NCBI GenBank assembly: GCA_947458545.1
Contig: CANGYH010000004.1
Location: 62,001 to 126,000 of the forward strand
Length of the DNA stretch: 64,000 nt
Source of the DNA: Cytophagaceae bacterium
GTDB taxonomy: Bacteria; Bacteroidota; Bacteroidia; Cytophagales; Flexibacteraceae
Direction: 5' to 3'
Shown: positions 1-64,000 of the stretch, piece by piece
How positions within the stretch are numbered: the stretch's first letter is position 1
How the letters are laid out: each line of letters starts with the position of its first letter
Translations under genes and position numbers: made by a program
The notes under the pieces: model-generated
Told to the model about the DNA's origin: nothing
Database searches by the model: none
Seen by the model: the letters and a program-made list of their open reading frames with translations, nothing else

Positions 1-654
1 GCCTACCGCATGCGCCACGAGCGCAGCGTACACCAAGAGATAGGTGTAGAGATGCCCACCGAGCACGGCAGCTTCGACCTGGTCTGCTACCGGCAGCAGA
101 GCAACCAGCAGCTGCACCTGGCCCTGGTAAAAGGCACCTGGCAGCCAGACGAACCCGTGCTGGTGCGCGTCCACAGCAGTTGCCTAACCGGCGACGTGTT
201 CGGCAGCTGCCGCTGCGACTGCGGGCCCCAATTGCGCCATGCCATGGAGATGGTAGAGGCCGAGGGCCGTGGCGTGATACTGTACATGAACCAGGAGGGC
301 CGGGGCATCGGGCTACTAAACAAGCTGCGTGCCTATAAACTGCAAGAGCAAGGCCGAGACACGGTGCAGGCCAACCTGGAGCTGGGCTTCGGCATGGACG
401 AGCGAGACTATGGCGTGGGCGCGCAGATCCTCTACGACCTGGGCATCCGCAAGCTGCGGCTGATTACCAACAATCCTAAGAAGCGTGTGGGCCTGATGGG
501 CTACGGGCTAGAGATTGTGGAGAACCTGCCGATCGTGATTGCGGCCAACCCCCACAATGCTGCCTACCTGCAAACCAAGCGCGACAAGCTTGGCCACGAG
601 CTGCCCGCCGATGCCCTGCCCCGCAACCTAGAGCAAGAGCCCAGCGCCACCTAG
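1..654 (+). CDS. ribBA: Riboflavin biosynthesis protein RibBA, C-terminal GTP cyclohydrolase II part (5' truncated by window edge)
   Basis: GTP cyclohydrolase II opens GTP and releases formate and pyrophosphate, the first committed step of riboflavin synthesis in the cytoplasm. The zinc-site pattern [16 protein letters not shown] and the GTP-binding stretch [11 protein letters not shown] are both visible. The reading frame is open back to base 1, and the residues around the internal ATG at 10 (AYRMRHE) match the linker that joins the DHBP synthase and cyclohydrolase domains in bifunctional RibBA. I therefore read this as the 3' part of ribBA, not a stand-alone ribA starting at 10. The C-terminus has a short acidic tail ending PSAT. 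A stand-alone ribA cannot be excluded without the upstream sequence. Confidence 0.93.
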
Positions 655-818
655 GCCCGCCCCCTTTGCCGACTTGGCTCAGCCAACATAGCCTTATGCC
701 TTGCGTTTGATTACGCAGGGCCATGGCTACCCATACCCGCCGCTGCCTATAGGCCGTAGATTTAGGGCGGCTAAGGCCAAAAAACCTCTCTCCGCTTTTT
801 ATTAACCTCAAACTCCGT

Positions 819-3773
819 ATGAAACGTGCCTTATGGATCGTCGGCGGTGGGCTGCTGTTTGTGTTGGTGGCCCTGGCCATGGCGCCGCTGCTTTTCAAAG
901 ACAAGATCAAGGCCAAGATAGATGCCGAAATCGCGGCCTCCGTCAATGCCAAGGTGTATTATGACGCTAGCTCGCTTAGCCTGTCTTTCTTTCGGCGCTT
1001 TCCCAACCTGTCGATAGGCTTGGAGCGATTCGGCGTCGTAGGCATCGGAGCCTTTGCAGGCGATACGCTGGCCGATGTGGGCCGCTTTGGGGCTACCGTC
1101 AACGTAGGCAGCCTCATTGGCGGGGGTAAGATCGAGGTCGTCTCCATAGAGCTGGACCGGCCCCGCATCAACGCCATCCGCCTGGCTGATGGCCGGGCCA
1201 ACTGGGACATTGCCAAGCAAGACACCACGGCTAAGGACACCACGGCCCAAGAGCCTACCCAGTTTGCCGTGGCCATCCGCCGCTGGGCCATTACAGACGG
1301 CCAGGTGTTTTTTGCCGACGGCCAAACCCCCATGACGCTGGTGGTGCGCGGGCTCAACCACTCCGGCTCGGGCGACTTTACCCAGGACGTGTTCGACCTC
1401 GACACCGAAACCGAGGCGCAGTCCGTCACCTACGAGCTAGACTCAGCCACCTACCTGGCAGGCAAGCGCGTGCGGGCCAAGCTGGCTGCGCAGATAGACC
1501 AGCCCCGTAGCCGCTACACCCTGCGCCAGTCTGAGCTATACCTCAACGACCTGGGCCTGGGCCTGGACGGCTGGGTGCAACTGGCCGATGCCTACACCGA
1601 TGCCGACCTGACGTTTAAGAGCCTCAACGGCAACTTTAAAGATCTGCTCTCGCTGGTGCCCGGCATGTACACCAAGAGCTTCGAGGGCCTGCGGGCAGAG
1701 GGCACCTTTAGCTTGGCAGGCCTGGTAAAGGGCCGCCACCAAGACAGCCTGCTGCCCCGCCTCGCGCTAGACCTCAAGGTAGACCAAGGCCAGTTTCAAT
1801 ACCCTGACCTGCCAAGCGCCGTGACGGGGGTGCAGGTAGACCTAAACGTGCTCCACACGCAAGGCCCACTAGAGAACCTGGCCATAAACCTGCGCCGCTT
1901 CGAGATGAAGATGGGCAAAAACCCCGTACAGGCCAAGGGCCAGATCCGCGGCCTGCGCGAGATGCAGGTAGATGCCAACGTAGCCGCCCGGCTGAACCTG
2001 GCCGAGGTTACCAAGGCCTTCCCCATGGAGGGCCTCGATTTGCGCGGCCTGCTGGCCATCAACGCCCAGGCCAAGGGCATATACAGCGCGGCCCGCAAGC
2101 GCCTGCCCGCCGTAAACGGCGAGGTAAACCTGGTAGATGGCTACGTGAAAAGCGCCCAGTTTCCGGCCCCGATAGAGGGCCTTACCGTGCAGGCCTACAT
2201 GCAAAACGGCACCGGCCGCATGGAGGATACCCGCATCCGCATCCCCAACCTGGCCCTGCGCCTGGAGGGCGAGCCCTTTACCGCCAATGCCCTGATAGAA
2301 GACCTGGTAAACTACCGCTGGGACGTGAACGCCCAAGGCGTGCTAGACCTGGCCAAGATGACCAAAATCTACCCAATCGAGGGTACGCAACTGGCAGGCC
2401 GCCTGCAGGCCGACATCCACACGCGGGGCAACATGGCAGACGTAGAAGCCGGCCGCTACGACCGCCTGCCCACCAGCGGCACGCTGAACCTGACCAACCT
2501 GACCTATAAAAGCGATGCCCTGCCCCAGGGCGTAACAGCCCAGGCCGTAGATGTGCGCTTTACCCCGGCAGCCATCAATCTGACCCGATTCGACGGGAAG
2601 CTGGGGCGCTCTGCCGTAGAGATGTCTGGCAGCCTGAGCAACTACTTCGGCTACATGCTCAAGGGGCAAACCATCAAGGGGCAGCTCAACTTTAGCAGCC
2701 CCAGCTTCGACGCCAACGAGTGGATGACAGACGAGCCCGCTCCGGCCCAGCCTGCTCCCGAGCCTGCCCTGGAGCCCATTGCCGTGCCCCGCAACCTGGA
2801 CCTGGTGCTCAACACCAAGCTAGACAAGCTACGCTACGACAACCTGGATGCTACCAACGTAACCGGGCAGGTAGTGGTGAAGGACGGCGTAGCAGATCTG
2901 CGCAACCTGCGCATGGGTGCCCTCGGTGGCCAATTGCTCGTAGATGGGAGCTACGACAGCCGAGACCCTGCCAACCCCGCCTACGCCATGACGCTCGACA
3001 TGCAAGGCGTAGATATGCCCGAGGTGTACCGCAGCTTCAACACGGTGCGCGTGCTGGCCCCCGCAGCCGAAGGCCTGCAAGGCAAGCTGACCACCCGCCT
3101 AAACCTGGCAGGCAAGCTAGACAACAAGATGAAGCCCGTCTTCCCCACCCTGAACGGCGGCGGCAACATCCGCATAGACGGGGCCAAGCTTCAAAGCCTG
3201 GGGTTGATTTCCAAGCTCAACGGCCTGGCCAAGCTAAACCTGCCCACCGAAAGCAATATGAAAAGCCTGGCCGCCCAGGGAGAGATCATGGCCGGGCGGC
3301 TCAACTTCAAACCGTTTGACCTGATGGTCGGCAGCCAGAAGCTGACGCTGGCCGGCAGCAGCGGTTTCGACCAGACGATAGACTGGAAGCTGGCCACAGA
3401 CTTGCCGCCCACGGCTGTAAGCCAGGCCTCTGCTGCCATTCCGGCCCTGGCACGCCTTACGGGGGGCAATACGGCGGTGCCGGTAACCTTTAACGTGACG
3501 GGTACGCAGGGCAGCCCCCGGGTGCAGTTTGCCAGCATTGGCAAGCTGGGCGGCAGTGGGGGTGTGGCAGGTGCCGTAAAAGAGCGCGCCAAAGAGCAGC
3601 TAGACCAAGCCAAACAACAAGCGGAGCAACGCGCCCGAGACGAAGCTGACCGCCTTAAGCGCGAGGCCGAAGACCGTGCCCGCGCCGAGGCCGAGCGCCT
3701 GAAGCAAGAGGCCCAAAACCGCGCCCAGCAAGAGCTGGATAAACTGAAAGACAAATTCAAAAAGCCTTGGTAA
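819..3773 (+). CDS. AsmA-family inner-membrane-anchored periplasmic protein
   Basis: This 984-residue protein has one N-terminal transmembrane helix (about residues 5-25) followed by a long beta-rich periplasmic region. The opening after the helix (KIDAEIAASVNAKVYYD, then SLSFFRRFPNLSIGLE) is the start typical of AsmA-like proteins, a group related to bridge-type lipid-transport proteins and outer-membrane biogenesis factors. Repeated blocks of the form 'LNLAEVTKAFPMEGLDLRG' and 'LDLAKMTKIYPIEGTQLAG' suggest internal duplications. The last ~75 residues are a charged Arg/Glu/Ala-rich coiled coil. The start ATG at 819 gives the membrane anchor directly. The next gene begins 5 bases after the stop, so the two are probably co-transcribed. 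A role in lipid trafficking is inferred from the family. Confidence 0.85.
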   Translation: MKRALWIVGGGLLFVLVALAMAPLLFKDKIKAKIDAEIAASVNAKVYYDASSLSLSFFRRFPNLSIGLERFGVVGIGAFAGDTLADVGRFGATVNVGSLIGGGKIEVVSIELDRPRINAIRLADGRANWDIAKQDTTAKDTTAQEPTQFAVAIRRWAITDGQVFFADGQTPMTLVVRGLNHSGSGDFTQDVFDLDTETEAQSVTYELDSATYLAGKRVRAKLAAQIDQPRSRYTLRQSELYLNDLGLGLDGWVQLADAYTDADLTFKSLNGNFKDLLSLVPGMYTKSFEGLRAEGTFSLAGLVKGRHQDSLLPRLALDLKVDQGQFQYPDLPSAVTGVQVDLNVLHTQGPLENLAINLRRFEMKMGKNPVQAKGQIRGLREMQVDANVAARLNLAEVTKAFPMEGLDLRGLLAINAQAKGIYSAARKRLPAVNGEVNLVDGYVKSAQFPAPIEGLTVQAYMQNGTGRMEDTRIRIPNLALRLEGEPFTANALIEDLVNYRWDVNAQGVLDLAKMTKIYPIEGTQLAGRLQADIHTRGNMADVEAGRYDRLPTSGTLNLTNLTYKSDALPQGVTAQAVDVRFTPAAINLTRFDGKLGRSAVEMSGSLSNYFGYMLKGQTIKGQLNFSSPSFDANEWMTDEPAPAQPAPEPALEPIAVPRNLDLVLNTKLDKLRYDNLDATNVTGQVVVKDGVADLRNLRMGALGGQLLVDGSYDSRDPANPAYAMTLDMQGVDMPEVYRSFNTVRVLAPAAEGLQGKLTTRLNLAGKLDNKMKPVFPTLNGGGNIRIDGAKLQSLGLISKLNGLAKLNLPTESNMKSLAAQGEIMAGRLNFKPFDLMVGSQKLTLAGSSGFDQTIDWKLATDLPPTAVSQASAAIPALARLTGGNTAVPVTFNVTGTQGSPRVQFASIGKLGGSGGVAGAVKERAKEQLDQAKQQAEQRARDEADRLKREAEDRARAEAERLKQEAQNRAQQELDKLKDKFKKPW

Positions 3774-3778
3774 ACAAT

Positions 3779-4900
3779 ATGAAGAAGTTCCACACCGGAG
3801 ACCGTGTCCGCGTTATTCAAGAGCGCGATATGGAGGGTACGGTAACGGGCCGCAACAAACACGGCCACGTAGTGGTAGAGATGACCGACGGATTTGAGCG
3901 CCCCTTTCCTGACAAAGAGCTGGCCCTGGTGCACAGCGCCAGCGAGCAGGCCGCCTTTGCTCCGGCGGCCTCGGCCGTCACTCGGGCCTCGGCAGGGCCC
4001 GCCAAGGCAGCTGAAGCCCGGTCAGGCGCAGCCCCAGCCAGCCCTCCCGAAGCCCCGGCTACCGTGGCCCGCAAAGGCATCTTCTTGGGCCTGACGGCCC
4101 CAATCGTTGGTACCCAGGCCCGCGAGTGGTACTTGCTCAACAACAGCGACCTGGCCCTGGCCCTGGTGGCAGGCTACAACCGCGACGGCCGCTACCAGAC
4201 CGACAAGGTGCTGGTGGCCCCGGCCAAAACCGCCACCCTGCTGGCAGAGGTGCCTGGCCGGCATCTGGCTGGCAGGCCTACCTTCCAGGTATGGGCCCAT
4301 GCCGCCGCGCTGGGGCAAGGCTCTCATCCGGCCCCCATCCACGCCGCCTGGCACCTACCCGCCGACTTTGCCGACCGCGCGCTTGAGCCCGCCCCTCTAC
4401 TAGGCAAGCCCATGCTCTTTACCGAGCTAGAGACACCCGGCCTGCAAACCGCGCCCTCAGAGCCGCGCATCATCGGCGCGCTGCCCGGCGGTAAGCTGGT
4501 GGTGGCAGGGCCCAACAAAGCTCCTACCCCGGCACTGACAGGCAAAGCCATAGCCGAGGCCATGATGGCCCCCAAAGCACCAGAGCCGCCCAAAGCCTCT
4601 GCCCCCCGCCCCACCGACGAGGTAGACCTACACATAGAGCAGCTCTCGCCCCGTGCAGCCCAACTCAGCTCTGACGAGATTCTGCAGACCCAGCTCCGCG
4701 CCTTCGAGCAAGCCTTCGAGCAGGCCCAGGCCAGCGGACAGACCTATTTGGTGCTGGTACACGGGGTTACCAATACCGCACTGCGCCAGGCCATCCACCG
4801 CCGCCTGTCTGCCGCAGCCCAAAACGGCCTCATCGCTCATTTTGAAGACTTCCAGAAAGAGCGCCTCGGCTACGGAGCCACCAGGGTAAAACTGAATTAG
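3779..4900 (+). CDS. DUF2027 domain protein with C-terminal Smr domain
   Basis: A 373-residue cytoplasmic protein of a family found mostly in Bacteroidota. It begins with a KOW/SH3-like segment (about residues 1-50, FHTGDRVRV...GTVTGR), then a Pro/Ala-rich linker, the DUF2027 beta domain (about 95-240), a second linker, and an Smr domain (about 290-373) with DLHIEQL and the loop LVLVHGVTNTALR. Smr domains of MutS2-like proteins bind or cut nucleic acid, but the canonical HGxGxG loop is altered here to HGVTNTA, so nuclease activity is uncertain. An upstream TTG at 3767 overlaps the asmA-like stop; the ATG at 3779 is preferred because it fits the family start MKKF. Confidence 0.8.
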   Translation: MKKFHTGDRVRVIQERDMEGTVTGRNKHGHVVVEMTDGFERPFPDKELALVHSASEQAAFAPAASAVTRASAGPAKAAEARSGAAPASPPEAPATVARKGIFLGLTAPIVGTQAREWYLLNNSDLALALVAGYNRDGRYQTDKVLVAPAKTATLLAEVPGRHLAGRPTFQVWAHAAALGQGSHPAPIHAAWHLPADFADRALEPAPLLGKPMLFTELETPGLQTAPSEPRIIGALPGGKLVVAGPNKAPTPALTGKAIAEAMMAPKAPEPPKASAPRPTDEVDLHIEQLSPRAAQLSSDEILQTQLRAFEQAFEQAQASGQTYLVLVHGVTNTALRQAIHRRLSAAAQNGLIAHFEDFQKERLGYGATRVKLN

Positions 4901-5004
4901 AAATTCAGCCATAAACGCTACCTAGCCCAGGCACTACAATCCCATAGGTAGGGCTTTGCAATCCCGAATGTGGAGCGTTGACTGTCGGCTTGTTTGTGCC
5001 TTAT

Positions 5005-7056
5005 TTAAACCAAGACAGGCTCTACCCACGCCCCGTCTTCCTTAATCAGGTCTATGAGGGCATCTACCGCCTGGGCGGTGGGGACGGCTTTTTGGACGAC
5101 GTTTTGGCCGCGGTAGAGGGCGATCTTATCAACCCCCACGCCGACATAGCCGTAGTCGGCGTCGGCCATCTCGCCGGGGCCGTTTACGATGCAGCCCATG
5201 ATGCCGATCTTGACGCCTTTGAGGTGCTGGGTGCGGGCGCGGATGCGGGCGGTTGTCTCTTGCAGGTCGAAGAGGGTGCGGCCGCAGCTGGGGCAGCTGA
5301 TGTACTCCGTCTTGCTGATGCGCGTGCGGGTGGCCTGCAGGATGCCGAATGCCAGCGAGCAGATGAACCTATCTGGCACGTGGAGGCTGGGGTGGGCGGG
5401 GTTGCCGTCTTCGTCTTCGTTTTCGGCGCAGATGAAGAGGCCGTCGCCGAGGCCGTCTAGCAGGAGGGCGCCCAGGTCGGTGCTGGCTTGTAGCTGCAGG
5501 GCCAGTTGGCGGTCGGCGGCGGCGTCTGCAATGCCGGGTTGGCCGGCTACGCCAGCGCCTTGCGGTCCGTAGGCTCTGCCCAGGATGACGGGGGCGGCAA
5601 TGCCTTGGGCCATCAGCTCTACGATGAGGCGGCGCTGCTCGGCCATGCCGTGGGGGTTATAGGTATCCAGGACAAGGACGACGGTGGGGTCGTCGCGCAG
5701 GGCGGTGGCCAGCTCTGGCGTCAGATCGTCATACGTTACGTAGAGGAAGTTGAGCTCGGGGTGGCGCTCGGCGCCGCCGATGTATTGGGGGATGGTGAGC
5801 CAGGGGTAGTGGCGGGGGCGGTGTTTCTGCGCTTGCCAGACGGGGTGGAACTGCACCACGCCCAGCGTACCGGGAATCTCAAAATCTACGGCCAGCACAC
5901 CGGTGAAGATGTAGTCGGCTGCTTGGTCGGTGATCGTCCACTTGTCCAGCGGCACGGAGTACTGCAGGCCCCAGCCAAAGAGTGAAGCGGGCGTGATCTG
6001 CTCGCGGGCGGAGAGGTCGGCCAAAACGCGGGGCACCTGATGGCCGCCGATGTTGAGGACTTGGCGGGTCTCGCGCCGGTGGTATTGGTAGGGGTTGAGG
6101 GGATAGACCTCGGGCTCGGGGCGGACGGGGTCTGCCTGGCGGACGGGTTGCTCGTAGCGCAGGGCCAGGGCTTTGGCGATGGGAGCCTCGTACTCGGGCT
6201 CTTCTGTCAGAGATACGCGGATCGTATCGCCTAGGCCATCTTCCAGCAAGGCACCGATGCCAACGGCGCTTTTGACGCGGCCGTCTTCGCCCTCGCCGGC
6301 CTCGGTTACGCCGAGGTGGAGGGGGTAGGGTTGCAGGCCTTCTTCGTCTAGCTTGGCTACGAGCAGGCGGTAGGCTTGCACCATCACCTGCGGGTTGCTG
6401 GCCTTCATGCTGACGACGATGTCGTAGAACTGCTCGGCCTCGCAGATGCGGATGAACTCCAGGGCTGACTCTACCATGCCCAGGGGCGTATCGCCGTAGC
6501 GGGACAGGATACGGTCTGACAGGGAGCCATGGTTGGTGCCGATGCGCATGGCGGTGCCGTGCTCTTTGCAGATGCGCACCAGGGGCGTGAACTTCTGCCG
6601 GATGCGCTCGAGCTCGGCCTCGTAGCTGGCGTCTGTGTAGTCTATCTGCTCAAACTTCTTTTTGTCGGCGTAGTTGCCGGGGTTGATGCGGACTTTCTCT
6701 ACGATGCGTGCGGCGAGCTCGGCGGCATTGGGGGTGAAGTGGATGTCGGCCACCAGGGGCGTGTCGTAGCCGCGGGCGCGCAGGCCGGCCTTGATGTTCT
6801 CCAGGTTTTGGGCCTCTTTGAGGGAGGGGGCTGTGATGCGTACGAGCTCGCAGCCGGCCTCGATCATACGGATGCACTGGGCGATGGAGCCTTCCGTATC
6901 CATGGTGTCCACCGTCGTCATAGACTGGATGCGGATGGGGTTGTCGCCGCCGATGGCGATGGGCCCTACCCGCACGGCCCGGGTGGGGCGGCGTCGGTAG
7001 TCAGTAAGGCTCTGGCAATAACGCAGTTGGCTCTGGACCTGGGCGAGCGTGGACAT
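5005..7056 (-). CDS. ispG: 4-hydroxy-3-methylbut-2-enyl diphosphate synthase (IspG/GcpE), long Bacteroidota type
   Basis: IspG reduces methylerythritol cyclodiphosphate to HMBPP in the MEP isoprenoid pathway, using a [4Fe-4S] cluster. The N-terminal TIM-barrel half shows IQSMTTVDTMDTE, VADIHFTPNAA and KVRINPGNYADKKKF. The C-terminal half carries the cluster ligands in CPSCGRTLFD (Cys588, Cys591) and MGCIVNGPGEM (Cys622). At 683 residues it is much longer than the ~370-residue E. coli enzyme because of the large central insert (about residues 280-570) known from Bacteroidota, Chlamydiae and plants. A TACCTTTG promoter core sits 5 bases before the ATG, so the message is probably leaderless. The gene is convergent with the DUF2027-Smr gene. 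Confidence 0.97.
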   Translation of the reverse strand: MSTLAQVQSQLRYCQSLTDYRRRPTRAVRVGPIAIGGDNPIRIQSMTTVDTMDTEGSIAQCIRMIEAGCELVRITAPSLKEAQNLENIKAGLRARGYDTPLVADIHFTPNAAELAARIVEKVRINPGNYADKKKFEQIDYTDASYEAELERIRQKFTPLVRICKEHGTAMRIGTNHGSLSDRILSRYGDTPLGMVESALEFIRICEAEQFYDIVVSMKASNPQVMVQAYRLLVAKLDEEGLQPYPLHLGVTEAGEGEDGRVKSAVGIGALLEDGLGDTIRVSLTEEPEYEAPIAKALALRYEQPVRQADPVRPEPEVYPLNPYQYHRRETRQVLNIGGHQVPRVLADLSAREQITPASLFGWGLQYSVPLDKWTITDQAADYIFTGVLAVDFEIPGTLGVVQFHPVWQAQKHRPRHYPWLTIPQYIGGAERHPELNFLYVTYDDLTPELATALRDDPTVVLVLDTYNPHGMAEQRRLIVELMAQGIAAPVILGRAYGPQGAGVAGQPGIADAAADRQLALQLQASTDLGALLLDGLGDGLFICAENEDEDGNPAHPSLHVPDRFICSLAFGILQATRTRISKTEYISCPSCGRTLFDLQETTARIRARTQHLKGVKIGIMGCIVNGPGEMADADYGYVGVGVDKIALYRGQNVVQKAVPTAQAVDALIDLIKEDGAWVEPVLV

Positions 7057-7061
7057 AGGTG

Positions 7062-7069
7062 CAAAGGTA
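7062..7069 (-). promoter_or_regulatory. Promoter -7 element of ispG (TACCTTTG)
   Basis: A perfect match to the Bacteroidota -7 consensus TAnnTTTG, ending 5 bases before the ispG start codon. Transcription should start at or next to the ATG. No clear -33 element was assigned. Confidence 0.65.
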
Positions 7070-7104
7070 ACACCTAGGGGGAGGGGAGGGTTTTGAAGGC
7101 AGAT

Positions 7105-7173
7105 TTAAGGCCCAAACCAGCGTAAACATTAAAACACCCTTTATTTTAATGTTTACTCTAATTTGGGCCTTAA
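7105..7173. repeat. Nested palindrome 1 upstream of fic
   Basis: A two-storey inverted repeat. The inner arms are 13 bp and perfect (7122-7134 and 7144-7156, GTAAACATTAAAA) around a 9-base spacer. The outer arms are 12 bp and perfect (7105-7116 and 7162-7173, TTAAGGCCCAAA). They are separated from the inner arms by 5 bases on each side, so the whole 69-bp structure is symmetric. It can act as a protein-binding palindrome or as an RNA or DNA hairpin. It lies between the divergent ispG and fic genes. Confidence 0.85.
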
Positions 7174-7195
7174 GCTTGAGGTGGGTAGCGGCACT

Positions 7196-7226
7196 AAACA
7201 TTAAAAGAGTACGCTCTTTAATGTTT
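7196..7226. repeat. Palindrome 2 upstream of fic, overlapping its -33 region
   Basis: Arms AAACATTAAAAGAG (7196-7209) and CTCTTTAATGTTT (7214-7226) are complementary except for one unpaired A. The CATTAAAA core is exactly 72 bp downstream of the same core in palindrome 1. The right arm overlaps the proposed -33 TTG of fic (7225-7227), a typical place for a repressor site. Confidence 0.8.
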
Positions 7227-7251
7227 GGTACCCAGACGTGCTTTATATTTG
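7225..7251 (+). promoter_or_regulatory. Probable fic promoter (TTG-N16-TATATTTG)
   Basis: The -7 element TATATTTG is at 7244-7251 and fits TAnnTTTG exactly. A TTG lies at 7225-7227, slightly closer than the usual 17-23 base spacing. Palindrome 2 covers the -33 element and palindrome 3 covers the expected 5' leader. Confidence 0.5.
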
Positions 7252-7262
7252 AGGTCTAAATT

Positions 7263-7303
7263 AGAGTAAACATTAAAATAAGCCCTCTTTTAATGTTTAC
7301 TCT
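7263..7303. repeat. Palindrome 3, directly before the fic start
   Basis: Perfect 16-bp arms (7263-7278 and 7288-7303, AGAGTAAACATTAAAA) surround a 9-base spacer. Its core is exactly 72 bp from that of palindrome 2. The structure ends 13 bases before the fic ATG, so it could act as an operator in the leader or as an mRNA hairpin hiding the start. Its left flank (7258-7278) is also a perfect 21-bp inverted copy of 7144-7164 in palindrome 1, so alternative pairing is possible. Confidence 0.85.
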
Positions 7304-7316
7304 GCAGCTATACTGA

Positions 7317-8444
7317 ATGAAGCCATATCCCATCAACCCAGACCGGAACCGACCCTGGAACGAGCTGCCCGAGCTACCCCTGGCTCCGTCCTGCTACGAG
7401 ACGGTGGAGGTGCTGACCCAACTGGTGGCAACGCGGGCTGCGCTGGGGCGTTTGCAAGGGCGCAGCGCGGTGATTCCTAACCAAGGGCTGCTGATCAACA
7501 CCATTAGTCTGCAAGAGGCTAAGGCCTCTAGCGCCATCGAGAACATCTTTACCACCGATGACGAGCTCTACAAGGCCTACAGCGAGCAGGCAGTGACCAC
7601 CGTAGCCGACAGCGCCACCAAAGAGGTACTGCGCTACCGCGAGGCGCTCTGGCATGGCCATACCTACCTACAACGCCAGGCCGACTTTGACCTGGATTAC
7701 TTCACGGAGGTGTACCGGCAGATTACCGAGGCCACGGACGGCTTGCGGCCGCCGACGGCCCAGGTGTACATCCGGCAGGGAGGCTCGGGGCCCAACGCGG
7801 GCAAGACGGTCTATACGCCCCCTAGGGGCAAGGGCGTGCTGGAGGCTAAGCTGGGCAACCTGCTGCAGTTTATGAACGACGATGCAGCCTACCCGCTAGA
7901 CCCAGTGCTGAAGATGGCCATAGGCCACTATCAGTTTGAGGCCATACACCCCTTCCGAGACGGCAACGGACGCACGGGGCGGGTGTTTAATATTAACTAC
8001 CTGACGCAAAAAGGTTTGCTGGACTATCCTATCCTCTACCTGAGCCGCTACATTATGGACCATAAGGCTGACTACTATGCCTGTCTGGCTGGTGTGTCGC
8101 AGCGGGGAGACTGGACGGCCTGGCTGCGCTACATGCTCCGCGCCGTAGAAGAGACCTCGCACCTAACTTACCACAAGATCAACGACCTGATGGCCGCCAA
8201 AGACGCCATCCTGGAGGCGCTGCTGAAGGAGACGGACATAGACCGGCCCGAGTCGCTGGTGAACAGCATCTTTACCCAGCCCTTTACCAAGGTAAAACAC
8301 CTGACCGATGCCCGCCTTTATGCGGAGAACACGGCCCGTAAATACCTAAATCAGCTGGTAGATATGCAGATTCTGGGCAAAAAGGTTATTGGTGGGCATC
8401 ACTACTACCTGAACCTGGAGTTGCACCGGATTTTGGGGGAATGA
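7317..8444 (+). CDS. fic: Fic family protein (AMP-transferase type) with Fic_N domain
   Basis: Fic enzymes usually transfer AMP from ATP to a hydroxyl group of target proteins. This 375-residue protein has the N-terminal Fic/DOC region (about 1-90), the Fic core with an intact active-site loop HPFRDGNGRTGR (residues 211-222), and a C-terminal part (about 290-375) resembling a winged helix. The inhibitory motif S-S-A-I-E-N (71-76) matches the (S/T)xxxE(G/N) signature of class II Fic proteins, in which the N-terminal helix blocks the nucleotide site. The layout resembles Shewanella SoFic. No separate antitoxin gene is adjacent, consistent with built-in inhibition. The upstream palindromes suggest tight, perhaps autogenous, control. 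Confidence 0.93.
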   Translation: MKPYPINPDRNRPWNELPELPLAPSCYETVEVLTQLVATRAALGRLQGRSAVIPNQGLLINTISLQEAKASSAIENIFTTDDELYKAYSEQAVTTVADSATKEVLRYREALWHGHTYLQRQADFDLDYFTEVYRQITEATDGLRPPTAQVYIRQGGSGPNAGKTVYTPPRGKGVLEAKLGNLLQFMNDDAAYPLDPVLKMAIGHYQFEAIHPFRDGNGRTGRVFNINYLTQKGLLDYPILYLSRYIMDHKADYYACLAGVSQRGDWTAWLRYMLRAVEETSHLTYHKINDLMAAKDAILEALLKETDIDRPESLVNSIFTQPFTKVKHLTDARLYAENTARKYLNQLVDMQILGKKVIGGHHYYLNLELHRILGE

Positions 8445-8460
8445 TAGGCCTCTATCCCCC

Positions 8461-9348
8461 CTACAACAAATGCTTATGCTTCGTAATCAACAAATCAATG
8501 ATCCCGTCTTTCAGCCCTACGTCGGGGACGAGGATTTTGCGGGCGTGGGCCATGCGCATCACGTGTAGGTAGATCTCCGAGGCGGGGACGATGACGTCGG
8601 CGCGGTCTGGGTTGAGCATGAGGGTGTTGATACGCTCTTGCAGGGATAGCGAGGAGACCTCTTGCTGGATGGAGACTAGCTCAGAGAAGGTCATCGTGCG
8701 GCTCTTTTTGGTTTTGGAGCCGCTTAGCTCGAAGAGCTTGTTGATGTTGCCGCCCGTGCCGACGGCCGTAACGGGCTGGGGCATGGTGTGAACGTGGGCC
8801 TTGAGCCAATCTTCCATCTGCAGCCAGACGGTGGGCTTGTGGATGTTGTTCATGTTGCGCACAGAGCCGATTTTGAAGCTGGCCGAGGCGAGCTTCTCGC
8901 GGTTTTGGTAGAGGGTGATCTCGGTACTGCCTCCGCCTACGTCCACGTGCAGGTAGGGCTTCTCGTCCAGAAACTTGTAGATGGCCTGGTTGATGAGGTC
9001 TGCCTCCTGGTTGCCGTCTATGATGTGGATCTTGAGGCCAGTTTTTTGCTCTACCTGTGTGGCGAGCTCTGCGCCGTTGGCGGCCTCTCGGAGGGCGCTG
9101 GTGCCGCAGATCATGTAGTCGTCCACGTCGTAGAGGTCCATAAAGGCGGCGAAGGCCTCTAGCAGACGGGCAAACTTGCGGGCCGACTCGTCTCCGATGC
9201 GGCCGATGGAGAACACGTCGTTGCCCAGCCGCAGCGGAAAGCGGATGTACTCCATCTTTTTGACCAGCAACTGGCCATGGAACTTGCTGACGGAGTTGAT
9301 CTGAAGCCGGATGGCGTTGGAGCCGATATCTACCGAGGCGAGGCGCAA
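8461..9348 (-). CDS. Short Ppx/GppA-type exopolyphosphatase family protein
   Basis: A member of the ASKHA phosphotransfer superfamily that hydrolyses polyphosphate or pppGpp. Visible signatures are the N-terminal phosphate loop SVDIGSNAIRL, GTSALREAANG, and HVDVGGGSTEI. At 295 residues it contains only the catalytic Ppx core and lacks the C-terminal HD-like domain of long Ppx/GppA proteins, as is usual for Bacteroidota paralogues. The start must be the TTG at 9346-9348, because an in-frame stop lies 15 bases upstream and no ATG is available before the phosphate loop. A TACCTTTG element lies 46 bases upstream (9395-9402). Its exact substrate cannot be told from sequence. Confidence 0.88.
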   Translation of the reverse strand: MRLASVDIGSNAIRLQINSVSKFHGQLLVKKMEYIRFPLRLGNDVFSIGRIGDESARKFARLLEAFAAFMDLYDVDDYMICGTSALREAANGAELATQVEQKTGLKIHIIDGNQEADLINQAIYKFLDEKPYLHVDVGGGSTEITLYQNREKLASASFKIGSVRNMNNIHKPTVWLQMEDWLKAHVHTMPQPVTAVGTGGNINKLFELSGSKTKKSRTMTFSELVSIQQEVSSLSLQERINTLMLNPDRADVIVPASEIYLHVMRMAHARKILVPDVGLKDGIIDLLITKHKHLL

Positions 9349-9456
9349 AGCGAGGCGTGGGGGTTAGCTGGTACGGGCACGTAAGACGACAGCCCAAAGG
9401 TAGCACCAAGGCCAATGCGGCAAAAGGCGGCAGCAGCCCTGCGGTGCCCAAAGGGC

Positions 9457-9488
9457 TTGGGCGCTTTTACGGCGTTTTTGTACCTTTA
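9457..9488 (+). promoter_or_regulatory. Promoter of the 945-residue TPR gene (TTG-N21-TACCTTTA)
   Basis: TTG at 9457-9459 is followed after 21 bases by TACCTTTA at 9481-9488, close to the Bacteroidota consensus TTG-N17-23-TAnnTTTG. The ATG begins 7 bases after the -7 element, so the mRNA should have almost no leader. Confidence 0.55.
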
Positions 9489-9495
9489 GTGCCCT

Positions 9496-12333
9496 ATGGC
9501 CCAACGTTGCTTCAGCCTTGTATTGTGGATGGCCACCCTGGCGTGCGCCTGCCTGCCTGCAAGGGCCCAAGAGCTGCCCTACAAGGATGCCCGCGAAATC
9601 CTCATGCAGGCCGAAAACACAGCCGCCGAGCTAGAAAACCTGCTCAATGCCATCTCTAACGCCAACTCGGGCCCGGCAGAAATACAGCTCTTTATAGAAG
9701 GCAGCTATACCCCCGGCCCCAACCAGATCTTCTACAACAAAGACGTCGTGGTAGAAGACAACATAGACCCTACCCACACCTCGGCCACGGGCGCGCAAGA
9801 CAAAGCCGTAGCCACCTACCTGACAGACTTCGACATTGGCTACGAGAAAAGCCCAGACGCCACCGTTAAGCTAGACAACCGGAAGATGGGGCCCATCCGC
9901 CGCACGGATATGCTCTTTGTAAACGTGCTCTGCGAGGGCAAGTTGGCAGGCAAACCCAAGGGCAGCACGGCCACGTATGTGCCCATCCAGCAGGTGCTTA
10001 CGATGCGGGCAGAGCGCATCAACAACCGCTGGCGCACCTTTATTGCCGCCATACGCTTTGCCCGCCCGGCAGACAGCGCCACGGCCCCACCGGCAGACGT
10101 GGTCGTGATTCAGAAAACGGCCGAGCAACAGGCCAAGGCCGGGGCAGGCAACGCCTCAGAAGATGCCTTTGCCAAGGTAATGCAAGAGGAGGCCCGCCGA
10201 GAGTATGCCGAAAGCCGCCGAGACCGCGAGCGCGCCTACACCGACGCCATGACACGCGGCGAAAAGGCCCTGGCAGACGAGCGCTACGACGAGGCCATAG
10301 ACGCCTACAACCAGGCCATCGCCATCAACAGCTACGACTACCGCGCCCGCGCCCGGGTGCAAGAGGTGGAGCGCGCCCGCGAGCGCCGCCGCCTGCTGGA
10401 GCAAAAACAAACCCAAGAGCTGGAGGCCCTGCTGGCCGAGGCCATCCGCGTGCAAGACTATGCCGTGGGCAAAAGCAGCGCCGAGCGCCTGCTGCGCCGC
10501 AACCCCGGCGACGCTGCCCTGCAAGACCACCTCCGCACCCAAGAGCTGCGCCTTACCGAGCTGGAGCAGCAACGCGCCGCCGCCCGCAAGCTAGACCTGG
10601 AGGCCGCCATTAAGTTTTGGGGTAAAGAGCTGGACAAAGCCAAAAGCGCGGGCGAACCTCCTGCCCGGCAAGCGGACTTGCTGGTGGCCCGCGGCCTGGC
10701 CTACAATGCCAAAAACGATTTTAAACGCGCCCTGGCAGACATCAACAAAGCGCTGGAGGCCAACGCCGTGCACCGGCCCGCCTTGCTGGCCCGGGCGCAG
10801 ACGCACCTCAAGATGAGCGAGCCCTACAAGGCCCTCAACGACTATACCCTGCTCATTACCAACTCGCGCTTCTCGCCCATCTTCTACAAAGAGCGCGCCC
10901 AGATCAAAAGCCTGCTGCGAGACACGGCCGGCGCCATTGCAGACTACGACCAAGCCATCGGGCTAGACGCGGGCCGGCCAGACCTCTACCACGGCCGGGG
11001 CTTGCTGCTGGCTGGCAAACGCAGCCACAAGGCCGCCGTAGCAGACTTTACCAAAGCCCTGGAGCTAGAGCCCGACGCAGCCCGGCACTACTTCCGCCGC
11101 GGGCAGGTGCACCTGGCCACGGGCCAGGTAGCCGAAGCCGGTACAGACTTTGCCCAGGCCCGCGAGAAAAACCCCAGCCCAGACGAGCGCGCTGCCATGG
11201 CCTCTGCAGCCTGGGCCAGCTACGAGCAAGGCCGGGTGCTCATGCAGATGGGCAAGTTTGCCCCAGCCCTGGACAAGTGCCTGGAGGGCCTGACCCTCAA
11301 CCCAGAGCTGGTAGAGGCCGCCCTAGAGGCCGCCCAGGCCCAGCGACGCATGCAGGCCCTGCCTGAAGCCGAAAAAACACTGACCCAAACCCTGGCCGCC
11401 CGCAAAAACTACGTGCCGCTGCTGGTGGCCCGCGCGCACATACGGCTAGACCAAGGCCTGCCAGACGGCGCCCTGCAAGACGCCATGGCCGCCCAACAAC
11501 TAGAGCCCCACAACTACGACGTGGCCGTCTGCCTGGGCGACGTGTACATGGCCCAAGACCGTGCCGCCGATGCCCTGGCGCAATACAAACGCGCCTATGC
11601 CATGAACGACGAGCTGCCCAAGGCATGGCTGCACCAAGGCTGCGCCTATACCCGTGCCGGACAAACAGATAAGGCAGAAGACTGCCTGGAGAAAGCCCTT
11701 AAATACACCCCAGACCCTAAGGCTCAGGCCGAGCCCCTGACGGCCCTGGCCACCAACGCCCTGCGCGCCCTAGACTATGACGCCGCCGCCAAATACGCCG
11801 ACAAAAGCCTGAAAACAGGCAACCCGACTCCACAGGCATACCTGGCCAAAGGCCGCGCCCTGATGGGCAACGGCGAGGCGCAGCAAGGCCTGATAGAAAT
11901 CATGCGCGTGGCAGACAGAGACCCAGACCAGTTCTTCCCCGAGGCGCGCATTTATGCGGCCAAGGCTTACCTGCGCCTGGGCCAGCCACCCAAAGCCCGC
12001 CAAGAGCTTGACCGCCTGCAACCGGCACGCCGGCAGGCACTGGGTGCTGCCTATTGGCTGGCCCTGGCAGACTGCCGCCTGGCCCAAGACAGCCTGGAGG
12101 CTGCCCGACAGCTCTACAGGCAGGTGCTGCAACACCCGGCGCTGGGCCCGCAGGCCCGCTACGGCCTGGCCTGCTGCGCCGCCAAAGCCCGAGACCTAGA
12201 CCAAGCCTTCACCTACCTGCAAGAGAGCCTCAAAGCCCGCCCCTACAGCAAAGACGAGGTACAAGACGACCCCATGCTCAAAAACCTGGCGGCAGACAGA
12301 CGCTTCAAAGCCATCGTCAAAGAGGCTTATTGA
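9496..12333 (+). CDS. Large secreted or periplasmic TPR-repeat protein
   Basis: A 945-residue protein with a Sec signal peptide (about residues 1-25, ending ARAQE). The N-terminal domain (about 30-205) of unknown fold is followed by a highly charged helix (about 210-250) and at least twelve tetratricopeptide-like units from about 250 to 900. TPR signatures recur, for example YDEAIDAYNQAIAINSYDYRAR and SHKAAVADFTKALELEPDAARH. TPR arrays serve as scaffolds for protein complexes, and similar proteins in this phylum sit in the envelope. The 3' end overlaps the convergent carbinolamine dehydratase gene by 7 bases. No enzymatic motif is seen and the binding partner is unknown. Confidence 0.85.
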   Translation: MAQRCFSLVLWMATLACACLPARAQELPYKDAREILMQAENTAAELENLLNAISNANSGPAEIQLFIEGSYTPGPNQIFYNKDVVVEDNIDPTHTSATGAQDKAVATYLTDFDIGYEKSPDATVKLDNRKMGPIRRTDMLFVNVLCEGKLAGKPKGSTATYVPIQQVLTMRAERINNRWRTFIAAIRFARPADSATAPPADVVVIQKTAEQQAKAGAGNASEDAFAKVMQEEARREYAESRRDRERAYTDAMTRGEKALADERYDEAIDAYNQAIAINSYDYRARARVQEVERARERRRLLEQKQTQELEALLAEAIRVQDYAVGKSSAERLLRRNPGDAALQDHLRTQELRLTELEQQRAAARKLDLEAAIKFWGKELDKAKSAGEPPARQADLLVARGLAYNAKNDFKRALADINKALEANAVHRPALLARAQTHLKMSEPYKALNDYTLLITNSRFSPIFYKERAQIKSLLRDTAGAIADYDQAIGLDAGRPDLYHGRGLLLAGKRSHKAAVADFTKALELEPDAARHYFRRGQVHLATGQVAEAGTDFAQAREKNPSPDERAAMASAAWASYEQGRVLMQMGKFAPALDKCLEGLTLNPELVEAALEAAQAQRRMQALPEAEKTLTQTLAARKNYVPLLVARAHIRLDQGLPDGALQDAMAAQQLEPHNYDVAVCLGDVYMAQDRAADALAQYKRAYAMNDELPKAWLHQGCAYTRAGQTDKAEDCLEKALKYTPDPKAQAEPLTALATNALRALDYDAAAKYADKSLKTGNPTPQAYLAKGRALMGNGEAQQGLIEIMRVADRDPDQFFPEARIYAAKAYLRLGQPPKARQELDRLQPARRQALGAAYWLALADCRLAQDSLEAARQLYRQVLQHPALGPQARYGLACCAAKARDLDQAFTYLQESLKARPYSKDEVQDDPMLKNLAADRRFKAIVKEAY

Positions 12334-12632
12334 GGTGCCTGCCGGGTAGAGACGTCGTCAATGGCATGGGCCCAGGCGATGTCTAGCTCGGTTACGCCGC
12401 CGGCCGTGTGGGTATGGATGGCTAGCTCAACCCGGTTGTAAATGTTGACGATGTGGGCATGATGGTCTAACCGCTCAGAGACGATGCCCACGCGGACGAT
12501 TAGCGCCATGGCAGCGGCAAAGTCTGGCAGTAGGTAGGTTTTGTGCAGGGTGCCATTGCTGTGATGCCAGCCCGGCAAAGCCTGCAAGGCCTGGGCAATG
12601 GCAGTGTCGGCAAGTAAGGTAGTGTTAGCCAT
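12327..12632 (-). CDS. Pterin-4a-carbinolamine dehydratase (PCD/DCoH)
   Basis: It dehydrates 4a-hydroxytetrahydropterin during recycling of the cofactor of aromatic amino acid hydroxylases. The 101-residue product has the family signature: HHAHIVNIYNRVELAIHTH followed by AGGVTELDIAWAHAID, containing the catalytic histidine pair and the T-x-D segment. The ATG at 12632 is preferred over an upstream TTG (12659) because it gives the usual ~100-residue length. No phenylalanine hydroxylase is in the window. The gene converges on the TPR gene with a 7-base overlap. Confidence 0.93.
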   Translation of the reverse strand: MANTTLLADTAIAQALQALPGWHHSNGTLHKTYLLPDFAAAMALIVRVGIVSERLDHHAHIVNIYNRVELAIHTHTAGGVTELDIAWAHAIDDVSTRQAPQ

Positions 12633-12773
12633 AAAAAACAAGGGGCAAGCCGCTGGCAAGGCAGCACAAGCCTTGGCAAGCTACATGCCAAATTGATGAG
12701 AAATCCTATGTCAAAGAATTTTTTAATGGTGTTTTTCCAACCCGGCAGGCCATGCCGGGGTCTTTGGGCTTGT

Positions 12774-13781
12774 ATGGCAAACAGGAAGGTACACAGTCTT
12801 TGGGCGATGGCGGCCCTGGTAGCAGCGTTGGGATGCCAGCGCCTGCACGACCAGCCGACGCCAGACCCACTGGCTGCACCCAACCTGGGCGATCTGACTG
12901 TGGGCGTCTCCGACTCCGGAATCGGATACGTACCTCTGCCTGGGTCTGCAGACCTGGCAGGGGGTGCTGTCTCAATGCGGTTCTCGAGGCCGCGTTGGGG
13001 CAGCATCACGGTCGACTCTGCCAGCCGGGTCCGCTACGAGGCCGGGCCCTTCTTTGCGGGCCGAGACACAGCCGAGTACGAAATGCGCCGCGGGGGCTCC
13101 ACCTCTCGCGGGCGCGTCATCGTCCAGATGAAGCCCTCTCACTGCCTGCCCGTTGCCTACAACGACACCGTCACCCTCATTACAGGCCAGCCCACCTACA
13201 CCATAGCGGCCACCCGCAGAGACCATCTCTGTGGCAACGTACGCCTAGAGGCCGACGCCCAGAGCGCCGCCGGTGCCAGTGTGCAGGTCTATCAACAAAC
13301 GCTGCTGTACAGCCCTCGCCCGGGCTTTTTGGGCAAAGACTCCATCGGCTACCGGTTGGTCAATGCGGCCGGTGTGGTGCGCCGCGCCAAGGTTTACCTA
13401 GAGGTGGCACCACAGCCGCCCTGTACCACGCAGCTGCAGGCCGTCGACGACACGGTGCAGTTCCGCTTTGGCAACCGGCAAAATCCTTGGTCTCCCTTTT
13501 ACATCCCGGCCCAGTTTATAGCCAACGACATTGCCTGCCCAGATAGCCTGGACGCTGCCTCGTTTTGGATCTTTCCGCCAAACCAGCGCGGCGTAGCGCT
13601 AGACGTACGCCTAGACCCTGGCGTCGGGAGCCTGCCTCCTTCCGTGCGAGAGTTCCGCCTCGGTGTTTACGAAGACACGCTGCGCTCCGTGCGCCTACGC
13701 TACCGCATCCGCACCAAAAGCCATGACCCGCGCCGACGTCAAACAAGCTTTGGCTACATCGTAGTCAAAAACCTCCCCTAG
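12774..13781 (+). CDS. Predicted lipoprotein with Ig-like modules
   Basis: From the ATG at 12774 the 335-residue product begins MANRKVHSLW and runs through a hydrophobic stretch into a lipobox (LVAALGC), so it should be a lipoprotein. Upstream in-frame ATGs (12693, 12708, 12726) would bury the signal sequence. The rest is beta-rich with at least two Ig/cadherin-like modules, each introduced by an acidic NDT or DDT turn (AYNDTVTLITG, AVDDTVQFRFG), like tandem modules of bacterial surface proteins. No T9SS sorting domain is present. It is followed after 63 bases by a PKD/T9SS protein and may be expressed with it. The function is unknown. Confidence 0.65.
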   Translation: MANRKVHSLWAMAALVAALGCQRLHDQPTPDPLAAPNLGDLTVGVSDSGIGYVPLPGSADLAGGAVSMRFSRPRWGSITVDSASRVRYEAGPFFAGRDTAEYEMRRGGSTSRGRVIVQMKPSHCLPVAYNDTVTLITGQPTYTIAATRRDHLCGNVRLEADAQSAAGASVQVYQQTLLYSPRPGFLGKDSIGYRLVNAAGVVRRAKVYLEVAPQPPCTTQLQAVDDTVQFRFGNRQNPWSPFYIPAQFIANDIACPDSLDAASFWIFPPNQRGVALDVRLDPGVGSLPPSVREFRLGVYEDTLRSVRLRYRIRTKSHDPRRRQTSFGYIVVKNLP

Positions 13782-13844
13782 TGCTCTGTTCGCCATACCT
13801 GTTTTGTCTAAATCTTCCCCTTCAACACCTTCAACAACATTGTT

Positions 13845-15419
13845 ATGAAGATTCCTAAACTTTTACTCGCGCTCTGCATAGGGTTCTTGGCAGCCACGTC
13901 TGCCATGGCCCAGGTGCCCAATGGCACGGTAGCAGGTATCCTGATGCAAGGTCTCAACCGCTGGCCTTACAAAGACGCCACCGTTATCCGCATCCAGCGC
14001 GACAACGGTGTTATCGACACCAGCCGCACGTCGGGCCTTTTCAGAGACACCGTCGTGTCGGACAGTATGGGTATGTTCCGCATCCTGGTTCCGCTGCGCG
14101 CCAACGGTATGACTACGCAGTACATGATCCAGGGCCGAGACTGCAACGGCCGCCTGGCCAACCCTATGCTGTTCAACGTCTCGCAGACGGTGGCCGGCCG
14201 CCCCACGTACAACCTGTGCCCCAACACGCCGCCGCCCTGCAACCTCAACGCGAGCTTCTCGGCACAGCCCGGAGCAGCGGGTAATCCGCTCGCCATGGCT
14301 TTCAGGCTGCTGAGCATGCCCCTGCCTACCGTCCCTTACCGCAGCGTCTGGACATTCGGCGACGGCGCCTCAGACTCAACCTCTATGTTACAAAACGGTG
14401 TCGAGCATACCTACAATGCACCGGGCATGTACCGTGTCTGCCACACGCTTTCTGTACTAGGCACCACCTGCAGCCGCCAGGTGTGTATGTCTATCCGCGT
14501 TGGGCAACCCGTGTATGTGGGGGGCCAGATCCTGGCCAACAACGTCTGCGTCACAGACTCTACCATCATCGAGTTTTTCGGCATCAATGCAGGCCACTAC
14601 CGTGCCATCATCAACCGCGACACCGTCGGTAACTGCTACTACTGGGGCGAGGTGCCTCCTGGCCAATATCTGGTACGCGCCACGCCGCTGGCCCCCACCC
14701 TCACGGGCCTGGGCTACGTGCCCACCTACTACCCAAGTTCCATTTTTTGGGATTCGCTCAACGTCGTCAACCTCACCACCAGCAACACAAACCTCGATAT
14801 CCGCCTCCGCGTGCTAGACAGCACCTATCCCCAAGGCCCACGCCGCGTGCGCGTAACCTTTGCCGGCGAGGGTACGATGGTGCAAAGCCTGCTGCCAGGC
14901 GGTGGTATGCGTCCGTTTGCCATGCGCAACGCGCGGGTTTACCTGCGGTCACGCTCGGGCCGGGTGCTGGGCTGGGCCCATGCCCCAACGGGCAACACCG
15001 TCGAGTTTGGCAACCTGCCTGAGGGCGAGTACCGCATCAGCTCAGACCTGCCTTACCTCATGACCCAAGACCAGATGGCCGACCTGCGCACCAGCTCCAC
15101 GGCCGATGTGAACTACACGGCCACCGCTGCGGGCGTGGTGGCCTCTGTAACGGCCGTGCGCGGCAAGCTGGGCCAGGCCCTGCAGGCCTACCCCAACCCG
15201 GCCACAAGCACGGTGCAGCTCACCCTGCCCGGCGCTAAGGGCGCGGCCACCGTTCGCGTGCTGGCCGCCGATGGGCGCATCGTCCGCACAATAGAAACGG
15301 CGCTCGTCGAAAATGGCCTTGCCCTCTCTTTAGAAGGCTTGGACACTGGCCTTTACATGGTTACCTTGAGCCAAGCCGACGGTGCCAATGCCGCCGTCCG
15401 ACTACAACTGACGCGCTAG
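13845..15419 (+). CDS. Secreted protein with PKD domain and T9SS type A sorting domain
   Basis: A 524-residue exported protein: signal peptide (about 1-22, ending AMAQ), a region of unknown fold, a PKD domain at about 145-225 (VWTFGDGASDS...HTYNAPGMYRVCHTL), further carboxypeptidase-regulatory-like beta repeats (including NLPEGEYRI), and a C-terminal sorting domain of about 80 residues (LQAYPNPATSTVQL...GLDTGLYMVTL). The sorting domain directs export across the outer membrane through the type IX system and usually attachment to surface lipopolysaccharide. PKD domains commonly mediate adhesion or polysaccharide contact. No catalytic motif was seen. Confidence 0.88.
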   Translation: MKIPKLLLALCIGFLAATSAMAQVPNGTVAGILMQGLNRWPYKDATVIRIQRDNGVIDTSRTSGLFRDTVVSDSMGMFRILVPLRANGMTTQYMIQGRDCNGRLANPMLFNVSQTVAGRPTYNLCPNTPPPCNLNASFSAQPGAAGNPLAMAFRLLSMPLPTVPYRSVWTFGDGASDSTSMLQNGVEHTYNAPGMYRVCHTLSVLGTTCSRQVCMSIRVGQPVYVGGQILANNVCVTDSTIIEFFGINAGHYRAIINRDTVGNCYYWGEVPPGQYLVRATPLAPTLTGLGYVPTYYPSSIFWDSLNVVNLTTSNTNLDIRLRVLDSTYPQGPRRVRVTFAGEGTMVQSLLPGGGMRPFAMRNARVYLRSRSGRVLGWAHAPTGNTVEFGNLPEGEYRISSDLPYLMTQDQMADLRTSSTADVNYTATAAGVVASVTAVRGKLGQALQAYPNPATSTVQLTLPGAKGAATVRVLAADGRIVRTIETALVENGLALSLEGLDTGLYMVTLSQADGANAAVRLQLTR

Positions 15420-15473
15420 GCCGCTAACGTCGGCCTGGCCTTCCAAACCCTAAACCCACCCCTGGCGCAAACC

Positions 15474-16028
15474 ATGAGGCCCAAGGCCAGCGGCACCTAC
15501 ACCGACCAAGACCTTGTAGAGGGCTGCAAGGCGGGGAAACCCGCCTTGCAACGCGCCCTCTATGAGCGTTTTGCCGGGAAGATGCTGGCCGTAGCCCAAC
15601 GGTATTGCCAAGACAGAATGGAGGCCGAAGACGTGCTTCACATGGCCTTCATGAAAGTCTTTACCCGCATGGAGAGCTACCGCGGCGGCGTGCTCGAAGG
15701 CTGGATCCGCACCATCTGTGTCCGCGAGGCCATTAACCACTACCACAACAAGAAACGTAAGCCCTTAACCTACGGCGCAGAAGAAAGCTACCAAGGCGAA
15801 GAAGTACCCGCCGAAGCCCTCTCCACCCTATCGCTGCAAGACCTGCAACGCCTGGTGGCCAGCCTGCCAGAAGGAGCCCGGATCATCTTCAACCTATATG
15901 CCGTCGAGGGATTTGACCATGCTGAAATCGCCGATATGCTCGGCGTGAGCGTAGGTACCACCAAAAGCCAACTGAGCCGCGCCCGCAAGCTGCTCCAAGA
16001 AAAACTCGTAGCCACAGAAAGGCCATGA
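15474..16028 (+). CDS. RNA polymerase ECF sigma-70 factor
   Basis: A 184-residue extracytoplasmic-function sigma factor. Region 2 lies at about 25-95 (YCQDRMEAEDVLHMAFMKVF, then GWIRTICVREAINHY) and region 4 at about 120-175 (LPEGARIIFNLYAVEGFDHAEIADMLGVSVGTTKSQLSRARKLL in outline), including the helix-turn-helix. It overlaps the next gene by four bases (ATGA), implying translational coupling. In Bacteroidota such a pair is often a sigma factor with its membrane-bound regulator. The gene lies 54 bases after the PKD/T9SS gene. Confidence 0.93.
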   Translation: MRPKASGTYTDQDLVEGCKAGKPALQRALYERFAGKMLAVAQRYCQDRMEAEDVLHMAFMKVFTRMESYRGGVLEGWIRTICVREAINHYHNKKRKPLTYGAEESYQGEEVPAEALSTLSLQDLQRLVASLPEGARIIFNLYAVEGFDHAEIADMLGVSVGTTKSQLSRARKLLQEKLVATERP

Positions 16029-17515
16029 CCGCCAACGACACACCCCAACCCGGAGCTGAAGGCAACTTCAGGCCCGGCATCTTGCGCCAGGCGTTTGATG
16101 CCGAGTACCTCCCCCCGCCCCCCGGCGGCTGGCAGGCGCTCCAAGAGGCACTGCCCAAGCCCAAGCGCCGCTGGCCCTTCTGGTGGGCCGGAGCGATGGT
16201 AGCTCTGTTGGGCACCGTGCTGGGCATCTTTAGCCTGCGCGATGCTATGCCCAAGCGCACCTCCATAGCCACAGAAACATCGGCAGCAGAGAGCGCCTAC
16301 AACAGCAACACCGCCCCTACACGCAGCCCAGCCTCCGTTGCGCCTGGCCAGCCTCTGCCGGCGGCCCAAACCACTGCTGCCCACAACGCACCCGGGTCGC
16401 TACCTGCCCAAGGCGCACAGCCCAACGCGACTCAAGACGCTGTCATCGCCGAGGCCCAACCCACCACTGTTGCCAAGCCTGCCGCCAGGCGCCCCCGCAG
16501 GCTGCAAGCAGCCACCCTGGCCTTGGCCCCAACGCCTGAGGCTGCAAGCTTAGCTAGCGCCAACGCTGAGGCCACCACCACCGGTGGCTCAAGCCCTGCA
16601 AGCCTCCCAGAGGCTTCTTCCTCAACAGCGCCCCACCTCCCATCAACGGTAGAGGCCGACGCTGCCACCCAGTTGGTACAGGTAGGGTCTGCTTCTGGCA
16701 GCGCTGGCAAGGCCATCGGCCAGAGCATCCCTGCCGCCTCCGAAGCAGCAACCTCTGGCGCGCAAGCCTACACCTCGGCCGCATCAGACCTGGCAGAGCT
16801 GGCCACACGCCTGCCTTACCTATCTGCAAGCCCTCTGCCCGCGCCGGGCGCCGTAGCCACCGTACCTACTACGGTTACTCCCACGGTGGCCCACGCGCCG
16901 CGTACCTATACACTTGAGGCGGGCCTGCACGCCTTGATACGCCAGCGCGACATGGCCCTGGCCCAGCGCACAGACCTGACAGCCCTTGCGTGGGATCCTG
17001 CCCAGCCACAGCCCAGCCTTGGCTTGCAGGCTTTTGCCAACGCAGGCTACCTGCTGCGGCCTGGTCTGCAACTCGGTGCAGGGCTAGGCCTGGGCGGCTG
17101 GCAAGATGTGCTCCGCCTGCAAATGGCCCACACCGCAGACCAGCCCGTGGTAGAGCAACATGTCGATGGCTCTATCGGCACCCACTTGGTACACCAGCCT
17201 GCCCAGGGCCATACCCTCCGTTGGACAACCCTGCAAGCCCACGGCGAGCTGTGGGGGCGCCTAAGCCTGGCTGGCTCTCCACTGAGCCTGCAAGCCGGCG
17301 GCGGCCTAACCCTGCTGCAACCCCTGGGCCGCGCCGACGGCACGCCGCAACAGACATTGGCCTTGCCCCATCTGCTGCTAGCCCTGCGCTACCAGCGCGG
17401 CCCCCTCTTTTACGAGGCAGGCATGCGCCGTATGCCCCGCCAGAGCCTAGCCGTGCCGGGCCTTGTGCAGGTGCAGTACCAGCTCTTCCACGTAGGGGTA
17501 GGCTTCAGTTGGTAA
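16025..17515 (+). CDS. Membrane-anchored putative anti-sigma/outer-membrane-like fusion protein
   Basis: A 496-residue protein translationally coupled to the ECF sigma gene. It has a ~48-residue cytoplasmic N-terminus, one transmembrane helix (about 50-70), a long low-complexity linker rich in Ala, Pro, Ser and Thr (about 75-290), and a C-terminal part (about 300-496) with alternating aromatic/hydrophobic strands ending in FHVGVGFSW, a typical last beta-strand of an outer-membrane barrel. Such an inner-membrane anchor plus barrel-like end could span the periplasm. By position it is probably the regulator of the sigma factor. No known anti-sigma motif is recognised, so this role is inferred. 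Confidence 0.6.
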   Translation: MTANDTPQPGAEGNFRPGILRQAFDAEYLPPPPGGWQALQEALPKPKRRWPFWWAGAMVALLGTVLGIFSLRDAMPKRTSIATETSAAESAYNSNTAPTRSPASVAPGQPLPAAQTTAAHNAPGSLPAQGAQPNATQDAVIAEAQPTTVAKPAARRPRRLQAATLALAPTPEAASLASANAEATTTGGSSPASLPEASSSTAPHLPSTVEADAATQLVQVGSASGSAGKAIGQSIPAASEAATSGAQAYTSAASDLAELATRLPYLSASPLPAPGAVATVPTTVTPTVAHAPRTYTLEAGLHALIRQRDMALAQRTDLTALAWDPAQPQPSLGLQAFANAGYLLRPGLQLGAGLGLGGWQDVLRLQMAHTADQPVVEQHVDGSIGTHLVHQPAQGHTLRWTTLQAHGELWGRLSLAGSPLSLQAGGGLTLLQPLGRADGTPQQTLALPHLLLALRYQRGPLFYEAGMRRMPRQSLAVPGLVQVQYQLFHVGVGFSW

Positions 17516-17625
17516 AAACGCGTGCCTATGCCATCAGACAATACCTAATCGCACACACTGAAAAGGTAGTTTTTTATAAACCTGTTGCCAGGCGGGTACA
17601 ATGCCCGGCAACGCCAATTTAAGAC

Positions 17626-17657
17626 AAAGCGCCTGGCTGTGCCGGGCGCTTTTTTTG
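17626..17657 (+). terminator. Rho-independent terminator after the sigma/anti-sigma pair
   Basis: Stem AGCGCCTGGC/GCCGGGCGCT (17628-17637 and 17641-17650, one G-T pair) with a 3-base loop, followed by a run of eight T. A second imperfect hairpin lies just upstream (about 17584-17612). The site may also serve the convergent gene ending at 17661. Confidence 0.75.
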
Positions 17658-17660
17658 CGC

Positions 17661-18071
17661 CTAAAGTGCCTCGGCCTGTTGCTGCTCTGCCACAAAGGCC
17701 GGGCCGCAGCTTAGCTTTTTGGCCAGCGGACTTTTAACGTTTACCACCCGCCAAAACGGCACCAGGCTAGCCAACGGTGCCCCTTGCTGGTAGGCCTCCA
17801 GGCTGGCCTCTGCCACAATGCGCAAAAAGATGCCCGTGGTGAGGGGGCAGGCAAAGTCTGCCCCGTGGGCCTGGGCCAGGTCTTGCCGCATGGCTACCAC
17901 GTCTGCCCGGGTGCCTTTGGGCAACTGCCGCACATAGTCTGCCACAAGCTGCGGCGTAGGTATAAGCATGCGCGCGCCGGCAGGCTGTCCGCCAAAGGGT
18001 TTGTCCAGCGGTTTTACCTCTGGCTGGGCGGGGGTGGCCATCTTCTGGGCCCAGGTTTTGGTTTTAGCCAT
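17661..18071 (-). CDS. Small protein resembling the MGMT DNA-binding fold, without the active cysteine
   Basis: A 136-residue basic protein. Residues about 40-130 (YVRQLPKGTRADVVAMRQDLA, CPLTTGIFLRIVAEAS, LVPFWRVV) follow the winged-helix part of O6-alkylguanine DNA methyltransferases, but the PCHRVV active-site motif is replaced by PFWRVV, so alkyl transfer to cysteine is not expected. Alkyltransferase-like proteins of other bacteria have PWHR at this place. It lies 18 bases downstream of the NYN-LOTUS gene on the same strand, so they are probably one operon. The match is by eye and modest. Confidence 0.5.
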   Translation of the reverse strand: MAKTKTWAQKMATPAQPEVKPLDKPFGGQPAGARMLIPTPQLVADYVRQLPKGTRADVVAMRQDLAQAHGADFACPLTTGIFLRIVAEASLEAYQQGAPLASLVPFWRVVNVKSPLAKKLSCGPAFVAEQQQAEAL

Positions 18072-18089
18072 GTTGCAGGCAACTAGGTT

Positions 18090-19841
18090 TTACCCCACCA
18101 CGCTTTTGAGGATTTCCTCTTTGGCGGGGGTGTCTATGAGCTTGGCAATTTTGTCGGCACAAGTAGCGCGCAGGTGCTCTATCAGCTTGTTGGCGCTGTA
18201 GTAGCTGGTGGCGTCTAGCATATGGGTTTGGTCTCGCACCTGGCTGCCCTTCGGCTGGCTGTCAAAACACTTGGCCGCCTGGTAAGCCAGCACCGTGTGC
18301 AACACATGGTGCCCCAAGTAGCTGCCCAGCGAGGCCAGCTCTGGCTCGGGCTTCAGCTTATCCTCCAACAGGGCTTTCCACTCGTCTATAGATCGGCGTT
18401 TGTCTCTGTGCTCGTAGAGTTGGCGGGCCACGGCGCGCGTCATCTCTGGCCCATGCAGGCGGAAGTAGGGCATAAACCCACCGCCCTCCTGCATCAGGTT
18501 GGCTTGTTGCAGGGCGGCTTTGTAGTGCCCCTGGCTGTGCACTTCGGCTGGCCCAATGGGCTCCACGCGGATGTAGCCGCGCAGTTTGCTGCCCGCGTAG
18601 GCTATGAGCGGTTTGTCGTACTTGGCCTGAGGTGCAAACTCGGCCAGCTCCAGCTCTTGCCCGGCCAGCTTGGCCAGGTGCTCAAAGCCTTCTAGCCCCA
18701 GGGCGTAAGGCTTGCAGCCGGGCAGGCGCTTCTCCAAGGCTTTGGCTACGTCTTCCAGAAGCTCTCCCTGGTCAAAATCAAGCTCTTTATCCAGGGCCTC
18801 TAGCACGGCCTGGGCCTTGGCCAGCGCATCGCCCAGCGGGTCTTTGCCTTTTTTGGCACTGGCTTTTTTGGCTGTTGGCTCAGGCAGGGGGGCAGGCGGG
18901 GCGGCGGGGGTGGCCTGGCTGGCTGGTGTGGCCAGGGGCTGAGCCTTGCCCTTGTAGGCATCGCCCAGCTCTACGCGCTGCGTCAGGGTTGGGGTGGCCA
19001 GGGGCTGGGTGCGGAAGCATAGCCGCTGCTCTGTACCGCTCAGCACAAGCTCCCACTGCTTGCCCTCGGCCATTTGTTTTACCCACTCGCTAAAGGTGGT
19101 AAAGCCCAGCGCCTCGTGGCGGAACCCTTCCATCACTTCCTCTACCCACGTTTGCAACTTGCCCAGGGGCACACCGGCTTCCAGGGCCTTGCGGGGTAGC
19201 TCCAGGTCTGGCATTCGGGCAAAGAGGCGCCGGCCAAAAAGCTCTACCTCGGCCTGGGCCACGCGGTTGGCATAGATGCGGCCCAGGTCGTCTAGCAGGG
19301 CGCGGGCTGCCGGGTCTTGGCTGTGGTAGTCGGCCTGGCGCAGGCCGGTCGGATCTTCAATCTCGATAAAGGCATCGGCCAGGCTACGCAGGGCCTCATT
19401 CATCTGGGCCGGGTAGCTGGCCACCACCACGGCCTTGCCATACTCGTGCAGGCGGCGCACCAGCCAGGCAAAGCCGCCGTCTCCGGTTACCAGCACAAAT
19501 GTGCGAAGGTGGGGCCTGCTGTGCAGCACGTCCATCACGTCTGTGGCAATGGCAATGTCGCAGAGGTTCTTTTGAGTGCCGCTCACGGCTTGTACATGCT
19601 CTTGAGCTATGCCCAGGTCGGTAAAGGTGCGTTGCAGCGGAGCCACCTTGTAGGTCTGCCAGTTGGCGTAGGCTCGTGCCATGGCAAACTGGCCCACCAA
19701 AGCCTCCCGCTCACGGATTTGCGCCAGCAGTTGCCTAAAATCTAGTCGGGCCATCTGCTCTGCCGAGAGGGCATAGCCCTTGAGCAGATTCTCCAGGTCT
19801 ATAAAGACGGCCGTGTCGAAGCGGGCAGGGTGGGGTACCAT
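18090..19841 (-). CDS. NYN-domain putative ribonuclease with LOTUS/OST-HTH domain
   Basis: A 583-residue protein with an N-terminal NYN (PIN-like) domain (about 8-165). Its acidic residues sit in AVFIDLENLL, NLCDIAIATDVMDVL and LVTGDGGFAWLV, the pattern of the metal-dependent nuclease site. A LOTUS/OST-HTH winged helix follows (about 195-265, AGVPLGKLQTWVEEV), then a Pro/Ala/Thr linker, a possible second winged helix (about 345-415), and a helical C-terminal region (about 430-583) of unknown type. NYN-LOTUS proteins are thought to bind and cut RNA. The ATG at 19841 is preferred over TTG 19850 because a TACCTTTG promoter core lies 6 bases before it. Confidence 0.82.
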   Translation of the reverse strand: MVPHPARFDTAVFIDLENLLKGYALSAEQMARLDFRQLLAQIREREALVGQFAMARAYANWQTYKVAPLQRTFTDLGIAQEHVQAVSGTQKNLCDIAIATDVMDVLHSRPHLRTFVLVTGDGGFAWLVRRLHEYGKAVVVASYPAQMNEALRSLADAFIEIEDPTGLRQADYHSQDPAARALLDDLGRIYANRVAQAEVELFGRRLFARMPDLELPRKALEAGVPLGKLQTWVEEVMEGFRHEALGFTTFSEWVKQMAEGKQWELVLSGTEQRLCFRTQPLATPTLTQRVELGDAYKGKAQPLATPASQATPAAPPAPLPEPTAKKASAKKGKDPLGDALAKAQAVLEALDKELDFDQGELLEDVAKALEKRLPGCKPYALGLEGFEHLAKLAGQELELAEFAPQAKYDKPLIAYAGSKLRGYIRVEPIGPAEVHSQGHYKAALQQANLMQEGGGFMPYFRLHGPEMTRAVARQLYEHRDKRRSIDEWKALLEDKLKPEPELASLGSYLGHHVLHTVLAYQAAKCFDSQPKGSQVRDQTHMLDATSYYSANKLIEHLRATCADKIAKLIDTPAKEEILKSVVG

Positions 19842-19847
19842 AACACA

Positions 19848-19855
19848 CAAAGGTA
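19848..19855 (-). promoter_or_regulatory. Promoter -7 element of the NYN-LOTUS gene (TACCTTTG)
   Basis: Perfect TAnnTTTG match on the minus strand ending 6 bases before the ATG, again predicting a leaderless or nearly leaderless transcript. Confidence 0.6.
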
Positions 19856-19937
19856 GGCAAGCGGGCAGGGTGGTTGTGGTATGTAGGCCTACACCGGCCG
19901 CCTGCTATACAAGGGCTAGCCGCCCGCCAGCGCATAA

Positions 19938-19969
19938 AAAAACCCGCTTGCGTTGGCAAGCGGGTTTTT
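19938..19969 (-). terminator. Rho-independent terminator of the T9SS gene at 19991-20776
   Basis: Perfect 14-bp arms (19938-19951 and 19956-19969) with a GTTG loop. Read on the minus strand it is a GC-rich stem flanked by T runs. It separates the upstream T9SS gene from the NYN gene. Confidence 0.8.
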
Positions 19970-19990
19970 GGTCGGGGCTTATGCGATAGC

Positions 19991-20776
19991 TTAGCGCACC
20001 ACCTGCATTTTGCTGCTGGCAGCCATGCCATCCATCTCTACGGTGTAGAAGTAGATGCCAGGAGCCGCAGTGGCAGCGTTCCAGGTAAAGCTCTTAGCAC
20101 CGGCGCTCATGTAGCCGTTGTTGAGCACAGATACCGTCTCGCCCAGCAGGTTTACAACGCGAACGTTTACCTCGCCAGCCTTCTTGAGGTTGAAGCGGAT
20201 GGTAGCCTCACCAGAGATGGGGTTGGGCGTAGCAGGAGACAGGGCAAAGGCAGAAGCCGTGCCGCGCTTCACGCTAGACACACCAAAAGGCGCACCAACG
20301 GGGAAAGTGGCAAAGCCGTCTCCGCAAGAGCCGGGCGTAGCAGGATCTTCGTACTTGCCACGCAGATCCCAGTTCGTACCAGATGGGCCACCGTTCAACA
20401 CAAAGCAAAGCTCGGTGATGTCTGTACCGGCAGGCACGTTGAAGTAGGTGCGGGGCACAAATGTCTTAGACCAGGTGCCGTTTGCGTTCTGCGTGAAGCC
20501 GGTGATGGCGTCAGGCAAGCCGCCGTCTGCGGGAGGGCTGGCGCTCACTACGTTCTGCCAACGCTGGCCGCTGATGGTAACACCAGCATGCAGGCGTACG
20601 ATGGTAGCACCGCCGAGGCCGGGGGTACCATCAACGCATACTACGTTGGGGTCAATGGTCATGGTGATGGGCTGGTCGGCCGTAGCACCAACGGGGCTGA
20701 TGGAGATACCACCGCTTTGGGCGCTGGCGCTCATGGCAAAGCCCAAAGAGAGGGCTGCGAGTAGTAGTTTCTTCAT
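19991..20776 (-). CDS. Small secreted protein with T9SS type A sorting domain
   Basis: A 261-residue exported protein. The ATG at 20776 gives a clean signal peptide (MKKLLLAALSLGFAMSASAQ); an upstream open stretch has no plausible signal. A beta-rich central domain of unknown function contains four cysteines that may form disulphides. The last ~85 residues are a T9SS sorting domain (LSPATPNPISGEATIRFNL, AAPGIYFYTVEMDG). It should be secreted and possibly surface-attached. It has its own terminator and a long 5' region shared with the divergent YceI gene, so it is likely a single-gene unit. Confidence 0.85.
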   Translation of the reverse strand: MKKLLLAALSLGFAMSASAQSGGISISPVGATADQPITMTIDPNVVCVDGTPGLGGATIVRLHAGVTISGQRWQNVVSASPPADGGLPDAITGFTQNANGTWSKTFVPRTYFNVPAGTDITELCFVLNGGPSGTNWDLRGKYEDPATPGSCGDGFATFPVGAPFGVSSVKRGTASAFALSPATPNPISGEATIRFNLKKAGEVNVRVVNLLGETVSVLNNGYMSAGAKSFTWNAATAAPGIYFYTVEMDGMAASSKMQVVR

Positions 20777-21100
20777 TTGCTTGAGGAGACGGTTAAAAAT
20801 GGGTAAACAGAAATAACAAAGGCAATTATACGGACAAATACAGCGCAAGGCCAAATCATAAAAGCCCTCGGGTGCGATTTACACACCAATTTAACGAAAT
20901 TTTGGACAAGCCCCCTGCTTATATCCGCCAAAGGCTTAAACTAGGTTAACAAATGCAGCGGCGCTGGGCAAAGACCTTGGAACAATTCGTGTATCTACAT
21001 ATATTTGCTACGCATTCGGTTGCCCTCCATCTGGCTCGGCAGGCTGATGCGGCCTGCCTTTGGCGGGTATGTTTCTCAAACCCATAGTCTCTCTAAACAC
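20777..21100. other. Divergent promoter region between the T9SS gene and the YceI gene
   Basis: 324 bases without a gene. Towards the plus strand it holds TTG-N20-TATATTTG (20977-21007). Towards the minus strand a weaker candidate is TTG (complement of 20846-20848), 21 bases, then TGCCTTTG (complement of 20817-20824). The centre (about 20880-20930) is AT-rich. No small ORF or RNA structure stands out. Confidence 0.5.
20977..21007 (+). promoter_or_regulatory. Promoter of the YceI-family gene (TTG-N20-TATATTTG)
   Basis: TTG at 20977-20979 and TATATTTG at 21000-21007 with 20-base spacing fit the Bacteroidota vegetative promoter. The predicted start is near 21014, leaving a leader of about 87 bases before the ATG at 21101. 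Confidence 0.65.
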
Positions 21101-21703
21101 ATGAAAACGCTTCTCTCTCTGGCGGCTGGCTTTGCCCTCGCCGCATCTGCCTGGGCTGGCCCCGGCAACGCTCCCAAGGCCGTAACCTACAAGGTTGACC
21201 CCGCCAAGAGCAACATTACCTGGGTGGGCAAAAAAGTTACCGGCGAGCATACCGGCAAAATCTCCTTCAGCAACGGCACCATCCTCACAGACGGCAAAGC
21301 CTTTACCGGCGGCACGTTCGTAGTAGATATGAAGTCTATGACCTGCACCGACATCTCCGATGCCGAAACGAACGGGAAGTTCCTGGGCCACATGACTTCG
21401 CCCGACTTCTTTGACGTAACCGGCCACCCTACCAGCAAACTGGTGGTTACCAGCGTCAAAAAAACCGGCGCCAACACCTACAACGTAACCGGAGACCTCA
21501 CCATCAAAGGCACCACCAAGCCGGTAACGTTCCCCGCCACGGTAACCATCGCTGGCAATAAGGTAACGGCCAAAGCCGACGTAACCGTTGACCGTACCGC
21601 CTACGACATCCGCTACGGCTCTAAGAAATTCTTCGAAAGCATTGGCGACAAAGCCATCTTCGACGAGTTCGAGCTTAAGCTAGACGTGGTAGCCAGCAAG
21701 TAA
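21101..21703 (+). CDS. YceI-family periplasmic lipid-binding protein
   Basis: A 200-residue exported protein with a signal peptide (MKTLLSLAAGFALAASAWAG) and the YceI lipocalin-like barrel: YKVDPAKSNITWVGKKVTGEHTG in outline, then FVVDMKSMTC, HMTSPDFFDV, LTIKGTTKPVTFPATV and DRTAYDIRYGS. YceI proteins bind isoprenoid or other amphiphilic chains in a beta-barrel. The gene is monocistronic, bounded by its promoter and a downstream terminator. The ATG at 21101 is chosen because it opens the signal peptide; the open frame extends further upstream without one. Confidence 0.93.
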   Translation: MKTLLSLAAGFALAASAWAGPGNAPKAVTYKVDPAKSNITWVGKKVTGEHTGKISFSNGTILTDGKAFTGGTFVVDMKSMTCTDISDAETNGKFLGHMTSPDFFDVTGHPTSKLVVTSVKKTGANTYNVTGDLTIKGTTKPVTFPATVTIAGNKVTAKADVTVDRTAYDIRYGSKKFFESIGDKAIFDEFELKLDVVASK

Positions 21704-21725
21704 GCCCAAGCCCACGCTTACAAAG

Positions 21726-21753
21726 AAGCCTCTGCCGACGCAGGGGCTTTTTT
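21726..21753 (+). terminator. Rho-independent terminator of the YceI gene
   Basis: Stem AAGCCTCTGC/GCAGGGGCTT (21726-21735 and 21740-21749, one T-G pair) with loop CGAC, followed by a run of T to 21753. Confidence 0.8.
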
Positions 21754-21899
21754 GTGCCTCTGTCCAGTCCTAAAAAGAGTTGACTACTACTCCGCTATCC
21801 TTAGACTCCAGTCTAAGGATGCCTTGCCTGCCGACTCCCGTCGGCCTCCCAAGTGCCGTTTCCGTATTACTGAATGCGCTGTGCAACCACGGCCAACCC

Positions 21900-22760
21900 T
21901 TACAAGGCCTTCGACCCAAACGTATCTCCTCCTGCTGGGTCTCCGCTTTGGTAGCCCTGCATAAACCACCGCTGGCGCTGGGCGCTGGTGCCGTGCGTAA
22001 AAGCATCGGGCACCACCTGCCCCTGGGCCTGCTGCTGCAGGCGATCGTCGCCCACGGCGGCGGCGGCCTGCATGGCCTCTTGTACGTCGCCGGGGTCTAA
22101 CACGCCCAGTAGGTGCTCTTCGTAATGGGCCCAGACGCCGGCATAGTAGTCGGCTTGCAGCTCCAGCCGTACACTAGCCCCGGTTGGGCCAGCATCGGTG
22201 CCGCGGGCTCGGGCTTCGTCGGCCAAGCGGGTGGTGCCTAGCAAGTGCTGGATGTGATGCCCCACCTCGTGGGCAATCACATAGGCCATAGCAAAATCTC
22301 CGGGTGCGCCGTATTTGCGGTGCAAATCGTCGTAAAAGCTAAGGTCGATGTAAATGCGCTGGTCTGCAGGGCAGTAGAAGGGGCCCGTAGCATCTGTTGC
22401 CCCCCCGCAGCCCGACTGAACCTGCCCCCTAAATAGCCGCAATTTGGGTGGAGCATATGTTTGCCCACGCTCGGCAAAGAGTTTGCCCCAAATCTCCTCT
22501 GTGTCTGCCAGCACGACCGACACAAAACGTGCGGCCGAGTCTGCCTCCGCCGGGGGGCCAGAAGCCACCTGCGAAGCGGCCGGGCCGTTGCTCTGCACCT
22601 GGCTGAGCAATTGCAGGGGGTTTTGCCCCGTAAAAAAACTGATGGCCAGCACCACCAAGAGGCCGACAATACCCAGGCGCCCACCACCAAAGCCGCCGAA
22701 CCCGCCGCCACTGCGGCCGTCTTCTACGTTGCCCGATCCTCGTCTGCCAATCCACTGCAT
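21900..22760 (-). CDS. YpfJ-type neutral zinc metallopeptidase, membrane-anchored
   Basis: A 286-residue protein of the YpfJ/KPN_00218 family of predicted zinc metalloproteases. It has a short Gly/Arg-rich N-terminus, one transmembrane helix (about 28-48), and a catalytic domain with the zinc motif HEVGHH (within MAYVIAHEVGHHIQHLLGT), FYCPADQRIYIDLSF before it and LELQADYYAGVWAH after it; the last supplies the third ligand. The C-terminal HGTSAQRQRWFMQGY is the usual family ending. The ATG at 22760 (MQWIGRR) matches the family start; longer forms have no conserved sequence. Substrates are unknown. Confidence 0.9.
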   Translation of the reverse strand: MQWIGRRGSGNVEDGRSGGGFGGFGGGRLGIVGLLVVLAISFFTGQNPLQLLSQVQSNGPAASQVASGPPAEADSAARFVSVVLADTEEIWGKLFAERGQTYAPPKLRLFRGQVQSGCGGATDATGPFYCPADQRIYIDLSFYDDLHRKYGAPGDFAMAYVIAHEVGHHIQHLLGTTRLADEARARGTDAGPTGASVRLELQADYYAGVWAHYEEHLLGVLDPGDVQEAMQAAAAVGDDRLQQQAQGQVVPDAFTHGTSAQRQRWFMQGYQSGDPAGGDTFGSKAL

Positions 22761-22856
22761 GGTAATGCCTGCTAACGGCCCGCTGGGCCATGGGTTTTGT
22801 GCCTGTAAGCTAACACTTGCCAAGCACCAAAAGGGCTAGCCTGCCAGAGGCGTAAT

Positions 22857-22864
22857 TATCTTTG
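22857..22864 (+). promoter_or_regulatory. Promoter -7 element of frr (TATCTTTG)
   Basis: Perfect TAnnTTTG match ending 8 bases before the frr ATG. Confidence 0.6.
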
Positions 22865-22872
22865 CGCCTGCC

Positions 22873-23433
22873 ATGGAAGAAATCGAGCTTTACCTGGGCG
22901 AGGCCCAGGAGATGATGGACAAGGCCATCAAACACACCCAGGCCGAGCTGCAAAAAATCCGCGCCGGTAAAGCCATGCCCAGCATGGTAGATGGCATCTA
23001 TGTGGACTACTACGGCGTATCTACGCCGCTGAGCCAGGCAGCCACGGTATCAACACCCGATGCACGGACGATTTTGATCCGCCCCTTCGAAAAAAAGATG
23101 GTGAGCGAGATTGAAAAGGCCATCAAAAACAGCGACCTCGGCCTTAACCCCCAAAACGACGGGGAAAACATCCGCCTCAACCTGCCCCCCCTCACCGAGG
23201 AGCGCCGCCGAGATCTGGTGAAGATGAGCAAGGTAGAGACCGAGCAAGGCAAGGTAGCCGTCCGCAACGCCCGCAAAGAGATCAACGAGGCCCTGCGCAA
23301 GCTACTCAAAGAAGGCGTATCTGAAGATGCCGTCCGCGATGCGGAAGAGAAGGTGCAGAAGTTTACAGACCAGCACGTAGCCAAGCTAGACACCATCCTT
23401 GAGAGCAAAGAGAAGGAGATCATGACCGTCTGA
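22873..23433 (+). CDS. frr: Ribosome recycling factor
   Basis: RRF works with EF-G to split post-termination ribosomes. The 186-residue length and the sequence fit throughout: LQKIRAGKAMPSMVDGIYVDYYG, RPFEKKMVSEIEKAI and GLNPQNDGENIRLNLPPLTEERR in outline, then a long C-terminal helix ending KEKEIMTV. It is often next to pyrH and tsf, but here it stands alone with its own promoter core and a strong terminator. Confidence 0.98.
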   Translation: MEEIELYLGEAQEMMDKAIKHTQAELQKIRAGKAMPSMVDGIYVDYYGVSTPLSQAATVSTPDARTILIRPFEKKMVSEIEKAIKNSDLGLNPQNDGENIRLNLPPLTEERRRDLVKMSKVETEQGKVAVRNARKEINEALRKLLKEGVSEDAVRDAEEKVQKFTDQHVAKLDTILESKEKEIMTV

Positions 23434-23452
23434 GGCAAAACCAACCGGTTAC

Positions 23453-23496
23453 AAAACGACGAAGCCGCCCCATACGAGGGGCGGCTTCGTCGTTTT
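23453..23496 (+). terminator. Rho-independent terminator of frr
   Basis: Perfect 19-bp arms (23453-23471 and 23478-23496) with a 6-base loop and terminal A and T tracts on the two sides, so it could work in both directions. Confidence 0.85.
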
Positions 23497-23566
23497 ACCT
23501 GTAAACTCCAAACCCTGGGCGCAAGGCTGCGGTTGTATCTAAGCCAGCTATTGGTAACCTAAAACA

Positions 23567-23686
23567 ATGAGCTCTTTCTTAGACCTAGACTTTAAGCCCA
23601 AACGCTTCTACAAGCGGGCTGGCTTTTGGCAAAAAATCAGCGCACTGGCAGGATCTGCCGGTTTGCTGCTGCTGCTGTTTCTGTAG
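23567..23686 (+). CDS. Possible 39-residue single-pass membrane protein
   Basis: ATG at 23567 opens a short frame starting MSSFLDLDFKPKRFYKR, then GFWQKISALAGSAG and LLLLLFL at the end. A basic N-terminal half followed by a C-terminal hydrophobic helix is a plausible tail-anchored micro-protein. It follows the frr terminator and is convergent with purM. There is no recognised family and codon evidence is thin at this length. Confidence 0.4.
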   Translation: MSSFLDLDFKPKRFYKRAGFWQKISALAGSAGLLLLLFL

Positions 23687-23703
23687 ATAAGAAATACCTA
23701 TGC

Positions 23704-24900
23704 CTATGCCTGTGGCTGGCCATAGTGGAGCACACCACCTTCGGCACTATGGATTTCTACGGCGGGCGCCAATCCAGCATCGGTAAAGCCGATAACCTTT
23801 GCATCTATACCCAAAGCGTCGGCAATCTGGAGGGCAACCTCTACGGCCTCGGGCTGCAGGTATAGCTCTAAGCGGTGGCCCATGTTAAAGACGCGGTACA
23901 TCTCATGCCAAGGCGTTTGGCTCACGCGCTGAATCTCTTTAAAGAGGGGGGGGGTAGGCAACAGATTGTTTTTGACAACCTTTAGCCGATCCATAAAGTG
24001 CAGGACCTTGGTTTGGCCTCCACCGCTGCAATGCACCATACCAAGTATTAGCGCGGGGTCGCAGGCCTGCAACAATTGGATGACGAAGGGGGCATACGTA
24101 CGTGTAGGGCTTAACAAAGCCTGTGCTACCGAGACGTTGGTGCCCGGCAACGTATCGAGCAAGCCATAAGGGCCCGCATAGGCCAAGGATGGCTCCATAC
24201 CGGGCTCTACCGTATCTGGGTAGGCTGCAAGCACTGCTTTGCCCAGCAGCTCGTGGCGTGCGCTGGTGAGCCCGTTAGAGCCCATGCCCGCATTATAAGC
24301 CGTCTCATAGGCTGCCTGCCCATAGCTGGCCAGACCTACGATGGCCAGGCCCGGTTGCAAACGCGCGTTGTCTATTACGGCGGCACGTGGCATGCGGGCA
24401 AAAAGGGTAGAGTCTACCACCACCGTGCGCACCAGATCGCCCAGGTCTGCCGTCTCGCCGCCGCAGCTTTGGATGTCTAGGCCCCATCGGCGCAAATCTG
24501 CCAACACGGCCTCCGTGCCCTCAATTAAGGCTTTGATAACCTCACCTGGCACCAGGCGCTTGTTGCGGCCAATGGTGCCAGATAGCAGCATCGGGCCCGT
24601 ACAACCCACACAGAGCAGATCGTCGGTGTTCATGACGATGGCATCCTGGGCAATCCCCCGCCAGACGGAAAGGTCTCCGGTTTCTTTCCAGTAAGCCCAG
24701 GCCAGGGCACTTTTGGTGCCTGCCCCGTCGGCATGCATGATGTTGCAGAAAGCAGCATCGCCACCGGCCAGGTCAGGCAGGATCTTGCAAAAAGCCTTAG
24801 GAAAAAGCCCCTTATCGACCCCAGCTATGGCCGCATGGACGTCTTCTTTGCCGGCACTGGCCCCGCGGGCGGCATAGCGATCAGGCATGGGGTTTTGCAT
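23704..24900 (-). CDS. purM: Phosphoribosylformylglycinamidine cyclo-ligase (AIR synthetase), Bacteroidota type
   Basis: PurM closes the imidazole ring of AIR in purine synthesis using ATP. The 398-residue protein shows the PurM fold: AGVDKGLFPKAF, MHADGAGTKSALAWAYWK, DAIVMNTDDLLCVG, the Gly-rich SGTIGRNKRLVPGEV, SCGGETADLGDL and MVHCSGGGQTKVLHF. It is the longer, divergent type seen in Bacteroidota. The ATG at 24900 has a CACCTTTG element 4 bases before it and is preferred to the upstream TTG. A parS-like site lies 25 bases upstream of the start. Confidence 0.93.
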   Translation of the reverse strand: MQNPMPDRYAARGASAGKEDVHAAIAGVDKGLFPKAFCKILPDLAGGDAAFCNIMHADGAGTKSALAWAYWKETGDLSVWRGIAQDAIVMNTDDLLCVGCTGPMLLSGTIGRNKRLVPGEVIKALIEGTEAVLADLRRWGLDIQSCGGETADLGDLVRTVVVDSTLFARMPRAAVIDNARLQPGLAIVGLASYGQAAYETAYNAGMGSNGLTSARHELLGKAVLAAYPDTVEPGMEPSLAYAGPYGLLDTLPGTNVSVAQALLSPTRTYAPFVIQLLQACDPALILGMVHCSGGGQTKVLHFMDRLKVVKNNLLPTPPLFKEIQRVSQTPWHEMYRVFNMGHRLELYLQPEAVEVALQIADALGIDAKVIGFTDAGLAPAVEIHSAEGGVLHYGQPQA

Positions 24901-24924
24901 GGTACAAAGGTGCAAGCCGGCCGA

Positions 24925-24940
24925 TGTTCCACGTGGGACA
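24925..24940. other. parS-like site (15 of 16)
   Basis: TGTTCCACGTGGGACA differs by one base from the palindromic ParB site TGTTCCACGTGGAACA. It lies between purM and the terminator of the giant T9SS gene, about 23 kb from the proposed oriC. Confidence 0.6.
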
Positions 24941-24950
24941 TTGACGAAAT

Positions 24951-24990
24951 CTTAAAACAAAAGCGCCCCGCCATTGCTGGCGGGGCGCTT
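24951..24990 (-). terminator. Rho-independent terminator of the giant T9SS gene
   Basis: Perfect 12-bp arms AAGCGCCCCGCC (24961-24972 and 24979-24990) with a 6-base loop. On the minus strand a T-rich tract follows the stem. It stops read-through from the 25012-34821 gene towards purM. Confidence 0.8.
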
Positions 24991-25011
24991 CCAGTGTGAT
25001 AGCAGGGTACC

Positions 25012-28000
25012 TTACTTGATAACCACTTGCTCTTTGAGGTTAGCCGAGGCCGACTTGGCGCGTACTACGTACACACCGGCAGGCAGGCCAGCCACGCGGA
25101 AGCGTGTCTCGAGTACGCCGTTGTCTAGGGCACCCACGGTGCGGGCAACCTCACGACCGAGGGCGTCTATCAGGGTTACGACAGCGTTGCCATCGCCCAG
25201 GTTGGCCAGGCGGATGTTGAGCTGATCGGCACCTTCGGCCGGGTTAGGCCAGATAGAGATACCAGCTTTAACGACGGGCTTGGTCAGCGTTACGCTGGCC
25301 GGAGCAAACACCAGTTGCAGACGGCCCGTGCCGAAGGTGGCAGGGTCAGACGTGATGTCGAAGCTGTAGCTCGGATTCATGTTCAGGTCTTGCATACGGT
25401 TGGTGTAGGTATCGCGCAGGTACACGGTAGTACCGGCATCGAAACCATCTACACCTTCGAAGCTGATGGTGTGTGTACCCGTCATCGTAGAAGTTACACG
25501 TACAGGGATGGTTGTCTCACCCACGAGCTCGCCCATTACGTTACCAACCAGGTTCATGGCAGGGTCAGGTACGGTAGAGACGTTGAGGTAGAGGCCAGAC
25601 ATCTTATCAGCATCGAACCTGTCGCGGCCGTTGAGGCCGTAGGTACGGAAGCTGAGCAAGGCTTGGTCGGTACGGGTATTGGCTGACAGCGTCATACGCA
25701 TGGTGTTGGCAGGCAGAGCGCTGCGCAAGAACGTATTCGGCTGATTGGCCTTGTGCGACTCGCGGAAAGTGATGACATCACTAACAGGAGCCGACGTGCC
25801 CACAGGTACACGCAACCAGAAGGCCTGGCTGCTTGGGATGTAGCGTGAGCCACCGTTGGTACCGCCTGAACCTACTTGGTAGAGCGAGTAAGCACCCAGG
25901 GCAGAGTTCCAGATCTGGCAGAAGGCACCGATAGGCTTAGAGATGTTGGCGGCGTCTGTGATGACGGCGTCAAAGTCAATCTCTGAAGGGTACGGGTTGC
26001 CCGCCAGGTTGTAACCAGCAAACTTGAAGCCGTTGTTGGTCTTGGTGAAGGGGAACGTTACGTTACCCGTTACCGGAGGACCTGACACCTCCAACGTTGA
26101 GTTGAAGTTGGCCACATAAGCACTGTTGAGCCACAGGCGGTAACCTTTCACGCGGAAGGTCGGCGTGGTGGGGTTCTGCAGGTTGGTCAGAGCGCTAGGT
26201 ACTTTCCAGCCATCACGCTCGATGAGGGTACCGTTGGCAGAGCGACGGGTGGTGTCGTTCTCGGTGTACTCAAAGATGTTGGCGTTGTTGATTGGCGAAA
26301 CGCGAGGGGCAATCTCGTTCCACTGAGCCAGCGTACCTGTGCGCACAGGAGCAGATACAAAGTACCAGCCTTGCGTAGTAGGTGTGCGGCGCTGCATCGT
26401 CAGGTTACCGGTGAAGGTAGCGCTAGGCGGTACAGGAGCCAGACGGGCCGTACCTGCTGCGCTAGAGCCCAACACCAAGCTGGCACCGGCAGGCACCGTG
26501 ATGCGGCTGTTGGCCGCCATGGTGAGGGTACCACCAGGCTGCACCGTCAATGATGCGCCAGGAGCGAAGGTCAGGCCAGGGTTGGTGGCGTTGCTCACCG
26601 TCAGGTTGGCTACGCTTACACGACCGTTGATCGTCTGCGTACCCGTACCCGCCATGGCGATGGTACCAGAACCTTGTACCTGAGACAGGTTACCTGTAAC
26701 GTTACCAGCTATGGTGAAGGTGCGGGTAGCACCTACGCTCACCGTGGCGGCAGGGCCACCCAGCGTCAGGTTGGTAATGTTTACGTTGCTGTTGATGACC
26801 GGCATGTTGTAGTTGGCAGGTACACCTTGGCCACCTGTATCAGGGATGATAACAGAGCTACCAGGCGTAAAGGCGCCGAAGTACCAGTTGTTGGCATCTT
26901 CCCAGGCACCGCCAGCTACCTGACCTTTCCAGATGTTACCGCCCGTTACGAGCAGCTGCACTGGGATGGTACGAGAGCAACCGTTGGCAAACGATGATGT
27001 TACCGTGTAGTTGTACTGGCCAAACGTACCGAATGTACGTGAGCCAGGCGAGGTACCATTGAATACGTTGGCCGTGAAGCCAGGCGTAGGCGCAGGGTTA
27101 CCGGCGTTGGCCGTCCAGGTGTAGGTAACAGGGCCGTTGTTGAATGTGATAGACCAGTTGAGCAGGGTAGCGGCATCTGATGTCGCAACGTCACTTCCGG
27201 TCAATACCCAGTTGCCATTGATTGAACCAGTTAGGTTGCTGAATGGCTGCTCAGGTGCAAACACACCAGAGAATGGAGCACTACCACCTGACAGTGCTGC
27301 ACCACCCGTCTGGAAGGTACAGTTGATCATGTCGTCGCCGCTGCCACCACGAGCGTTAAAGAGCTGGATGGTCTGGCCGCTCGGCGAGGTCAGGGTCAAG
27401 GTCACGTCGCCAATCCAGGTAGTGGCAATGTTAACCTGAACGTTCACAAGATTTGCACCCACCGTACCAGTTAGCGGACAGTTGATGGTGGATGAAACAC
27501 CAGGCGCATTGGGCAGCAACGCATTGGGCGTGCTTGTGAATGATACCGGACCAGTAGTTGGGCCCGTAGCCGTTAGGTTGGCAGACGAGCCTACCAACAC
27601 AGCCGAAGGCGTGATGCTGGCCGTTACAGCAGGAGGCAGGTTGGTCGTAGAAACTACTACCGTGTAAGGGCCAAACTCGTTGTTAGAAGCGTCACCATCA
27701 CCGGCAGCGATGGTACGGGCACGAATGACGTAGCTACCAGCCGTAGTCAAATCCTCGTTGCGGATAAACCAGTCAGCGGTCTGACCAGACGTTAAGGAAG
27801 CACCCAAGACAATCGTATCCTGGAAGGTCTCAGGAGACGGACGGGGGTGGCCGGCAGGGCGCGTGATCGTTACCTCAATGGGAACGTTGTTCTGGCTATT
27901 GCAGCCAAAGTTGCGCAGGGTTACACGCAGAGGCGTATTGGCAGAGGCGCAAGAAGGTGCAGGCTCTGGCGACTGTACCGCCGTGATACCAAGGTCAACT

Positions 28001-31000
28001 GCAGGGCGCTGACGCAGACGCACATTGTCCATACCGAAGTTGTTAAAGAAGTCGGCATTGAACACAAAGCGAAGGCGGATAGCCTGACCAACATAGGCAG
28101 ACAGATCAGCAGAGAAACGGTTCCAACGGCTGGTGGCGCTGTACGCAGGAGCGCGGCCCACCAAGGCCCTGGTGATAGAGTCCGTAACCTGGATGGTAGT
28201 GAAGGCACCACCGTTCACAGATACCTGAACCTGAATACCACCGTTGAGCGCCGTAGACGAGCTGTTTGTCTGTGCCATGTCAAAGCTCATGAAAGAGCAG
28301 TTGTTGGGCACGTCAAAACATGGCGTAGTGAGGTTAGCACTGTTGCCGACAGAAATGTCATATCCAAGGTAGGTCAGCATGTTGCCGCTGATACCTGGCA
28401 AGAAGGTCGTCGAGAAAGAAGATCCTACGCGCAACTGGCTGTCGAAGCCTACCACGTTATCAATGTCGGTGCCCGTGTAGGTAACCGTCCAGTTGGCAGG
28501 GATACCTGTATCGAAACCTTCCTGGTAGTTGGCAAACGGTACACTGGCTACGGTGGTGAAATCTACACCAGGCGTAAGCGTGTTGTTGGTTGGCAACTCG
28601 TCACCCGTCCAGGTTACTGTCGGGGTTAACACGTAAGTACCGATAGAAGCGAAAGAGTAGGTACCCACAGGCACTGCCACAACACTGTTAGGTGCCAGTG
28701 CAGCAGCCAGGGTAAAGCCTGTCAGCGTAACGGTGCCTGTTCCGGCGCCGGTTACATCAACCGATACGTCGAAGGTGGTACCGGCAGGGATGGCCAGCGT
28801 ACCCGAGTTGCGGACGTTAACCGTCAGGTTGCCTGTGCCACCGGCGCAAGCCGTGCCAGTTACGAGTACGGTTACAGGTGCAAGGTCGTTATCGGCCAGC
28901 AGCGTGGTGAACGAGCCTGCTGGGCTATACAGCGAGCGGTTGGCTCCCGCACGGCTGGCAACCTCAAACACGTAGGCGGTAGAAGGTACCAGACCCGTGA
29001 TGGTGTAGGACGTATCGTTTACGCCGGCACCTGTGTTGGTGGCCGTTGCATAGGTGGCAACCGATGGCGGATCAACCGCACGGCGCCAACGGATGGCGTA
29101 ACCAGACGTAGCCGGAGGCGCAGGCATCCAGCGCACGCGGGCGCTGTTCTTGGTGGGGTAGTTCACCGTAGGGCCAGCACCTACCAGACCGTTGAAGATG
29201 GGGTAGCCCGCAACAGGGGTAGGCGTCCAGGTCATCGTCAGGCCAGCCGCGGGGAAGCGGCCACCTACGGCTGATACAGCCATGGTCGTACCCAGGGGTG
29301 ATACACCCGTCAGCGTGCTGACGCCGGTCGTGTTGTCGCGCCAGAAACCTGTGCGAGACATTACGAAGTATGGCGCAACGTTGCCGCTGCTGATACGCAG
29401 GCCCACCTGAGCGGTGGTGGCCGTAATGGTACCTACAGATACAGAGTCGTACACGAAGCTAATCACACCCGTGCTCGTGTTGACGCGGGCCTGAACGCTG
29501 AACCGCTGCCCAGTCGTTGCAGACGTATGCCGTGCATTGAGCCACTCAAACACGTGCTCGTTGCCTACATAGGCATGGTTCACAGAACCGGTAGCACCGT
29601 CACCGTCGCGCAGCGTAGCCGCGAAAGGCGCAATCACTGACTCACCGATTACGGTGGTGATAGGCGTAGTAGACGTGGTGAAGATGCTGGCGTTGCGGCC
29701 CAGAATTACATAGCCGTTGCTGTGCACGATGGCACGGTCGTAGCTCAGGCCCTGGAAGTTGATGGGCGGAGAAAGGCTCACACCAACCGTGTCAGACGTG
29801 GACAGGTCGCCCTTCAGTACCGTGGGCGAGGTCAGCGGGGTGAAGGTGCCAACCGTAGTAGCCATGGTGTACTTCAGGATAGACTGAGCATATACGCAGA
29901 TGCGGAAACGTGCGGCAATGCCAGGGTCGCCAGCACCGGCGCCGTAGATGCGCAGGAAGTAGGTAGTACCTACGTTGGCTGGCAAGAAGTAAGAAGCAGA
30001 AGCACCACTAGCGATTGTACCCGTGCCACGAGGAATCCACTGCGTGGTATCAGCGATAGGCGTACCAGCCTCGAGGATCTGGATGCCAAAAGAGGCAGCC
30101 TGCAAGCCCGTACCAGAGGCAAGGTCTATGCCCATTACCTGGTCGGTCGCCGTGAAGCGGTACCAAACGTCATCATCCGGATTGCCGGCTGTGGTAAAGT
30201 TGGTGGCAGCCGTACCACCGTTGCGGCGCGGAGCCTGAGGCTCAGGCGTGGCGGCGTAGGTCAGGCCCGTGGTAGGCGTAGCGCAACGGCCAACGGAAGG
30301 CGTAAGCACGGCAGCCGTGGCAATGTTGTTGTTGGCCGGAGGCGTAGGTGTAGAGAACACATACAGACCAAAGCGACCCGTGATAGAATGGCCTGGGCGA
30401 GATACAACAACGGTAGGAGCCGTGGTGTAGCCTGAGCCACCGTCGCGCACGGTGAAGCTTGATACTGCACCGGTGGTGATGGTAGCGTCAATCTTGGCAC
30501 CGGTACCGGCACCATAGACATATACCTCAGGCGCGGCATTGCCGGTGCCGAGTGAACCATAGGTGTAGTCAGACCCACCGGCGGCCACAGACACACCTGT
30601 TATAGCGCCACCAGATACGGTAGCCGTGCCGCGGGCACGGGTGCCGCCTGCAAAGTGGTAAACACGCACCAGGTATTGGTCGCCAGGGTTCAGCGTACTC
30701 ATACGCAGGCCGACCACCTGGCCAAAGGCCGAAGTCGTACCTACGACGGAGCTGCCCGTAAGCGTCGCCGTGCCGAGGATGGTACCTGCCGTGATGTTGT
30801 TCAGCGCGGCATCGTACACCTGGAACACGGTACGCATACCGCCAGAGCCTACAATCTTGATGTCTGTGCTAGAGCTCTGGGCCTCAAACTGGAACCACAC
30901 GTCGTCGTCGCCGGTACCTACCGTGGCAGGGTTGTTGGCGGTAACGGTGGTGTAAACAGACAGGTCTGTCTGCGTGGCATAGCGGTTGCTGAACTGCAGG

Positions 31001-34000
31001 CCGCACAGGTTGGTAGGCTCTTGAGATAGTGCCGGGATGACGATAGGCGAGGTGGGGTCGTCGTTAGACGGCAGCGTGGTATCGGCAGGCACCCAGGCTG
31101 CCACAGCACCAGGCGTAAACACGTACCGGTCGTTACACTGAGGAATATCCTGACGCTTGTTGTTGCCAACATCCGTTGTGGTGCTAAAGCCGTGGTGAGA
31201 CCACACGTTCTGGTTGTCGTGCTGCATCACAAGCGCCTGGCCCGCCGTGGGAGGGGCTGAGAAGCTGCGACCCGTCAGGGCGATGGTAGGCGTGAGCAAC
31301 AGGTTGGCTGCCGTCGTAAAGTCGAACGGCTGCATGTTGCCATAATGGAAGATGATTTGGTTGGTCGTTTCCAGCAGGCGGACCTGGTAATTGATCCGAC
31401 CAAAAGCCACACCGCCGTTGAATTTGGCGCCCGTAAATTCTACGGTAAGCGTCCGGTTGGGCGCGGTGCCTGTCAACAACCACTTGGCCGAGTCTGTCAG
31501 CGTAGTGGTGCCACCTGTGTTCCGGCCGATGACCAGGTCATCCCATAGAGGCATGATGTAATTGGAGTCATTGGCGGTTGCAAGGTTATTCCATGCGGTA
31601 GCTGCCGTTGCCGTAGAAGTCAACCCAAACAAGCGCAGTCGGCCGTTCGTGCTCAGCGAGAACTGGCCCATGTTGCGGCCATGATAGATAAAGTTGAACC
31701 CGATGTTCGTCTTGGCCGAGAAGTTATCATCGGTGCTGGTGCTGCTCCAGCTAGCAAACGACTGGGCCGATGGGTTCGTCAGGATAGACGTAAACGGCTG
31801 GTTGTCCTTCGTTACAGAGAAGGCCAGCGGGGCCTGCTGCGTAAAGGTGATGAAGGTCCAGTCAGACGAGTCTGTAGATGCCGTGCCGGGGCCGCAGTAG
31901 CTGCGCGCCCAGAGGCGGTACTGGGTACCGTCTAGCAGACCTGCCAGGGCTACGTTGAGGCTGGAGGTCAGGCCCTCGTTGCCGCCGATGGCAGCAGCGC
32001 TGTGCCAGCCCGTGCCAGCCACAACTTTATAGTAGTAGCCACCGCCCGGTACCGGTGTTGCCGCACCCCAAGAGGCGGTACCTTGTGTACCGGCTGTAGG
32101 AGTGTAGGTAAGGCCTGTGGGCTCAAAGCATGTAGGTGTTACCCGTACACGGAAGTCGTCCATCGAGAAGCCGTTGGGCGAACTCGTAGGGACGGAGTCT
32201 TGTACGATGAAGTAGTAGGTACCGGAGCTAGCAGGTGTGAAGTTTACCGTAAACCTCTGGAAGCTAGCTGTTACAGTGTTGGGCGTGGTAGTGTTGGTGT
32301 AAGTGGCTAACCGGCTAGACCCTGTCAAAGACTGGGTAGTATTCCACTTCATCATCACGAAATTGCCGGCAATCGCATCAGCGTTACGGCCTTGGAAGCT
32401 AATCTCATAGCTGGTGCCAGCCACCAGGCTCATCGCAGGCATCACGGCAGCACCATTAGAGCTCCATGTCATGAACAAGCGGTTGGGTGCGCTGTTGGCA
32501 AAGCCAGATGTGCTGGTTGTGGCAAAGCCCGTACCCGTCACAACTATGTTAGTCCAGCATGTGGGCAACAGGCCAGCACCCAGGGCCGTCATACCATCAA
32601 AGTTTTCGTTCCATGGTAGGGATACTGGGCCCGTTGTACCGAAGTTAACGATGTTGTAGGCTGACTGCAACGTACCGCCAGAGCAGACGCTACGGATGCG
32701 GAAACGATAGTTGGTACAGGTAGCTAAGCCTGTGAGGTTGACAGACGTTGCACCTGCAGCCAGCGTCTGGGTTGTGCCCCATGTAGTACCACCATCCGTA
32801 GAGAGGGCATACTCGTAGCCATCTGTCGCTCCGGCGTTGTTGGCCCAGGTTAGGGTAGCAGAAGAACTGGTGATGGCAGATGCAGCAAGGTTGTTAGGGG
32901 GGCCACCGCAGACAACGTTGATGATAGACAGATCGTCGTAGTTAACGTTGTTGAAAGAGGCCGTCCCAGCCAGTGTTGTGTTGATACCAAGTACGTAAGT
33001 GCCTGCCGTGGTAGCGGTAAAGGTGTACGAGTAGTTGGTAAACGTAGCCGTCAAGGCCTGAGCTGCGCCAGCGGCCGTCGTCATGGCGGCAGGGTCGGCA
33101 GCATTGCCAAACCAAACACGGGTTGAAGGTGTACCCGTTGTGGCGGTAGCGCGGCCATTGTAGGTGATGTTAACCGTCTGGCCGGCCGTGAGCGAGAGCG
33201 CTGGTGAAAATACCCAACCGCTATAAACGTTGGTAGCCGTGCTTAGTGGAAAGTTAAAGCCTGGCCCAGAGGCAGAGCCACCGGTAGTGCTCGTACCGCC
33301 AGTGGCAGCTGTTACAGTGCCGTTGTTAGCAACAAGCGCCGTCCAGCAAGAGGGGTAAAGGTTAGCACCAGCCAAAATGGAGACGGTCAGCGTGTTCATA
33401 TCCTCGCTTACCGGCAACGCAGAAGTTGAAGCGCAACGCGTAGTGAAAATGAACGGACCAACCCAGTTACGAACGTTGGCGCCATCTATGCGAGAGCGTA
33501 CCCAGAAGTAATACTGGGTATTAGCCGACAAGCCTGTAACCGATGTGGTAACGACGCCAGCACCTGTATTGCCAGAAGCTACCTGCCCGTTAAAGGGGCC
33601 TGCACCAGCTGAAGAAGGTGTAACGGCCCAATCATAACCACCTGCAGGAGCGGTGGTAGCAGCCGTCCAGCGGAAGTTGGCACCTGTGGATGAGGCAGAG
33701 TTCAGGTAAATAGAAGCAAGCGTAACATCGGTGGCGCCAGTGCTGATCGTTGTAGTGGCAGGGTTGGATTGTTGCCAGCCACTCAAGTTGCCACCTGCAT
33801 TGCTTTGTAGATAGAAAACAATCCGCTGGTTAGACTGCAAACCACTTACGGTTGTAGTGGTGGCGCCAGCGGCGAGTGTACCGAAACCTACACGACCCGA
33901 AGAACCAGAACCTGGCAGACCAGAAGTACGCGCCTCCCAGTTATAGCCAGAGGTTGCTGCTGCTACGTTTGTCCATGAGAAAGGTACGGAAGTGGCAGTA

Positions 34001-34821
34001 ACGGCTCCCGTAGTAATAGCACCCGGGCGCTGCACGGTGCCAGCGCTAACAAAGGTGTAGCTAAGGTTGTTGGGCGGGAAGTAAAAGGGGTGCGATGAGC
34101 CTACGAAGCTATTTGCGGCCGTATTGCTGTTGTTCTGCAAAGGGCTATCCCAGGACTCTCGGTTGTTGACGCCGTAAGACGCCAGCAACATCGTAAACAA
34201 GTTGGTTGTAGCATTGCCTGCTGAAACACCAATGGTCGGGCCACTGCCCAAAATGCCCACACGATCGATACGGTATGAGAATTTAACAATGCCTGGCGTG
34301 CCATAAACCAGAATTGCCTGATATGTCAGGCGGTCTGCGTTAGCAACTGTGAGCGTGTAACGAGAATAATCTCTCCATTGGACCACAATGGAGTCAGTGC
34401 CAAACTTTCTCATAGAAATGAGAGGGCTGGCACCTGTTGCCACAGAGGCTACCTGGTCTTGGCCATAAGGCGCAATGATGGCTGCAAGCGATCCTGGCGA
34501 TGTGGAAAAAGCGGCTACAGTAGACGTGTTGGTATTGGCCAACTGAATTAGACCGTTACTTGTCACATACATCCGTGTATAGGTGATACCACCGTAATTG
34601 AATGCCGGGATGGCGATGAAACCTGATAGCCAGGAATCCGTCGCAGAAGTGGCATCGCTGTTTAGGGTAGAGTCGCCTGTAAGCGGCACAAATGCCCGGC
34701 TAACGCGGTTGGCCACATAGTTGCCCACCTGCGCCTGGGCGGTGGTGGCCGCCAGGATCAGCAACGCCGCGAGCCAGGTCCATGCTCGGGTGCGCCGCAA
34801 GGTTGTGTACATGTTTACCAT
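25012..34821 (-). CDS. Giant multi-domain T9SS-secreted surface adhesin (3269 residues)
   Basis: A single 9.8-kb frame with a signal peptide (about 8-31, ending TTAQAQ) and a C-terminal T9SS sorting domain (about 3190-3269: SIWPNPAEGADQLNI, GLPAGVYVVRA, KEQVVIK). Between them are three related beta-sandwich modules near 40-240, 1030-1220 and 1640-1840, several fibronectin type III-like repeats (for example near 260-350, 365-450, 660-740, 895-975 and 1870-1960), jelly-roll/MAM-like modules (near 480-640 and 745-880), CARDB-like repeats (near 1970-2080 and 2210-2310) and a proprotein-convertase P-like domain (near 2360-2500, including TWIGDVTLTLTSPSG). It is Thr/Ser/Gly-rich with no protease triad seen. 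It most likely acts in adhesion, matrix or gliding. Domain borders are approximate. Confidence 0.88.
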   Translation of the reverse strand: MVNMYTTLRRTRAWTWLAALLILAATTAQAQVGNYVANRVSRAFVPLTGDSTLNSDATSATDSWLSGFIAIPAFNYGGITYTRMYVTSNGLIQLANTNTSTVAAFSTSPGSLAAIIAPYGQDQVASVATGASPLISMRKFGTDSIVVQWRDYSRYTLTVANADRLTYQAILVYGTPGIVKFSYRIDRVGILGSGPTIGVSAGNATTNLFTMLLASYGVNNRESWDSPLQNNSNTAANSFVGSSHPFYFPPNNLSYTFVSAGTVQRPGAITTGAVTATSVPFSWTNVAAATSGYNWEARTSGLPGSGSSGRVGFGTLAAGATTTTVSGLQSNQRIVFYLQSNAGGNLSGWQQSNPATTTISTGATDVTLASIYLNSASSTGANFRWTAATTAPAGGYDWAVTPSSAGAGPFNGQVASGNTGAGVVTTSVTGLSANTQYYFWVRSRIDGANVRNWVGPFIFTTRCASTSALPVSEDMNTLTVSILAGANLYPSCWTALVANNGTVTAATGGTSTTGGSASGPGFNFPLSTATNVYSGWVFSPALSLTAGQTVNITYNGRATATTGTPSTRVWFGNAADPAAMTTAAGAAQALTATFTNYSYTFTATTAGTYVLGINTTLAGTASFNNVNYDDLSIINVVCGGPPNNLAASAITSSSATLTWANNAGATDGYEYALSTDGGTTWGTTQTLAAGATSVNLTGLATCTNYRFRIRSVCSGGTLQSAYNIVNFGTTGPVSLPWNENFDGMTALGAGLLPTCWTNIVVTGTGFATTSTSGFANSAPNRLFMTWSSNGAAVMPAMSLVAGTSYEISFQGRNADAIAGNFVMMKWNTTQSLTGSSRLATYTNTTTPNTVTASFQRFTVNFTPASSGTYYFIVQDSVPTSSPNGFSMDDFRVRVTPTCFEPTGLTYTPTAGTQGTASWGAATPVPGGGYYYKVVAGTGWHSAAAIGGNEGLTSSLNVALAGLLDGTQYRLWARSYCGPGTASTDSSDWTFITFTQQAPLAFSVTKDNQPFTSILTNPSAQSFASWSSTSTDDNFSAKTNIGFNFIYHGRNMGQFSLSTNGRLRLFGLTSTATAATAWNNLATANDSNYIMPLWDDLVIGRNTGGTTTLTDSAKWLLTGTAPNRTLTVEFTGAKFNGGVAFGRINYQVRLLETTNQIIFHYGNMQPFDFTTAANLLLTPTIALTGRSFSAPPTAGQALVMQHDNQNVWSHHGFSTTTDVGNNKRQDIPQCNDRYVFTPGAVAAWVPADTTLPSNDDPTSPIVIPALSQEPTNLCGLQFSNRYATQTDLSVYTTVTANNPATVGTGDDDVWFQFEAQSSSTDIKIVGSGGMRTVFQVYDAALNNITAGTILGTATLTGSSVVGTTSAFGQVVGLRMSTLNPGDQYLVRVYHFAGGTRARGTATVSGGAITGVSVAAGGSDYTYGSLGTGNAAPEVYVYGAGTGAKIDATITTGAVSSFTVRDGGSGYTTAPTVVVSRPGHSITGRFGLYVFSTPTPPANNNIATAAVLTPSVGRCATPTTGLTYAATPEPQAPRRNGGTAATNFTTAGNPDDDVWYRFTATDQVMGIDLASGTGLQAASFGIQILEAGTPIADTTQWIPRGTGTIASGASASYFLPANVGTTYFLRIYGAGAGDPGIAARFRICVYAQSILKYTMATTVGTFTPLTSPTVLKGDLSTSDTVGVSLSPPINFQGLSYDRAIVHSNGYVILGRNASIFTTSTTPITTVIGESVIAPFAATLRDGDGATGSVNHAYVGNEHVFEWLNARHTSATTGQRFSVQARVNTSTGVISFVYDSVSVGTITATTAQVGLRISSGNVAPYFVMSRTGFWRDNTTGVSTLTGVSPLGTTMAVSAVGGRFPAAGLTMTWTPTPVAGYPIFNGLVGAGPTVNYPTKNSARVRWMPAPPATSGYAIRWRRAVDPPSVATYATATNTGAGVNDTSYTITGLVPSTAYVFEVASRAGANRSLYSPAGSFTTLLADNDLAPVTVLVTGTACAGGTGNLTVNVRNSGTLAIPAGTTFDVSVDVTGAGTGTVTLTGFTLAAALAPNSVVAVPVGTYSFASIGTYVLTPTVTWTGDELPTNNTLTPGVDFTTVASVPFANYQEGFDTGIPANWTVTYTGTDIDNVVGFDSQLRVGSSFSTTFLPGISGNMLTYLGYDISVGNSANLTTPCFDVPNNCSFMSFDMAQTNSSSTALNGGIQVQVSVNGGAFTTIQVTDSITRALVGRAPAYSATSRWNRFSADLSAYVGQAIRLRFVFNADFFNNFGMDNVRLRQRPAVDLGITAVQSPEPAPSCASANTPLRVTLRNFGCNSQNNVPIEVTITRPAGHPRPSPETFQDTIVLGASLTSGQTADWFIRNEDLTTAGSYVIRARTIAAGDGDASNNEFGPYTVVVSTTNLPPAVTASITPSAVLVGSSANLTATGPTTGPVSFTSTPNALLPNAPGVSSTINCPLTGTVGANLVNVQVNIATTWIGDVTLTLTSPSGQTIQLFNARGGSGDDMINCTFQTGGAALSGGSAPFSGVFAPEQPFSNLTGSINGNWVLTGSDVATSDAATLLNWSITFNNGPVTYTWTANAGNPAPTPGFTANVFNGTSPGSRTFGTFGQYNYTVTSSFANGCSRTIPVQLLVTGGNIWKGQVAGGAWEDANNWYFGAFTPGSSVIIPDTGGQGVPANYNMPVINSNVNITNLTLGGPAATVSVGATRTFTIAGNVTGNLSQVQGSGTIAMAGTGTQTINGRVSVANLTVSNATNPGLTFAPGASLTVQPGGTLTMAANSRITVPAGASLVLGSSAAGTARLAPVPPSATFTGNLTMQRRTPTTQGWYFVSAPVRTGTLAQWNEIAPRVSPINNANIFEYTENDTTRRSANGTLIERDGWKVPSALTNLQNPTTPTFRVKGYRLWLNSAYVANFNSTLEVSGPPVTGNVTFPFTKTNNGFKFAGYNLAGNPYPSEIDFDAVITDAANISKPIGAFCQIWNSALGAYSLYQVGSGGTNGGSRYIPSSQAFWLRVPVGTSAPVSDVITFRESHKANQPNTFLRSALPANTMRMTLSANTRTDQALLSFRTYGLNGRDRFDADKMSGLYLNVSTVPDPAMNLVGNVMGELVGETTIPVRVTSTMTGTHTISFEGVDGFDAGTTVYLRDTYTNRMQDLNMNPSYSFDITSDPATFGTGRLQLVFAPASVTLTKPVVKAGISIWPNPAEGADQLNIRLANLGDGNAVVTLIDALGREVARTVGALDNGVLETRFRVAGLPAGVYVVRAKSASANLKEQVVIK

Positions 34822-35697
34822 GTAAAAAAGGTTAGAAAAAGGTTTAAAAAAGAGAAGGTAGTTGATGAGAACACGAAAGCCCCGCCTTTGCAGGCCGGGC
34901 AGCCCGCCGTTGCCTTGCGGCGGCGGCAGAAGTGAGCTTCAGGGCTAGGTTTCAGAAAACCTATCGGGTTGGCTGCCTGTCAGCGGGGGCCTTGCGGGCA
35001 GGCCCTGCGGCTAAAGGCAAAAAAGGACATAAGTTCAGAAAAAAGAATAGAAAAAGACTGCGCCAGAACACCGTTGACACCAGGGCGGGGGAGGCCTGTG
35101 GATGTGTCAGCCAGTGGTGCCACCCAGCGCGCGGCGCAACTAACGCCTTGACAATGAGCAGACCAGCCAGTCGGAGGGTACTTATGGTAGGGGCTTGCCG
35201 CAGCAGCCATTATAGGCTGAATGCTTTGTTACCGCTAAAGGTAACCAACATTATTTCAATGTGACGGGCAAGCAGTTGCAAAATTCGGAGAATTTCCAAC
35301 CTTTTGAGCGGAGGTAAAGGTCTTCCTTATATAGAAGGGTTGTGAAGAAGTGGGGTTTGCAGGGGTGATGTGTGCGTATAAGTCGTTAGGCTTGGTGTAG
35401 GCGGGTCTGCGCCTATAAAGCCATACTGGGCGTAAAATTCCATTTCTGCAACCACATACGCAAATCCAAACGGCAAAATTTTTTCTATCATTTTGCAGCA
35501 AAGCACCAAAGAGACTTTGGCGCACAACGCCTCTGCCAGTGCTAAAGCGGCCTATACCGGCTGGTTTAACGCACTTTTAACGTCTTGGCAGGCATGTAAG
35601 ATTTAGCACTGTTTCAACAAGGTTTACCTACACAATCTTGTTTTTGCAGAGAACCAGGCCAATCCCAAAGGGGTTAGCAGGGCCCGGTGCCAGGTTG
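34822..35697. other. Long intergenic region upstream of two divergent genes
   Basis: About 880 bases between the giant T9SS gene and the ALDH promoter. The part next to the adhesin start is A-rich (34825-34860) and the middle is mixed. Short frames at 34932-35264 and 35256-35525 have no recognisable protein features and odd composition. No tRNA, small RNA or strong terminator was identified. Some of it may be regulatory leader for the adhesin, but nothing specific can be supported. Confidence 0.4.
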
Positions 35698-35705
35698 TAC
35701 CTTTG
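35698..35705 (+). promoter_or_regulatory. Promoter -7 element of the ALDH7 gene (TACCTTTG)
   Basis: Perfect TAnnTTTG match 49 bases before the chosen ATG at 35755. This position argues against the earlier TTG at 35638 as the start, because that codon would lie upstream of the promoter. Confidence 0.55.
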
Positions 35706-35754
35706 GGAGGCTGCAGCCGGGCCTGGTGCCGCTGGCAGCCATGCTAACACCCTC

Positions 35755-37323
35755 ATGCACACGCTTTCAAACGCTGCGGTGGCCCAAGAGGCGCACCGCC
35801 TTCTGGCCCAGATGGGCTGCCCGGCTAGCCTTTCTGCCTGGTACCTGGGCCTGCAGGCCGGGCCCGCAGGCCCCGGCCAAAATCCTATTGCCGTCACCAG
35901 CCCCATAGACGGGGCCGAGCTGGCCCAGGCCCCCAGCGCAACCCGCGCAGACTATGACCACCTGCTGGCCGAGTGCCAGGCCGCCTACGCCGTCTGGAGC
36001 CAGATGCCCGCCCCCAAGCGCGGCGAGATCGTCCGCCAGATTGGCGATGCCCTCCGCCAGCACAAAGAGGCCCTGGGCAAGCTGGTCTCCATAGAAGCAG
36101 GCAAAATCACCCAAGAGGGCCTGGGCGAGGTACAAGAGATGATCGACATCTGCGACTTTGCCGTCGGCCTCTCGCGCCAGCTCTATGGCCTGACGATGCA
36201 TAGCGAGCGCCCCCAGCACCGCATGTACGAGCAGTGGCACCCGCTGGGCGTGGTAGGCATCATCTCGGCGTTCAACTTCCCTGTGGCCGTCTGGAGCTGG
36301 AACTCGATGCTGGCCGCCATCTGCGGCAACGTCTGCATCTGGAAGCCCAGCGAGAAGACCCCGCTGACGGCTGTCGCCACGCACTACATCGCCTCTAAGG
36401 TGCTGGCAGACAATGGTTTGCCTGCCGGCATCTTCGCCCTCTACCTGGGCGGGCGCGAGCAAGGCACCTGGATGGCTGAAGACCCCCGCGTAGCCCTCGT
36501 ATCGGCCACGGGCTCTACCCGCATGGGCCGGGCCGTAGGGCAGGCTGTAGCCCAGCGCATGGGCAAAACGCTGCTGGAGCTCGGCGGCAACAACGCCATC
36601 ATCATCACCCCCTCGGCAGACCTGGAGATGGCCGTACGCGCCACCGTCTTCGGCGCTGCAGGCACGGCCGGGCAGCGCTGCACTACCACGCGCCGCCTCA
36701 TCGTCCATGCTGATGTGTATGACCAGGTAAAAGACCGCTTAGTGGCTGTCTATCAGAAACTTACCATCGGCAATCCGCTCGAGGGCAACCTTGTAGGCCC
36801 GCTGATTGACGAGGCCGCCGTGCAGATGTACGAGAGCGCCCTGGCCAGCGCCCAGGCCGAAGGCGGCCGCCTGCTGGTTGGCGGCAAGCGCCGTGCCGTA
36901 GCCGGCCTAGAGGGTGGCCACTACGTAGAGCCCGCCATCGTGGAGGCCCAAAACAGCTATACCACCGTGCAAGAAGAAACCTTTGCCCCCATCCTGTACC
37001 TGATCAAGTACAACGGCGGGGTAGAAGAGGCCGTGCAGATCCAAAACGACGTGAAGCAGGGCCTGAGCTCGGCCATCTTCACCCTCAACATGCGCGAGGC
37101 GGAGTATTTCCTCAGCCACCGCGGCTCAGACTGCGGCATTGCCAACGTCAACATCGGCACCAGCGGCGCCGAGATCGGCGGCGCCTTCGGCGGCGAGAAA
37201 GAGACCGGCGGCGGCCGCGAGTCGGGCTCAGACGCCTGGCGCAACTACATGCGCCGGCAGACCAACACCATCAACTACGGCACGGCCCTGCCCCTGGCCC
37301 AAGGCATAAGCTTCGACGTATAG
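35755..37323 (+). CDS. ALDH7-family aldehyde dehydrogenase (probable L-aminoadipate-semialdehyde dehydrogenase)
   Basis: A 522-residue NAD-dependent aldehyde dehydrogenase closest in motifs to ALDH7 (antiquitin/AmaB), which oxidises alpha-aminoadipate semialdehyde in lysine breakdown. Diagnostic strings are EQWHPLGVVGIISAFNFPVA, LELGGNNAIIITPSADLE (general base Glu), GTAGQRCTTTRRL (nucleophile Cys), NVNIGTSGAEIGGAFGGEK and GGGRESGSDAWRNYMRR. The C-terminal LPLAQGISFDV matches the family end. It is a single-gene unit between its own promoter core and a terminator. No other lysine-catabolic genes are in the window, so the exact substrate is inferred from the family. Confidence 0.9.
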   Translation: MHTLSNAAVAQEAHRLLAQMGCPASLSAWYLGLQAGPAGPGQNPIAVTSPIDGAELAQAPSATRADYDHLLAECQAAYAVWSQMPAPKRGEIVRQIGDALRQHKEALGKLVSIEAGKITQEGLGEVQEMIDICDFAVGLSRQLYGLTMHSERPQHRMYEQWHPLGVVGIISAFNFPVAVWSWNSMLAAICGNVCIWKPSEKTPLTAVATHYIASKVLADNGLPAGIFALYLGGREQGTWMAEDPRVALVSATGSTRMGRAVGQAVAQRMGKTLLELGGNNAIIITPSADLEMAVRATVFGAAGTAGQRCTTTRRLIVHADVYDQVKDRLVAVYQKLTIGNPLEGNLVGPLIDEAAVQMYESALASAQAEGGRLLVGGKRRAVAGLEGGHYVEPAIVEAQNSYTTVQEETFAPILYLIKYNGGVEEAVQIQNDVKQGLSSAIFTLNMREAEYFLSHRGSDCGIANVNIGTSGAEIGGAFGGEKETGGGRESGSDAWRNYMRRQTNTINYGTALPLAQGISFDV

Positions 37324-37352
37324 GCGCTGCGCTGCCTCTATGCCAAAAACCC

Positions 37353-37381
37353 AAGCCCCGCCCATTGGCGGGGCTTTTTTT
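37353..37381 (+). terminator. Rho-independent terminator of the ALDH7 gene
   Basis: Perfect 10-bp arms AAGCCCCGCC/GGCGGGGCTT (37353-37362, 37367-37376) with loop CATT and a run of T. Confidence 0.85.
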
Positions 37382-37412
37382 GGGGGGTAAGACCAAGATT
37401 GCAAGGCTTTGC

Positions 37413-37446
37413 ATGTAGGGGCGGACACATGGGTCCGCCCCTACAT
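37413..37446. repeat. REP-like palindrome
   Basis: Perfect 13-bp arms ATGTAGGGGCGGA/TCCGCCCCTACAT around an 8-base spacer, just after the ALDH terminator and before the end of the convergent asnB gene. It looks like a dispersed repetitive hairpin. It has no T tail, so it is not a classical terminator. Confidence 0.6.
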
Positions 37447-37469
37447 AAGTATTAACTACCAACGTTTCC

Positions 37470-39167
37470 CTAACCCCCCGCCTGCACCCCCGCGCTCCAA
37501 AAAGCCATTCTGGCTTGCAGCGGTGTAGCCCGCTTACGCCACCGAGCCACAGCCTCAAAGGGCAGATGGGCATACAGCGGATGCGCAGGCAGATGCAAGC
37601 CCAGCGCTTGTTCTATGGCGGCAAAGTCTGGGTATTGGGCTTGGCAGGGGCCAAAGCCACGCTTGGGGCCTACGCTGCCGTCATATTGGGCAAACAGCTG
37701 CTTCAGGGGGGTTTTGGGGCCTTGGGCCAACAGCGCATCTACCCCTAAGCCCCAAGCCATCTGCACCATGGCGCGGGTTAGGTAGGGCACGCGTACCTCT
37801 ACGCTGTGGGCCATGCTGTACAAATCGGTAGCGGCCAGCACTTGGTCTGGCAAATAGGTAAAGAGGTCTAACCACAGCAGATGGGGCATGGGTGGCAAGT
37901 CTTGCGGGCACCCAGGCATGGGCAGGCCCAAGAAATGGGCCAGGTTGCCGGGGGCAGCCATCCACCGTCTGTAAGCATTGGCTGGCCGACTGTCACCTCC
38001 CAGCCGGGCATCTAGCGTTGATAGCAGTTGGGCTGGCGCACTAGCCAACCATCGGCCATGGCGGTAGAAAAACGCATGGCGCCGATACCCAAGCCAGACC
38101 TCGTCTGCCCCAGCGCCAGAGAGCAACACGGGCACGCCGGCAGCCTGGGCAGCTTGGGCAACGCACCAGGTCATGTATCCGCCAGGGTCTGCAATGGGGG
38201 CAGGGGAGTGGCGCAAAAACGCAAGCCATTCCGCTGTTCCACGTGGAACAGCTACCGGAATCATCTCATGGCCCAGGCGTTTGGCCCAGGCGGCAGCGGC
38301 GTGCTGCTCGGGCCCCTCTGCCGTAAAGCAGGGTAGCCTATAGCCCGCCTCGGCACCGAGCGCTGCCAGCAGGCCACTGTCTATTCCCGCAGAGAGCATC
38401 AATCCTATGGGGCGATCAGCCTCCATGTTCTGCAATAAAGAGGCCATTAATGCGTCCTTTATGGCAGCCAAGGTAGGCTTTGGTGCAGATGCATCAGGCA
38501 GCGTAAACGCTTGATTATCTGTGCTTACATCTTTGATTCTCTGACTCTCCCACAAAAGCACCTGGCCTGGCCGCACAGCCTGTACCTTGGCACAAACAGG
38601 CACCCGATGTCGTGTACAACGATAGGCCAACAGCTCGGGCAATAGGGTGGCATCAAAAGCCAGCGGTAGCTGGCCACTGGCCCTAAGGCCAAGAATCTCT
38701 GAGCTGATTATCAAAGAGTTGGCAGAGCATTCGTGCATCCAAAGGGGCTTAATGCCAAAAGGGTCTCTGGCGAAGGCCAGGCTGGGCTGGGCCTCGCCAA
38801 ACCAGGCAAAAGCACCCATGCCCTCATGATGCCACAAAGCATCCAGCTGGCCCTGGGCCAAGGCATCTGCCAACATTATCGTATCAGAGCCTGGGCTGGG
38901 CCAACCAAACAGCTCGCCGTTGTAGGCTAGCCAGCCCTGGGGGTGCCGCAGGGGCTGGATGGCCTCAGGGCCGCCGCGCAGGGCTAGCCTGTTGGCAGCC
39001 AGGGCCACAGAAATCTCTGGCCCAGCAACCGTAGCATGGGTATGTGTACCATCGGGGCCACGGTGCGCGGTGGCGGCGGCCATCTGAGCGGCTATGCGCT
39101 GGGCGGCATCGGCAGACAAACCTGCCTGGCCTTGGGCCGGTGCCCAGACGACGCTGATCCCACACAT
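37470..39167 (-). CDS. asnB: Asparagine synthetase, glutamine-hydrolysing
   Basis: AsnB makes asparagine from aspartate, glutamine and ATP. The 565-residue protein starts MCGISVVW, so Cys2 becomes the N-terminal nucleophile of the class II glutaminase domain (about 2-200; HRGPDGTHTH and YNGELFG are visible). The synthetase domain follows, with the PP-loop LMLSAGIDSGLLAALG. The ATG at 39167 is fixed by the need for Cys2; the open frame continues upstream but would bury the nucleophile. A perfect parS 16-mer lies inside the coding sequence at 38235-38250. Paralogues of this family also act on other amidations, so strict asparagine specificity is likely but not proven. Confidence 0.88.
   Translation of the reverse strand: MCGISVVWAPAQGQAGLSADAAQRIAAQMAAATAHRGPDGTHTHATVAGPEISVALAANRLALRGGPEAIQPLRHPQGWLAYNGELFGWPSPGSDTIMLADALAQGQLDALWHHEGMGAFAWFGEAQPSLAFARDPFGIKPLWMHECSANSLIISSEILGLRASGQLPLAFDATLLPELLAYRCTRHRVPVCAKVQAVRPGQVLLWESQRIKDVSTDNQAFTLPDASAPKPTLAAIKDALMASLLQNMEADRPIGLMLSAGIDSGLLAALGAEAGYRLPCFTAEGPEQHAAAAWAKRLGHEMIPVAVPRGTAEWLAFLRHSPAPIADPGGYMTWCVAQAAQAAGVPVLLSGAGADEVWLGYRRHAFFYRHGRWLASAPAQLLSTLDARLGGDSRPANAYRRWMAAPGNLAHFLGLPMPGCPQDLPPMPHLLWLDLFTYLPDQVLAATDLYSMAHSVEVRVPYLTRAMVQMAWGLGVDALLAQGPKTPLKQLFAQYDGSVGPKRGFGPCQAQYPDFAAIEQALGLHLPAHPLYAHLPFEAVARWRKRATPLQARMAFWSAGVQAGG
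38235..38250. other. parS site (perfect 16-mer)
   Basis: TGTTCCACGTGGAACA is the full palindromic ParB-binding site as known from proteobacterial chromosomes. It lies inside asnB about 10 kb from the proposed oriC. Confidence 0.8.
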
Positions 39168-39237
39168 AGCCCCAAAAATGGCTCCTGCTTGGCCCAAAAA
39201 TGGGTGCATGGCTCCCAGGCTATGCTTCTTGGAGGTT

Positions 39238-39414
39238 ATGGTACGCACAAAAAACTGGCACCTGATGATGCCCGGCTGGCTGGTGGCCTTATCGTGGAGC
39301 CAGGCACTGGGCTTGTTGCAGGGCACAGCCTCGCTGGTGCTTACGCTGCTTTCCATTGTTTATGTGGTGCTGCAAATCAGAGGGCTGTGGCCCCGCCGCC
39401 CACCCCGCGCCTAA
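39238..39414 (+). CDS. Small membrane protein, holin-like, upstream of the terminase
   Basis: A 58-residue frame: MVRTKNWHLMMPGW, one or two hydrophobic segments (LSWSQALGLLQGTASLVLTLLSIVYVVL in outline) and a basic tail RGLWPRRPPRA. A GGAGG sequence lies 2 bases before the ATG (39231-39235), unusual in this phylum. It ends 12 bases before the terminase start. Size, topology and position suggest a phage holin-like protein, but no family signature is decisive. Confidence 0.5.
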   Translation: MVRTKNWHLMMPGWLVALSWSQALGLLQGTASLVLTLLSIVYVVLQIRGLWPRRPPRA

Positions 39415-39426
39415 GCCTGCCTAGTT

Positions 39427-40815
39427 ATGTCTGTGTGTAAACCGGCTACCAACGAGCCTGTGCAGCAGCCCATTTTCGTTTTGCCCGAGGTATATCGCGG
39501 GTTTACGGCCCACCGTGGGCGCTACAACCTGTTGGTGGGCGGAGCAGGCTCGGGCAAAAGCATGGCGGCGGCCACGCTGCTGCTCTACCGTATGCTGCTA
39601 GAGCCGGGGGCACGCTTTCTGGTAGTGCGCAAGGTAGCGGCCACGCTGCGGCGGTCGGTCTTCCAGCTTTTTGCAGACCTGATTACCGAGCACAACCTAG
39701 GGCCACACATGCGGCTGCTACGCTCTGAGCTGCGGATTGAGGCAAGCAACGGGGCACAGCTCCTCTTCTCTGGGCTAGACAATCCAGAGAAAATAAAGTC
39801 TATCCAGGGCATTACCAGTGTTTGGGTAGAAGAGGCCACCGAGCTGGAGGATGCCGACTTCCGCCAGCTAGAGCTGCGCGTGCGGGGCCGTACCGTTGGC
39901 TACCAGCAGTTCATCCTGACGTGCAATCCTACCACCCCGCGTAGCTTCGTCTATGAGCGGTTTTGCCGGCCAGGCCTGCCCCCTAACCCCGAGGTGTTGC
40001 TCACAACGAGCACCGCCTTCGACAATCCCTTTATAGACCCGGCTTACCTGCAGACCCTGCTGCACAGTTTGCGGACAGACGAGAACCTCTTCAGGATATA
40101 TGCCCTCGGCCTCTGGGGCACAGAGCGCAAGCGAGACCTGTTTTACAAACGGTTTGCCAACAACAGGCATGTGGTGGCAGAGGCGGCGGCTGATCCGGCC
40201 CAGCCCCTGCACCTAAGCTTCGACTTTAACGTACAGCCCTACCTGACCTGCACCGTATGGCAGATAGAAGGCCTTAGGGCCATACAAGTAGACGAGCTCT
40301 GCCTGCACGGCCCCCGCAACACCGTGGCAGACATGGGCGCCGCATTGCTGCAAAAGTTTGGGCGTACCTGGCCGCCAGGGGTGTACCTCTACGGAGATCC
40401 TTCGGGCATGGCACGGACGGTAGCCACCGATAAACCTCCCTTTGCGCAGCTGATTGGCTGCCTGGTAGATTGGGACCCACAGCCCCGCATCTGCAAACAG
40501 GCCCCGCCCGTTGCCCTGCGCGGCCGGTGGATAAACCACCTGCTGGCCGAGCCAGACGACGGGCAACCCCGGCTGCGCATTGCCGCCAACTGCCGCCATA
40601 CGCTAGAAGACTACGCGCAGGTGCAAGAGGCCCCAGACGGCACCAAAGCCAAGCCTCGACGCAGAGACAAAGGCAGCCCCTACAGCTACGAGCCATACGG
40701 CCATTGCTCAGACGCAAACGACTACTTTTTGTGCCAGGCCTTTCGCCCCATGTTCGAGGCCTTTGGGCGTATCACCAAGGCTAGGCCTGGGGCAACTGCA
40801 GCTCTACACCCCTAG
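39427..40815 (+). CDS. Phage terminase large subunit (orphan)
   Basis: A 462-residue PBSX/Terminase_3-6 type DNA-packaging motor. The ATPase half has Walker A GGAGSGKS (38-45) and an acidic Walker B-like segment (SVWVEEATELED). The nuclease half keeps its acidic residues in LSFDFNVQPYL, YGDPSGMA and CSDANDYFL, so both activities look intact. Residues 120-175 (NGAQLLFSGLDNPEKIKS, QFILTCNPTTP) are typical of the family. No portal, capsid, small terminase or integrase gene is adjacent. The only companion is the small membrane ORF upstream. The 3' end overlaps the convergent glycosyltransferase by 35 bases. Confidence 0.92.
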   Translation: MSVCKPATNEPVQQPIFVLPEVYRGFTAHRGRYNLLVGGAGSGKSMAAATLLLYRMLLEPGARFLVVRKVAATLRRSVFQLFADLITEHNLGPHMRLLRSELRIEASNGAQLLFSGLDNPEKIKSIQGITSVWVEEATELEDADFRQLELRVRGRTVGYQQFILTCNPTTPRSFVYERFCRPGLPPNPEVLLTTSTAFDNPFIDPAYLQTLLHSLRTDENLFRIYALGLWGTERKRDLFYKRFANNRHVVAEAAADPAQPLHLSFDFNVQPYLTCTVWQIEGLRAIQVDELCLHGPRNTVADMGAALLQKFGRTWPPGVYLYGDPSGMARTVATDKPPFAQLIGCLVDWDPQPRICKQAPPVALRGRWINHLLAEPDDGQPRLRIAANCRHTLEDYAQVQEAPDGTKAKPRRRDKGSPYSYEPYGHCSDANDYFLCQAFRPMFEAFGRITKARPGATAALHP

Positions 40816-41539
40816 CGCGGAGCGGTGCCTCTAGCTTGCGGTAGATCTCGGCCAGGTCTTGGTGGTGGTGGCGCGCATCAATGTGCTTGCTGGTGTTTTG
40901 CGTATGCACCCGGTGCAGATGGCTCACCATGGGCAGAGCCAGCGGTACGGCACCTGCCAGCAACAGGAGGGCATAAAGCTCCAGGTCTTCGGCTACGGCG
41001 CGGGCTTCGTCGTAGTGGCCTGCCTCGGCTAGCAGGCTGCGGGCTATGCAAACGTTTCCCTGGGCAAACGTCTCTGCAGCAAAGATGGCCTGCAGCATCT
41101 GGGTGTCACGCTCAAACTGGTAGCCGTACACGTCTTGGCCGGGCAGGTAGCGCAGTTGCGCATCCACGCGGACAAAGTCTGCCACAAACCAGCGGCGCTC
41201 TGGGTGGCGGGCAACGGCATCGGCAAAGTAGAAAACGGTGCGCTGCAGGTAGAGGTCGTCGTCGTCCAGCACAAGGATCCAGTCTCCGGCCGCAACCTCC
41301 AGAGCCCGGTTGCGGGCCGCACTCGGAGAAAGCGCCTCATCCGCAAACAGGCATATGGTGTTGGGCAAGGCAGCAGCCTCTAGCCAGGCGCGTGTCTCGG
41401 CATCGCCCCCATGGCAGACGATGATGTGCTCCAGGGCGATGTCTGCCCCAAAGAGCACCTGCTCCTGCACGCTCCGGACGCACGCCTGCAGGTAAGCCAG
41501 CCGCCCGCTGGTAGGCGTCAAAATAGAGAAAGATGGCAT
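40781..41539 (-). CDS. Family 2 glycosyltransferase
   Basis: A 252-residue GT-A fold glycosyltransferase: N-terminal PSFSILTPTSGRLAYLQAC, then nucleotide-binding DWILVLDDDDLYL with the DxD metal site, and a C-terminal helical segment. It probably transfers a sugar from a nucleotide donor to an envelope or capsule glycan. The ATG at 41539 gives the standard family start. A parS-like site lies just upstream (41572-41587), between it and the divergent agmatine deiminase. The acceptor is unknown. Confidence 0.85.
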   Translation of the reverse strand: MPSFSILTPTSGRLAYLQACVRSVQEQVLFGADIALEHIIVCHGGDAETRAWLEAAALPNTICLFADEALSPSAARNRALEVAAGDWILVLDDDDLYLQRTVFYFADAVARHPERRWFVADFVRVDAQLRYLPGQDVYGYQFERDTQMLQAIFAAETFAQGNVCIARSLLAEAGHYDEARAVAEDLELYALLLLAGAVPLALPMVSHLHRVHTQNTSKHIDARHHHQDLAEIYRKLEAPLRARGVELQLPQA

Positions 41540-41571
41540 AGTGCCTGCAACTACGGCAAACCCAGGGCAGC

Positions 41572-41587
41572 CGTTCCACGTGGAACA
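41572..41587. other. parS-like site (15 of 16)
   Basis: CGTTCCACGTGGAACA differs from the perfect site only in its first base. It is intergenic, about 6.6 kb from the proposed oriC. Confidence 0.7.
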
Positions 41588-41650
41588 CCGCAACGAGGCT
41601 GCGGAGGCGCCCATCTTTGCAGCCAGTAAGCGCAACCGACCCGTATTTAG

Positions 41651-42700
41651 ATGATAGACCAAGGCCGCACGCCCCAGCAATTAGGCTACCGCTTCCCCGC
41701 CGAATGGGCGCCCCACCGGGCCATGTGGCTCAGTTGGATCCACAAAGAAGCCAGTTGGCCCGGCAAGCTGCAGGATGCCTACCCGGCCTATCTGGCGTTC
41801 ATCAAAGCGGTGTCGGCCACCGAGCGGGTCTGCATAAACGTGGCCGATGGAGCCCTGCGGCAAAGCGCCGAGCAGATGCTGCGCGAGGCCGGGGCAGACC
41901 TGAGCCGCATCGACTTCTACAACCACCCCACCAACGACGCCTGGTGCCGAGACCACGGCCCGGCGTTCCTCATCAACGAGCAGGCCGCAGACCGCAAGGT
42001 GATCGTGGACTGGGGCTACAACGCCTGGGGCGGCAAGTACCCCCCGTTCGACCTGGACGACGACATCCCCACCCGCGTGGCCGAGGCGCTGCAGGTGCCT
42101 GTCTTCTACCCCGGCATCGTAATGGAGGGCGGCTCGGTGGAGTTCAACGGCGCCGGCACCGTGCTGACGACCCGCGCCTGCCTGCTAAACGAGAACCGCA
42201 ACCCCCACCTGACCCAGGCCGAAATCGAGGAGTACCTGCGGGCGTACTATGGGCAAGAGCACATCCTCTGGCTTGACGACGGCATCGTCGGCGATGATAC
42301 GGACGGCCACATAGACGACTTGACCCGCTTCGTAAACGAAGACACCGTGGTTACAGTGGTGGAAGATGACCCAACCGACGACAACTACCACATCTTGCAA
42401 GACAACCTAAAGGCCCTGCAACGCATGCGCCTGGCCGACGGCCGCAAGCTCAACATCGAGGTGCTGCCCATGCCGCGCCCCGTCGTGCACGAAGACCAGC
42501 GCCTGCCTGCCAGCTACGCCAACTACTACATCGGCAACGGCATCGTCGTAGTGCCCACCTTCCAAGACCCCGCAGACGACAAAGCCCTCCGTATCCTGGA
42601 GGGCTGCTACAAAGACCGTAAAATCATCGGCATCGACAGCCGAGACCTGATCTGGGGCCTGGGCAGCTTCCACTGCCTAAGCCAGCAAGAACCAGCGTAA
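41651..42700 (+). CDS. aguA: Agmatine deiminase family protein
   Basis: It hydrolyses agmatine to N-carbamoylputrescine and ammonia, a step of putrescine synthesis from arginine. The 349-residue guanidino-modifying enzyme shows the active-site segments WCRDHGPAFLIN, VMEGGSVEFNG, DTDGHIDDLTRFVN and the nucleophilic cysteine in GSFHCLSQQEPA. N-carbamoylputrescine amidase, the next enzyme, is encoded downstream at 44001, with pdxJ between them. This pairing makes the agmatine assignment more likely than the related peptidylarginine deiminase activity. The promoter region is shared with the divergent glycosyltransferase. Confidence 0.93.
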   Translation: MIDQGRTPQQLGYRFPAEWAPHRAMWLSWIHKEASWPGKLQDAYPAYLAFIKAVSATERVCINVADGALRQSAEQMLREAGADLSRIDFYNHPTNDAWCRDHGPAFLINEQAADRKVIVDWGYNAWGGKYPPFDLDDDIPTRVAEALQVPVFYPGIVMEGGSVEFNGAGTVLTTRACLLNENRNPHLTQAEIEEYLRAYYGQEHILWLDDGIVGDDTDGHIDDLTRFVNEDTVVTVVEDDPTDDNYHILQDNLKALQRMRLADGRKLNIEVLPMPRPVVHEDQRLPASYANYYIGNGIVVVPTFQDPADDKALRILEGCYKDRKIIGIDSRDLIWGLGSFHCLSQQEPA

Positions 42701-42713
42701 TGAATTAAGAATG

Positions 42714-42801
42714 AAGAATTAACAATTAAAAATTGGGATCTGCGCTATGGGATAAGTTACCCAAGGCAAGCCGCATTTATAATTTTTAATTGTTAATTCT
42801 T
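42714..42801. repeat. AT-rich inverted repeat after aguA
   Basis: Perfect 21-bp arms (42714-42734 and 42781-42801, AAGAATTAACAATTAAAAATT) are separated by 46 bases. Imperfect extension reaches about 42702-42814. It resembles a small AT-rich palindromic element (MITE-like) in an otherwise GC-rich region. Confidence 0.7.
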
Positions 42802-42814
42802 AATTTTTAATTCC

Positions 42815-42958
42815 CTACATGATCCAAATATGCATGGCCAGCAGGGTTGTCAGCAGCAGGGCGCCGCGCAGAAAGGCACGGTTTTGGTGAACGAACGAGC
42901 GGGAGGCGACGGGAGCAGTCATAGGCGTAGGCTCTTCGGTTACAGTTTGAGCGTGCAT
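42815..42958 (-). CDS. Possible 47-residue membrane protein
   Basis: A frame opening MHAQTVTEEPTPMTAPVASR, then an Arg-containing turn and a C-terminal hydrophobic helix (FLRGALLLTTLLAMHIWIM). A polar N-terminus with a tail anchor is plausible for a micro-protein. It lies next to the AT-rich inverted repeat, in a 490-base gap between aguA and pdxJ. No family is recognised; the longer open frame upstream of the ATG looks random. Confidence 0.35.
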   Translation of the reverse strand: MHAQTVTEEPTPMTAPVASRSFVHQNRAFLRGALLLTTLLAMHIWIM

Positions 42959-43193
42959 AGGGGTACGGAGACAGCCAGAAGGTTTGATCATCTGGCAGGC
43001 TGGGCGGCGCGGCCTGGGGAGCGGCGTGCTCAACCTGCTGATTCAAAGTTGGTTAGGCCTCTGCAAACAAAAGATATCATTGTTATGGGCAACCAGGCCT
43101 GTGTAAGGTTTAGCGCCTGTATAACAAGGATTTAGCCGACGACCGTGGCCCAGCGCCGTGCAGACGGGTTACAAGGCCCAACTTTGTAGCAGA

Positions 43194-43934
43194 ATGCTTG
43201 CAAGGTCTGCCTGCCGCCTGTCGGTAAACGTGAACAAAATCGCGCTTTTGCGCAACAGCCGGGGCGGCCATCGGCCCAACCTGCTGGCCGTAGCAGCTGA
43301 TATCGAACACTTTGGCGCAGACGGCATCACCGTGCACCCCCGGCCAGACGAGCGCCATGTGCGCTATGCAGACCTGGCCCCGCTGCGGGCCCAGACCGCG
43401 GGCGAGTTCAACATAGAGGGCTACCCGGATGAGCGCTGGCTCCGCGCCGTGCTGGAGGTGCGGCCAGCCCAGGCCACCCTAGTGCCCGACGCCCCAGACG
43501 CCCTCACCAGCAGCGCCGGCTGGGACACCCGCCGCCACCAGCACCGCCTGGCCGAGGTGTGTGCCGAGCTGCGGCGGGCGGGCATCCGCAGCTCCATCTT
43601 TATAGACGCAGACCCTGCCATGGCCGAAGGGGCCGCCCGCTGCGGGGCAGACCGCGTGGAGCTCTACACCGGGCCCTATGCCGAGCAGTACCTGGGCAAC
43701 AAGCAGGCCGCCGTGGCCCCGTACATTATTGCCGCCAGAGCTGCTACGGCTGCAGGCCTAGGCCTGAACGCAGGGCATGATCTGGACCTAGACAACCTGA
43801 CCTGGTTTTACCGGCACATTCCGCAGTTGGAGGAGGTATCTATTGGCCATGCCCTGGTGGCCGATGCCCTCTACTACGGGCTGGAGAACGTAGTGCGCAT
43901 GTACCAGGCGGCGCTGGCGCGGGCGCATGCCTAG
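43194..43934 (+). CDS. pdxJ: Pyridoxine 5'-phosphate synthase
   Basis: PdxJ condenses 1-deoxyxylulose 5-phosphate with 3-amino-1-hydroxyacetone phosphate to pyridoxine 5'-phosphate. The 246-residue TIM barrel shows LSVNVNKIALLRNSRGGHRPN, HFGADGITVHPRPDERHVR, GEFNIEGYP, TLVPDAPDALTSSAGWD, RSSIFIDADP and GLGLNAGHDLDLDNL, all family hallmarks. The ATG at 43194 is 12 residues later than the longest frame. A CAACTTTG element 7 bases before it, near TAnnTTTG, supports this choice. The next gene starts 66 bases after the stop. Confidence 0.95.
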   Translation: MLARSACRLSVNVNKIALLRNSRGGHRPNLLAVAADIEHFGADGITVHPRPDERHVRYADLAPLRAQTAGEFNIEGYPDERWLRAVLEVRPAQATLVPDAPDALTSSAGWDTRRHQHRLAEVCAELRRAGIRSSIFIDADPAMAEGAARCGADRVELYTGPYAEQYLGNKQAAVAPYIIAARAATAAGLGLNAGHDLDLDNLTWFYRHIPQLEEVSIGHALVADALYYGLENVVRMYQAALARAHA

Positions 43935-44000
43935 CCCAGATTGTGGGTTATTCGTAGGGGTAGGAACCATCTTTGCCCTCGCATTGCTATACCGTTTGCA

Positions 44001-44894
44001 ATGCCTGACCTACTACCCATGCGCGACGTACGTGTTGGCCTGGTGCAGATGACCTGCGCCGCTTCTAAGGCCGAGAACCTGGCCAAAGCCATTGAGCGCA
44101 CCCGGCAGGCTGCTGCCCAGGGTGCCCAGATTGTGGTGCTGCAAGAGCTCTTTACGAGCCTGTACTTCTGCGATGTGGAGGCTTATGACAACTTTTTGCT
44201 GGCCGAAGCCATCCCCGGCCCCAGCACGGAGGCGCTGGGGGCCGTGGCCAAGGAGCTGGGCGTAGTAATTGTAGCCTCGCTGTTTGAGAAGCGGGCCGAG
44301 GGGCTGTACCACAACACGACGGCCGTGCTGGATGCCGACGGCAGCTACCTGGGCAAGTATCGGAAGATGCACATTCCGGACGACCCGGGGTATTACGAGA
44401 AGTTCTACTTTACGCCGGGAGACCTGGGTTATAAGGTCTTTAAGACCAAGTTTGCCACGCTGGGCGTGCTGATCTGCTGGGACCAGTGGTATCCGGAGGC
44501 GGCGCGGATTACGGCCATGATGGGGGCCGATATGCTGATTTACCCGACGGCCATCGGCTGGGCCCTGCACCAGAGCCCGGAAACCAACGAGGAGCAGTAC
44601 CAGGCCTGGCAGACGATCCAGCGGGGGCACTCGGTGGCCAATGGGCTGCCGGTGATCTCTGTAAACCGCACGGGCATCGAGGCTGAAATGCAGTTTTGGG
44701 GCGGCTCTTTTGTGACCAATGCCTTTGGGAAGGTGCTCTACCAGGCCCCCCATCTGGAGGAGGCCGTGCACGTAGAGACGATCAGCCTGACAGGCTCGGA
44801 CCGGTACCGGACGCACTGGCCGTTCTTTAGGGACCGGCGCATCGACAGCTACCAGCCGCTGACCAAGCGGTTTTTGGCGGGGGATGATGATTAA
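44001..44894 (+). CDS. aguB: N-carbamoylputrescine amidase
   Basis: A nitrilase-superfamily enzyme that converts N-carbamoylputrescine to putrescine, CO2 and ammonia, completing the agmatine route begun by aguA. The catalytic triad is visible as VVLQELF (Glu), KYRKMHIPDDP (Lys) and LICWDQWYPE (Cys). AIGWALHQSPETNEEQYQAW and SVNRTGIE, with the C-terminal RTHWPFFRDRRIDSY, are typical of the N-carbamoylputrescine amidase branch. The 297-residue length is normal. The ATG at 44001 is preferred because upstream codons lack homology. Confidence 0.95.
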   Translation: MPDLLPMRDVRVGLVQMTCAASKAENLAKAIERTRQAAAQGAQIVVLQELFTSLYFCDVEAYDNFLLAEAIPGPSTEALGAVAKELGVVIVASLFEKRAEGLYHNTTAVLDADGSYLGKYRKMHIPDDPGYYEKFYFTPGDLGYKVFKTKFATLGVLICWDQWYPEAARITAMMGADMLIYPTAIGWALHQSPETNEEQYQAWQTIQRGHSVANGLPVISVNRTGIEAEMQFWGGSFVTNAFGKVLYQAPHLEEAVHVETISLTGSDRYRTHWPFFRDRRIDSYQPLTKRFLAGDDD

Positions 44895-44954
44895 ACCCGG
44901 CCGGGGGTCGGGCCGTAGGTGGGCTTGCTTGGCCGAGGGCTAGGCATCCCAGCT

Positions 44955-45413
44955 ATGAAGGTATATCGGATTACGGCGCGGCAAAGCGCGGAGGATTTGT
45001 CGGGGAAGGGGGAGGGCCGGTGGAACTCGGCCGAGTGCCCGGCATTGTATACGGCGCAATGCGTCTCGACGGCGGTGTTGGAGTGTTTGGCGCATCTGGA
45101 GGCGGATGCGGCGGGGCGGTATTTGCATCCGCCGGATTTGTGCCTGGTGACCTTTGAGCTGACCCAGCCAGAGGATGTAACGGAGCTGCACCCAGAAACG
45201 CTGCCCGCCGACTGGCAACAATACCCGGAGGCCTGTCAGCGCTATGGCGATGCCCTGCTGCGGCAGGCGGCCCACCTGGGGTTTCAGGTGCCGGCGGCGG
45301 TTTGTCCGCACGATAAAAACCTGGTGCTGAATCCGGGCTTTGCGGGCTATACGCAGGCGGTACGCATTCTGGAGATAGAGCCTTTTACGCTAGACGAGCG
45401 CCTGCTGGGCTAG
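44955..45413 (+). CDS. RES-domain protein (toxin family), no antitoxin adjacent
   Basis: A 152-residue RES protein. RES toxins have an ADP-ribosyltransferase-like fold and destroy NAD+. Visible features are the start MKVYRITARQ, the conserved Arg/Gly/Ser region GKGEGRWNSAECPALYTA with VSTAVLECLAHLE (conserved Glu), and NLVLNPGFAGYT near the end. RES genes usually follow an Xre/DUF2384 antitoxin gene, but the upstream neighbour is aguB only 60 bases away, and the downstream SGNH gene is on the other strand (4-base overlap). It may be solitary, or its antitoxin may be elsewhere. Confidence 0.82.
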   Translation: MKVYRITARQSAEDLSGKGEGRWNSAECPALYTAQCVSTAVLECLAHLEADAAGRYLHPPDLCLVTFELTQPEDVTELHPETLPADWQQYPEACQRYGDALLRQAAHLGFQVPAAVCPHDKNLVLNPGFAGYTQAVRILEIEPFTLDERLLG

Positions 45414-46282
45414 GGGGCAAATACCCGGGCCAACGCCTGGGTGAACCGGTGGGCCCCGGCGTCGCAGGGGTGGTCTGCATCGGCAAAATCTGTGGCGGGC
45501 AGGGCTTGGCGGAAGTCGGCGTAAGGGAGGCCGGCAGAGTCTAGCAGGCGCTGCTGGGTGGCAAAGCCGGGCGCGGCCAGGCGGCGGTAGGCGGGGCTGG
45601 CCGGGGGCAATACGAGCAGGAATTCTAACTTACGGCTGCGGCAATAGGCCTGCAGGGCCAGCAGGCGGCGCAGATTGGAGCCGACCTCTGCCGGGCGGGC
45701 GTAGGTGGCCAGCTCTTGGCGGCGGGCCTGGCCCGTGGCGGGCGTTGGGGCCTGGCAGGCGGGTTGCAGGCGGCTGCCCCCGGCGGAATCGGGCAGGGGG
45801 ACGTAGGGGGCGCGGGCAAACTGGACGGCCTCGCGGGGAGAGAGCTGCAGGATTTGCAGGCGGCGTCGCAGCCAGGCTACGGGGTTGTAGGTAGGCGGGC
45901 CATAGAGGGCGTCGTAGATGCGAATGCGGCTGCCTGCGGCGGTGGCATCCTCTTGCAGGCGGTGGACGCCCAGCACGACGAGCACGCGGCGCAGGTGCGG
46001 CAACCGGGGGGCATAATGGGCCAGCAGCAGACTATCTACGACGAGGGGCTGGCTGGGGTGGGCCAGCACGTAGGCCGGGCCGAGGCCGGGGGCCCAGATG
46101 CCTTGCTCGGCCTGGCTGTCGCCCAAGACGAGGGTCTTCACGTGCTGGGCTTGGGCGCGGAGCTGGACATCCTTTTGAAGGTAGCTGTTGGGGTGGCGGC
46201 GCAGCCAGTCTTCTAGCCAGGCGGCACCTGCCAGCCAAGGCAGCAAGAGCAGGGCGAGTTTGAACATCCACCGCATAGGCAT
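45410..46282 (-). CDS. SGNH-like envelope protein partnered with MBOAT
   Basis: A 290-residue protein with an N-terminal signal or anchor helix (about 5-22) and an SGNH/GDSL-like domain: the first block LVLGDSQAEQG carries the Ser, and the C-terminal FADADHPCDAGAHRFT carries the Asp-His pair. It begins immediately after the MBOAT gene stop on the same strand with no spacing, so the two are co-translated or nearly so. In alginate and cellulose O-acetylation systems an MBOAT membrane protein passes acetyl groups to such a periplasmic AlgJ/AlgX-like partner. The acceptor glycan is unknown. Confidence 0.7.
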   Translation of the reverse strand: MPMRWMFKLALLLLPWLAGAAWLEDWLRRHPNSYLQKDVQLRAQAQHVKTLVLGDSQAEQGIWAPGLGPAYVLAHPSQPLVVDSLLLAHYAPRLPHLRRVLVVLGVHRLQEDATAAGSRIRIYDALYGPPTYNPVAWLRRRLQILQLSPREAVQFARAPYVPLPDSAGGSRLQPACQAPTPATGQARRQELATYARPAEVGSNLRRLLALQAYCRSRKLEFLLVLPPASPAYRRLAAPGFATQQRLLDSAGLPYADFRQALPATDFADADHPCDAGAHRFTQALARVFAP

Positions 46283-47629
46283 CTAGAATTGAAAGTAGAT
46301 GAAGGCCGGGTTGTTGCTAGGGGCCAGAAACAGCAGCAGCCCGATAGCGGCATAATAACAGAACCAACGGAGCAGCGCCCGCCTTTGTATCAGCAGCGTA
46401 GCCGGAGCGGCAAAACGCATCGCCAGCAAATAGGCAACGGCTAAGGCTGCCGACAGAGCCAGGTTGCCGGTGCCGGCCAGTTGTTGGGGCAGGTGAGCTA
46501 CGTCTGGCAGAGAAAAGCGGGTGAGGGCTGCGAGCATCTCTTGGGCACGGACGAGGGTGGGGGCGCGGAAGAACACCCAGCCCAAGGCTACGGCCCAGAA
46601 GGTGTAGGCGGCAGAAACCCTGCGGGGGATGGGCAGCCAACGCTCGGCCAAGAGCCAGGCGGCGTGGTAGAGCCCCCAGACCAGAAAGGTGGCGGCGGCC
46701 CCGTGCCAGAGGCCGCTTAGCGCAAAGACGAGCACGATGGCGGCGGCCCAGCGCAGGCCGGTGAGGCGGTTGCCGCCAAGGGGGATGTACACATAGTCGC
46801 GAAACCAGGTACTAAGCGAGATGTGCCAGCGCCGCCAAAAGTCGGACACGGACGTGGCGCCGTAGGGGTTGTTGAAGTTGAGCGTGAGGCGGTAGCCCAG
46901 GACACGGGCACAGCCGCGGGCGATGTCGGTATAGCCGGCAAAGTCGGCCAGGATTTGCACGGTGAAGGCCAGGATGCCGACGGCGGTGGCGGCTGCGCCG
47001 TAGGGGGCGCGCCCGGCAAAGACGGGGTCTGCGATGAGGGCGAGGCGATCTGCGATGACCATCTTCTGCACCAGGCCCCAGAGGATGATGCGGCCACCGG
47101 CGACCAGGTCTGCGGGGTGGAGGCGCTTGTCGGTTACCTGGGGCAGGAAGTGGCCGGGCCGCTCGATGGGGCCTGCCACGAGCTGGGGGTAGAAGAAGAT
47201 GTACTGGGCAAAGGGCAGGAAGCGGCGCTCGGGGGCGACGCGGCGGGCGTAAACGTCTGCGGCGTAGGCAATGCCCTGAAAGGTGTGGAAGCTGAGGCCC
47301 AGCGGCACCTCGGGGCTGAGGGTGAAATCTATACCAGCCAGGCCCAACACCCAGCCCAGATATTTAAAGCTGAAAAGCAGCGCCACGTTGCTGCAGACGC
47401 TGGCCCAGAGCCAGAAGCGGCGGTGGCGCTCGCGGCCCATTTGCCAGCCGGCGCTAAAGTCTATGGCCAGTTGGGTGGCCAGGATGAGCAGGAAGGCGGG
47501 CTTATAGGCCGCATAAAACGCCACCGAGCAGAGCACGACCCAGCCCAACTGCAACCGGCCCCGGAGGCCAAAATAGACCACCGTGGTGCAGGCAAAGAAG
47601 AGCCAGTACGCGAGGGAGATGAAGTTCAA
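46283..47629 (-). CDS. MBOAT-family membrane O-acyltransferase (AlgI/DltB-like)
   Basis: A 448-residue polytopic membrane protein with about ten hydrophobic helices. It has the AlgI signatures: LGLSFHTFQGIAYAADVYARR, FAQYIFFYPQLVAGPIERP, FAGYTDIARGCARVLGY, FNNPYGATSVSDFWRRWHISLSTWFRDYVYIPLGG in outline, and the catalytic His in FALSGLWHGAAATFLVWG. MBOATs move acetyl groups across the membrane to modify exopolysaccharide or teichoic acid-like polymers. The partner SGNH protein follows directly. The gene reads away from the proposed oriC. Confidence 0.92.
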   Translation of the reverse strand: MNFISLAYWLFFACTTVVYFGLRGRLQLGWVVLCSVAFYAAYKPAFLLILATQLAIDFSAGWQMGRERHRRFWLWASVCSNVALLFSFKYLGWVLGLAGIDFTLSPEVPLGLSFHTFQGIAYAADVYARRVAPERRFLPFAQYIFFYPQLVAGPIERPGHFLPQVTDKRLHPADLVAGGRIILWGLVQKMVIADRLALIADPVFAGRAPYGAAATAVGILAFTVQILADFAGYTDIARGCARVLGYRLTLNFNNPYGATSVSDFWRRWHISLSTWFRDYVYIPLGGNRLTGLRWAAAIVLVFALSGLWHGAAATFLVWGLYHAAWLLAERWLPIPRRVSAAYTFWAVALGWVFFRAPTLVRAQEMLAALTRFSLPDVAHLPQQLAGTGNLALSAALAVAYLLAMRFAAPATLLIQRRALLRWFCYYAAIGLLLFLAPSNNPAFIYFQF

Positions 47630-47762
47630 GCGCGGGCAGGGAACGGGGGTGCAAGATGGGGATTTCTGTGCGTAGGGCGCACCCCCTCATCACCCCTTGG
47701 TATCAGCGCATGGGGAGAGGGAGAAAATAATGTTAGGAGACAGGATTGCTATATTCGTAAGG

Positions 47763-47966
47763 ATGACATACCGGTTGGATAAGACAGCGTTTGCGGTATT
47801 GACGCACCAGGAGGCCGAGGACCAGCATGTGGACATCGAGGGGAAGATGACAATGGAAGAGCGGGTGCAGCTGTGTGCTTACTTGACGAAGGTGGCCTAT
47901 GGGTATGCCAACCAGCCTTGGCCACCCATGGACAAGACGGCGTTTAAGATTCGGAAGCGGCGGTAA
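47763..47966 (+). CDS. Small conserved-looking protein with DKTAF repeats
   Basis: A 67-residue protein. It has a motif near the start (LDKTAFAVLTHQEAEDQHV), the middle MTMEERVQLCAYLTKVAYGY, and the same motif again near the end (MDKTAFKIRKRR). I recall short Bacteroidota proteins with this layout (DKTAF, then a PEERL-like helix and an AYGY motif), some beside nucleotidyltransferase-type toxin genes, but none is present here. The function is unknown. It borders the oriC region. The ATG at 47763 removes 22 unlikely upstream residues. Confidence 0.55.
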   Translation: MTYRLDKTAFAVLTHQEAEDQHVDIEGKMTMEERVQLCAYLTKVAYGYANQPWPPMDKTAFKIRKRR

Positions 47967-48002
47967 TAGTGCTGCGAAAGGGTGCGTTAACCTTACATAA
48001 GC

Positions 48003-48350
48003 TTCATCCACGTACTTATCCACAATCATCCCCAAAACCGGGGGGCTTATACACACCAGCCGGTGGGTTGCTAACGTACATCGGCCAACAAAGGGGGGTA
48101 AACCCAGAGAGCTGTTGGAGGGTTGGCAAAACCTTACGCGCAATCCCAAAAGTTATCCCTGTGGATGGCGAGCCGCTTAAGGAAGGGGCAAGTTTCCACA
48201 GCAGGGTGGATAACTTTCGCCTTAGGCTGAAAATGAACCATAGAGCCCCTACGTTTGTGTGGATAACAAGCCCAAAACCGGTGGATAACCATGCAAAAAC
48301 GCGGGTTTATCCACAGAAGGCAGCTTGTCCACATCTCCACACGCCTTAGT
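48003..48350. other. Probable chromosomal replication origin (oriC) with DnaA-box cluster
   Basis: Within ~320 bases there are four perfect DnaA boxes TTATNCACA: 48016-48024 and 48047-48055 (plus), 48258-48266 (minus), 48307-48315 (plus). Three 8-of-9 boxes lie at 48205-48213 and 48280-48288 (TTATCCACC, minus) and 48325-48333 (TTGTCCACA, plus). Weaker ones are near 48152 and 48193. An AT-rich stretch follows (48346-48390, into the next gene), a candidate unwinding element. No protein gene is credible in the interval. The flanking genes (MBOAT on the minus strand, TPR on the plus strand) point away from it, as expected for leading strands. Three parS-like sites lie within 24 kb. Confidence 0.82.
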
Positions 48351-48356
48351 ATTACT

Positions 48357-50252
48357 ATGATTCTTTCTAAATCATTTAATAGAGAACAATCGGGCCTGTG
48401 GAGAAAAAAGCTGGCCGGCCATGGGCGGGCCTTTGGACTACACCTATGCCTGGCCTTGGGCCTGTGCCTGGCGGCACAAGCCCAAAAACAGCCCGACCCA
48501 GGCCCGCGCCAGACGCTTGAGGTAGCCCGCGAATATCTGCGCCGCGGCGAGTGGCAAAAGGCAGCCGATACCTACCAGCGCATTGCCAAAGAGCCTACGC
48601 TGGTGAGCCAGGTATGGCCCGGCTATCTGGAGGCGTTGCGGCAGATTAAAGACTATGCGGAGGCAGAGCGTTACCTCCGCCGCCTCTCTAAGGCTACGCG
48701 GCGGCCAGAGTTTACGGCGCGCCTGGGCCTGCTTTATGCCGAGCAAGGCAAAGCCAAAGAGGCCGAGCGGGCCCGCAAAGACGCGTTGGGCGATTGCAAG
48801 ACACAAGACGCGGCCGCACTCCTTTCGCGCTTTTATGACGGGCAGGCCAGGTATGCCGAGGCTATAGACGCCCTGCTGCTGGCCCGCAAGCTCAGCGGCG
48901 AGCGCCATGCCTGGTCTTACGACCTGAGCCGCCTCTACGGCAAGCAAGGCAATACGGATGCCATGCTGGACGAACTCTTCGGCCTGGCGGAGCGAGACCC
49001 TTCTACCCTGGCCGAGGTGCAGGGCATGCTGCAAAACAGTCTGGACAAACCTGAGGAGACGGCTGCCTTTGAGCGACGCCTGCTGGCCAAGCTGCAGCAA
49101 GACCCCCAAAACGAAACATACGGCAGCCTGCTTTACTGGCTCTACGTGCAGCAAAAAGACTTTGAGGGTGCCTTTATACAGGCCAAGGCGCTAGACCGCC
49201 GCCTGGCCGAGCGTGGGGGCTTTCCGAACCGGATTCTGGAAGTAGCGCAACTGGCCCGCAACGCCGAGGCCTACGGCACGGCGGCGGACATTTACCAGTA
49301 TGTAGTAGAGACCTATGCCAACTCGCCGGCCGCCTTTGCCGCCCGCCGCCAGGAGCTGGAGATGCGCCGCCAGCAATTGGAGGCCACCTACCCGATAGAC
49401 CGTGCCCTGGCGCGACGCCTGCTGGGCCAGTATGGCAACCTGGTGCAGCAGGCCGCCCCACAAGAGCAGGCAGGCCTCTACTACGAGATGGGCCGGCTGA
49501 CGGGCTTTTACTTGGGCAAGGCAGACTCGGCCGTGCACCTGTTTGAGCAGGCCATCCAGACTGGCCGCTACAACCCGGAGCGGGCCGCCCGCGCCAAACT
49601 CGATTTGGGAGACCTGTACCTGATCCGCGGCGAGCCTTGGGAGAGTACGCTGCTCTATAGCCAGGTAGAGAAAGACAACAAAGACCAGCCCCTGGGCTAC
49701 GAGGCCAAGCTGCGCAACGCCCGCCTGAGCTTTTACCGGGGCGAGTTTTTGCTGGCCGAAGAGCACCTGGGCGTGCTGAAACAAGCCACCAGCCGCGAGA
49801 TTGCCAACGATGCCCTGCAACTGGCTCTGATGATATCTGACAACCTGGTGAAAGACACCACCGGCAAAGCCCTGCGTGTGTTTGCCCGGGCCGAGCTGCT
49901 GCAACTGGAGACCCAATACGATTGGGCCTTGCAGACGCTAGATAGCATTCCGCTGGTGTATAAGGGGGACGATTTGGAGGACGACGTGCTCTACCGCAAG
50001 GCGCAGATTTATACGCAGACGCGCCGCTATCCGCAGGCTGTGGAGGCGTATAAGGCCCTGCTGGAGCGCTTTGCCGAGTCTATCTATGCCGACGATGCGC
50101 TCTTTACCCAGGCCGTGCTGACGGAGGAGCGTCTGAAGGACAAACCTGCCGCCATGGCCCTGTATGAGCGACTCCTACAAGAGCAGCCGGGCTCGGTGTT
50201 TGTGGCCGAGGCACGGAAGCGGTATAGGGCGCTGAGGGGGGATGGGGTGTAG
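48357..50252 (+). CDS. Secreted or periplasmic TPR-repeat protein
   Basis: A 631-residue protein. The ATG at 48357 gives a basic N-terminus followed by a hydrophobic export signal (about 28-45, LHLCLALGLCLAAQAQ). TPR-like helical repeats fill the rest, for example EYLRRGEWQKAADTYQRIA, NDALQLALMISDNL, and a last unit YPQAVEAYKALLERFAESIYADDA. Earlier in-frame codons lie inside the DnaA-box region and give no signal. It probably acts as an envelope scaffold. As the first gene right of oriC, its promoter region must share sequence with the origin. Confidence 0.8.
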   Translation: MILSKSFNREQSGLWRKKLAGHGRAFGLHLCLALGLCLAAQAQKQPDPGPRQTLEVAREYLRRGEWQKAADTYQRIAKEPTLVSQVWPGYLEALRQIKDYAEAERYLRRLSKATRRPEFTARLGLLYAEQGKAKEAERARKDALGDCKTQDAAALLSRFYDGQARYAEAIDALLLARKLSGERHAWSYDLSRLYGKQGNTDAMLDELFGLAERDPSTLAEVQGMLQNSLDKPEETAAFERRLLAKLQQDPQNETYGSLLYWLYVQQKDFEGAFIQAKALDRRLAERGGFPNRILEVAQLARNAEAYGTAADIYQYVVETYANSPAAFAARRQELEMRRQQLEATYPIDRALARRLLGQYGNLVQQAAPQEQAGLYYEMGRLTGFYLGKADSAVHLFEQAIQTGRYNPERAARAKLDLGDLYLIRGEPWESTLLYSQVEKDNKDQPLGYEAKLRNARLSFYRGEFLLAEEHLGVLKQATSREIANDALQLALMISDNLVKDTTGKALRVFARAELLQLETQYDWALQTLDSIPLVYKGDDLEDDVLYRKAQIYTQTRRYPQAVEAYKALLERFAESIYADDALFTQAVLTEERLKDKPAAMALYERLLQEQPGSVFVAEARKRYRALRGDGV

Positions 50253-50258
50253 CTTGCT

Positions 50259-52160
50259 CTACACGCCCCGCTTGCGGCGGAAGTAGGCCCGGTACCAGGG
50301 GCTGGTCTTTTTGTAGAACTTGAGGCCGCGGTCTTCGGGGAAGACATAGACGCGGAAGATGGCCAGGCGGTCTTCTTCCCAGTCTAGCCCACCGGCGGAG
50401 ATGACGACGGCGTAGCGGAAGCCTGCCTGGGCGGCCAGGGCTTTAAGCTCGTCATTGTGGTCTCCATAGGGATAGGCGAAGCTGAGCACAGGCTGGCCCG
50501 TGAGGGCTTGCAGGGCCTGGCGGCTGCCAACCATTTCGGCCAGGGCTTCGGCGGGAGTTACCTCAGTGAGGCGGGCGTGGTTCAGGGTGTGGGCGCCGAA
50601 CTCGATGCCGGCAGCGGCCATCTCCTGGATTTGGGCCGGGGCGAGCAGGGGCATGCGGGGTTCGCCCTTGGCTACATCCCAGAAGTTGTGGTCGTGCGTG
50701 GGGTGGCCTAGGGCGTAGATGACGGCCGTGTAGCCGTGGCGGCGCAGCAGGGGCCAGGCGTTGCTGTAGTTGTCGAGGTAGCCGTCGTCGAAGGTGAGGA
50801 CGATGGGGCGCTTGGGCAAGGTGGCCCCGGGCAGGGCCTGGCGCCAGGCGTCGTATTGCGAGAAGGTGATGGTCTGGTAGCCGCGGCGCTTGAGCTGGGC
50901 CATTTGGTGGGCCAGCGTATCTGCCGTAACGAAGATGCGGTGCTGGCTTTCAATAGGTTGCAAGGGCACCTTGTGGTACATCAGCACGGGGATGTAGCCG
51001 GGGTGCAGCTTGCGCACGCGCGCCTGGCCGTAGGCCTCTTGTACCTGGGCGGCGACGGTGTCTAGCGCGTAGTGTTGGCGGATCGTTTGGGCGAGGGTGG
51101 AGGGGGAGGCCCCCTCATCACCCAGTCCTCCGTGCGTGGGGAGCACCCCCTCACCCCCCAGCCCCCTCTCCCCCTTTCGGGGAGAGGGGGGGTTGAGTTG
51201 ATTCAGATCTTGGAGAATTTGGTCTGCCAGGGTCGTTAGGTCGGGCAGGGTTTGGTGGCGGTGGGGGGCTACGTCGCCGAAGTTGGAGGCGGCGGCGGCT
51301 TGCCAGTTGGCCGGGGTGATGCGGCCGGGGGCTTCGGCCTCGCCGGCGGCGTAGAGGGGGGTGGCGGCGGCCAGGGCCTCCAGGGCCACGCGGCCAGAGC
51401 CTACGACGGCCCAGGCCTGGGCCACGCGGGTGGGCAAGTCGGCCACAAAGCCCAGGTGCTGCACCCGCTCGGGCCCGAAGCGTTGCTGCAACTGGGCAAA
51501 GGCAGCCTGGCCCTCGGGGGGTAGGTGGGTCAGTGGTCCGCCTGCGAGGTGGAGTTGGAGGGCGGGCTGTGCCGTCAGGATCTCGGCCGCGTGGTTGGCT
51601 AAGAACTGAGCCGTGACGGCACCCTTCGGCCCAGATGTGCGCCCAGCCAGCAGCAGGATGGGATAACGCTCGGCCGGGGCCAGCGGGGCAAAATCTACCC
51701 CGTTAGGGATGTGCTGCACCTTGCGGGCGGGCAGGCCGAGCTCGGCCACCAGGTGCTGGGCCAGGTTTTGGCACACGGCGATGGCGGCATGGCCGTACAC
51801 GTCGTATTGCTTGAAGCGGCCATGCCAGTGCTGGCGGCCGTGGACGGTAGAGACCAGCGCCGCCTCGGTGCCGCGCACGGCCCATAGCCCGACTTTGCTG
51901 GCCGCCCGGCTATGGGCATGGACGATGTGCACCCCCTCTGCCCGGATCAGCTTGCGCAACCCCCGTGCATTGGCCCAGCGGACAGCCAGGCCCTTTTGCC
52001 CGATGGGCATGGAGAAATACGGTGCCTGCGTAGGCGTGCTGAAGGTGTCGGACACGAGCCAAACCTGGTGGCCGTGGGCAAGCTGCCAGCCAGCCAGTTG
52101 GGCGGCATAAACCTCGGCCCCGGTGACCTCGTATTGCGACAGCAGGTGGATGATGCGCAC
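50259..52160 (-). CDS. Fused glycosyltransferase (GT-B) and polysaccharide deacetylase
   Basis: A 633-residue two-domain protein. Residues about 1-315 are a GT4-like glycosyltransferase (HLLSQYEVTGAEVYAAQLA, HIVHAHSRAASKVG, VQHIPNGVDF, LLLAGRTSGPKG). Residues about 385-633 are a NodB-type deacetylase with VLMYHKVPL, the metal-site motif IVLTFDDGYLDNY, FGAHTLNHARLT and FAYPYGDHND. The linker (about 322-355) is encoded by an inserted hairpin repeat. Start is GTG at 52160, with GACCTTTG ending 5 bases upstream. The fusion suggests that one protein both extends and de-N-acetylates an exopolysaccharide. No membrane helix is obvious. Confidence 0.87.
   Translation of the reverse strand: MRIIHLLSQYEVTGAEVYAAQLAGWQLAHGHQVWLVSDTFSTPTQAPYFSMPIGQKGLAVRWANARGLRKLIRAEGVHIVHAHSRAASKVGLWAVRGTEAALVSTVHGRQHWHGRFKQYDVYGHAAIAVCQNLAQHLVAELGLPARKVQHIPNGVDFAPLAPAERYPILLLAGRTSGPKGAVTAQFLANHAAEILTAQPALQLHLAGGPLTHLPPEGQAAFAQLQQRFGPERVQHLGFVADLPTRVAQAWAVVGSGRVALEALAAATPLYAAGEAEAPGRITPANWQAAAASNFGDVAPHRHQTLPDLTTLADQILQDLNQLNPPSPRKGERGLGGEGVLPTHGGLGDEGASPSTLAQTIRQHYALDTVAAQVQEAYGQARVRKLHPGYIPVLMYHKVPLQPIESQHRIFVTADTLAHQMAQLKRRGYQTITFSQYDAWRQALPGATLPKRPIVLTFDDGYLDNYSNAWPLLRRHGYTAVIYALGHPTHDHNFWDVAKGEPRMPLLAPAQIQEMAAAGIEFGAHTLNHARLTEVTPAEALAEMVGSRQALQALTGQPVLSFAYPYGDHNDELKALAAQAGFRYAVVISAGGLDWEEDRLAIFRVYVFPEDRGLKFYKKTSPWYRAYFRRKRGV
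51103..51196. repeat. Palindromic repeat inserted in frame into the glycosyltransferase-deacetylase linker
   Basis: C/G-tract-rich repeat with a perfect 12-bp hairpin (51162-51173 and 51179-51190) and further CCCCCTCA units. On the coding strand it encodes PPSPRKGERGLGGEG, a peptide typical of dispersed palindromic elements read through in proteins. Related sequence (CCCCCTCATCACCCC...GGGGAGAGGG) is near 47678-47723, just upstream of the MBOAT gene. Confidence 0.65.
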
Positions 52161-52278
52161 AGCCGCAAAGGTCGGGGGGAAGTTAGGAGTTACGAGTGCT
52201 GCCCCAGCCTAAATCCGTGAGGCTATTAGGATGGCAGCGGCTAATGCCTAGCGCATTTATAACCAGCGTGCTATGGGA

Positions 52279-52949
52279 GGGCTGTGCCCCCTACAGACTG
52301 TGCAATGGCTGTGCCATTGTCACGTGCTCTGGCGAGGCTGTGCCTCGCGTGTAGGCCAGGGCGATAGACCTGGCAGTATGCGGATGGCGCAGGGTTGCGG
52401 ATTGTAGCGCGGGCTGTAGCCCGCGAGGCCTGCGTGCTTACCCCAGGCTAAAGCCAGGGGCTACTGCTATGGCGACGGCTAAAGCCGAACGCTTTGAGCC
52501 TTCGGCAGCAAGAAAGTTGCTGTTCGAGGGCTCCAGCCCTCGCAACCCTCGCTGGCAGGGCTCCAGCCCTGCATACCCCCCTACCGCAAACACAGCGCAA
52601 CGGCACAAACAAGGCCCAGGCACCGCTCTTAGCATACCTTACCCAACATCAACATCTGTTATCTCTTATCTTTTCTCTTTTATCTCCCCCGTTGGGCACC
52701 TTCCGCAGGGCGGGCTGGCAGCCCGCACTACAAAATGCGTTCGGCTTTAGCCGTCGCCATAGCAGTAGCCCCTGGCTTTAGCCTGGGGTAAGCACGCAGG
52801 CCTCGCGGGCTACAGCCCGCGCTACAATCCAACCCCACACCCTCCGCATCCTACCATCTCTCCCGCCCTGGCCTACACGCGAGGCACAGCCTCGCCAGAG
52901 CACGTGACAAGGGCAAAGCCCTTGCACAGTTTGTAGGGGGCACAGCCCT
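52279..52949. repeat. Large inverted repeat packed with short hairpins
   Basis: Core arms of 94 bp are perfectly complementary (52399-52492 and 52737-52830). Outer imperfect arms (about 52279-52365 and 52864-52949) extend the structure to ~215 bases per arm. Each arm is made of short self-complementary units such as GCGGGCTGTAGCCCGC, CCAGGCTAAAGCCAGG and GGCGAGGCTGTGCCTCGC. More units of the same grammar lie in the 244-base centre (52525-52573, 52708-52726). The whole interval 52161-53201 has no credible gene. Confidence 0.85.
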
Positions 52950-53201
52950 TGCACAGTTGAAGGCGCCGCCGCCCTTACAGGACGTACACGGTTTGCAGAC
53001 CGAGGGCCTGCGGTGGGTAGCTATGGGCGCTTTTCGTCCCAACAATCTAAAAATCAATAGGATGGTTAGCAAGAGCGGTGTTATCTTCGGGTAAGCGTGC
53101 GTGGTAGTGGGTTAGGCCTTGGCAGTGTTGGGCCGCGCAGGTTTTTTGAACATCATCTTCGTTCTGAACGGGCTAGACGGCCGTAACCACAAAAACCTTT
53201 C

Positions 53202-55172
53202 ATGTCTTCTAACCGGTCTTCGGAGGGTAAGTCCATACCCGTAGGCAAGCGGCCGCCTCGTGCTATGCTTCGCCTTTTTATGGAGCTGCTGCATCAGGTA
53301 GCAGGGCCAGACAATACCTTCATCTGGTATCTGAATCTGCAGACGGAGACTTTCCGCTGGCGCCTGCACCACCCTACCCCTGACAGCGGCTCTGCCACAA
53401 GCGGAAAGGCCTCGTTGCAAGACCTGCTGGCCTCTATCGCCGAGGCCGACCGCCCTCGCTACCTGCATATGCTGGAGCTTGCCAAGACCAGCGGCCGGCT
53501 GCAGGGCAGTTTCTTGCTCTGGTCTCCGACGCAGGGGCAGTTTGTATCTGTGCGGGTAGAGGGTGTGGTACGCTACAACCGCGCCGGCAAGCCCATTGCC
53601 GTGCTGGCCGTTTTACAGAACCTGACCGCCGCCGACAAAGCCGCCGCCGAACAACGCAGCCAGCAAGCCCAGATAGAGCTGCTGCAAGACGACCCTAGCC
53701 TCACCATCTGGCTGCAAGACGAAGACCTGCGCTACATCTGGATCAAAAACGGCCAGACGAGCGAAGCATATCTGGCGTTGGTAGGTAAAACAGACCAAGA
53801 GCTAGGGCTAAACAAGCGCTTTGCCCAGATCATAGACGCCAAGCAGCGCGCCCTGGCCACCGGGCAAGATCAACGCTGGGAAGGCTGGATAGACTCTTAC
53901 GTCACCCAAAGGCAGAGCTACATGAGAGTGCTGCTGAAGCCCACCGTATTGCCCAACGGCCGCCTCGGCCTGCTGGGCCGCGCCGTAGATGTATCTGATA
54001 CCGTGCGCGCAGACGAGGATATCATGGTAGAGCGGAGCATGTTTCAGCTCTCTATGCGGCTGGGGGGGATTGCCAGCTTTGTGCAAGGGCCAGACAAACG
54101 CTACCGCTGGGTGTACGACCCCATCCTGGGCTTTGCCGGGCCAGAGATCATTGGCAAGACGGATGCCGAGCTGGGCCTGAACAACCCCAACGTTGAGGCA
54201 CTCTACCGGTGGAAGGATGAGGTCTTTGTTCATCAGCGCCCAGGCGCGGCTGGGTTTTGGGTAGAGCGCGGCGGCGAGCGCCGCTTTGTACACCACCAGG
54301 CCGAGCCCTTTGCCCTGCCAGACGGCAGCCCTGGCCTGATTGGCGTGGCCATAGACATGACGGCAGGCAAACAGCAAGAAGATAAACTTGCCGACCAAAC
54401 CCGCCTGTTGCAAGAGCGTACCCGACAGCTAGAGCAGCAGCTGGACGCCAAACGAAAAGAGCTGGAGCAAGCCCGGCAACTGCAGCTGAACATGCTGCCC
54501 AAACGCAGCCTGGTGGCCACGCACGCCGAGCTGGCCTACGACATGACCACCGCCGAAGAAGTAGGCGGAGATTACCTAGACTACCTGCAACCCGCCCCCA
54601 ACGCCTTTACCCTGGCCCTGGGCGACGCCACCGGCCACGGCATGCGCGCCGGCATCATGGTGGCCACGGTTAAGAGCTTGTTCCAATGCCTGGGCAATAG
54701 CCTGCCGCCTGCCGAGCTACTGGGCCAAATGGGTGCCCAGATAACCGCTATGGAGTTGCAACAAATGTTTATGGGGTTGCTGGTTCTCCATTTTCAGGAC
54801 GACCACGTATTATTTTCTAACGCCGGAATGCCGCCCGTGCTCGTTTACAGGGCAGCCAGCAGGCTGGTAGAGCGGCACCAGGCACCGGCCCTTTTTCTGG
54901 GCACGCCCTTGCAAGAGAGCTTTGCCACCACCCGTATATCGCTAGCGCCCGGCGACGTTGTGCTGGCTATGAGCGATGGGCTAATGGAGTCATTTTCAGC
55001 CACTGGGATTATGCTGGGCATACAGGCCATAGCCCAGTGCCTGCAAGACACAGGCCACCAAAGCCCAGGCCAGATCTTGCAAGCATTGCATAAACTGCGG
55101 TTGCAGCACACAGGCACCCGCCCCCTGGCAGACGACGTAACGGTAGCCGTTGTTAAACTAAAAGAAAGGTAA
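53202..55172 (+). CDS. PAS-domain PP2C/SpoIIE-type serine phosphatase
   Basis: A 656-residue cytoplasmic signalling protein. Three PAS-like sensor regions lie at about 25-140, 155-275 and 285-395 (the last two contain the related strings YIWIKNGQTSEAYLALVGKT and YRWVYDPILGFAGPEIIGKT). A coiled coil follows (about 395-440, TRLLQERTRQLEQQLDAKRK), and then a SpoIIE phosphatase domain (about 440-656) with GGDYLDYLQP, LALGDATGHGMRAGIMVAT, SNAGMPPVLVYR and LAMSDGLMESF holding the metal-binding aspartates. It dephosphorylates a partner protein in response to an unknown signal. A sigma-54 activator gene follows after 102 bases and is probably functionally linked. Confidence 0.9.
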   Translation: MSSNRSSEGKSIPVGKRPPRAMLRLFMELLHQVAGPDNTFIWYLNLQTETFRWRLHHPTPDSGSATSGKASLQDLLASIAEADRPRYLHMLELAKTSGRLQGSFLLWSPTQGQFVSVRVEGVVRYNRAGKPIAVLAVLQNLTAADKAAAEQRSQQAQIELLQDDPSLTIWLQDEDLRYIWIKNGQTSEAYLALVGKTDQELGLNKRFAQIIDAKQRALATGQDQRWEGWIDSYVTQRQSYMRVLLKPTVLPNGRLGLLGRAVDVSDTVRADEDIMVERSMFQLSMRLGGIASFVQGPDKRYRWVYDPILGFAGPEIIGKTDAELGLNNPNVEALYRWKDEVFVHQRPGAAGFWVERGGERRFVHHQAEPFALPDGSPGLIGVAIDMTAGKQQEDKLADQTRLLQERTRQLEQQLDAKRKELEQARQLQLNMLPKRSLVATHAELAYDMTTAEEVGGDYLDYLQPAPNAFTLALGDATGHGMRAGIMVATVKSLFQCLGNSLPPAELLGQMGAQITAMELQQMFMGLLVLHFQDDHVLFSNAGMPPVLVYRAASRLVERHQAPALFLGTPLQESFATTRISLAPGDVVLAMSDGLMESFSATGIMLGIQAIAQCLQDTGHQSPGQILQALHKLRLQHTGTRPLADDVTVAVVKLKER

Positions 55173-55274
55173 ACGAATCTGCCAAAAAATCAACAACTTT
55201 TCCTTTATTAGGAAAGTGTTGCAGTTTTAACAATCGTGCTACAACTTTATGGTTGTTAACCAGCTACCGCCTGC

Positions 55275-56639
55275 ATGGCCTTTCGAATTTTCATTGTTGA
55301 AGACGACCCGTGGTATGCCGAACTGTTGGCACATCACCTGAGTCTGAACCCAGACTACGAGGTTTATCGCTATGCCACGGGCCAAGAGGCCCTGGCCAAT
55401 CTGTACCTGAAGCCTAACGTAGTAACGCTAGATTATTCGCTGCCAGAGATGAACGGCGAGACCGTTCTGCGCAGGCTGAAAGACCAACTGCCGACGGCCG
55501 ACGTGCTCATCATCTCGGGGCAAGAGGATGTTGGCACGGCCGTACACCTGCTCAAAATCGGGGCGTACGACTATATCCTCAAAGACGAGGAGACCACCAA
55601 CCGCGTGTGGCATGCCATCCTCAACATCCGCGAGCGGCAGCAACTCCGCAATCAGGTAGATGATCTGCTGGAGCAGGTTAGCCAGAAGAACACCTTCCAG
55701 AACCTGATCAAAGGGCAAAGCCCGGCCATAAAGCGCATCTTTACGCTGCTAGAGAAAGCCGTGCGCACCAACATCACCGTGGTGGTTACGGGCGAGACAG
55801 GCACCGGCAAAGAGCTTGTAGCCAGGGCCGTGCACTACAACTCTGACAGGCGCAAGAAACCGCTGGTGGCCGTCAACATGGCCGCCATCCCCAAAGAGCT
55901 GCTGGAGTCTGAGCTCTTTGGCTACGAGAAAGGCGCCTTTACAGGGGCTGCTACACGCCGCATCGGCAAGTTTGAAGAAGCCCAGGGCGGTACCCTCTTT
56001 TTAGACGAGGTGGCCGAGCTGGACGCCGCCCTGCAGGCCAAGATCTTGCGCGTGCTGCAAGAGCGCGAGCTGCGCCGCGTGGGCGGCAACGAGACCGTCC
56101 ACCTGGATTTTCGCCTCGTGGTGGCTACCCACAAAAACCTGGCAGACGAAGTGGCCGAGGGCCGCTTCCGCGAAGACCTGTTCTACCGCCTGCAGGGCAT
56201 CCCCATAGACCTGCCCCCGCTGCGCGAGCGCGGCTCCGACAGTGTGGTGCTGGCCAAGTACTTTTTAGAGGAATTTGCCCAAGAGAACAATCTGGCGCCC
56301 AAACCCCTCTCTGAGGCAGCGAAGCAGAAGATTTTGAGCTACCCCTGGCCCGGCAATGCCCGCGAGCTTAAATCTACCATGGAGACGGCCATGGCCCTGG
56401 CCGACGGCCCCGAAATTGCCGACGCAGACCTGCTGCTGACCGCAGGCCCCCGGCTGAAGCCCTTCTGGCTAGAGCCCCAGGTAACGCTAGACCAGATCGA
56501 GCGCCAGGCCATAGAGGCAGCCCTGCGCCGCCAAAACGGCAACGTCCAAAAGGCGGCAGACCAACTGGCCATCTCCAAATCCAAAATCTACCAGTGGATT
56601 AAGAGCGGAGAGATCTCTCTGGAGCATGTGAAAGGGTAA
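55275..56639 (+). CDS. Sigma-54-dependent response regulator (NtrC type)
   Basis: A 454-residue activator. The receiver domain (1-125) has the acidic pocket IVEDDPWYAEL and phospho-acceptor VTLDYSLPEMNGE, then the conserved Lys in YILKDEE. The AAA+ domain (about 145-380) has Walker A GETGTGKEL, the sigma-54 contact loop ELFGYEKGAFTGA and Walker B GTLFLDEVAELD. The C-terminal Fis-like helix-turn-helix (about 405-450) contains LRRQNGNVQKAADQLAISKSK. It opens sigma-54 promoters when phosphorylated. No histidine kinase is adjacent. The PP2C phosphatase upstream suggests a mixed Ser/Asp signalling route. A short hairpin lies in the 102-base gap (about 55195-55235). Confidence 0.95.
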   Translation: MAFRIFIVEDDPWYAELLAHHLSLNPDYEVYRYATGQEALANLYLKPNVVTLDYSLPEMNGETVLRRLKDQLPTADVLIISGQEDVGTAVHLLKIGAYDYILKDEETTNRVWHAILNIRERQQLRNQVDDLLEQVSQKNTFQNLIKGQSPAIKRIFTLLEKAVRTNITVVVTGETGTGKELVARAVHYNSDRRKKPLVAVNMAAIPKELLESELFGYEKGAFTGAATRRIGKFEEAQGGTLFLDEVAELDAALQAKILRVLQERELRRVGGNETVHLDFRLVVATHKNLADEVAEGRFREDLFYRLQGIPIDLPPLRERGSDSVVLAKYFLEEFAQENNLAPKPLSEAAKQKILSYPWPGNARELKSTMETAMALADGPEIADADLLLTAGPRLKPFWLEPQVTLDQIERQAIEAALRRQNGNVQKAADQLAISKSKIYQWIKSGEISLEHVKG

Positions 56640-56641
56640 GC

Positions 56642-56773
56642 GCGCCCCGCTGCTAAGCAAGGTCGCAGACTTTGCTATAGCCGCTGCTGCTGTCGCAAGC
56701 CTCCAGGCTTGCGACAGCGGGGGGTAATCGCGCCCCCCTGCTAAGCAAGGTCCCAGACTTTGCTTAGCAGGGG
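56642..56773. repeat. Degenerate copies of the GCTAAGCAAGG hairpin element
   Basis: Two ~34-bp direct repeats (56642-56675 and 56730-56763) begin with a GCGCCCC-type tract and contain CTGCTAAGCAAGGTC and CAGACTTTGCT. The second is itself a hairpin (GCTAAGCAAGG...TTTGCTTAGC). A separate hairpin TGTCGCAAGCC/GGCTTGCGACA lies between them (56691-56716). They share the terminal motif with the 173/174-bp elements at 57906 and 58986. Confidence 0.7.
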
Positions 56774-56799
56774 GAAACTGAAGCCAGCGATACATTACC

Positions 56800-57846
56800 T
56801 TAATTAGGTTTAAAATGTCTGGTATTTTGATTATTTACCTTTTGCAAAGCAAAAAGCTTTTCGTTAGCCTCAATCTTCTTTTTGCCATCATCTGTATCGT
56901 AATCATTTTCAATCAGTTTCTGAGCAAAATAATCAGATTTTGAAGGGTTGTCTAGGATTTGATAGATAGTAGCTAGATTGTAATAGGCAGAGTATCTAAT
57001 TTTCTTTTCTGCCTTTGAATCACCTGCATATTTTTGAGGCAACGCTTCGAAGTAGGTAATATTAGAGTTCAAACCTTCTCGGATGGGCTTGCCGTCAACC
57101 AATGTATCCGATGGGCTGATTTTGGTTGCAAGAAGCTTAATCTCTTCGCAGCGCGTTTTATGCTCTTTGGCTTCAGGATGCTTATCACCGTCTATGTACC
57201 AAAGCGTGTAGGGTAGAGTTATTTCTGGGTATGCGTAGGTTTCGTTGGCAAGCGAGATAAAGATCTTACAGTCGCGCAAGAATCCCTCTAGGTACAGCTG
57301 GCGCCGAATAGTGGCCTGGTAGTTCATGTAATAGTTATTGGCATCGGCAGCAGTACGGAACTCAGGGCTTTCCCACAGATATCCGTTGTTAAAAGGCGTA
57401 GGGACGACTCCATACGATTTGGTCAAAATAGTATTTCCATCTGAAGTTGTCAGTTTCCCTTTAACAGTATAATGATAATTCATATTTAAGAAAAACCTAG
57501 GCGTCCGATTACCCTTGTTGTCCGTATATGATTTATCAACCATCTTAGGAACGTCTGTGAAAAGTTGTCCCAGTTCTAACAAGACTTTGACATCCGCAGA
57601 TTCTGCGGTGGGCACTTTCGATAGCCCCACAAGTTCTAGGTTCTCAAGCTCTTTGATCTCCTTAATAGATTCTTGGTCTGGCTGGAGCGTAACTTGAACG
57701 TGATATTTCCGCTGATTAGGCTTCAGAGGTTTGGATGGCAGGTTGCGTGAGCGCACTTCAAACTTGCTCTCATCTAAATCAACCTTTTGCCCATAGGCCA
57801 AAGAGAAAGTAATGAAAGCAAGTAAAGCCAGGATTGCGTTTTTCAT
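56800..57846 (-). CDS. AT-rich secreted protein of unknown function
   Basis: A 348-residue protein with a clear signal peptide (MKNAILALLAFITFSLAYGQ). The mature part begins KVDLDESKFEVR, has beta-rich segments, and ends in a TPR-like helical pair (YYNLATIYQILDNPSKSDYFAQKLIEN in outline). No known family is recognised. Base composition is clearly poorer in G+C than all neighbouring genes and codon use is different (many AAA, GAT, TTT), which suggests transfer from another genome. It lies between two repeat clusters, consistent with an island. Confidence 0.75.
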   Translation of the reverse strand: MKNAILALLAFITFSLAYGQKVDLDESKFEVRSRNLPSKPLKPNQRKYHVQVTLQPDQESIKEIKELENLELVGLSKVPTAESADVKVLLELGQLFTDVPKMVDKSYTDNKGNRTPRFFLNMNYHYTVKGKLTTSDGNTILTKSYGVVPTPFNNGYLWESPEFRTAADANNYYMNYQATIRRQLYLEGFLRDCKIFISLANETYAYPEITLPYTLWYIDGDKHPEAKEHKTRCEEIKLLATKISPSDTLVDGKPIREGLNSNITYFEALPQKYAGDSKAEKKIRYSAYYNLATIYQILDNPSKSDYFAQKLIENDYDTDDGKKKIEANEKLFALQKVNNQNTRHFKPN

Positions 57847-57905
57847 GGAGGATTTTTTTAAGCGCAGCAATAATACAACATATCGCTGCTAACGCACGAC
57901 ACTCG

Positions 57906-58079
57906 GCTAAGCAAGGCCTCTGACCTTGCTTTTGGCCGCTGCAAGTCTCCGACTTGCAAGACGGGCGCAGCTCATCGGTGGTGATGATTCAAGCAGAAGC
58001 CGCACTGCGATGATGCTATAATTGATTGCAAGTCAGAGACTTGCAGCGGCGGAAAGCAAAGTCAGAGACTTTGCTTAGC
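57906..58079. mobile_element. MITE-like element, copy A (174 bp)
   Basis: Starts GCTAAGCAAGG and ends CTTTGCTTAGC. The outer ~52 bases on each side are imperfect terminal inverted repeats containing GCCGCTGCAAGTCTC. The centre (about 57958-58028) is unique. It is the sister of copy B at 58986-59158 (about 90% identical by eye). Its right terminus supplies the stop codon (TAA, complement of 58075-58077) of the primase-like ORF, so it probably inserted into that gene. Confidence 0.75.
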
Positions 58080-58524
58080 GCGTGTGGCTCACTTGGCAGA
58101 TGCCGTAGCGAGCCAGCCACTCGGGGCCGATGCCGTAGCCTTGCCAGAACGCCAGGCCCTTGGCGCTCAGCGCTGTCGCGCGCAGCAGCTCGGCCTTGGG
58201 GGTGGCGTTGGGGAGGTTAAGCTCATCGGCCATGGCTTTGAGCAGGGCCACAAAGTCGCGCTGGGCGTCTAGCCTATGCACGTGGGCCGCAAAGGCAAAC
58301 ACATCGCCCGTGTAGCGCTCATCGCCGTGGTCTTTGTGGAGCCAGACGTCTCTGTCTCGCCAGATCGATAGGCTGGCCTTGCGGTCGTCGTAGAAGGGGT
58401 TGCGGGCGTTGCGGCAGCGCCGCCCCAGCGGAGCCTTCAGGCCCGGCACATGGGCCAGGTAGTAGTCTAGGCCACCCCGGGTAGCGGCCAGAATCTCTGT
58501 TTTCCTATCGAGCGCAGCAGACAT
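58075..58524 (-). pseudogene. Primase-like CHC2-type N-terminal fragment, cut off by a MITE-like element
   Basis: A 149-residue product resembles the N-terminal zinc-finger region of phage or plasmid primases: CRNARNPFYDDRKASLSIW, then GDVFAFAAHVHRLD, the usual second-half motif GD.F.F. The zinc ligands are incomplete (one Cys in the first half, no CxxC after it), so it may be a divergent CHC2 domain. Primases continue with TOPRIM and helicase domains, but the frame ends in SHTR at a TAA inside the terminal repeat of MITE copy A. Iteron-like repeats lie upstream of its start. It reads as a remnant of an integrated replicon. Confidence 0.6.
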
Positions 58525-58644
58525 AGGGCTGGGGTGCTACCGGCCAGGGCCATCTGGCAGTCAGCTGGGCAAAACAAGCACCTGCGGCAAGCACTCTGCA
58601 GCATTTGGCACAAGCCTGCCCGATATAAGCCCTCCAGGGCTCTC

Positions 58645-58957
58645 CAGTAAGTAAACAGTAAGTAACCAGTAAGTAAAATAAGTTACTTACTGTGCTTTTT
58701 CTGGCTTGTAAAAGCCTGATATTCAATACTATATACCTATTCTATATACCCTATTTCAGTAAGTAGTAAGTAAATACGGTATAAACTTTAATGGTGTATG
58801 GCCGTCAGTACCCCAGGCCCCCGGCGCCACGCCTCGCACCCATCGTATGGGAAAAGTTTGGTTTGGCGTGTTTACTTACTTTGCCTACTTTTTTGCCCTC
58901 TAACCCATTGTGCATCAAAGGCTTGCGCGGTCAGTAAGTAAAAAAGTTACTTACTGA
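58645..58957. repeat. Iteron-like CAGTAAGTAA repeats
   Basis: Three contiguous 11-bp direct repeats CAGTAAGTAA(A/C) at 58645-58677, followed by an inverted copy at 58683-58692. Further direct copies are at 58757-58774 (double) and 58932, inverted copies at 58871-58880 and 58947. The last pair forms an 11-bp palindrome (58931-58941, 58947-58957). The surroundings are AT-rich (ATATACC repeats at 58730-58750). The 645 bases 58525-59170 hold no credible gene, only these repeats and MITE copy B. Confidence 0.8.
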
Positions 58958-58985
58958 AAAAAGGGGCAACCCGCCACTTGCTGAC

Positions 58986-59158
58986 GCTAAGCAAGGTCTC
59001 TGACCTTGCTTTTGGCCGCTGCAAGTCTCCGACTTGCCAAACAGACGCGGCTCATCGGTGGTGATGATTCAGGCAGAAGCTGATCTGCGATGATGCTACA
59101 ATGAATGCAAGTCAGAGACTTGCAGCGGCGGAAAGCAAAGTCAGAGACTTTGCTTAGC
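58986..59158. mobile_element. MITE-like element, copy B (173 bp)
   Basis: Same boundaries (GCTAAGCAAGG...CTTTGCTTAGC), inverted termini and centre as copy A, in the same orientation, about 907 bases further right. It ends 12 bases before the end of aspS. The two copies bracket the primase fragment and the iteron-like repeats. No clear target-site duplication was found. Confidence 0.75.
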
Positions 59159-59170
59159 GGGGGGAATGCT

Positions 59171-60907
59171 TTACAACCCCAACTCCTTCTTCAGCTTCGG
59201 TTCGATCTCGCTGGGGGAGTCTATCATTACGTCGCGGCCGGCGTTGTTTTTGGGGAAGGCGATGTAGTCTCGGATGGACTCAGAGCCGCCGAGGATCATG
59301 CAGAGGCGGTCGAAGCCGAAGGCCAGGCCGCCGTGGGGCGGGGCGCCGTACTCGAAGGCGTTCATCAGGAAGCCGAACTGGGCCTGGGCCTCCTCGGGGC
59401 TGAAGCCGAGGATATCGAACATGCGGGCCTGCAGGGCTTTGTCGTGGATGCGGATGGAGCCGCCGCCGACCTCGTAGCCGTTGATGACCAGGTCGTACGC
59501 GTTGGCGCGGACGCGGCCGGGGTCGGTGTCCAGCAGGGCGATGTCCTCGGGGTAGGGGCTGGTGAAGGGGTGGTGCATGGCGTACCAGCGGCCGTCTTCC
59601 TCGTTGTACTCCAGCAGGGGGAAGTCTAGCACCCAGCTTACGGCAAAGCTCGCCTTGTCGCGCAGACCGAGGCGGGTACCCATCTCCAGGCGCAGCTCGC
59701 CGAGGGCTTTGCGGGTTTTGGCGGCGGGCCCCGCTAGGATGAGGAGCAGGTCTCCGGGTTGAGCCTGGGCGGCTTCTAGCCAGGTTTTGAGCACCTCGGG
59801 CGTGTAGAACTTATCTACCGAGCTCTTTACCGAGCCGTCGGCCTCGTAGCGCACGTACACCAGGCCTGTGGCGCCGATCTGCGGGCGCTTTACCCACTCG
59901 GTAAGCTCATCTACCTGTTTGCGGGTGTAGCCGGCGCAGCCCGGGGCCACGATGCCGCCTACGTACTCGGCCTGGTCGAACACGCCGAAGCCGTGGCCGG
60001 CGGCCAGGCCTTTGAGCTCGCAAAACGTCATGCCGAAGCGCAGGTCGGGCTTGTCAGACCCATAGAGGCGCTCGGCGTCGGCGTAGCTCATGCGGGCAAA
60101 AGGGCGGGGCAGCTCGATGCCGAGCGTGTCTTGCCAGAGCTGGCAGATGAGGCCCTCGAAGGTGTCGAGCACGTCGTCGCGCTCCACGAAGCTCATCTCG
60201 CAGTCTATCTGCGTGAACTCGGGCTGGCGGTCGGCGCGCAGGTCCTCGTCGCGGAAGCACTTCACGATCTGGAAGTAGCGGTCCATCCCGGCCACCATCA
60301 GCAACTGCTTAAAGGTCTGCGGGCTTTGGGGCAGGGCGTAGAACTGCCCCGGGTGGATGCGGCTTGGTACCACAAAGTCGCGGGCACCCTCGGGCGTGCT
60401 TTTGATCAGCACCGGGGTCTCTACCTCTACAAAGCCCTGGCCATCCATGTACCGGCGTACAGACTGGGCGGCGCGGTGGCGCAGCAGCAGCGCCTCGCGC
60501 ACGGGGGCGCGGCGGATGTCGAGGTAGCGATACTTGGCGCGGAGGTCTTCGCCACCGTCGGCCTCGTCTTCGATCACGAAGGGAGGCGTCTTGCTCTCGT
60601 TGAGCACGTGCAGGCGCTCGGGCAGCACCTCTACGTCGCCGGTGGGCATCTGGGGGTTTTTGCTGTAGCGCTCTACCACGCGGCCCTGCACCTGCAGCAC
60701 AAACTCGCGGCCCAGGGTACGGGCCTGGGCGCGCAGGGCCTCGGGCACGTCTTCGTTGAGCACGATCTGAGTGATGCCGTAGCGGTCGCGCAGGTCTATC
60801 CAGACGACGGAGCCTTTGTCGCGCACGCGCTGCACCCAGCCGGCCAGCGTAACGGGGGTACCAACATCTGCCAGGCGCAGCTGGCCGCAGGTATGAGAAC
60901 GTAGCAT
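59171..60907 (-). CDS. aspS: Aspartyl-tRNA synthetase
   Basis: A class IIb synthetase of 578 residues, the usual bacterial length. It has the OB-fold anticodon-binding domain ([23 protein letters not shown] in outline), class II motif 1 ([21 protein letters not shown]), motif 2 ([18 protein letters not shown]), the bacterial GAD insert (about 290-420) and motif 3 ([15 protein letters not shown]). The ATG at 60907 starts at [10 protein letters not shown], the standard family start. TACTTTTG lies 11 bases upstream. The gene is divergent from the PIG-L deacetylase. Discriminating versus non-discriminating type was not determined. Confidence 0.98.
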
Positions 60908-60918
60908 AATGGAGTGTG

Positions 60919-60926
60919 CAAAAGTA
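60919..60926 (-). promoter_or_regulatory. Promoter -7 element of aspS (TACTTTTG)
   Basis: TAnnTTTG match on the minus strand, 11 bases before the aspS ATG. Confidence 0.55.
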
Positions 60927-60964
60927 CGGCTTGGGGGGCAGGCGCGGCCCTGCCCCGGCCTTGC

Positions 60965-60972
60965 TACCTTTG
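60965..60972 (+). promoter_or_regulatory. Promoter -7 element of the PIG-L gene (TACCTTTG)
   Basis: Perfect TAnnTTTG match ending 5 bases before the ATG at 60978, the same spacing as for ispG and the putative toxin gene. Confidence 0.65.
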
Positions 60973-60977
60973 CCCCC

Positions 60978-61613
60978 ATGCACAGCAACAAACAGCGCGT
61001 ACTGGTACTGGCCCCCCACACCGACGACGGTGAGCTGGGCTGCGGCGGCACCATTGCCCGTTTTTGCCGCGAGGGCCGCGACGTGTACTACGTGGCCTTC
61101 TCCATTGCCACCCGCTCGCTGCCTGCGGGCTGGGCACCCGATACGCTGGCCAAAGAGGTGGCTGCCGCCACCCAGGTGCTGGGCATCCCCAGCCAGAACC
61201 TGTTTCTGTACGACTACGACGTGCGCCGCTTTAAGGAGTTCCGCCAGGATATTCTGGAAGAGCTGGTGAAGCTGGGCAAGCAGTTGCAGCCAGACCTGAT
61301 CTTCGTGCCCAGCCCGACGGACATCCACCAAGACCACCAGGTGATCTCGGAAGAGGGCCTGCGCGCGTTTAAGAACAAGACCATCCTCGGCTACGAGATG
61401 CCCTGGAACAACCTGAGCTTCAACACCCGCAGCTTCTCCATTCTTTCCGATGAGGACGTGGCCACCAAGGTAGCGGCCCTCAGCTGCTACAAGAGCCAGG
61501 CCCACCGCCCCTACGTGAACGAGAACTTCATCCGCTCGCTGGCCACCACGCGCGGCGTCCAAATCGGCACCACCTGGGCCGAGGCGTTTGAGGTGATACG
61601 ATTTATATTCTAA
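60978..61613 (+). CDS. PIG-L/LmbE-family zinc deacetylase
   Basis: A 211-residue enzyme of the family that removes acetyl groups from N-acetylglucosamine-type substrates (GlcNAc-PI, bacillithiol or antibiotic precursors). The metal site is visible: [14 protein letters not shown] (His-x-x-Asp-like) and [18 protein letters not shown] (HxxDH-type). FVPSPTDIH and the conserved YEMPWNN segment also fit. The start ATG follows a TACCTTTG element. Neighbouring genes give no biosynthetic context, so the substrate is open. Confidence 0.88.
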
Positions 61614-61653
61614 TAAAGCAGAATAGCAGGCCTCGGAGATTACCAACGCATCC

Positions 61654-62352
61654 ATGCACCTAGCCATGCTACGCGCTGTATTTCTTTATACCTCCCTGGC
61701 CACCCTTTCCTCTTGCGCAGGCTTTTTGCCCCGGGCAGACAAGGATGTGTTTGCCGAGGGCAGCTACCGCTACCGGGTGGCGGGCCAAAGCCAAGGCCGC
61801 GTATACGTGCTGCCCTTGGCAGATACCCTGCGCCTTCGCCACCTGCCCGCCGGGCCCGATAGTGTATTGGCACTGCCTGCACATACCGGCCATACCCAGC
61901 CGAAGCGCACGTTTTACGACCAAAGTCTAGACCTTGATCTGTTTGCAGCACCGGTGCGCTACCGGCCGGCCGCGGGCCCGCATCCGCACCAACTGCGGGG
62001 CACCTTCAACGTAAATGGCTACATCGGCCTGCGGGCCGACCGCTTTGTGCTGCGCTACCGCCCTACCCCGCTGGGCCTCTACCGCCGGGTAGATCGGCAC
62101 CTGGGCTTATCGGTAGGTGGGTTTGTCGGGCTAGGCGCAGAGGGCATCCGGCCCGACTATGTGCGCCGCCCCATTGCCGCCGAGTACGATGCCCCGGTGC
62201 TATCGCGGGGGCTGGCGGTGCTGCTGGCGGTGCAACAAGGCACCATTGGCCTAATGGCCGGGCAAGACGTGCTGCTGGATGCCAACAGCCCTTATTGGTA
62301 TTACCACAACCGCCTGTGGCTGGGGCTGGGGTTGGGCATCAACCTGAACTAA
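61654..62352 (+). CDS. Predicted lipoprotein of unknown function
   Basis: A 232-residue protein starting MHLAMLRAVF with a hydrophobic stretch and a lipobox-like LSSC (Cys21), so it is probably lipid-anchored. The mature part is beta-rich with alternating Tyr/Arg strands (YRYRVAGQSQGRVYVLPLAD, FNVNGYIGLRADRFVLRYRP) and ends LGLGLGINLN, resembling an outer-membrane barrel-like C-terminus. It follows the PIG-L gene by 40 bases on the same strand. No family was recognised. Confidence 0.65.
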   Translation: MHLAMLRAVFLYTSLATLSSCAGFLPRADKDVFAEGSYRYRVAGQSQGRVYVLPLADTLRLRHLPAGPDSVLALPAHTGHTQPKRTFYDQSLDLDLFAAPVRYRPAAGPHPHQLRGTFNVNGYIGLRADRFVLRYRPTPLGLYRRVDRHLGLSVGGFVGLGAEGIRPDYVRRPIAAEYDAPVLSRGLAVLLAVQQGTIGLMAGQDVLLDANSPYWYYHNRLWLGLGLGINLN

Positions 62353-62392
62353 GGGCGTTAAGGCTTTAAAGGATATTCTAATTGTTGGCAGG

Positions 62393-62836
62393 CTAATTGG
62401 TAGCACTGTCGCTACTAGTATCCGAGTGCATGATCTCCTTAATGCGGTTGCCGACCTCAACCAAGTTGAGCAAGGGCAAGATTAACGATTGCCTGTTGGA
62501 AAGCATGACCACCGAACTTGCCGTGGCCCGGATGTAGGGGTACACAATGGCCACGGAGTTTTGGTAGAAGTAGGGTGGAATATCAGCTAATGGCAGACCT
62601 GCCTGAAACTGAAAAAGGAACGACATACCCAATCGCAGTAAGGTCTGCTCTGCCTTATACGAAACCACAATATCCAGATCAAGGATAAAGCGGCCAGCTT
62701 CCACATCATAGCTTGGCAATGGCTCTATACTTACAGACAAGCCGGCAATGTCTTCCTTTTGAGGAGCCTCAAATTCTAGGTAAACGACGGCATAGTCGGC
62801 CAGGCCAAAAGGTGCAGGGTTCGAGACTGTAACCAT
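62393..62836 (-). CDS. SecB-like chaperone of a toxin-antitoxin-chaperone operon
   Basis: A 147-residue protein with the SecB fold: N-terminal beta strands (VVYLEFEAPQKEDIAG), LDLDIVVSYKAE, and the diagnostic C-terminal half FYQNSVAIVYPYIRATASSV then QSLILPLLNLVEV, equivalent to SecB's AFPFLRSYISTLT and PPVILPTINF. SecB-like proteins outside the export pathway act as chaperones that protect an antitoxin. The gene is third in a tight minus-strand operon, 16 bases after the small antitoxin-like gene. Housekeeping SecB is less likely because of this context and the lower G+C. Confidence 0.82.
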   Translation of the reverse strand: MVTVSNPAPFGLADYAVVYLEFEAPQKEDIAGLSVSIEPLPSYDVEAGRFILDLDIVVSYKAEQTLLRLGMSFLFQFQAGLPLADIPPYFYQNSVAIVYPYIRATASSVVMLSNRQSLILPLLNLVEVGNRIKEIMHSDTSSDSATN

Positions 62837-62852
62837 TTACAACCAGCAAGTT

Positions 62853-63092
62853 TTAGAAAAAAAGAACCCCGGCTGTTGAAGCACCGGGGTTTGCATATTG
62901 AACTAGAGGTTGGGCAACGAGCGTACCCACAGACTGATAGACAATGGGAGGTGAATGCTGCCACCCTCTAACCACCCGATGCACGGTGGGGCTTTGGAAA
63001 CCGCGTCCTTGAATCTCTGCCAGTTGCTGGGTGAGCTTATCCGCCGACACCTTCGCAACCAGTTCACTTACAGCTGCTTCTAACTTGGTCAT
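62853..63092 (-). CDS. Small putative antitoxin with hydrophobic C-terminal tail
   Basis: A 79-residue protein: N-terminal helix (MTKLEAAVSELVAKVSADKL), middle RGFQSPTVHRVVRGWQH, and a Gly/Ala/hydrophobic tail ending in VLFF. It overlaps the upstream gene by four bases (ATGA, 63089-63092), a sign of coupled translation. A small protein coupled to a putative toxin and followed by a SecB-like chaperone fits the antitoxin of TAC systems, where the exposed hydrophobic tail is the chaperone-addiction segment. No DNA-binding motif is evident. The assignment rests on context. Confidence 0.62.
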   Translation of the reverse strand: MTKLEAAVSELVAKVSADKLTQQLAEIQGRGFQSPTVHRVVRGWQHSPPIVYQSVGTLVAQPLVQYANPGASTAGVLFF

Positions 63093-63664
63093 GGGGAGGT
63101 TGGCTGTTGGTTGGAACTCGAAAATACACAACCAATTTTATGCAAATCTAGTGCCCTATCATGAAAAAGGCACAGCTGTGTAGGTTTTACGAACGTGAGC
63201 CGGACGCGGTTGGGCTTAATAACCAAAGCTGATCGGAGAGAGGGGTCTGTGCCTTCTAGAAACTCGTCTGTCAACGGATCGCCTTCGATTCGGATGGCTT
63301 CGTAGGGCATAAGCCCATGTTGAGAAAGAAGGACTACCACCTGTGCGAGTGTGATGAGCTCCCAGTTAAAATCTAAATGGGTAGCCAAGGCTTTGGTTGC
63401 AGCCTCAAGTTCCAGTCTTCCCAAAGGGTCAAGTAGATCCAGGCAAAGATTGTCCAGTATAAAGCTGAATTCGACAATCCGATATTGACCGCCGCACCTA
63501 CGCTGACCCCAAACATGGGCCAGGCGTATGTCTGTGTCCCACAGGTAATAGCCAGGACCCAGCCATGCGCTTTCTGATGCACAGTAGAACGGTGCCTTAC
63601 CCACATCTGTAGCTTCAGACCTCCGCTTTCGAATGGTTTGGTAGGCTGTCCTCGGCCCTTGCAT
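63089..63664 (-). CDS. Putative ADP-ribosyltransferase-like toxin (CmdT-like by context)
   Basis: A 191-residue protein. Its first half (RTAYQTIRKRRSEA, FYCASESAWLGPGYYLWDTDIRLAHVWGQ) follows the layout of small ADP-ribosyltransferase-fold toxins, in which a Gly-x-Gly-Tyr-Tyr strand is followed by a helix; FSFILDNLCLDLLD and PYEAIRIEGDPLTDEF may hold later motifs. The catalytic triad cannot be fixed by eye. The ATG at 63664 is supported by a TACATTTG promoter core ending 5 bases upstream; the longer frame (to 63991) overlaps the divergent gene and looks random. It is first in the toxin-antitoxin-chaperone operon. Function is inferred from pattern and context. Confidence 0.6.
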   Translation of the reverse strand: MQGPRTAYQTIRKRRSEATDVGKAPFYCASESAWLGPGYYLWDTDIRLAHVWGQRRCGGQYRIVEFSFILDNLCLDLLDPLGRLELEAATKALATHLDFNWELITLAQVVVLLSQHGLMPYEAIRIEGDPLTDEFLEGTDPSLRSALVIKPNRVRLTFVKPTQLCLFHDRALDLHKIGCVFSSSNQQPTSP

Positions 63665-63669
63665 GCTTG

Positions 63670-63677
63670 CAAATGTA
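63670..63677 (-). promoter_or_regulatory. Promoter -7 element of the toxin-antitoxin-chaperone operon (TACATTTG)
   Basis: Perfect TAnnTTTG match ending 5 bases before the ATG of the putative toxin. The predicted mRNA is leaderless, which would make toxin translation independent of a Shine-Dalgarno sequence. Confidence 0.6.
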
Positions 63678-63752
63678 TTTAAGCCTAAGGCATGGAGCAG
63701 CCTGCTATCGCTATCTACCCATGCCTTCCAATTAAGTACCTTGCACCCCGCA

Positions 63753-64000
63753 ATGCATACCCTGGCTTCTCTTCTGCAAGGTATAGATCTGGCCGACGCT
63801 ACCGTGGCCGGAGACCCCTCCGTGCTGCTTAGCCAGCCCGTCAACTTCGACATGGTGGCCGAAGGGCTCGGTGCCGAGGGCCTGGCCTGGGTGAAGCCGG
63901 GCAACGAAGACCGCCTGCCCGCAGGCCAGCCTGTGGCGGCCCTCGTCTGCACGCCCGAGAGCAGGGCCAAGATTGCCGACCCGGCCCGCATCCGCGCCTG
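63753..64000 (+). CDS. N-terminal part of an unidentified protein, possibly LpxD-like (3' truncated by window edge)
   Basis: The frame from ATG 63753 is open to the window end (82 residues): MHTLASLLQGIDLADATVAG, DPSVLLSQPVNFDMV, AWVKPGNEDRLPAGQPVAAL, VCTPESRAKIADPARIRA. Its high G+C, codon use and TACCTTGC element 8 bases before the ATG mark it as a real gene. The pattern (N-terminal helix, GDP turn, then a strand-rich domain ending in a 'VCTPESR' segment) resembles the uridine-binding N-terminal domain of LpxD-type acyltransferases, but the hexapeptide-repeat part that would prove this lies outside the window. Confidence 0.5.
   Translation, partial: MHTLASLLQGIDLADATVAGDPSVLLSQPVNFDMVAEGLGAEGLAWVKPGNEDRLPAGQPVAALVCTPESRAKIADPARIRA

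Follow-up and report, generated by a model that had tools for sequence, protein, structure and literature searches.

A divergent CmdTAC-type locus of a Cytophagaceae bacterium with a predicted intrinsic terminator inside the antitoxin reading frame

The closest described system to the locus studied here is the toxin-antitoxin-chaperone (TAC) system CmdTAC of Escherichia coli. PD-T4-9 is the earlier name of CmdTAC. According to an author correction and the Nature paper (PMC11618068), CmdTAC comes from the same functional screen as PD-T4-9. The E. coli antitoxin CmdA carries the ClpXP signal LAA at its C-terminus, and defence requires ClpP. For the toxin CmdT, the same paper reports a catalytic triad of H-Y-[E,D,Q]; it calls a CmdTAC locus when matches to CmdT and to the chaperone CmdC lie within two genes of each other, and regards CmdA as too variable to use for family calling. 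Its main text contains no mention of tmRNA, ssrA, terminator, nonstop or Bacteroid-.

Genes with a terminator ahead of their stop codon are known from ribosome rescue. In Bacillus subtilis, a terminator in the coding region of BrfA makes the mRNA non-stop and leads to SsrA tagging of the protein, as established with reporters, synonymous stem mutations and an smpB deletion (PMC6881298), and a similar non-stop expression is described for ArfA of E. coli (PMC8012679). Our searches of an open-access library brought up no paper presenting an antitoxin as non-stop or as tagged by trans-translation; most subscription papers were outside the scope of this search.

The window analysed is a stretch of 64,000 nucleotides of contig CANGYH010000004.1 from a Cytophagaceae bacterium (assembly GCA_947458545.1). 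It contains an operon of three minus-strand genes in the order cmdT-cmdA-cmdC (T-A-C). The features are, from 5' to 3' on the minus strand:

63670 to 63677, minus strand: promoter -7-like core TACATTTG, 5 bases 5' of the cmdT ATG (consensus match only)
63089 to 63664, minus strand: cmdT, a 191-residue toxin, likely ADP-ribosyltransferase-like (PADLOC PD-T4-9_A, AF2 model, structural matches, residue counts over 79 homologues)
63143 to 63150, minus strand: second promoter-core-like match TAGATTTG, upstream of cmdA, possibly a chance match
62853 to 63092, minus strand: cmdA, a 79-residue antitoxin (place between toxin and chaperone as in homologues; AF2 model)
62856 to 62891, minus strand: predicted intrinsic terminator inside cmdA (5' arm 62891-62883, loop 62882-62874, 3' arm 62873-62865, T tract 62864-62856)
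62853 to 62855, minus strand: cmdA stop codon TAA, 3' of the T tract
62393 to 62836, minus strand: cmdC, a 147-residue SecB-like chaperone (PADLOC PD-T4-9_C; family profile against SecB)

The cmdT stop and the cmdA start overlap as ATGA, and 16 bases separate the cmdA stop from the cmdC ATG. The Bacteroidota promoter core motif is TAnnTTTG. If TACATTTG is indeed a promoter core, which rests on the consensus match alone, the operon mRNA might be leaderless or nearly so. An earlier note on this stretch had described the three genes with their overlap and spacing, the GPGYYLW...AHVWG pattern in the 191-residue protein, the 79-residue protein with a VLFF tail and the promoter core 5 bases before the ATG. 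All of these held, the protein features at the level of sequence and the promoter as a consensus match. Its claim that the operon is lower in G+C than its neighbours held for the flanks at 59250-62249 and 63500-63999 (0.57-0.67, vs about 0.50 over the operon); positions 58500-59249 are as low as the operon. None of the eight neighbouring proteins has a PADLOC defence match. In a search for the empty site, the 232-residue downstream neighbour was found in two of ten other genomes of the family, and the upstream neighbour was absent from the stretch fetched beside it.

The cmdT and cmdC products match the PADLOC profiles PD-T4-9_A (E-value 2e-26) and PD-T4-9_C (3.4e-23), with one gene between the two matches, i.e. 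the within-two-genes rule is met. Pfam and NCBIfam gave no useful match for any of the three operon proteins. PADLOC gave no match for the CmdA of the window and none that was convincing for seven other CmdA-type proteins.

A model of CmdT was built with AF2 from 79 homologues (pLDDT 87.8). When it was compared with known structures by VIA-align, nine of the top ten rows were toxins or toxin-antitoxin complexes with Z-scores of 6.6-8.2, including MbcT (8.2), ParT (7.7), NatT (7.2), diphtheria toxin (7.2), RES and VPA0770, while rank 2 was an unrelated phage ejection protein (7.9). PARP1 and PARP2 follow from rank 11 with Z-scores of about 6. Most of the best structural matches are ADP-ribosyltransferase-like toxins. 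Foldseek alone gave no significant match to the model, the best being a NatT toxin with an E-value of 0.23. The Z-scores by themselves are middling, and the case for the fold rests on the agreement between the list of structural matches and the profile hit. An ADP-ribosyltransferase-like fold is thus the likely one for CmdT, as predicted from a model, and the activity is inferred.

In the alignment, Y40 is present in all 79 sequences and Q163 in 74 of 79. The first triad position, Q9 in the CmdT of the window, is a glutamine in 67 sequences, a histidine in 11 and an asparagine in one. Both the window protein and most of the sample thus carry a glutamine in place of the catalytic histidine; that the glutamine form is catalytically active is an inference. 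The CmdT of the window shares only about 16-29% identity with the aligned homologues, among which E. coli CmdT is not included, and sits on a long tree branch (1.55) without close kin. Exact peptide patterns of the toxin found no close relatives in genome contigs or viral contigs, and tblastn with the toxin found nothing in phages and one weak partial match in plasmids.

A profile of 21 CmdC sequences matches the SecB structure 1qyn with an E-value of 5.7e-5, and Pfam SecB matches 20 of the 21, the exception being the CmdC of the window. Because the own genome yields no Pfam SecB match, and CmdC as a query in that genome retrieves only itself, cmdC is not the housekeeping secB of this genome. 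The earlier note had named two outcomes that would refute it here, a toxin model without an ADP-ribosyltransferase fold and a SecB-like gene that is the only housekeeping secB of the genome, and neither was met.

A third possibility was that homologues of the genes do not occur together. Among 93 toxin loci from a motif scan, a SecB-like gene adjoins the toxin in 87. These loci comprise 80 from genomes (the best 80 of 147 confirmed) and 13 from viral contigs, and they were scored with profiles built from the first loci. The chaperone precedes the toxin in 70 loci (with cmdA upstream in 69), 17 have the T-A-C order and six lack a chaperone match. By profile, co-occurrence among 194 relatives is only partial, with the toxin in 14 genomes (own included), the chaperone in 18 and both in eight. 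Some of these chaperone matches lie in other parts of the genome, and at certain toxin loci (e.g. L006) an adjacent chaperone escapes the profile. In a draw over the phylum, the toxin profile matched in six of 395 genomes, again including the own genome. The PD-T4-9 profiles, the toxin model, the SecB-related CmdC family and the conserved adjacency together show that the operon is a divergent CmdTAC locus, distant from known members, which supports the earlier proposal of a distant Bacteroidota TAC system; mRNA ADP-ribosylation and phage defence are inferred.

Some further observations concern the distribution of these genes. Gene order over loci L051-L143 changes five times on the toxin tree, vs about 23 times with shuffled labels. 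The own genome carries a second CmdT-like gene (L002, G000:C6:97457-97993; PD-T4-9_A E-value 4.5e-39), followed by an ORF at 98008-98355 for a 115-residue antitoxin-like protein that was not seen in any other of the 194 genomes. A chaperone gene was not detected there within the 19-kb region fetched (L043). The GYYFW motif reads GHCFW in this copy, which may be dead or repurposed since the tyrosine invariant in the 79 homologues is lost. At L007 (also L045, G185:C190), a CmdT-CmdA pair whose CmdA ends in SSAA has no detectable CmdC in a 7.2-kb stretch.

The AF2 model of CmdA predicts three helices in residues 3-45 and coil for the remainder, i.e. N-terminal helices and a disordered C-terminus, with low scores (pLDDT 72.4, pTM 0.34). 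The C-terminus is AGVLFF, and no LAA is encoded. The last twelve codons of cmdA, encoding NPGASTAGVLFF, are at the same time the terminator, which consists of the AACCCCGGT arm, a 9-base loop, the GCCGGGGTT arm and CTTTTTTTC, followed by TAA. The stem has 9 bp and the tract is T7; the fold is -15.9 kcal/mol, with a z of -2.57 against shuffled sequences. The terminator is located 20 bases upstream of cmdC, and 11 nt separate the last G:C pair of the stem from the cmdA stop. Since the TAA lies beyond the T tract, a transcript that terminates in the tract lacks the cmdA stop. A terminator scanner with a loop limit of 8 misses this hairpin, whose loop is 9, and we used a scanner of our own together with a separate energy measure.

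A strong terminator lies entirely within the cmdA reading frame in 61 of the 97 operons whose cmdA could be identified, a set that includes the window. None was found 3' of the cmdA stop at the same junction among the operons scanned. The pattern is reversed in 561 other genes of these loci, where a terminator lies within the end of the reading frame in two and after the stop in 58. Among 186 genes closely followed by a co-directional gene, the corresponding numbers are zero and six. By the energy measure, which is independent and was applied to all 97 operons, 57 are at -9 kcal/mol or lower, where 2.3 would be expected upon synonymous recoding. When cmdA was recoded with the codon usage of its own locus, the hairpin was retained in 1.41 of 60. 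Where it was found, the terminator sits between cmdA and cmdC whichever the gene order, and no terminator was found at the C-T junction in the 70 C-T loci scanned. It occurs in many genera and also on viral contigs, and its stem sequences vary while the pairing is maintained.

The count depends slightly on definition, being 59, 60 or 61 of 97; the last adds L097, whose stop falls one base short of the distance that the rule requires. The cmdA counts exclude six loci without a chaperone match (L074, L075, L084, L115, L140, L143), three of them at or near a contig edge (L074, L075, L143). In L056 no cmdA ORF was found, and L004 duplicates L125; neither is among the 97. Nor are L002 and L007, where cmdC was not detected, or six loci with weak or partial toxin matches (L009, L012, L013, L015, L020, L021). 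Near-copies (e.g. L017/L076, L018/L124) were kept and removed only for the deduplicated counts of AA ends. The whole operon sample derives from one motif and the toxin of the window.

Three observations argue that the nucleic acid rather than the peptide is selected at the 3' end of cmdA: recoding loses the hairpin, the codons covary and the tail drifts. In the NP..S[GDE]F form of the motif, a first codon AAC, AGC or GAC pairs with GGN (Gly), and AAT, AGT or ACT pairs with GAN (Asp or Glu), so the choice between Gly and Asp/Glu follows base pairing. Counting near-copies, 31 of 32 sequences follow this covariation, and the exception has its motif read out of register. As these hairpins were found by their pairing, the set is biased and the argument partly circular; the recoding control over all 97 operons is free of that bias. 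The tail past the T tract differs between related operons. In Psychroflexus it reads FFLSKT in L076 and FFYLKCKAWKTQKEQVSQ in L077, following a one-base change in the tract, and L137 and L139 differ in the same way. In L095, L134 and L135, a change of loop length shifts the reading frame of the 3' arm (to LRVSF), and the hairpin is kept. We consider it very likely that the terminator exists and is under selection, although this is a prediction from sequence without transcript data.

The earlier note had pointed to the hydrophobic VLFF tail and to the C-terminal addiction segments of TAC systems, and had missed that the bases encoding the tail form an intrinsic terminator. A role of the VLFF tail as a chaperone-addiction segment is not supported: it is the hairpin that is selected, and the residues past it vary from one related operon to another. 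The VLFF residues are the in-frame reading of the terminator stem and the T tract.

CmdTAC operons were also seen on IMG/VR viral contigs (L131-L139), seven of nine with the in-frame terminator; they are perhaps prophage-borne.

The terminator and an encoded ssrA-like end tend to exclude each other. A C-terminal AA is encoded in 26 of 36 operons without a terminator vs one of 61 with it. With near-copies removed the numbers are 26/36 and 1/55 (Fisher p 1.4e-13), and for a terminal A they are 30/36 and 4/55. The p-value for the AA end is too small, since related rows are counted. On the trees, the switch between terminator and no terminator occurs about 8-11 times. Using supported branches only, we obtain two to three independent pairs, on average none of them in the wrong direction, which is too few for a test. 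When all branches of the toxin-plus-chaperone tree are used, supported or not, there are eight pairs, in which the AA end is opposite in three to seven (mostly six) and the A end in five to eight (mostly seven), a same-way pair being rare. In L051 the terminator and the AA end occur together. Ten operons have neither when an AA end is the criterion, and two of these (L113, L019) have weaker hairpins.

With one extra T, the tail of L055 (also L058) would resemble the L051 tail FFLCNIAA, and polymerase slippage could give two CmdA ends. Transcriptional slippage on the T tract remains possible; it is not excluded and not needed.

The own genome contains tmRNA (tag GEYSYAMAA), SmpB and ClpP. In 34 loci ARAGORN identified 32 tmRNA tags, every one of which ends in [YF]A[LM]AA. 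A tmRNA above the cut-off is present in 27 of 30 host genomes, and one of the three without it (L107) has the terminator. Some encoded ends are close to the tag of the host: L068 ends in GNYLYAMAA vs the tag GNYQYAMAA, one residue different, and L010 ends in YAMAA, as does its host tag GERTYAMAA. For CmdAs that end in LAA or MAA and have a known host tag, the third-last residue matches that of the host in seven of eight (L010, L014, L068, L082, L093, L118 and L119, with a mismatch in L066), too few for significance. Judging from sequence alone, several CmdAs that encode a degron resemble an ssrA tag, and the terminator operons appear built to receive one.

We propose, with a slight preference over the alternatives and without transcript or protein data, that the terminator acts through trans-translation and that the degron of CmdA is added in trans. 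In this model, much transcription would stop in the T tract of cmdA, giving a cmdT-cmdA message in which the cmdA frame has no stop. Ribosomes would reach the end of this message and be rescued by tmRNA-SmpB, which would add a tag ending in YAMAA to CmdA. The tag would take the place of the LAA end of other CmdAs and make CmdA a ClpXP substrate unless held by CmdC. Readthrough would give cmdC and some untagged CmdA. By analogy with E. coli CmdTAC (PMC11618068), a phage capsid protein would then draw CmdC away, tagged CmdA would be degraded and CmdT would modify mRNA. Termination in the cell, tagging of CmdA, degradation of tagged CmdA by ClpXP and shielding by CmdC are all inferred steps. The strength of termination is unknown, and coupling of ribosomes on cmdA could suppress it, in which case little non-stop mRNA would be made.

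A bolder reading, on which we would not lean to either side, is that the host tmRNA is effectively a fourth component of CmdTAC, the non-stop antitoxin message borrowing the ssrA tag of any host. As one joint claim, the module would be portable between hosts with different tags and the lifetime of the antitoxin would be tied to the state of ribosome rescue. Damage to mRNA by CmdT would stall ribosomes and load tmRNA, which could feed back on the tagging of CmdA and permit a reset.

The main rival, a possible one that may act as well, is an attenuator without a role for tmRNA, in which the terminator determines how much chaperone is made relative to antitoxin. Ribosomes at the end of cmdA would melt the hairpin, so that transcription reaches cmdC (and, in A-C-T operons, cmdT) only during translation of cmdA; when CmdT blocks translation, cmdC would be turned off and the toxin would stay on. 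This explanation is favoured by the constant position of the terminator between cmdA and cmdC, irrespective of gene order, with none found at the C-T junction of the 70 loci scanned, and by its location within the reading frame, where a ribosome can cover it. However, the attenuator alone leaves unexplained why the AA end is missing with the terminator and usual without it, and does not account for the drifting tail past the T tract.

An unlikely alternative is that the hydrophobic tail (SGFF, VLFF) is itself a chaperone-addiction segment or a hydrophobic degron, with the hairpin a by-product of codons. Tails of the FF type do recur with the hairpin in many CmdAs, and C-terminal addiction segments are known in TAC antitoxins (PMC11618068). 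However, recoding that preserves the peptide loses the hairpin, the hairpin stays when the frame of the 3' arm is shifted to LRVSF, and the choice of Gly or Asp/Glu obeys base pairing. Finally, that an ordinary cmdA merely ran into a terminator through a lost stop or a sequence error, without consequence, is very unlikely, for although terminators after genes are common (58 of 561 controls), the in-frame form is found in 61 of 97 operons vs two of 561 controls, across many genera and viral contigs, with differing stems that keep their pairing (a point that is partly circular, as the hairpins were found by pairing).

If the trans-translation reading is correct, CmdA would be the first antitoxin, within the open-access literature searched, that owes its instability to trans-translation and not to its own sequence. 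It would link chaperone-controlled phage defence with ribosome rescue and account for the many cmdA genes without an LAA end, and synonymous changes in a short stretch would be expected to turn defence off. For annotation, it would be a warning that the C-termini given for small antitoxins can be terminators translated as protein.

Compared with CmdTAC (PD-T4-9) of E. coli ECOR22 (Vassallo et al. 2024, PMC11618068), the locus shares the ADP-ribosyltransferase-like toxin, the helical antitoxin with a disordered tail and the SecB-like chaperone, the first two as predicted by models. Unlike the E. coli system, its CmdT has a glutamine for the histidine of the triad, and its CmdA has no LAA and ends in a terminator-encoded tail, which is the basis for regarding it as a variant. 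As in SecB-type TAC systems, e.g. the TAC of Mycobacterium tuberculosis, a chaperone-dependent antitoxin would adjoin a SecB-like gene; in M. tuberculosis the dependency runs through a C-terminal extension of the antitoxin (PMC6377645), whereas here the tail is encoded by the terminator. Like the genes of BrfA (PMC6881298) and ArfA (PMC8012679), cmdA is short and has its stop codon preceded by an intrinsic terminator or stem-loop, in our case as a prediction from which non-stop mRNA and tagging are inferred. Those proteins are rescue factors that accumulate when tmRNA fails, whereas CmdA is a defence antitoxin with a chaperone gene downstream. The CmdTAC type itself is thus known, and the in-frame terminator, which very probably exists and is selected, marks a widespread variant of the family.
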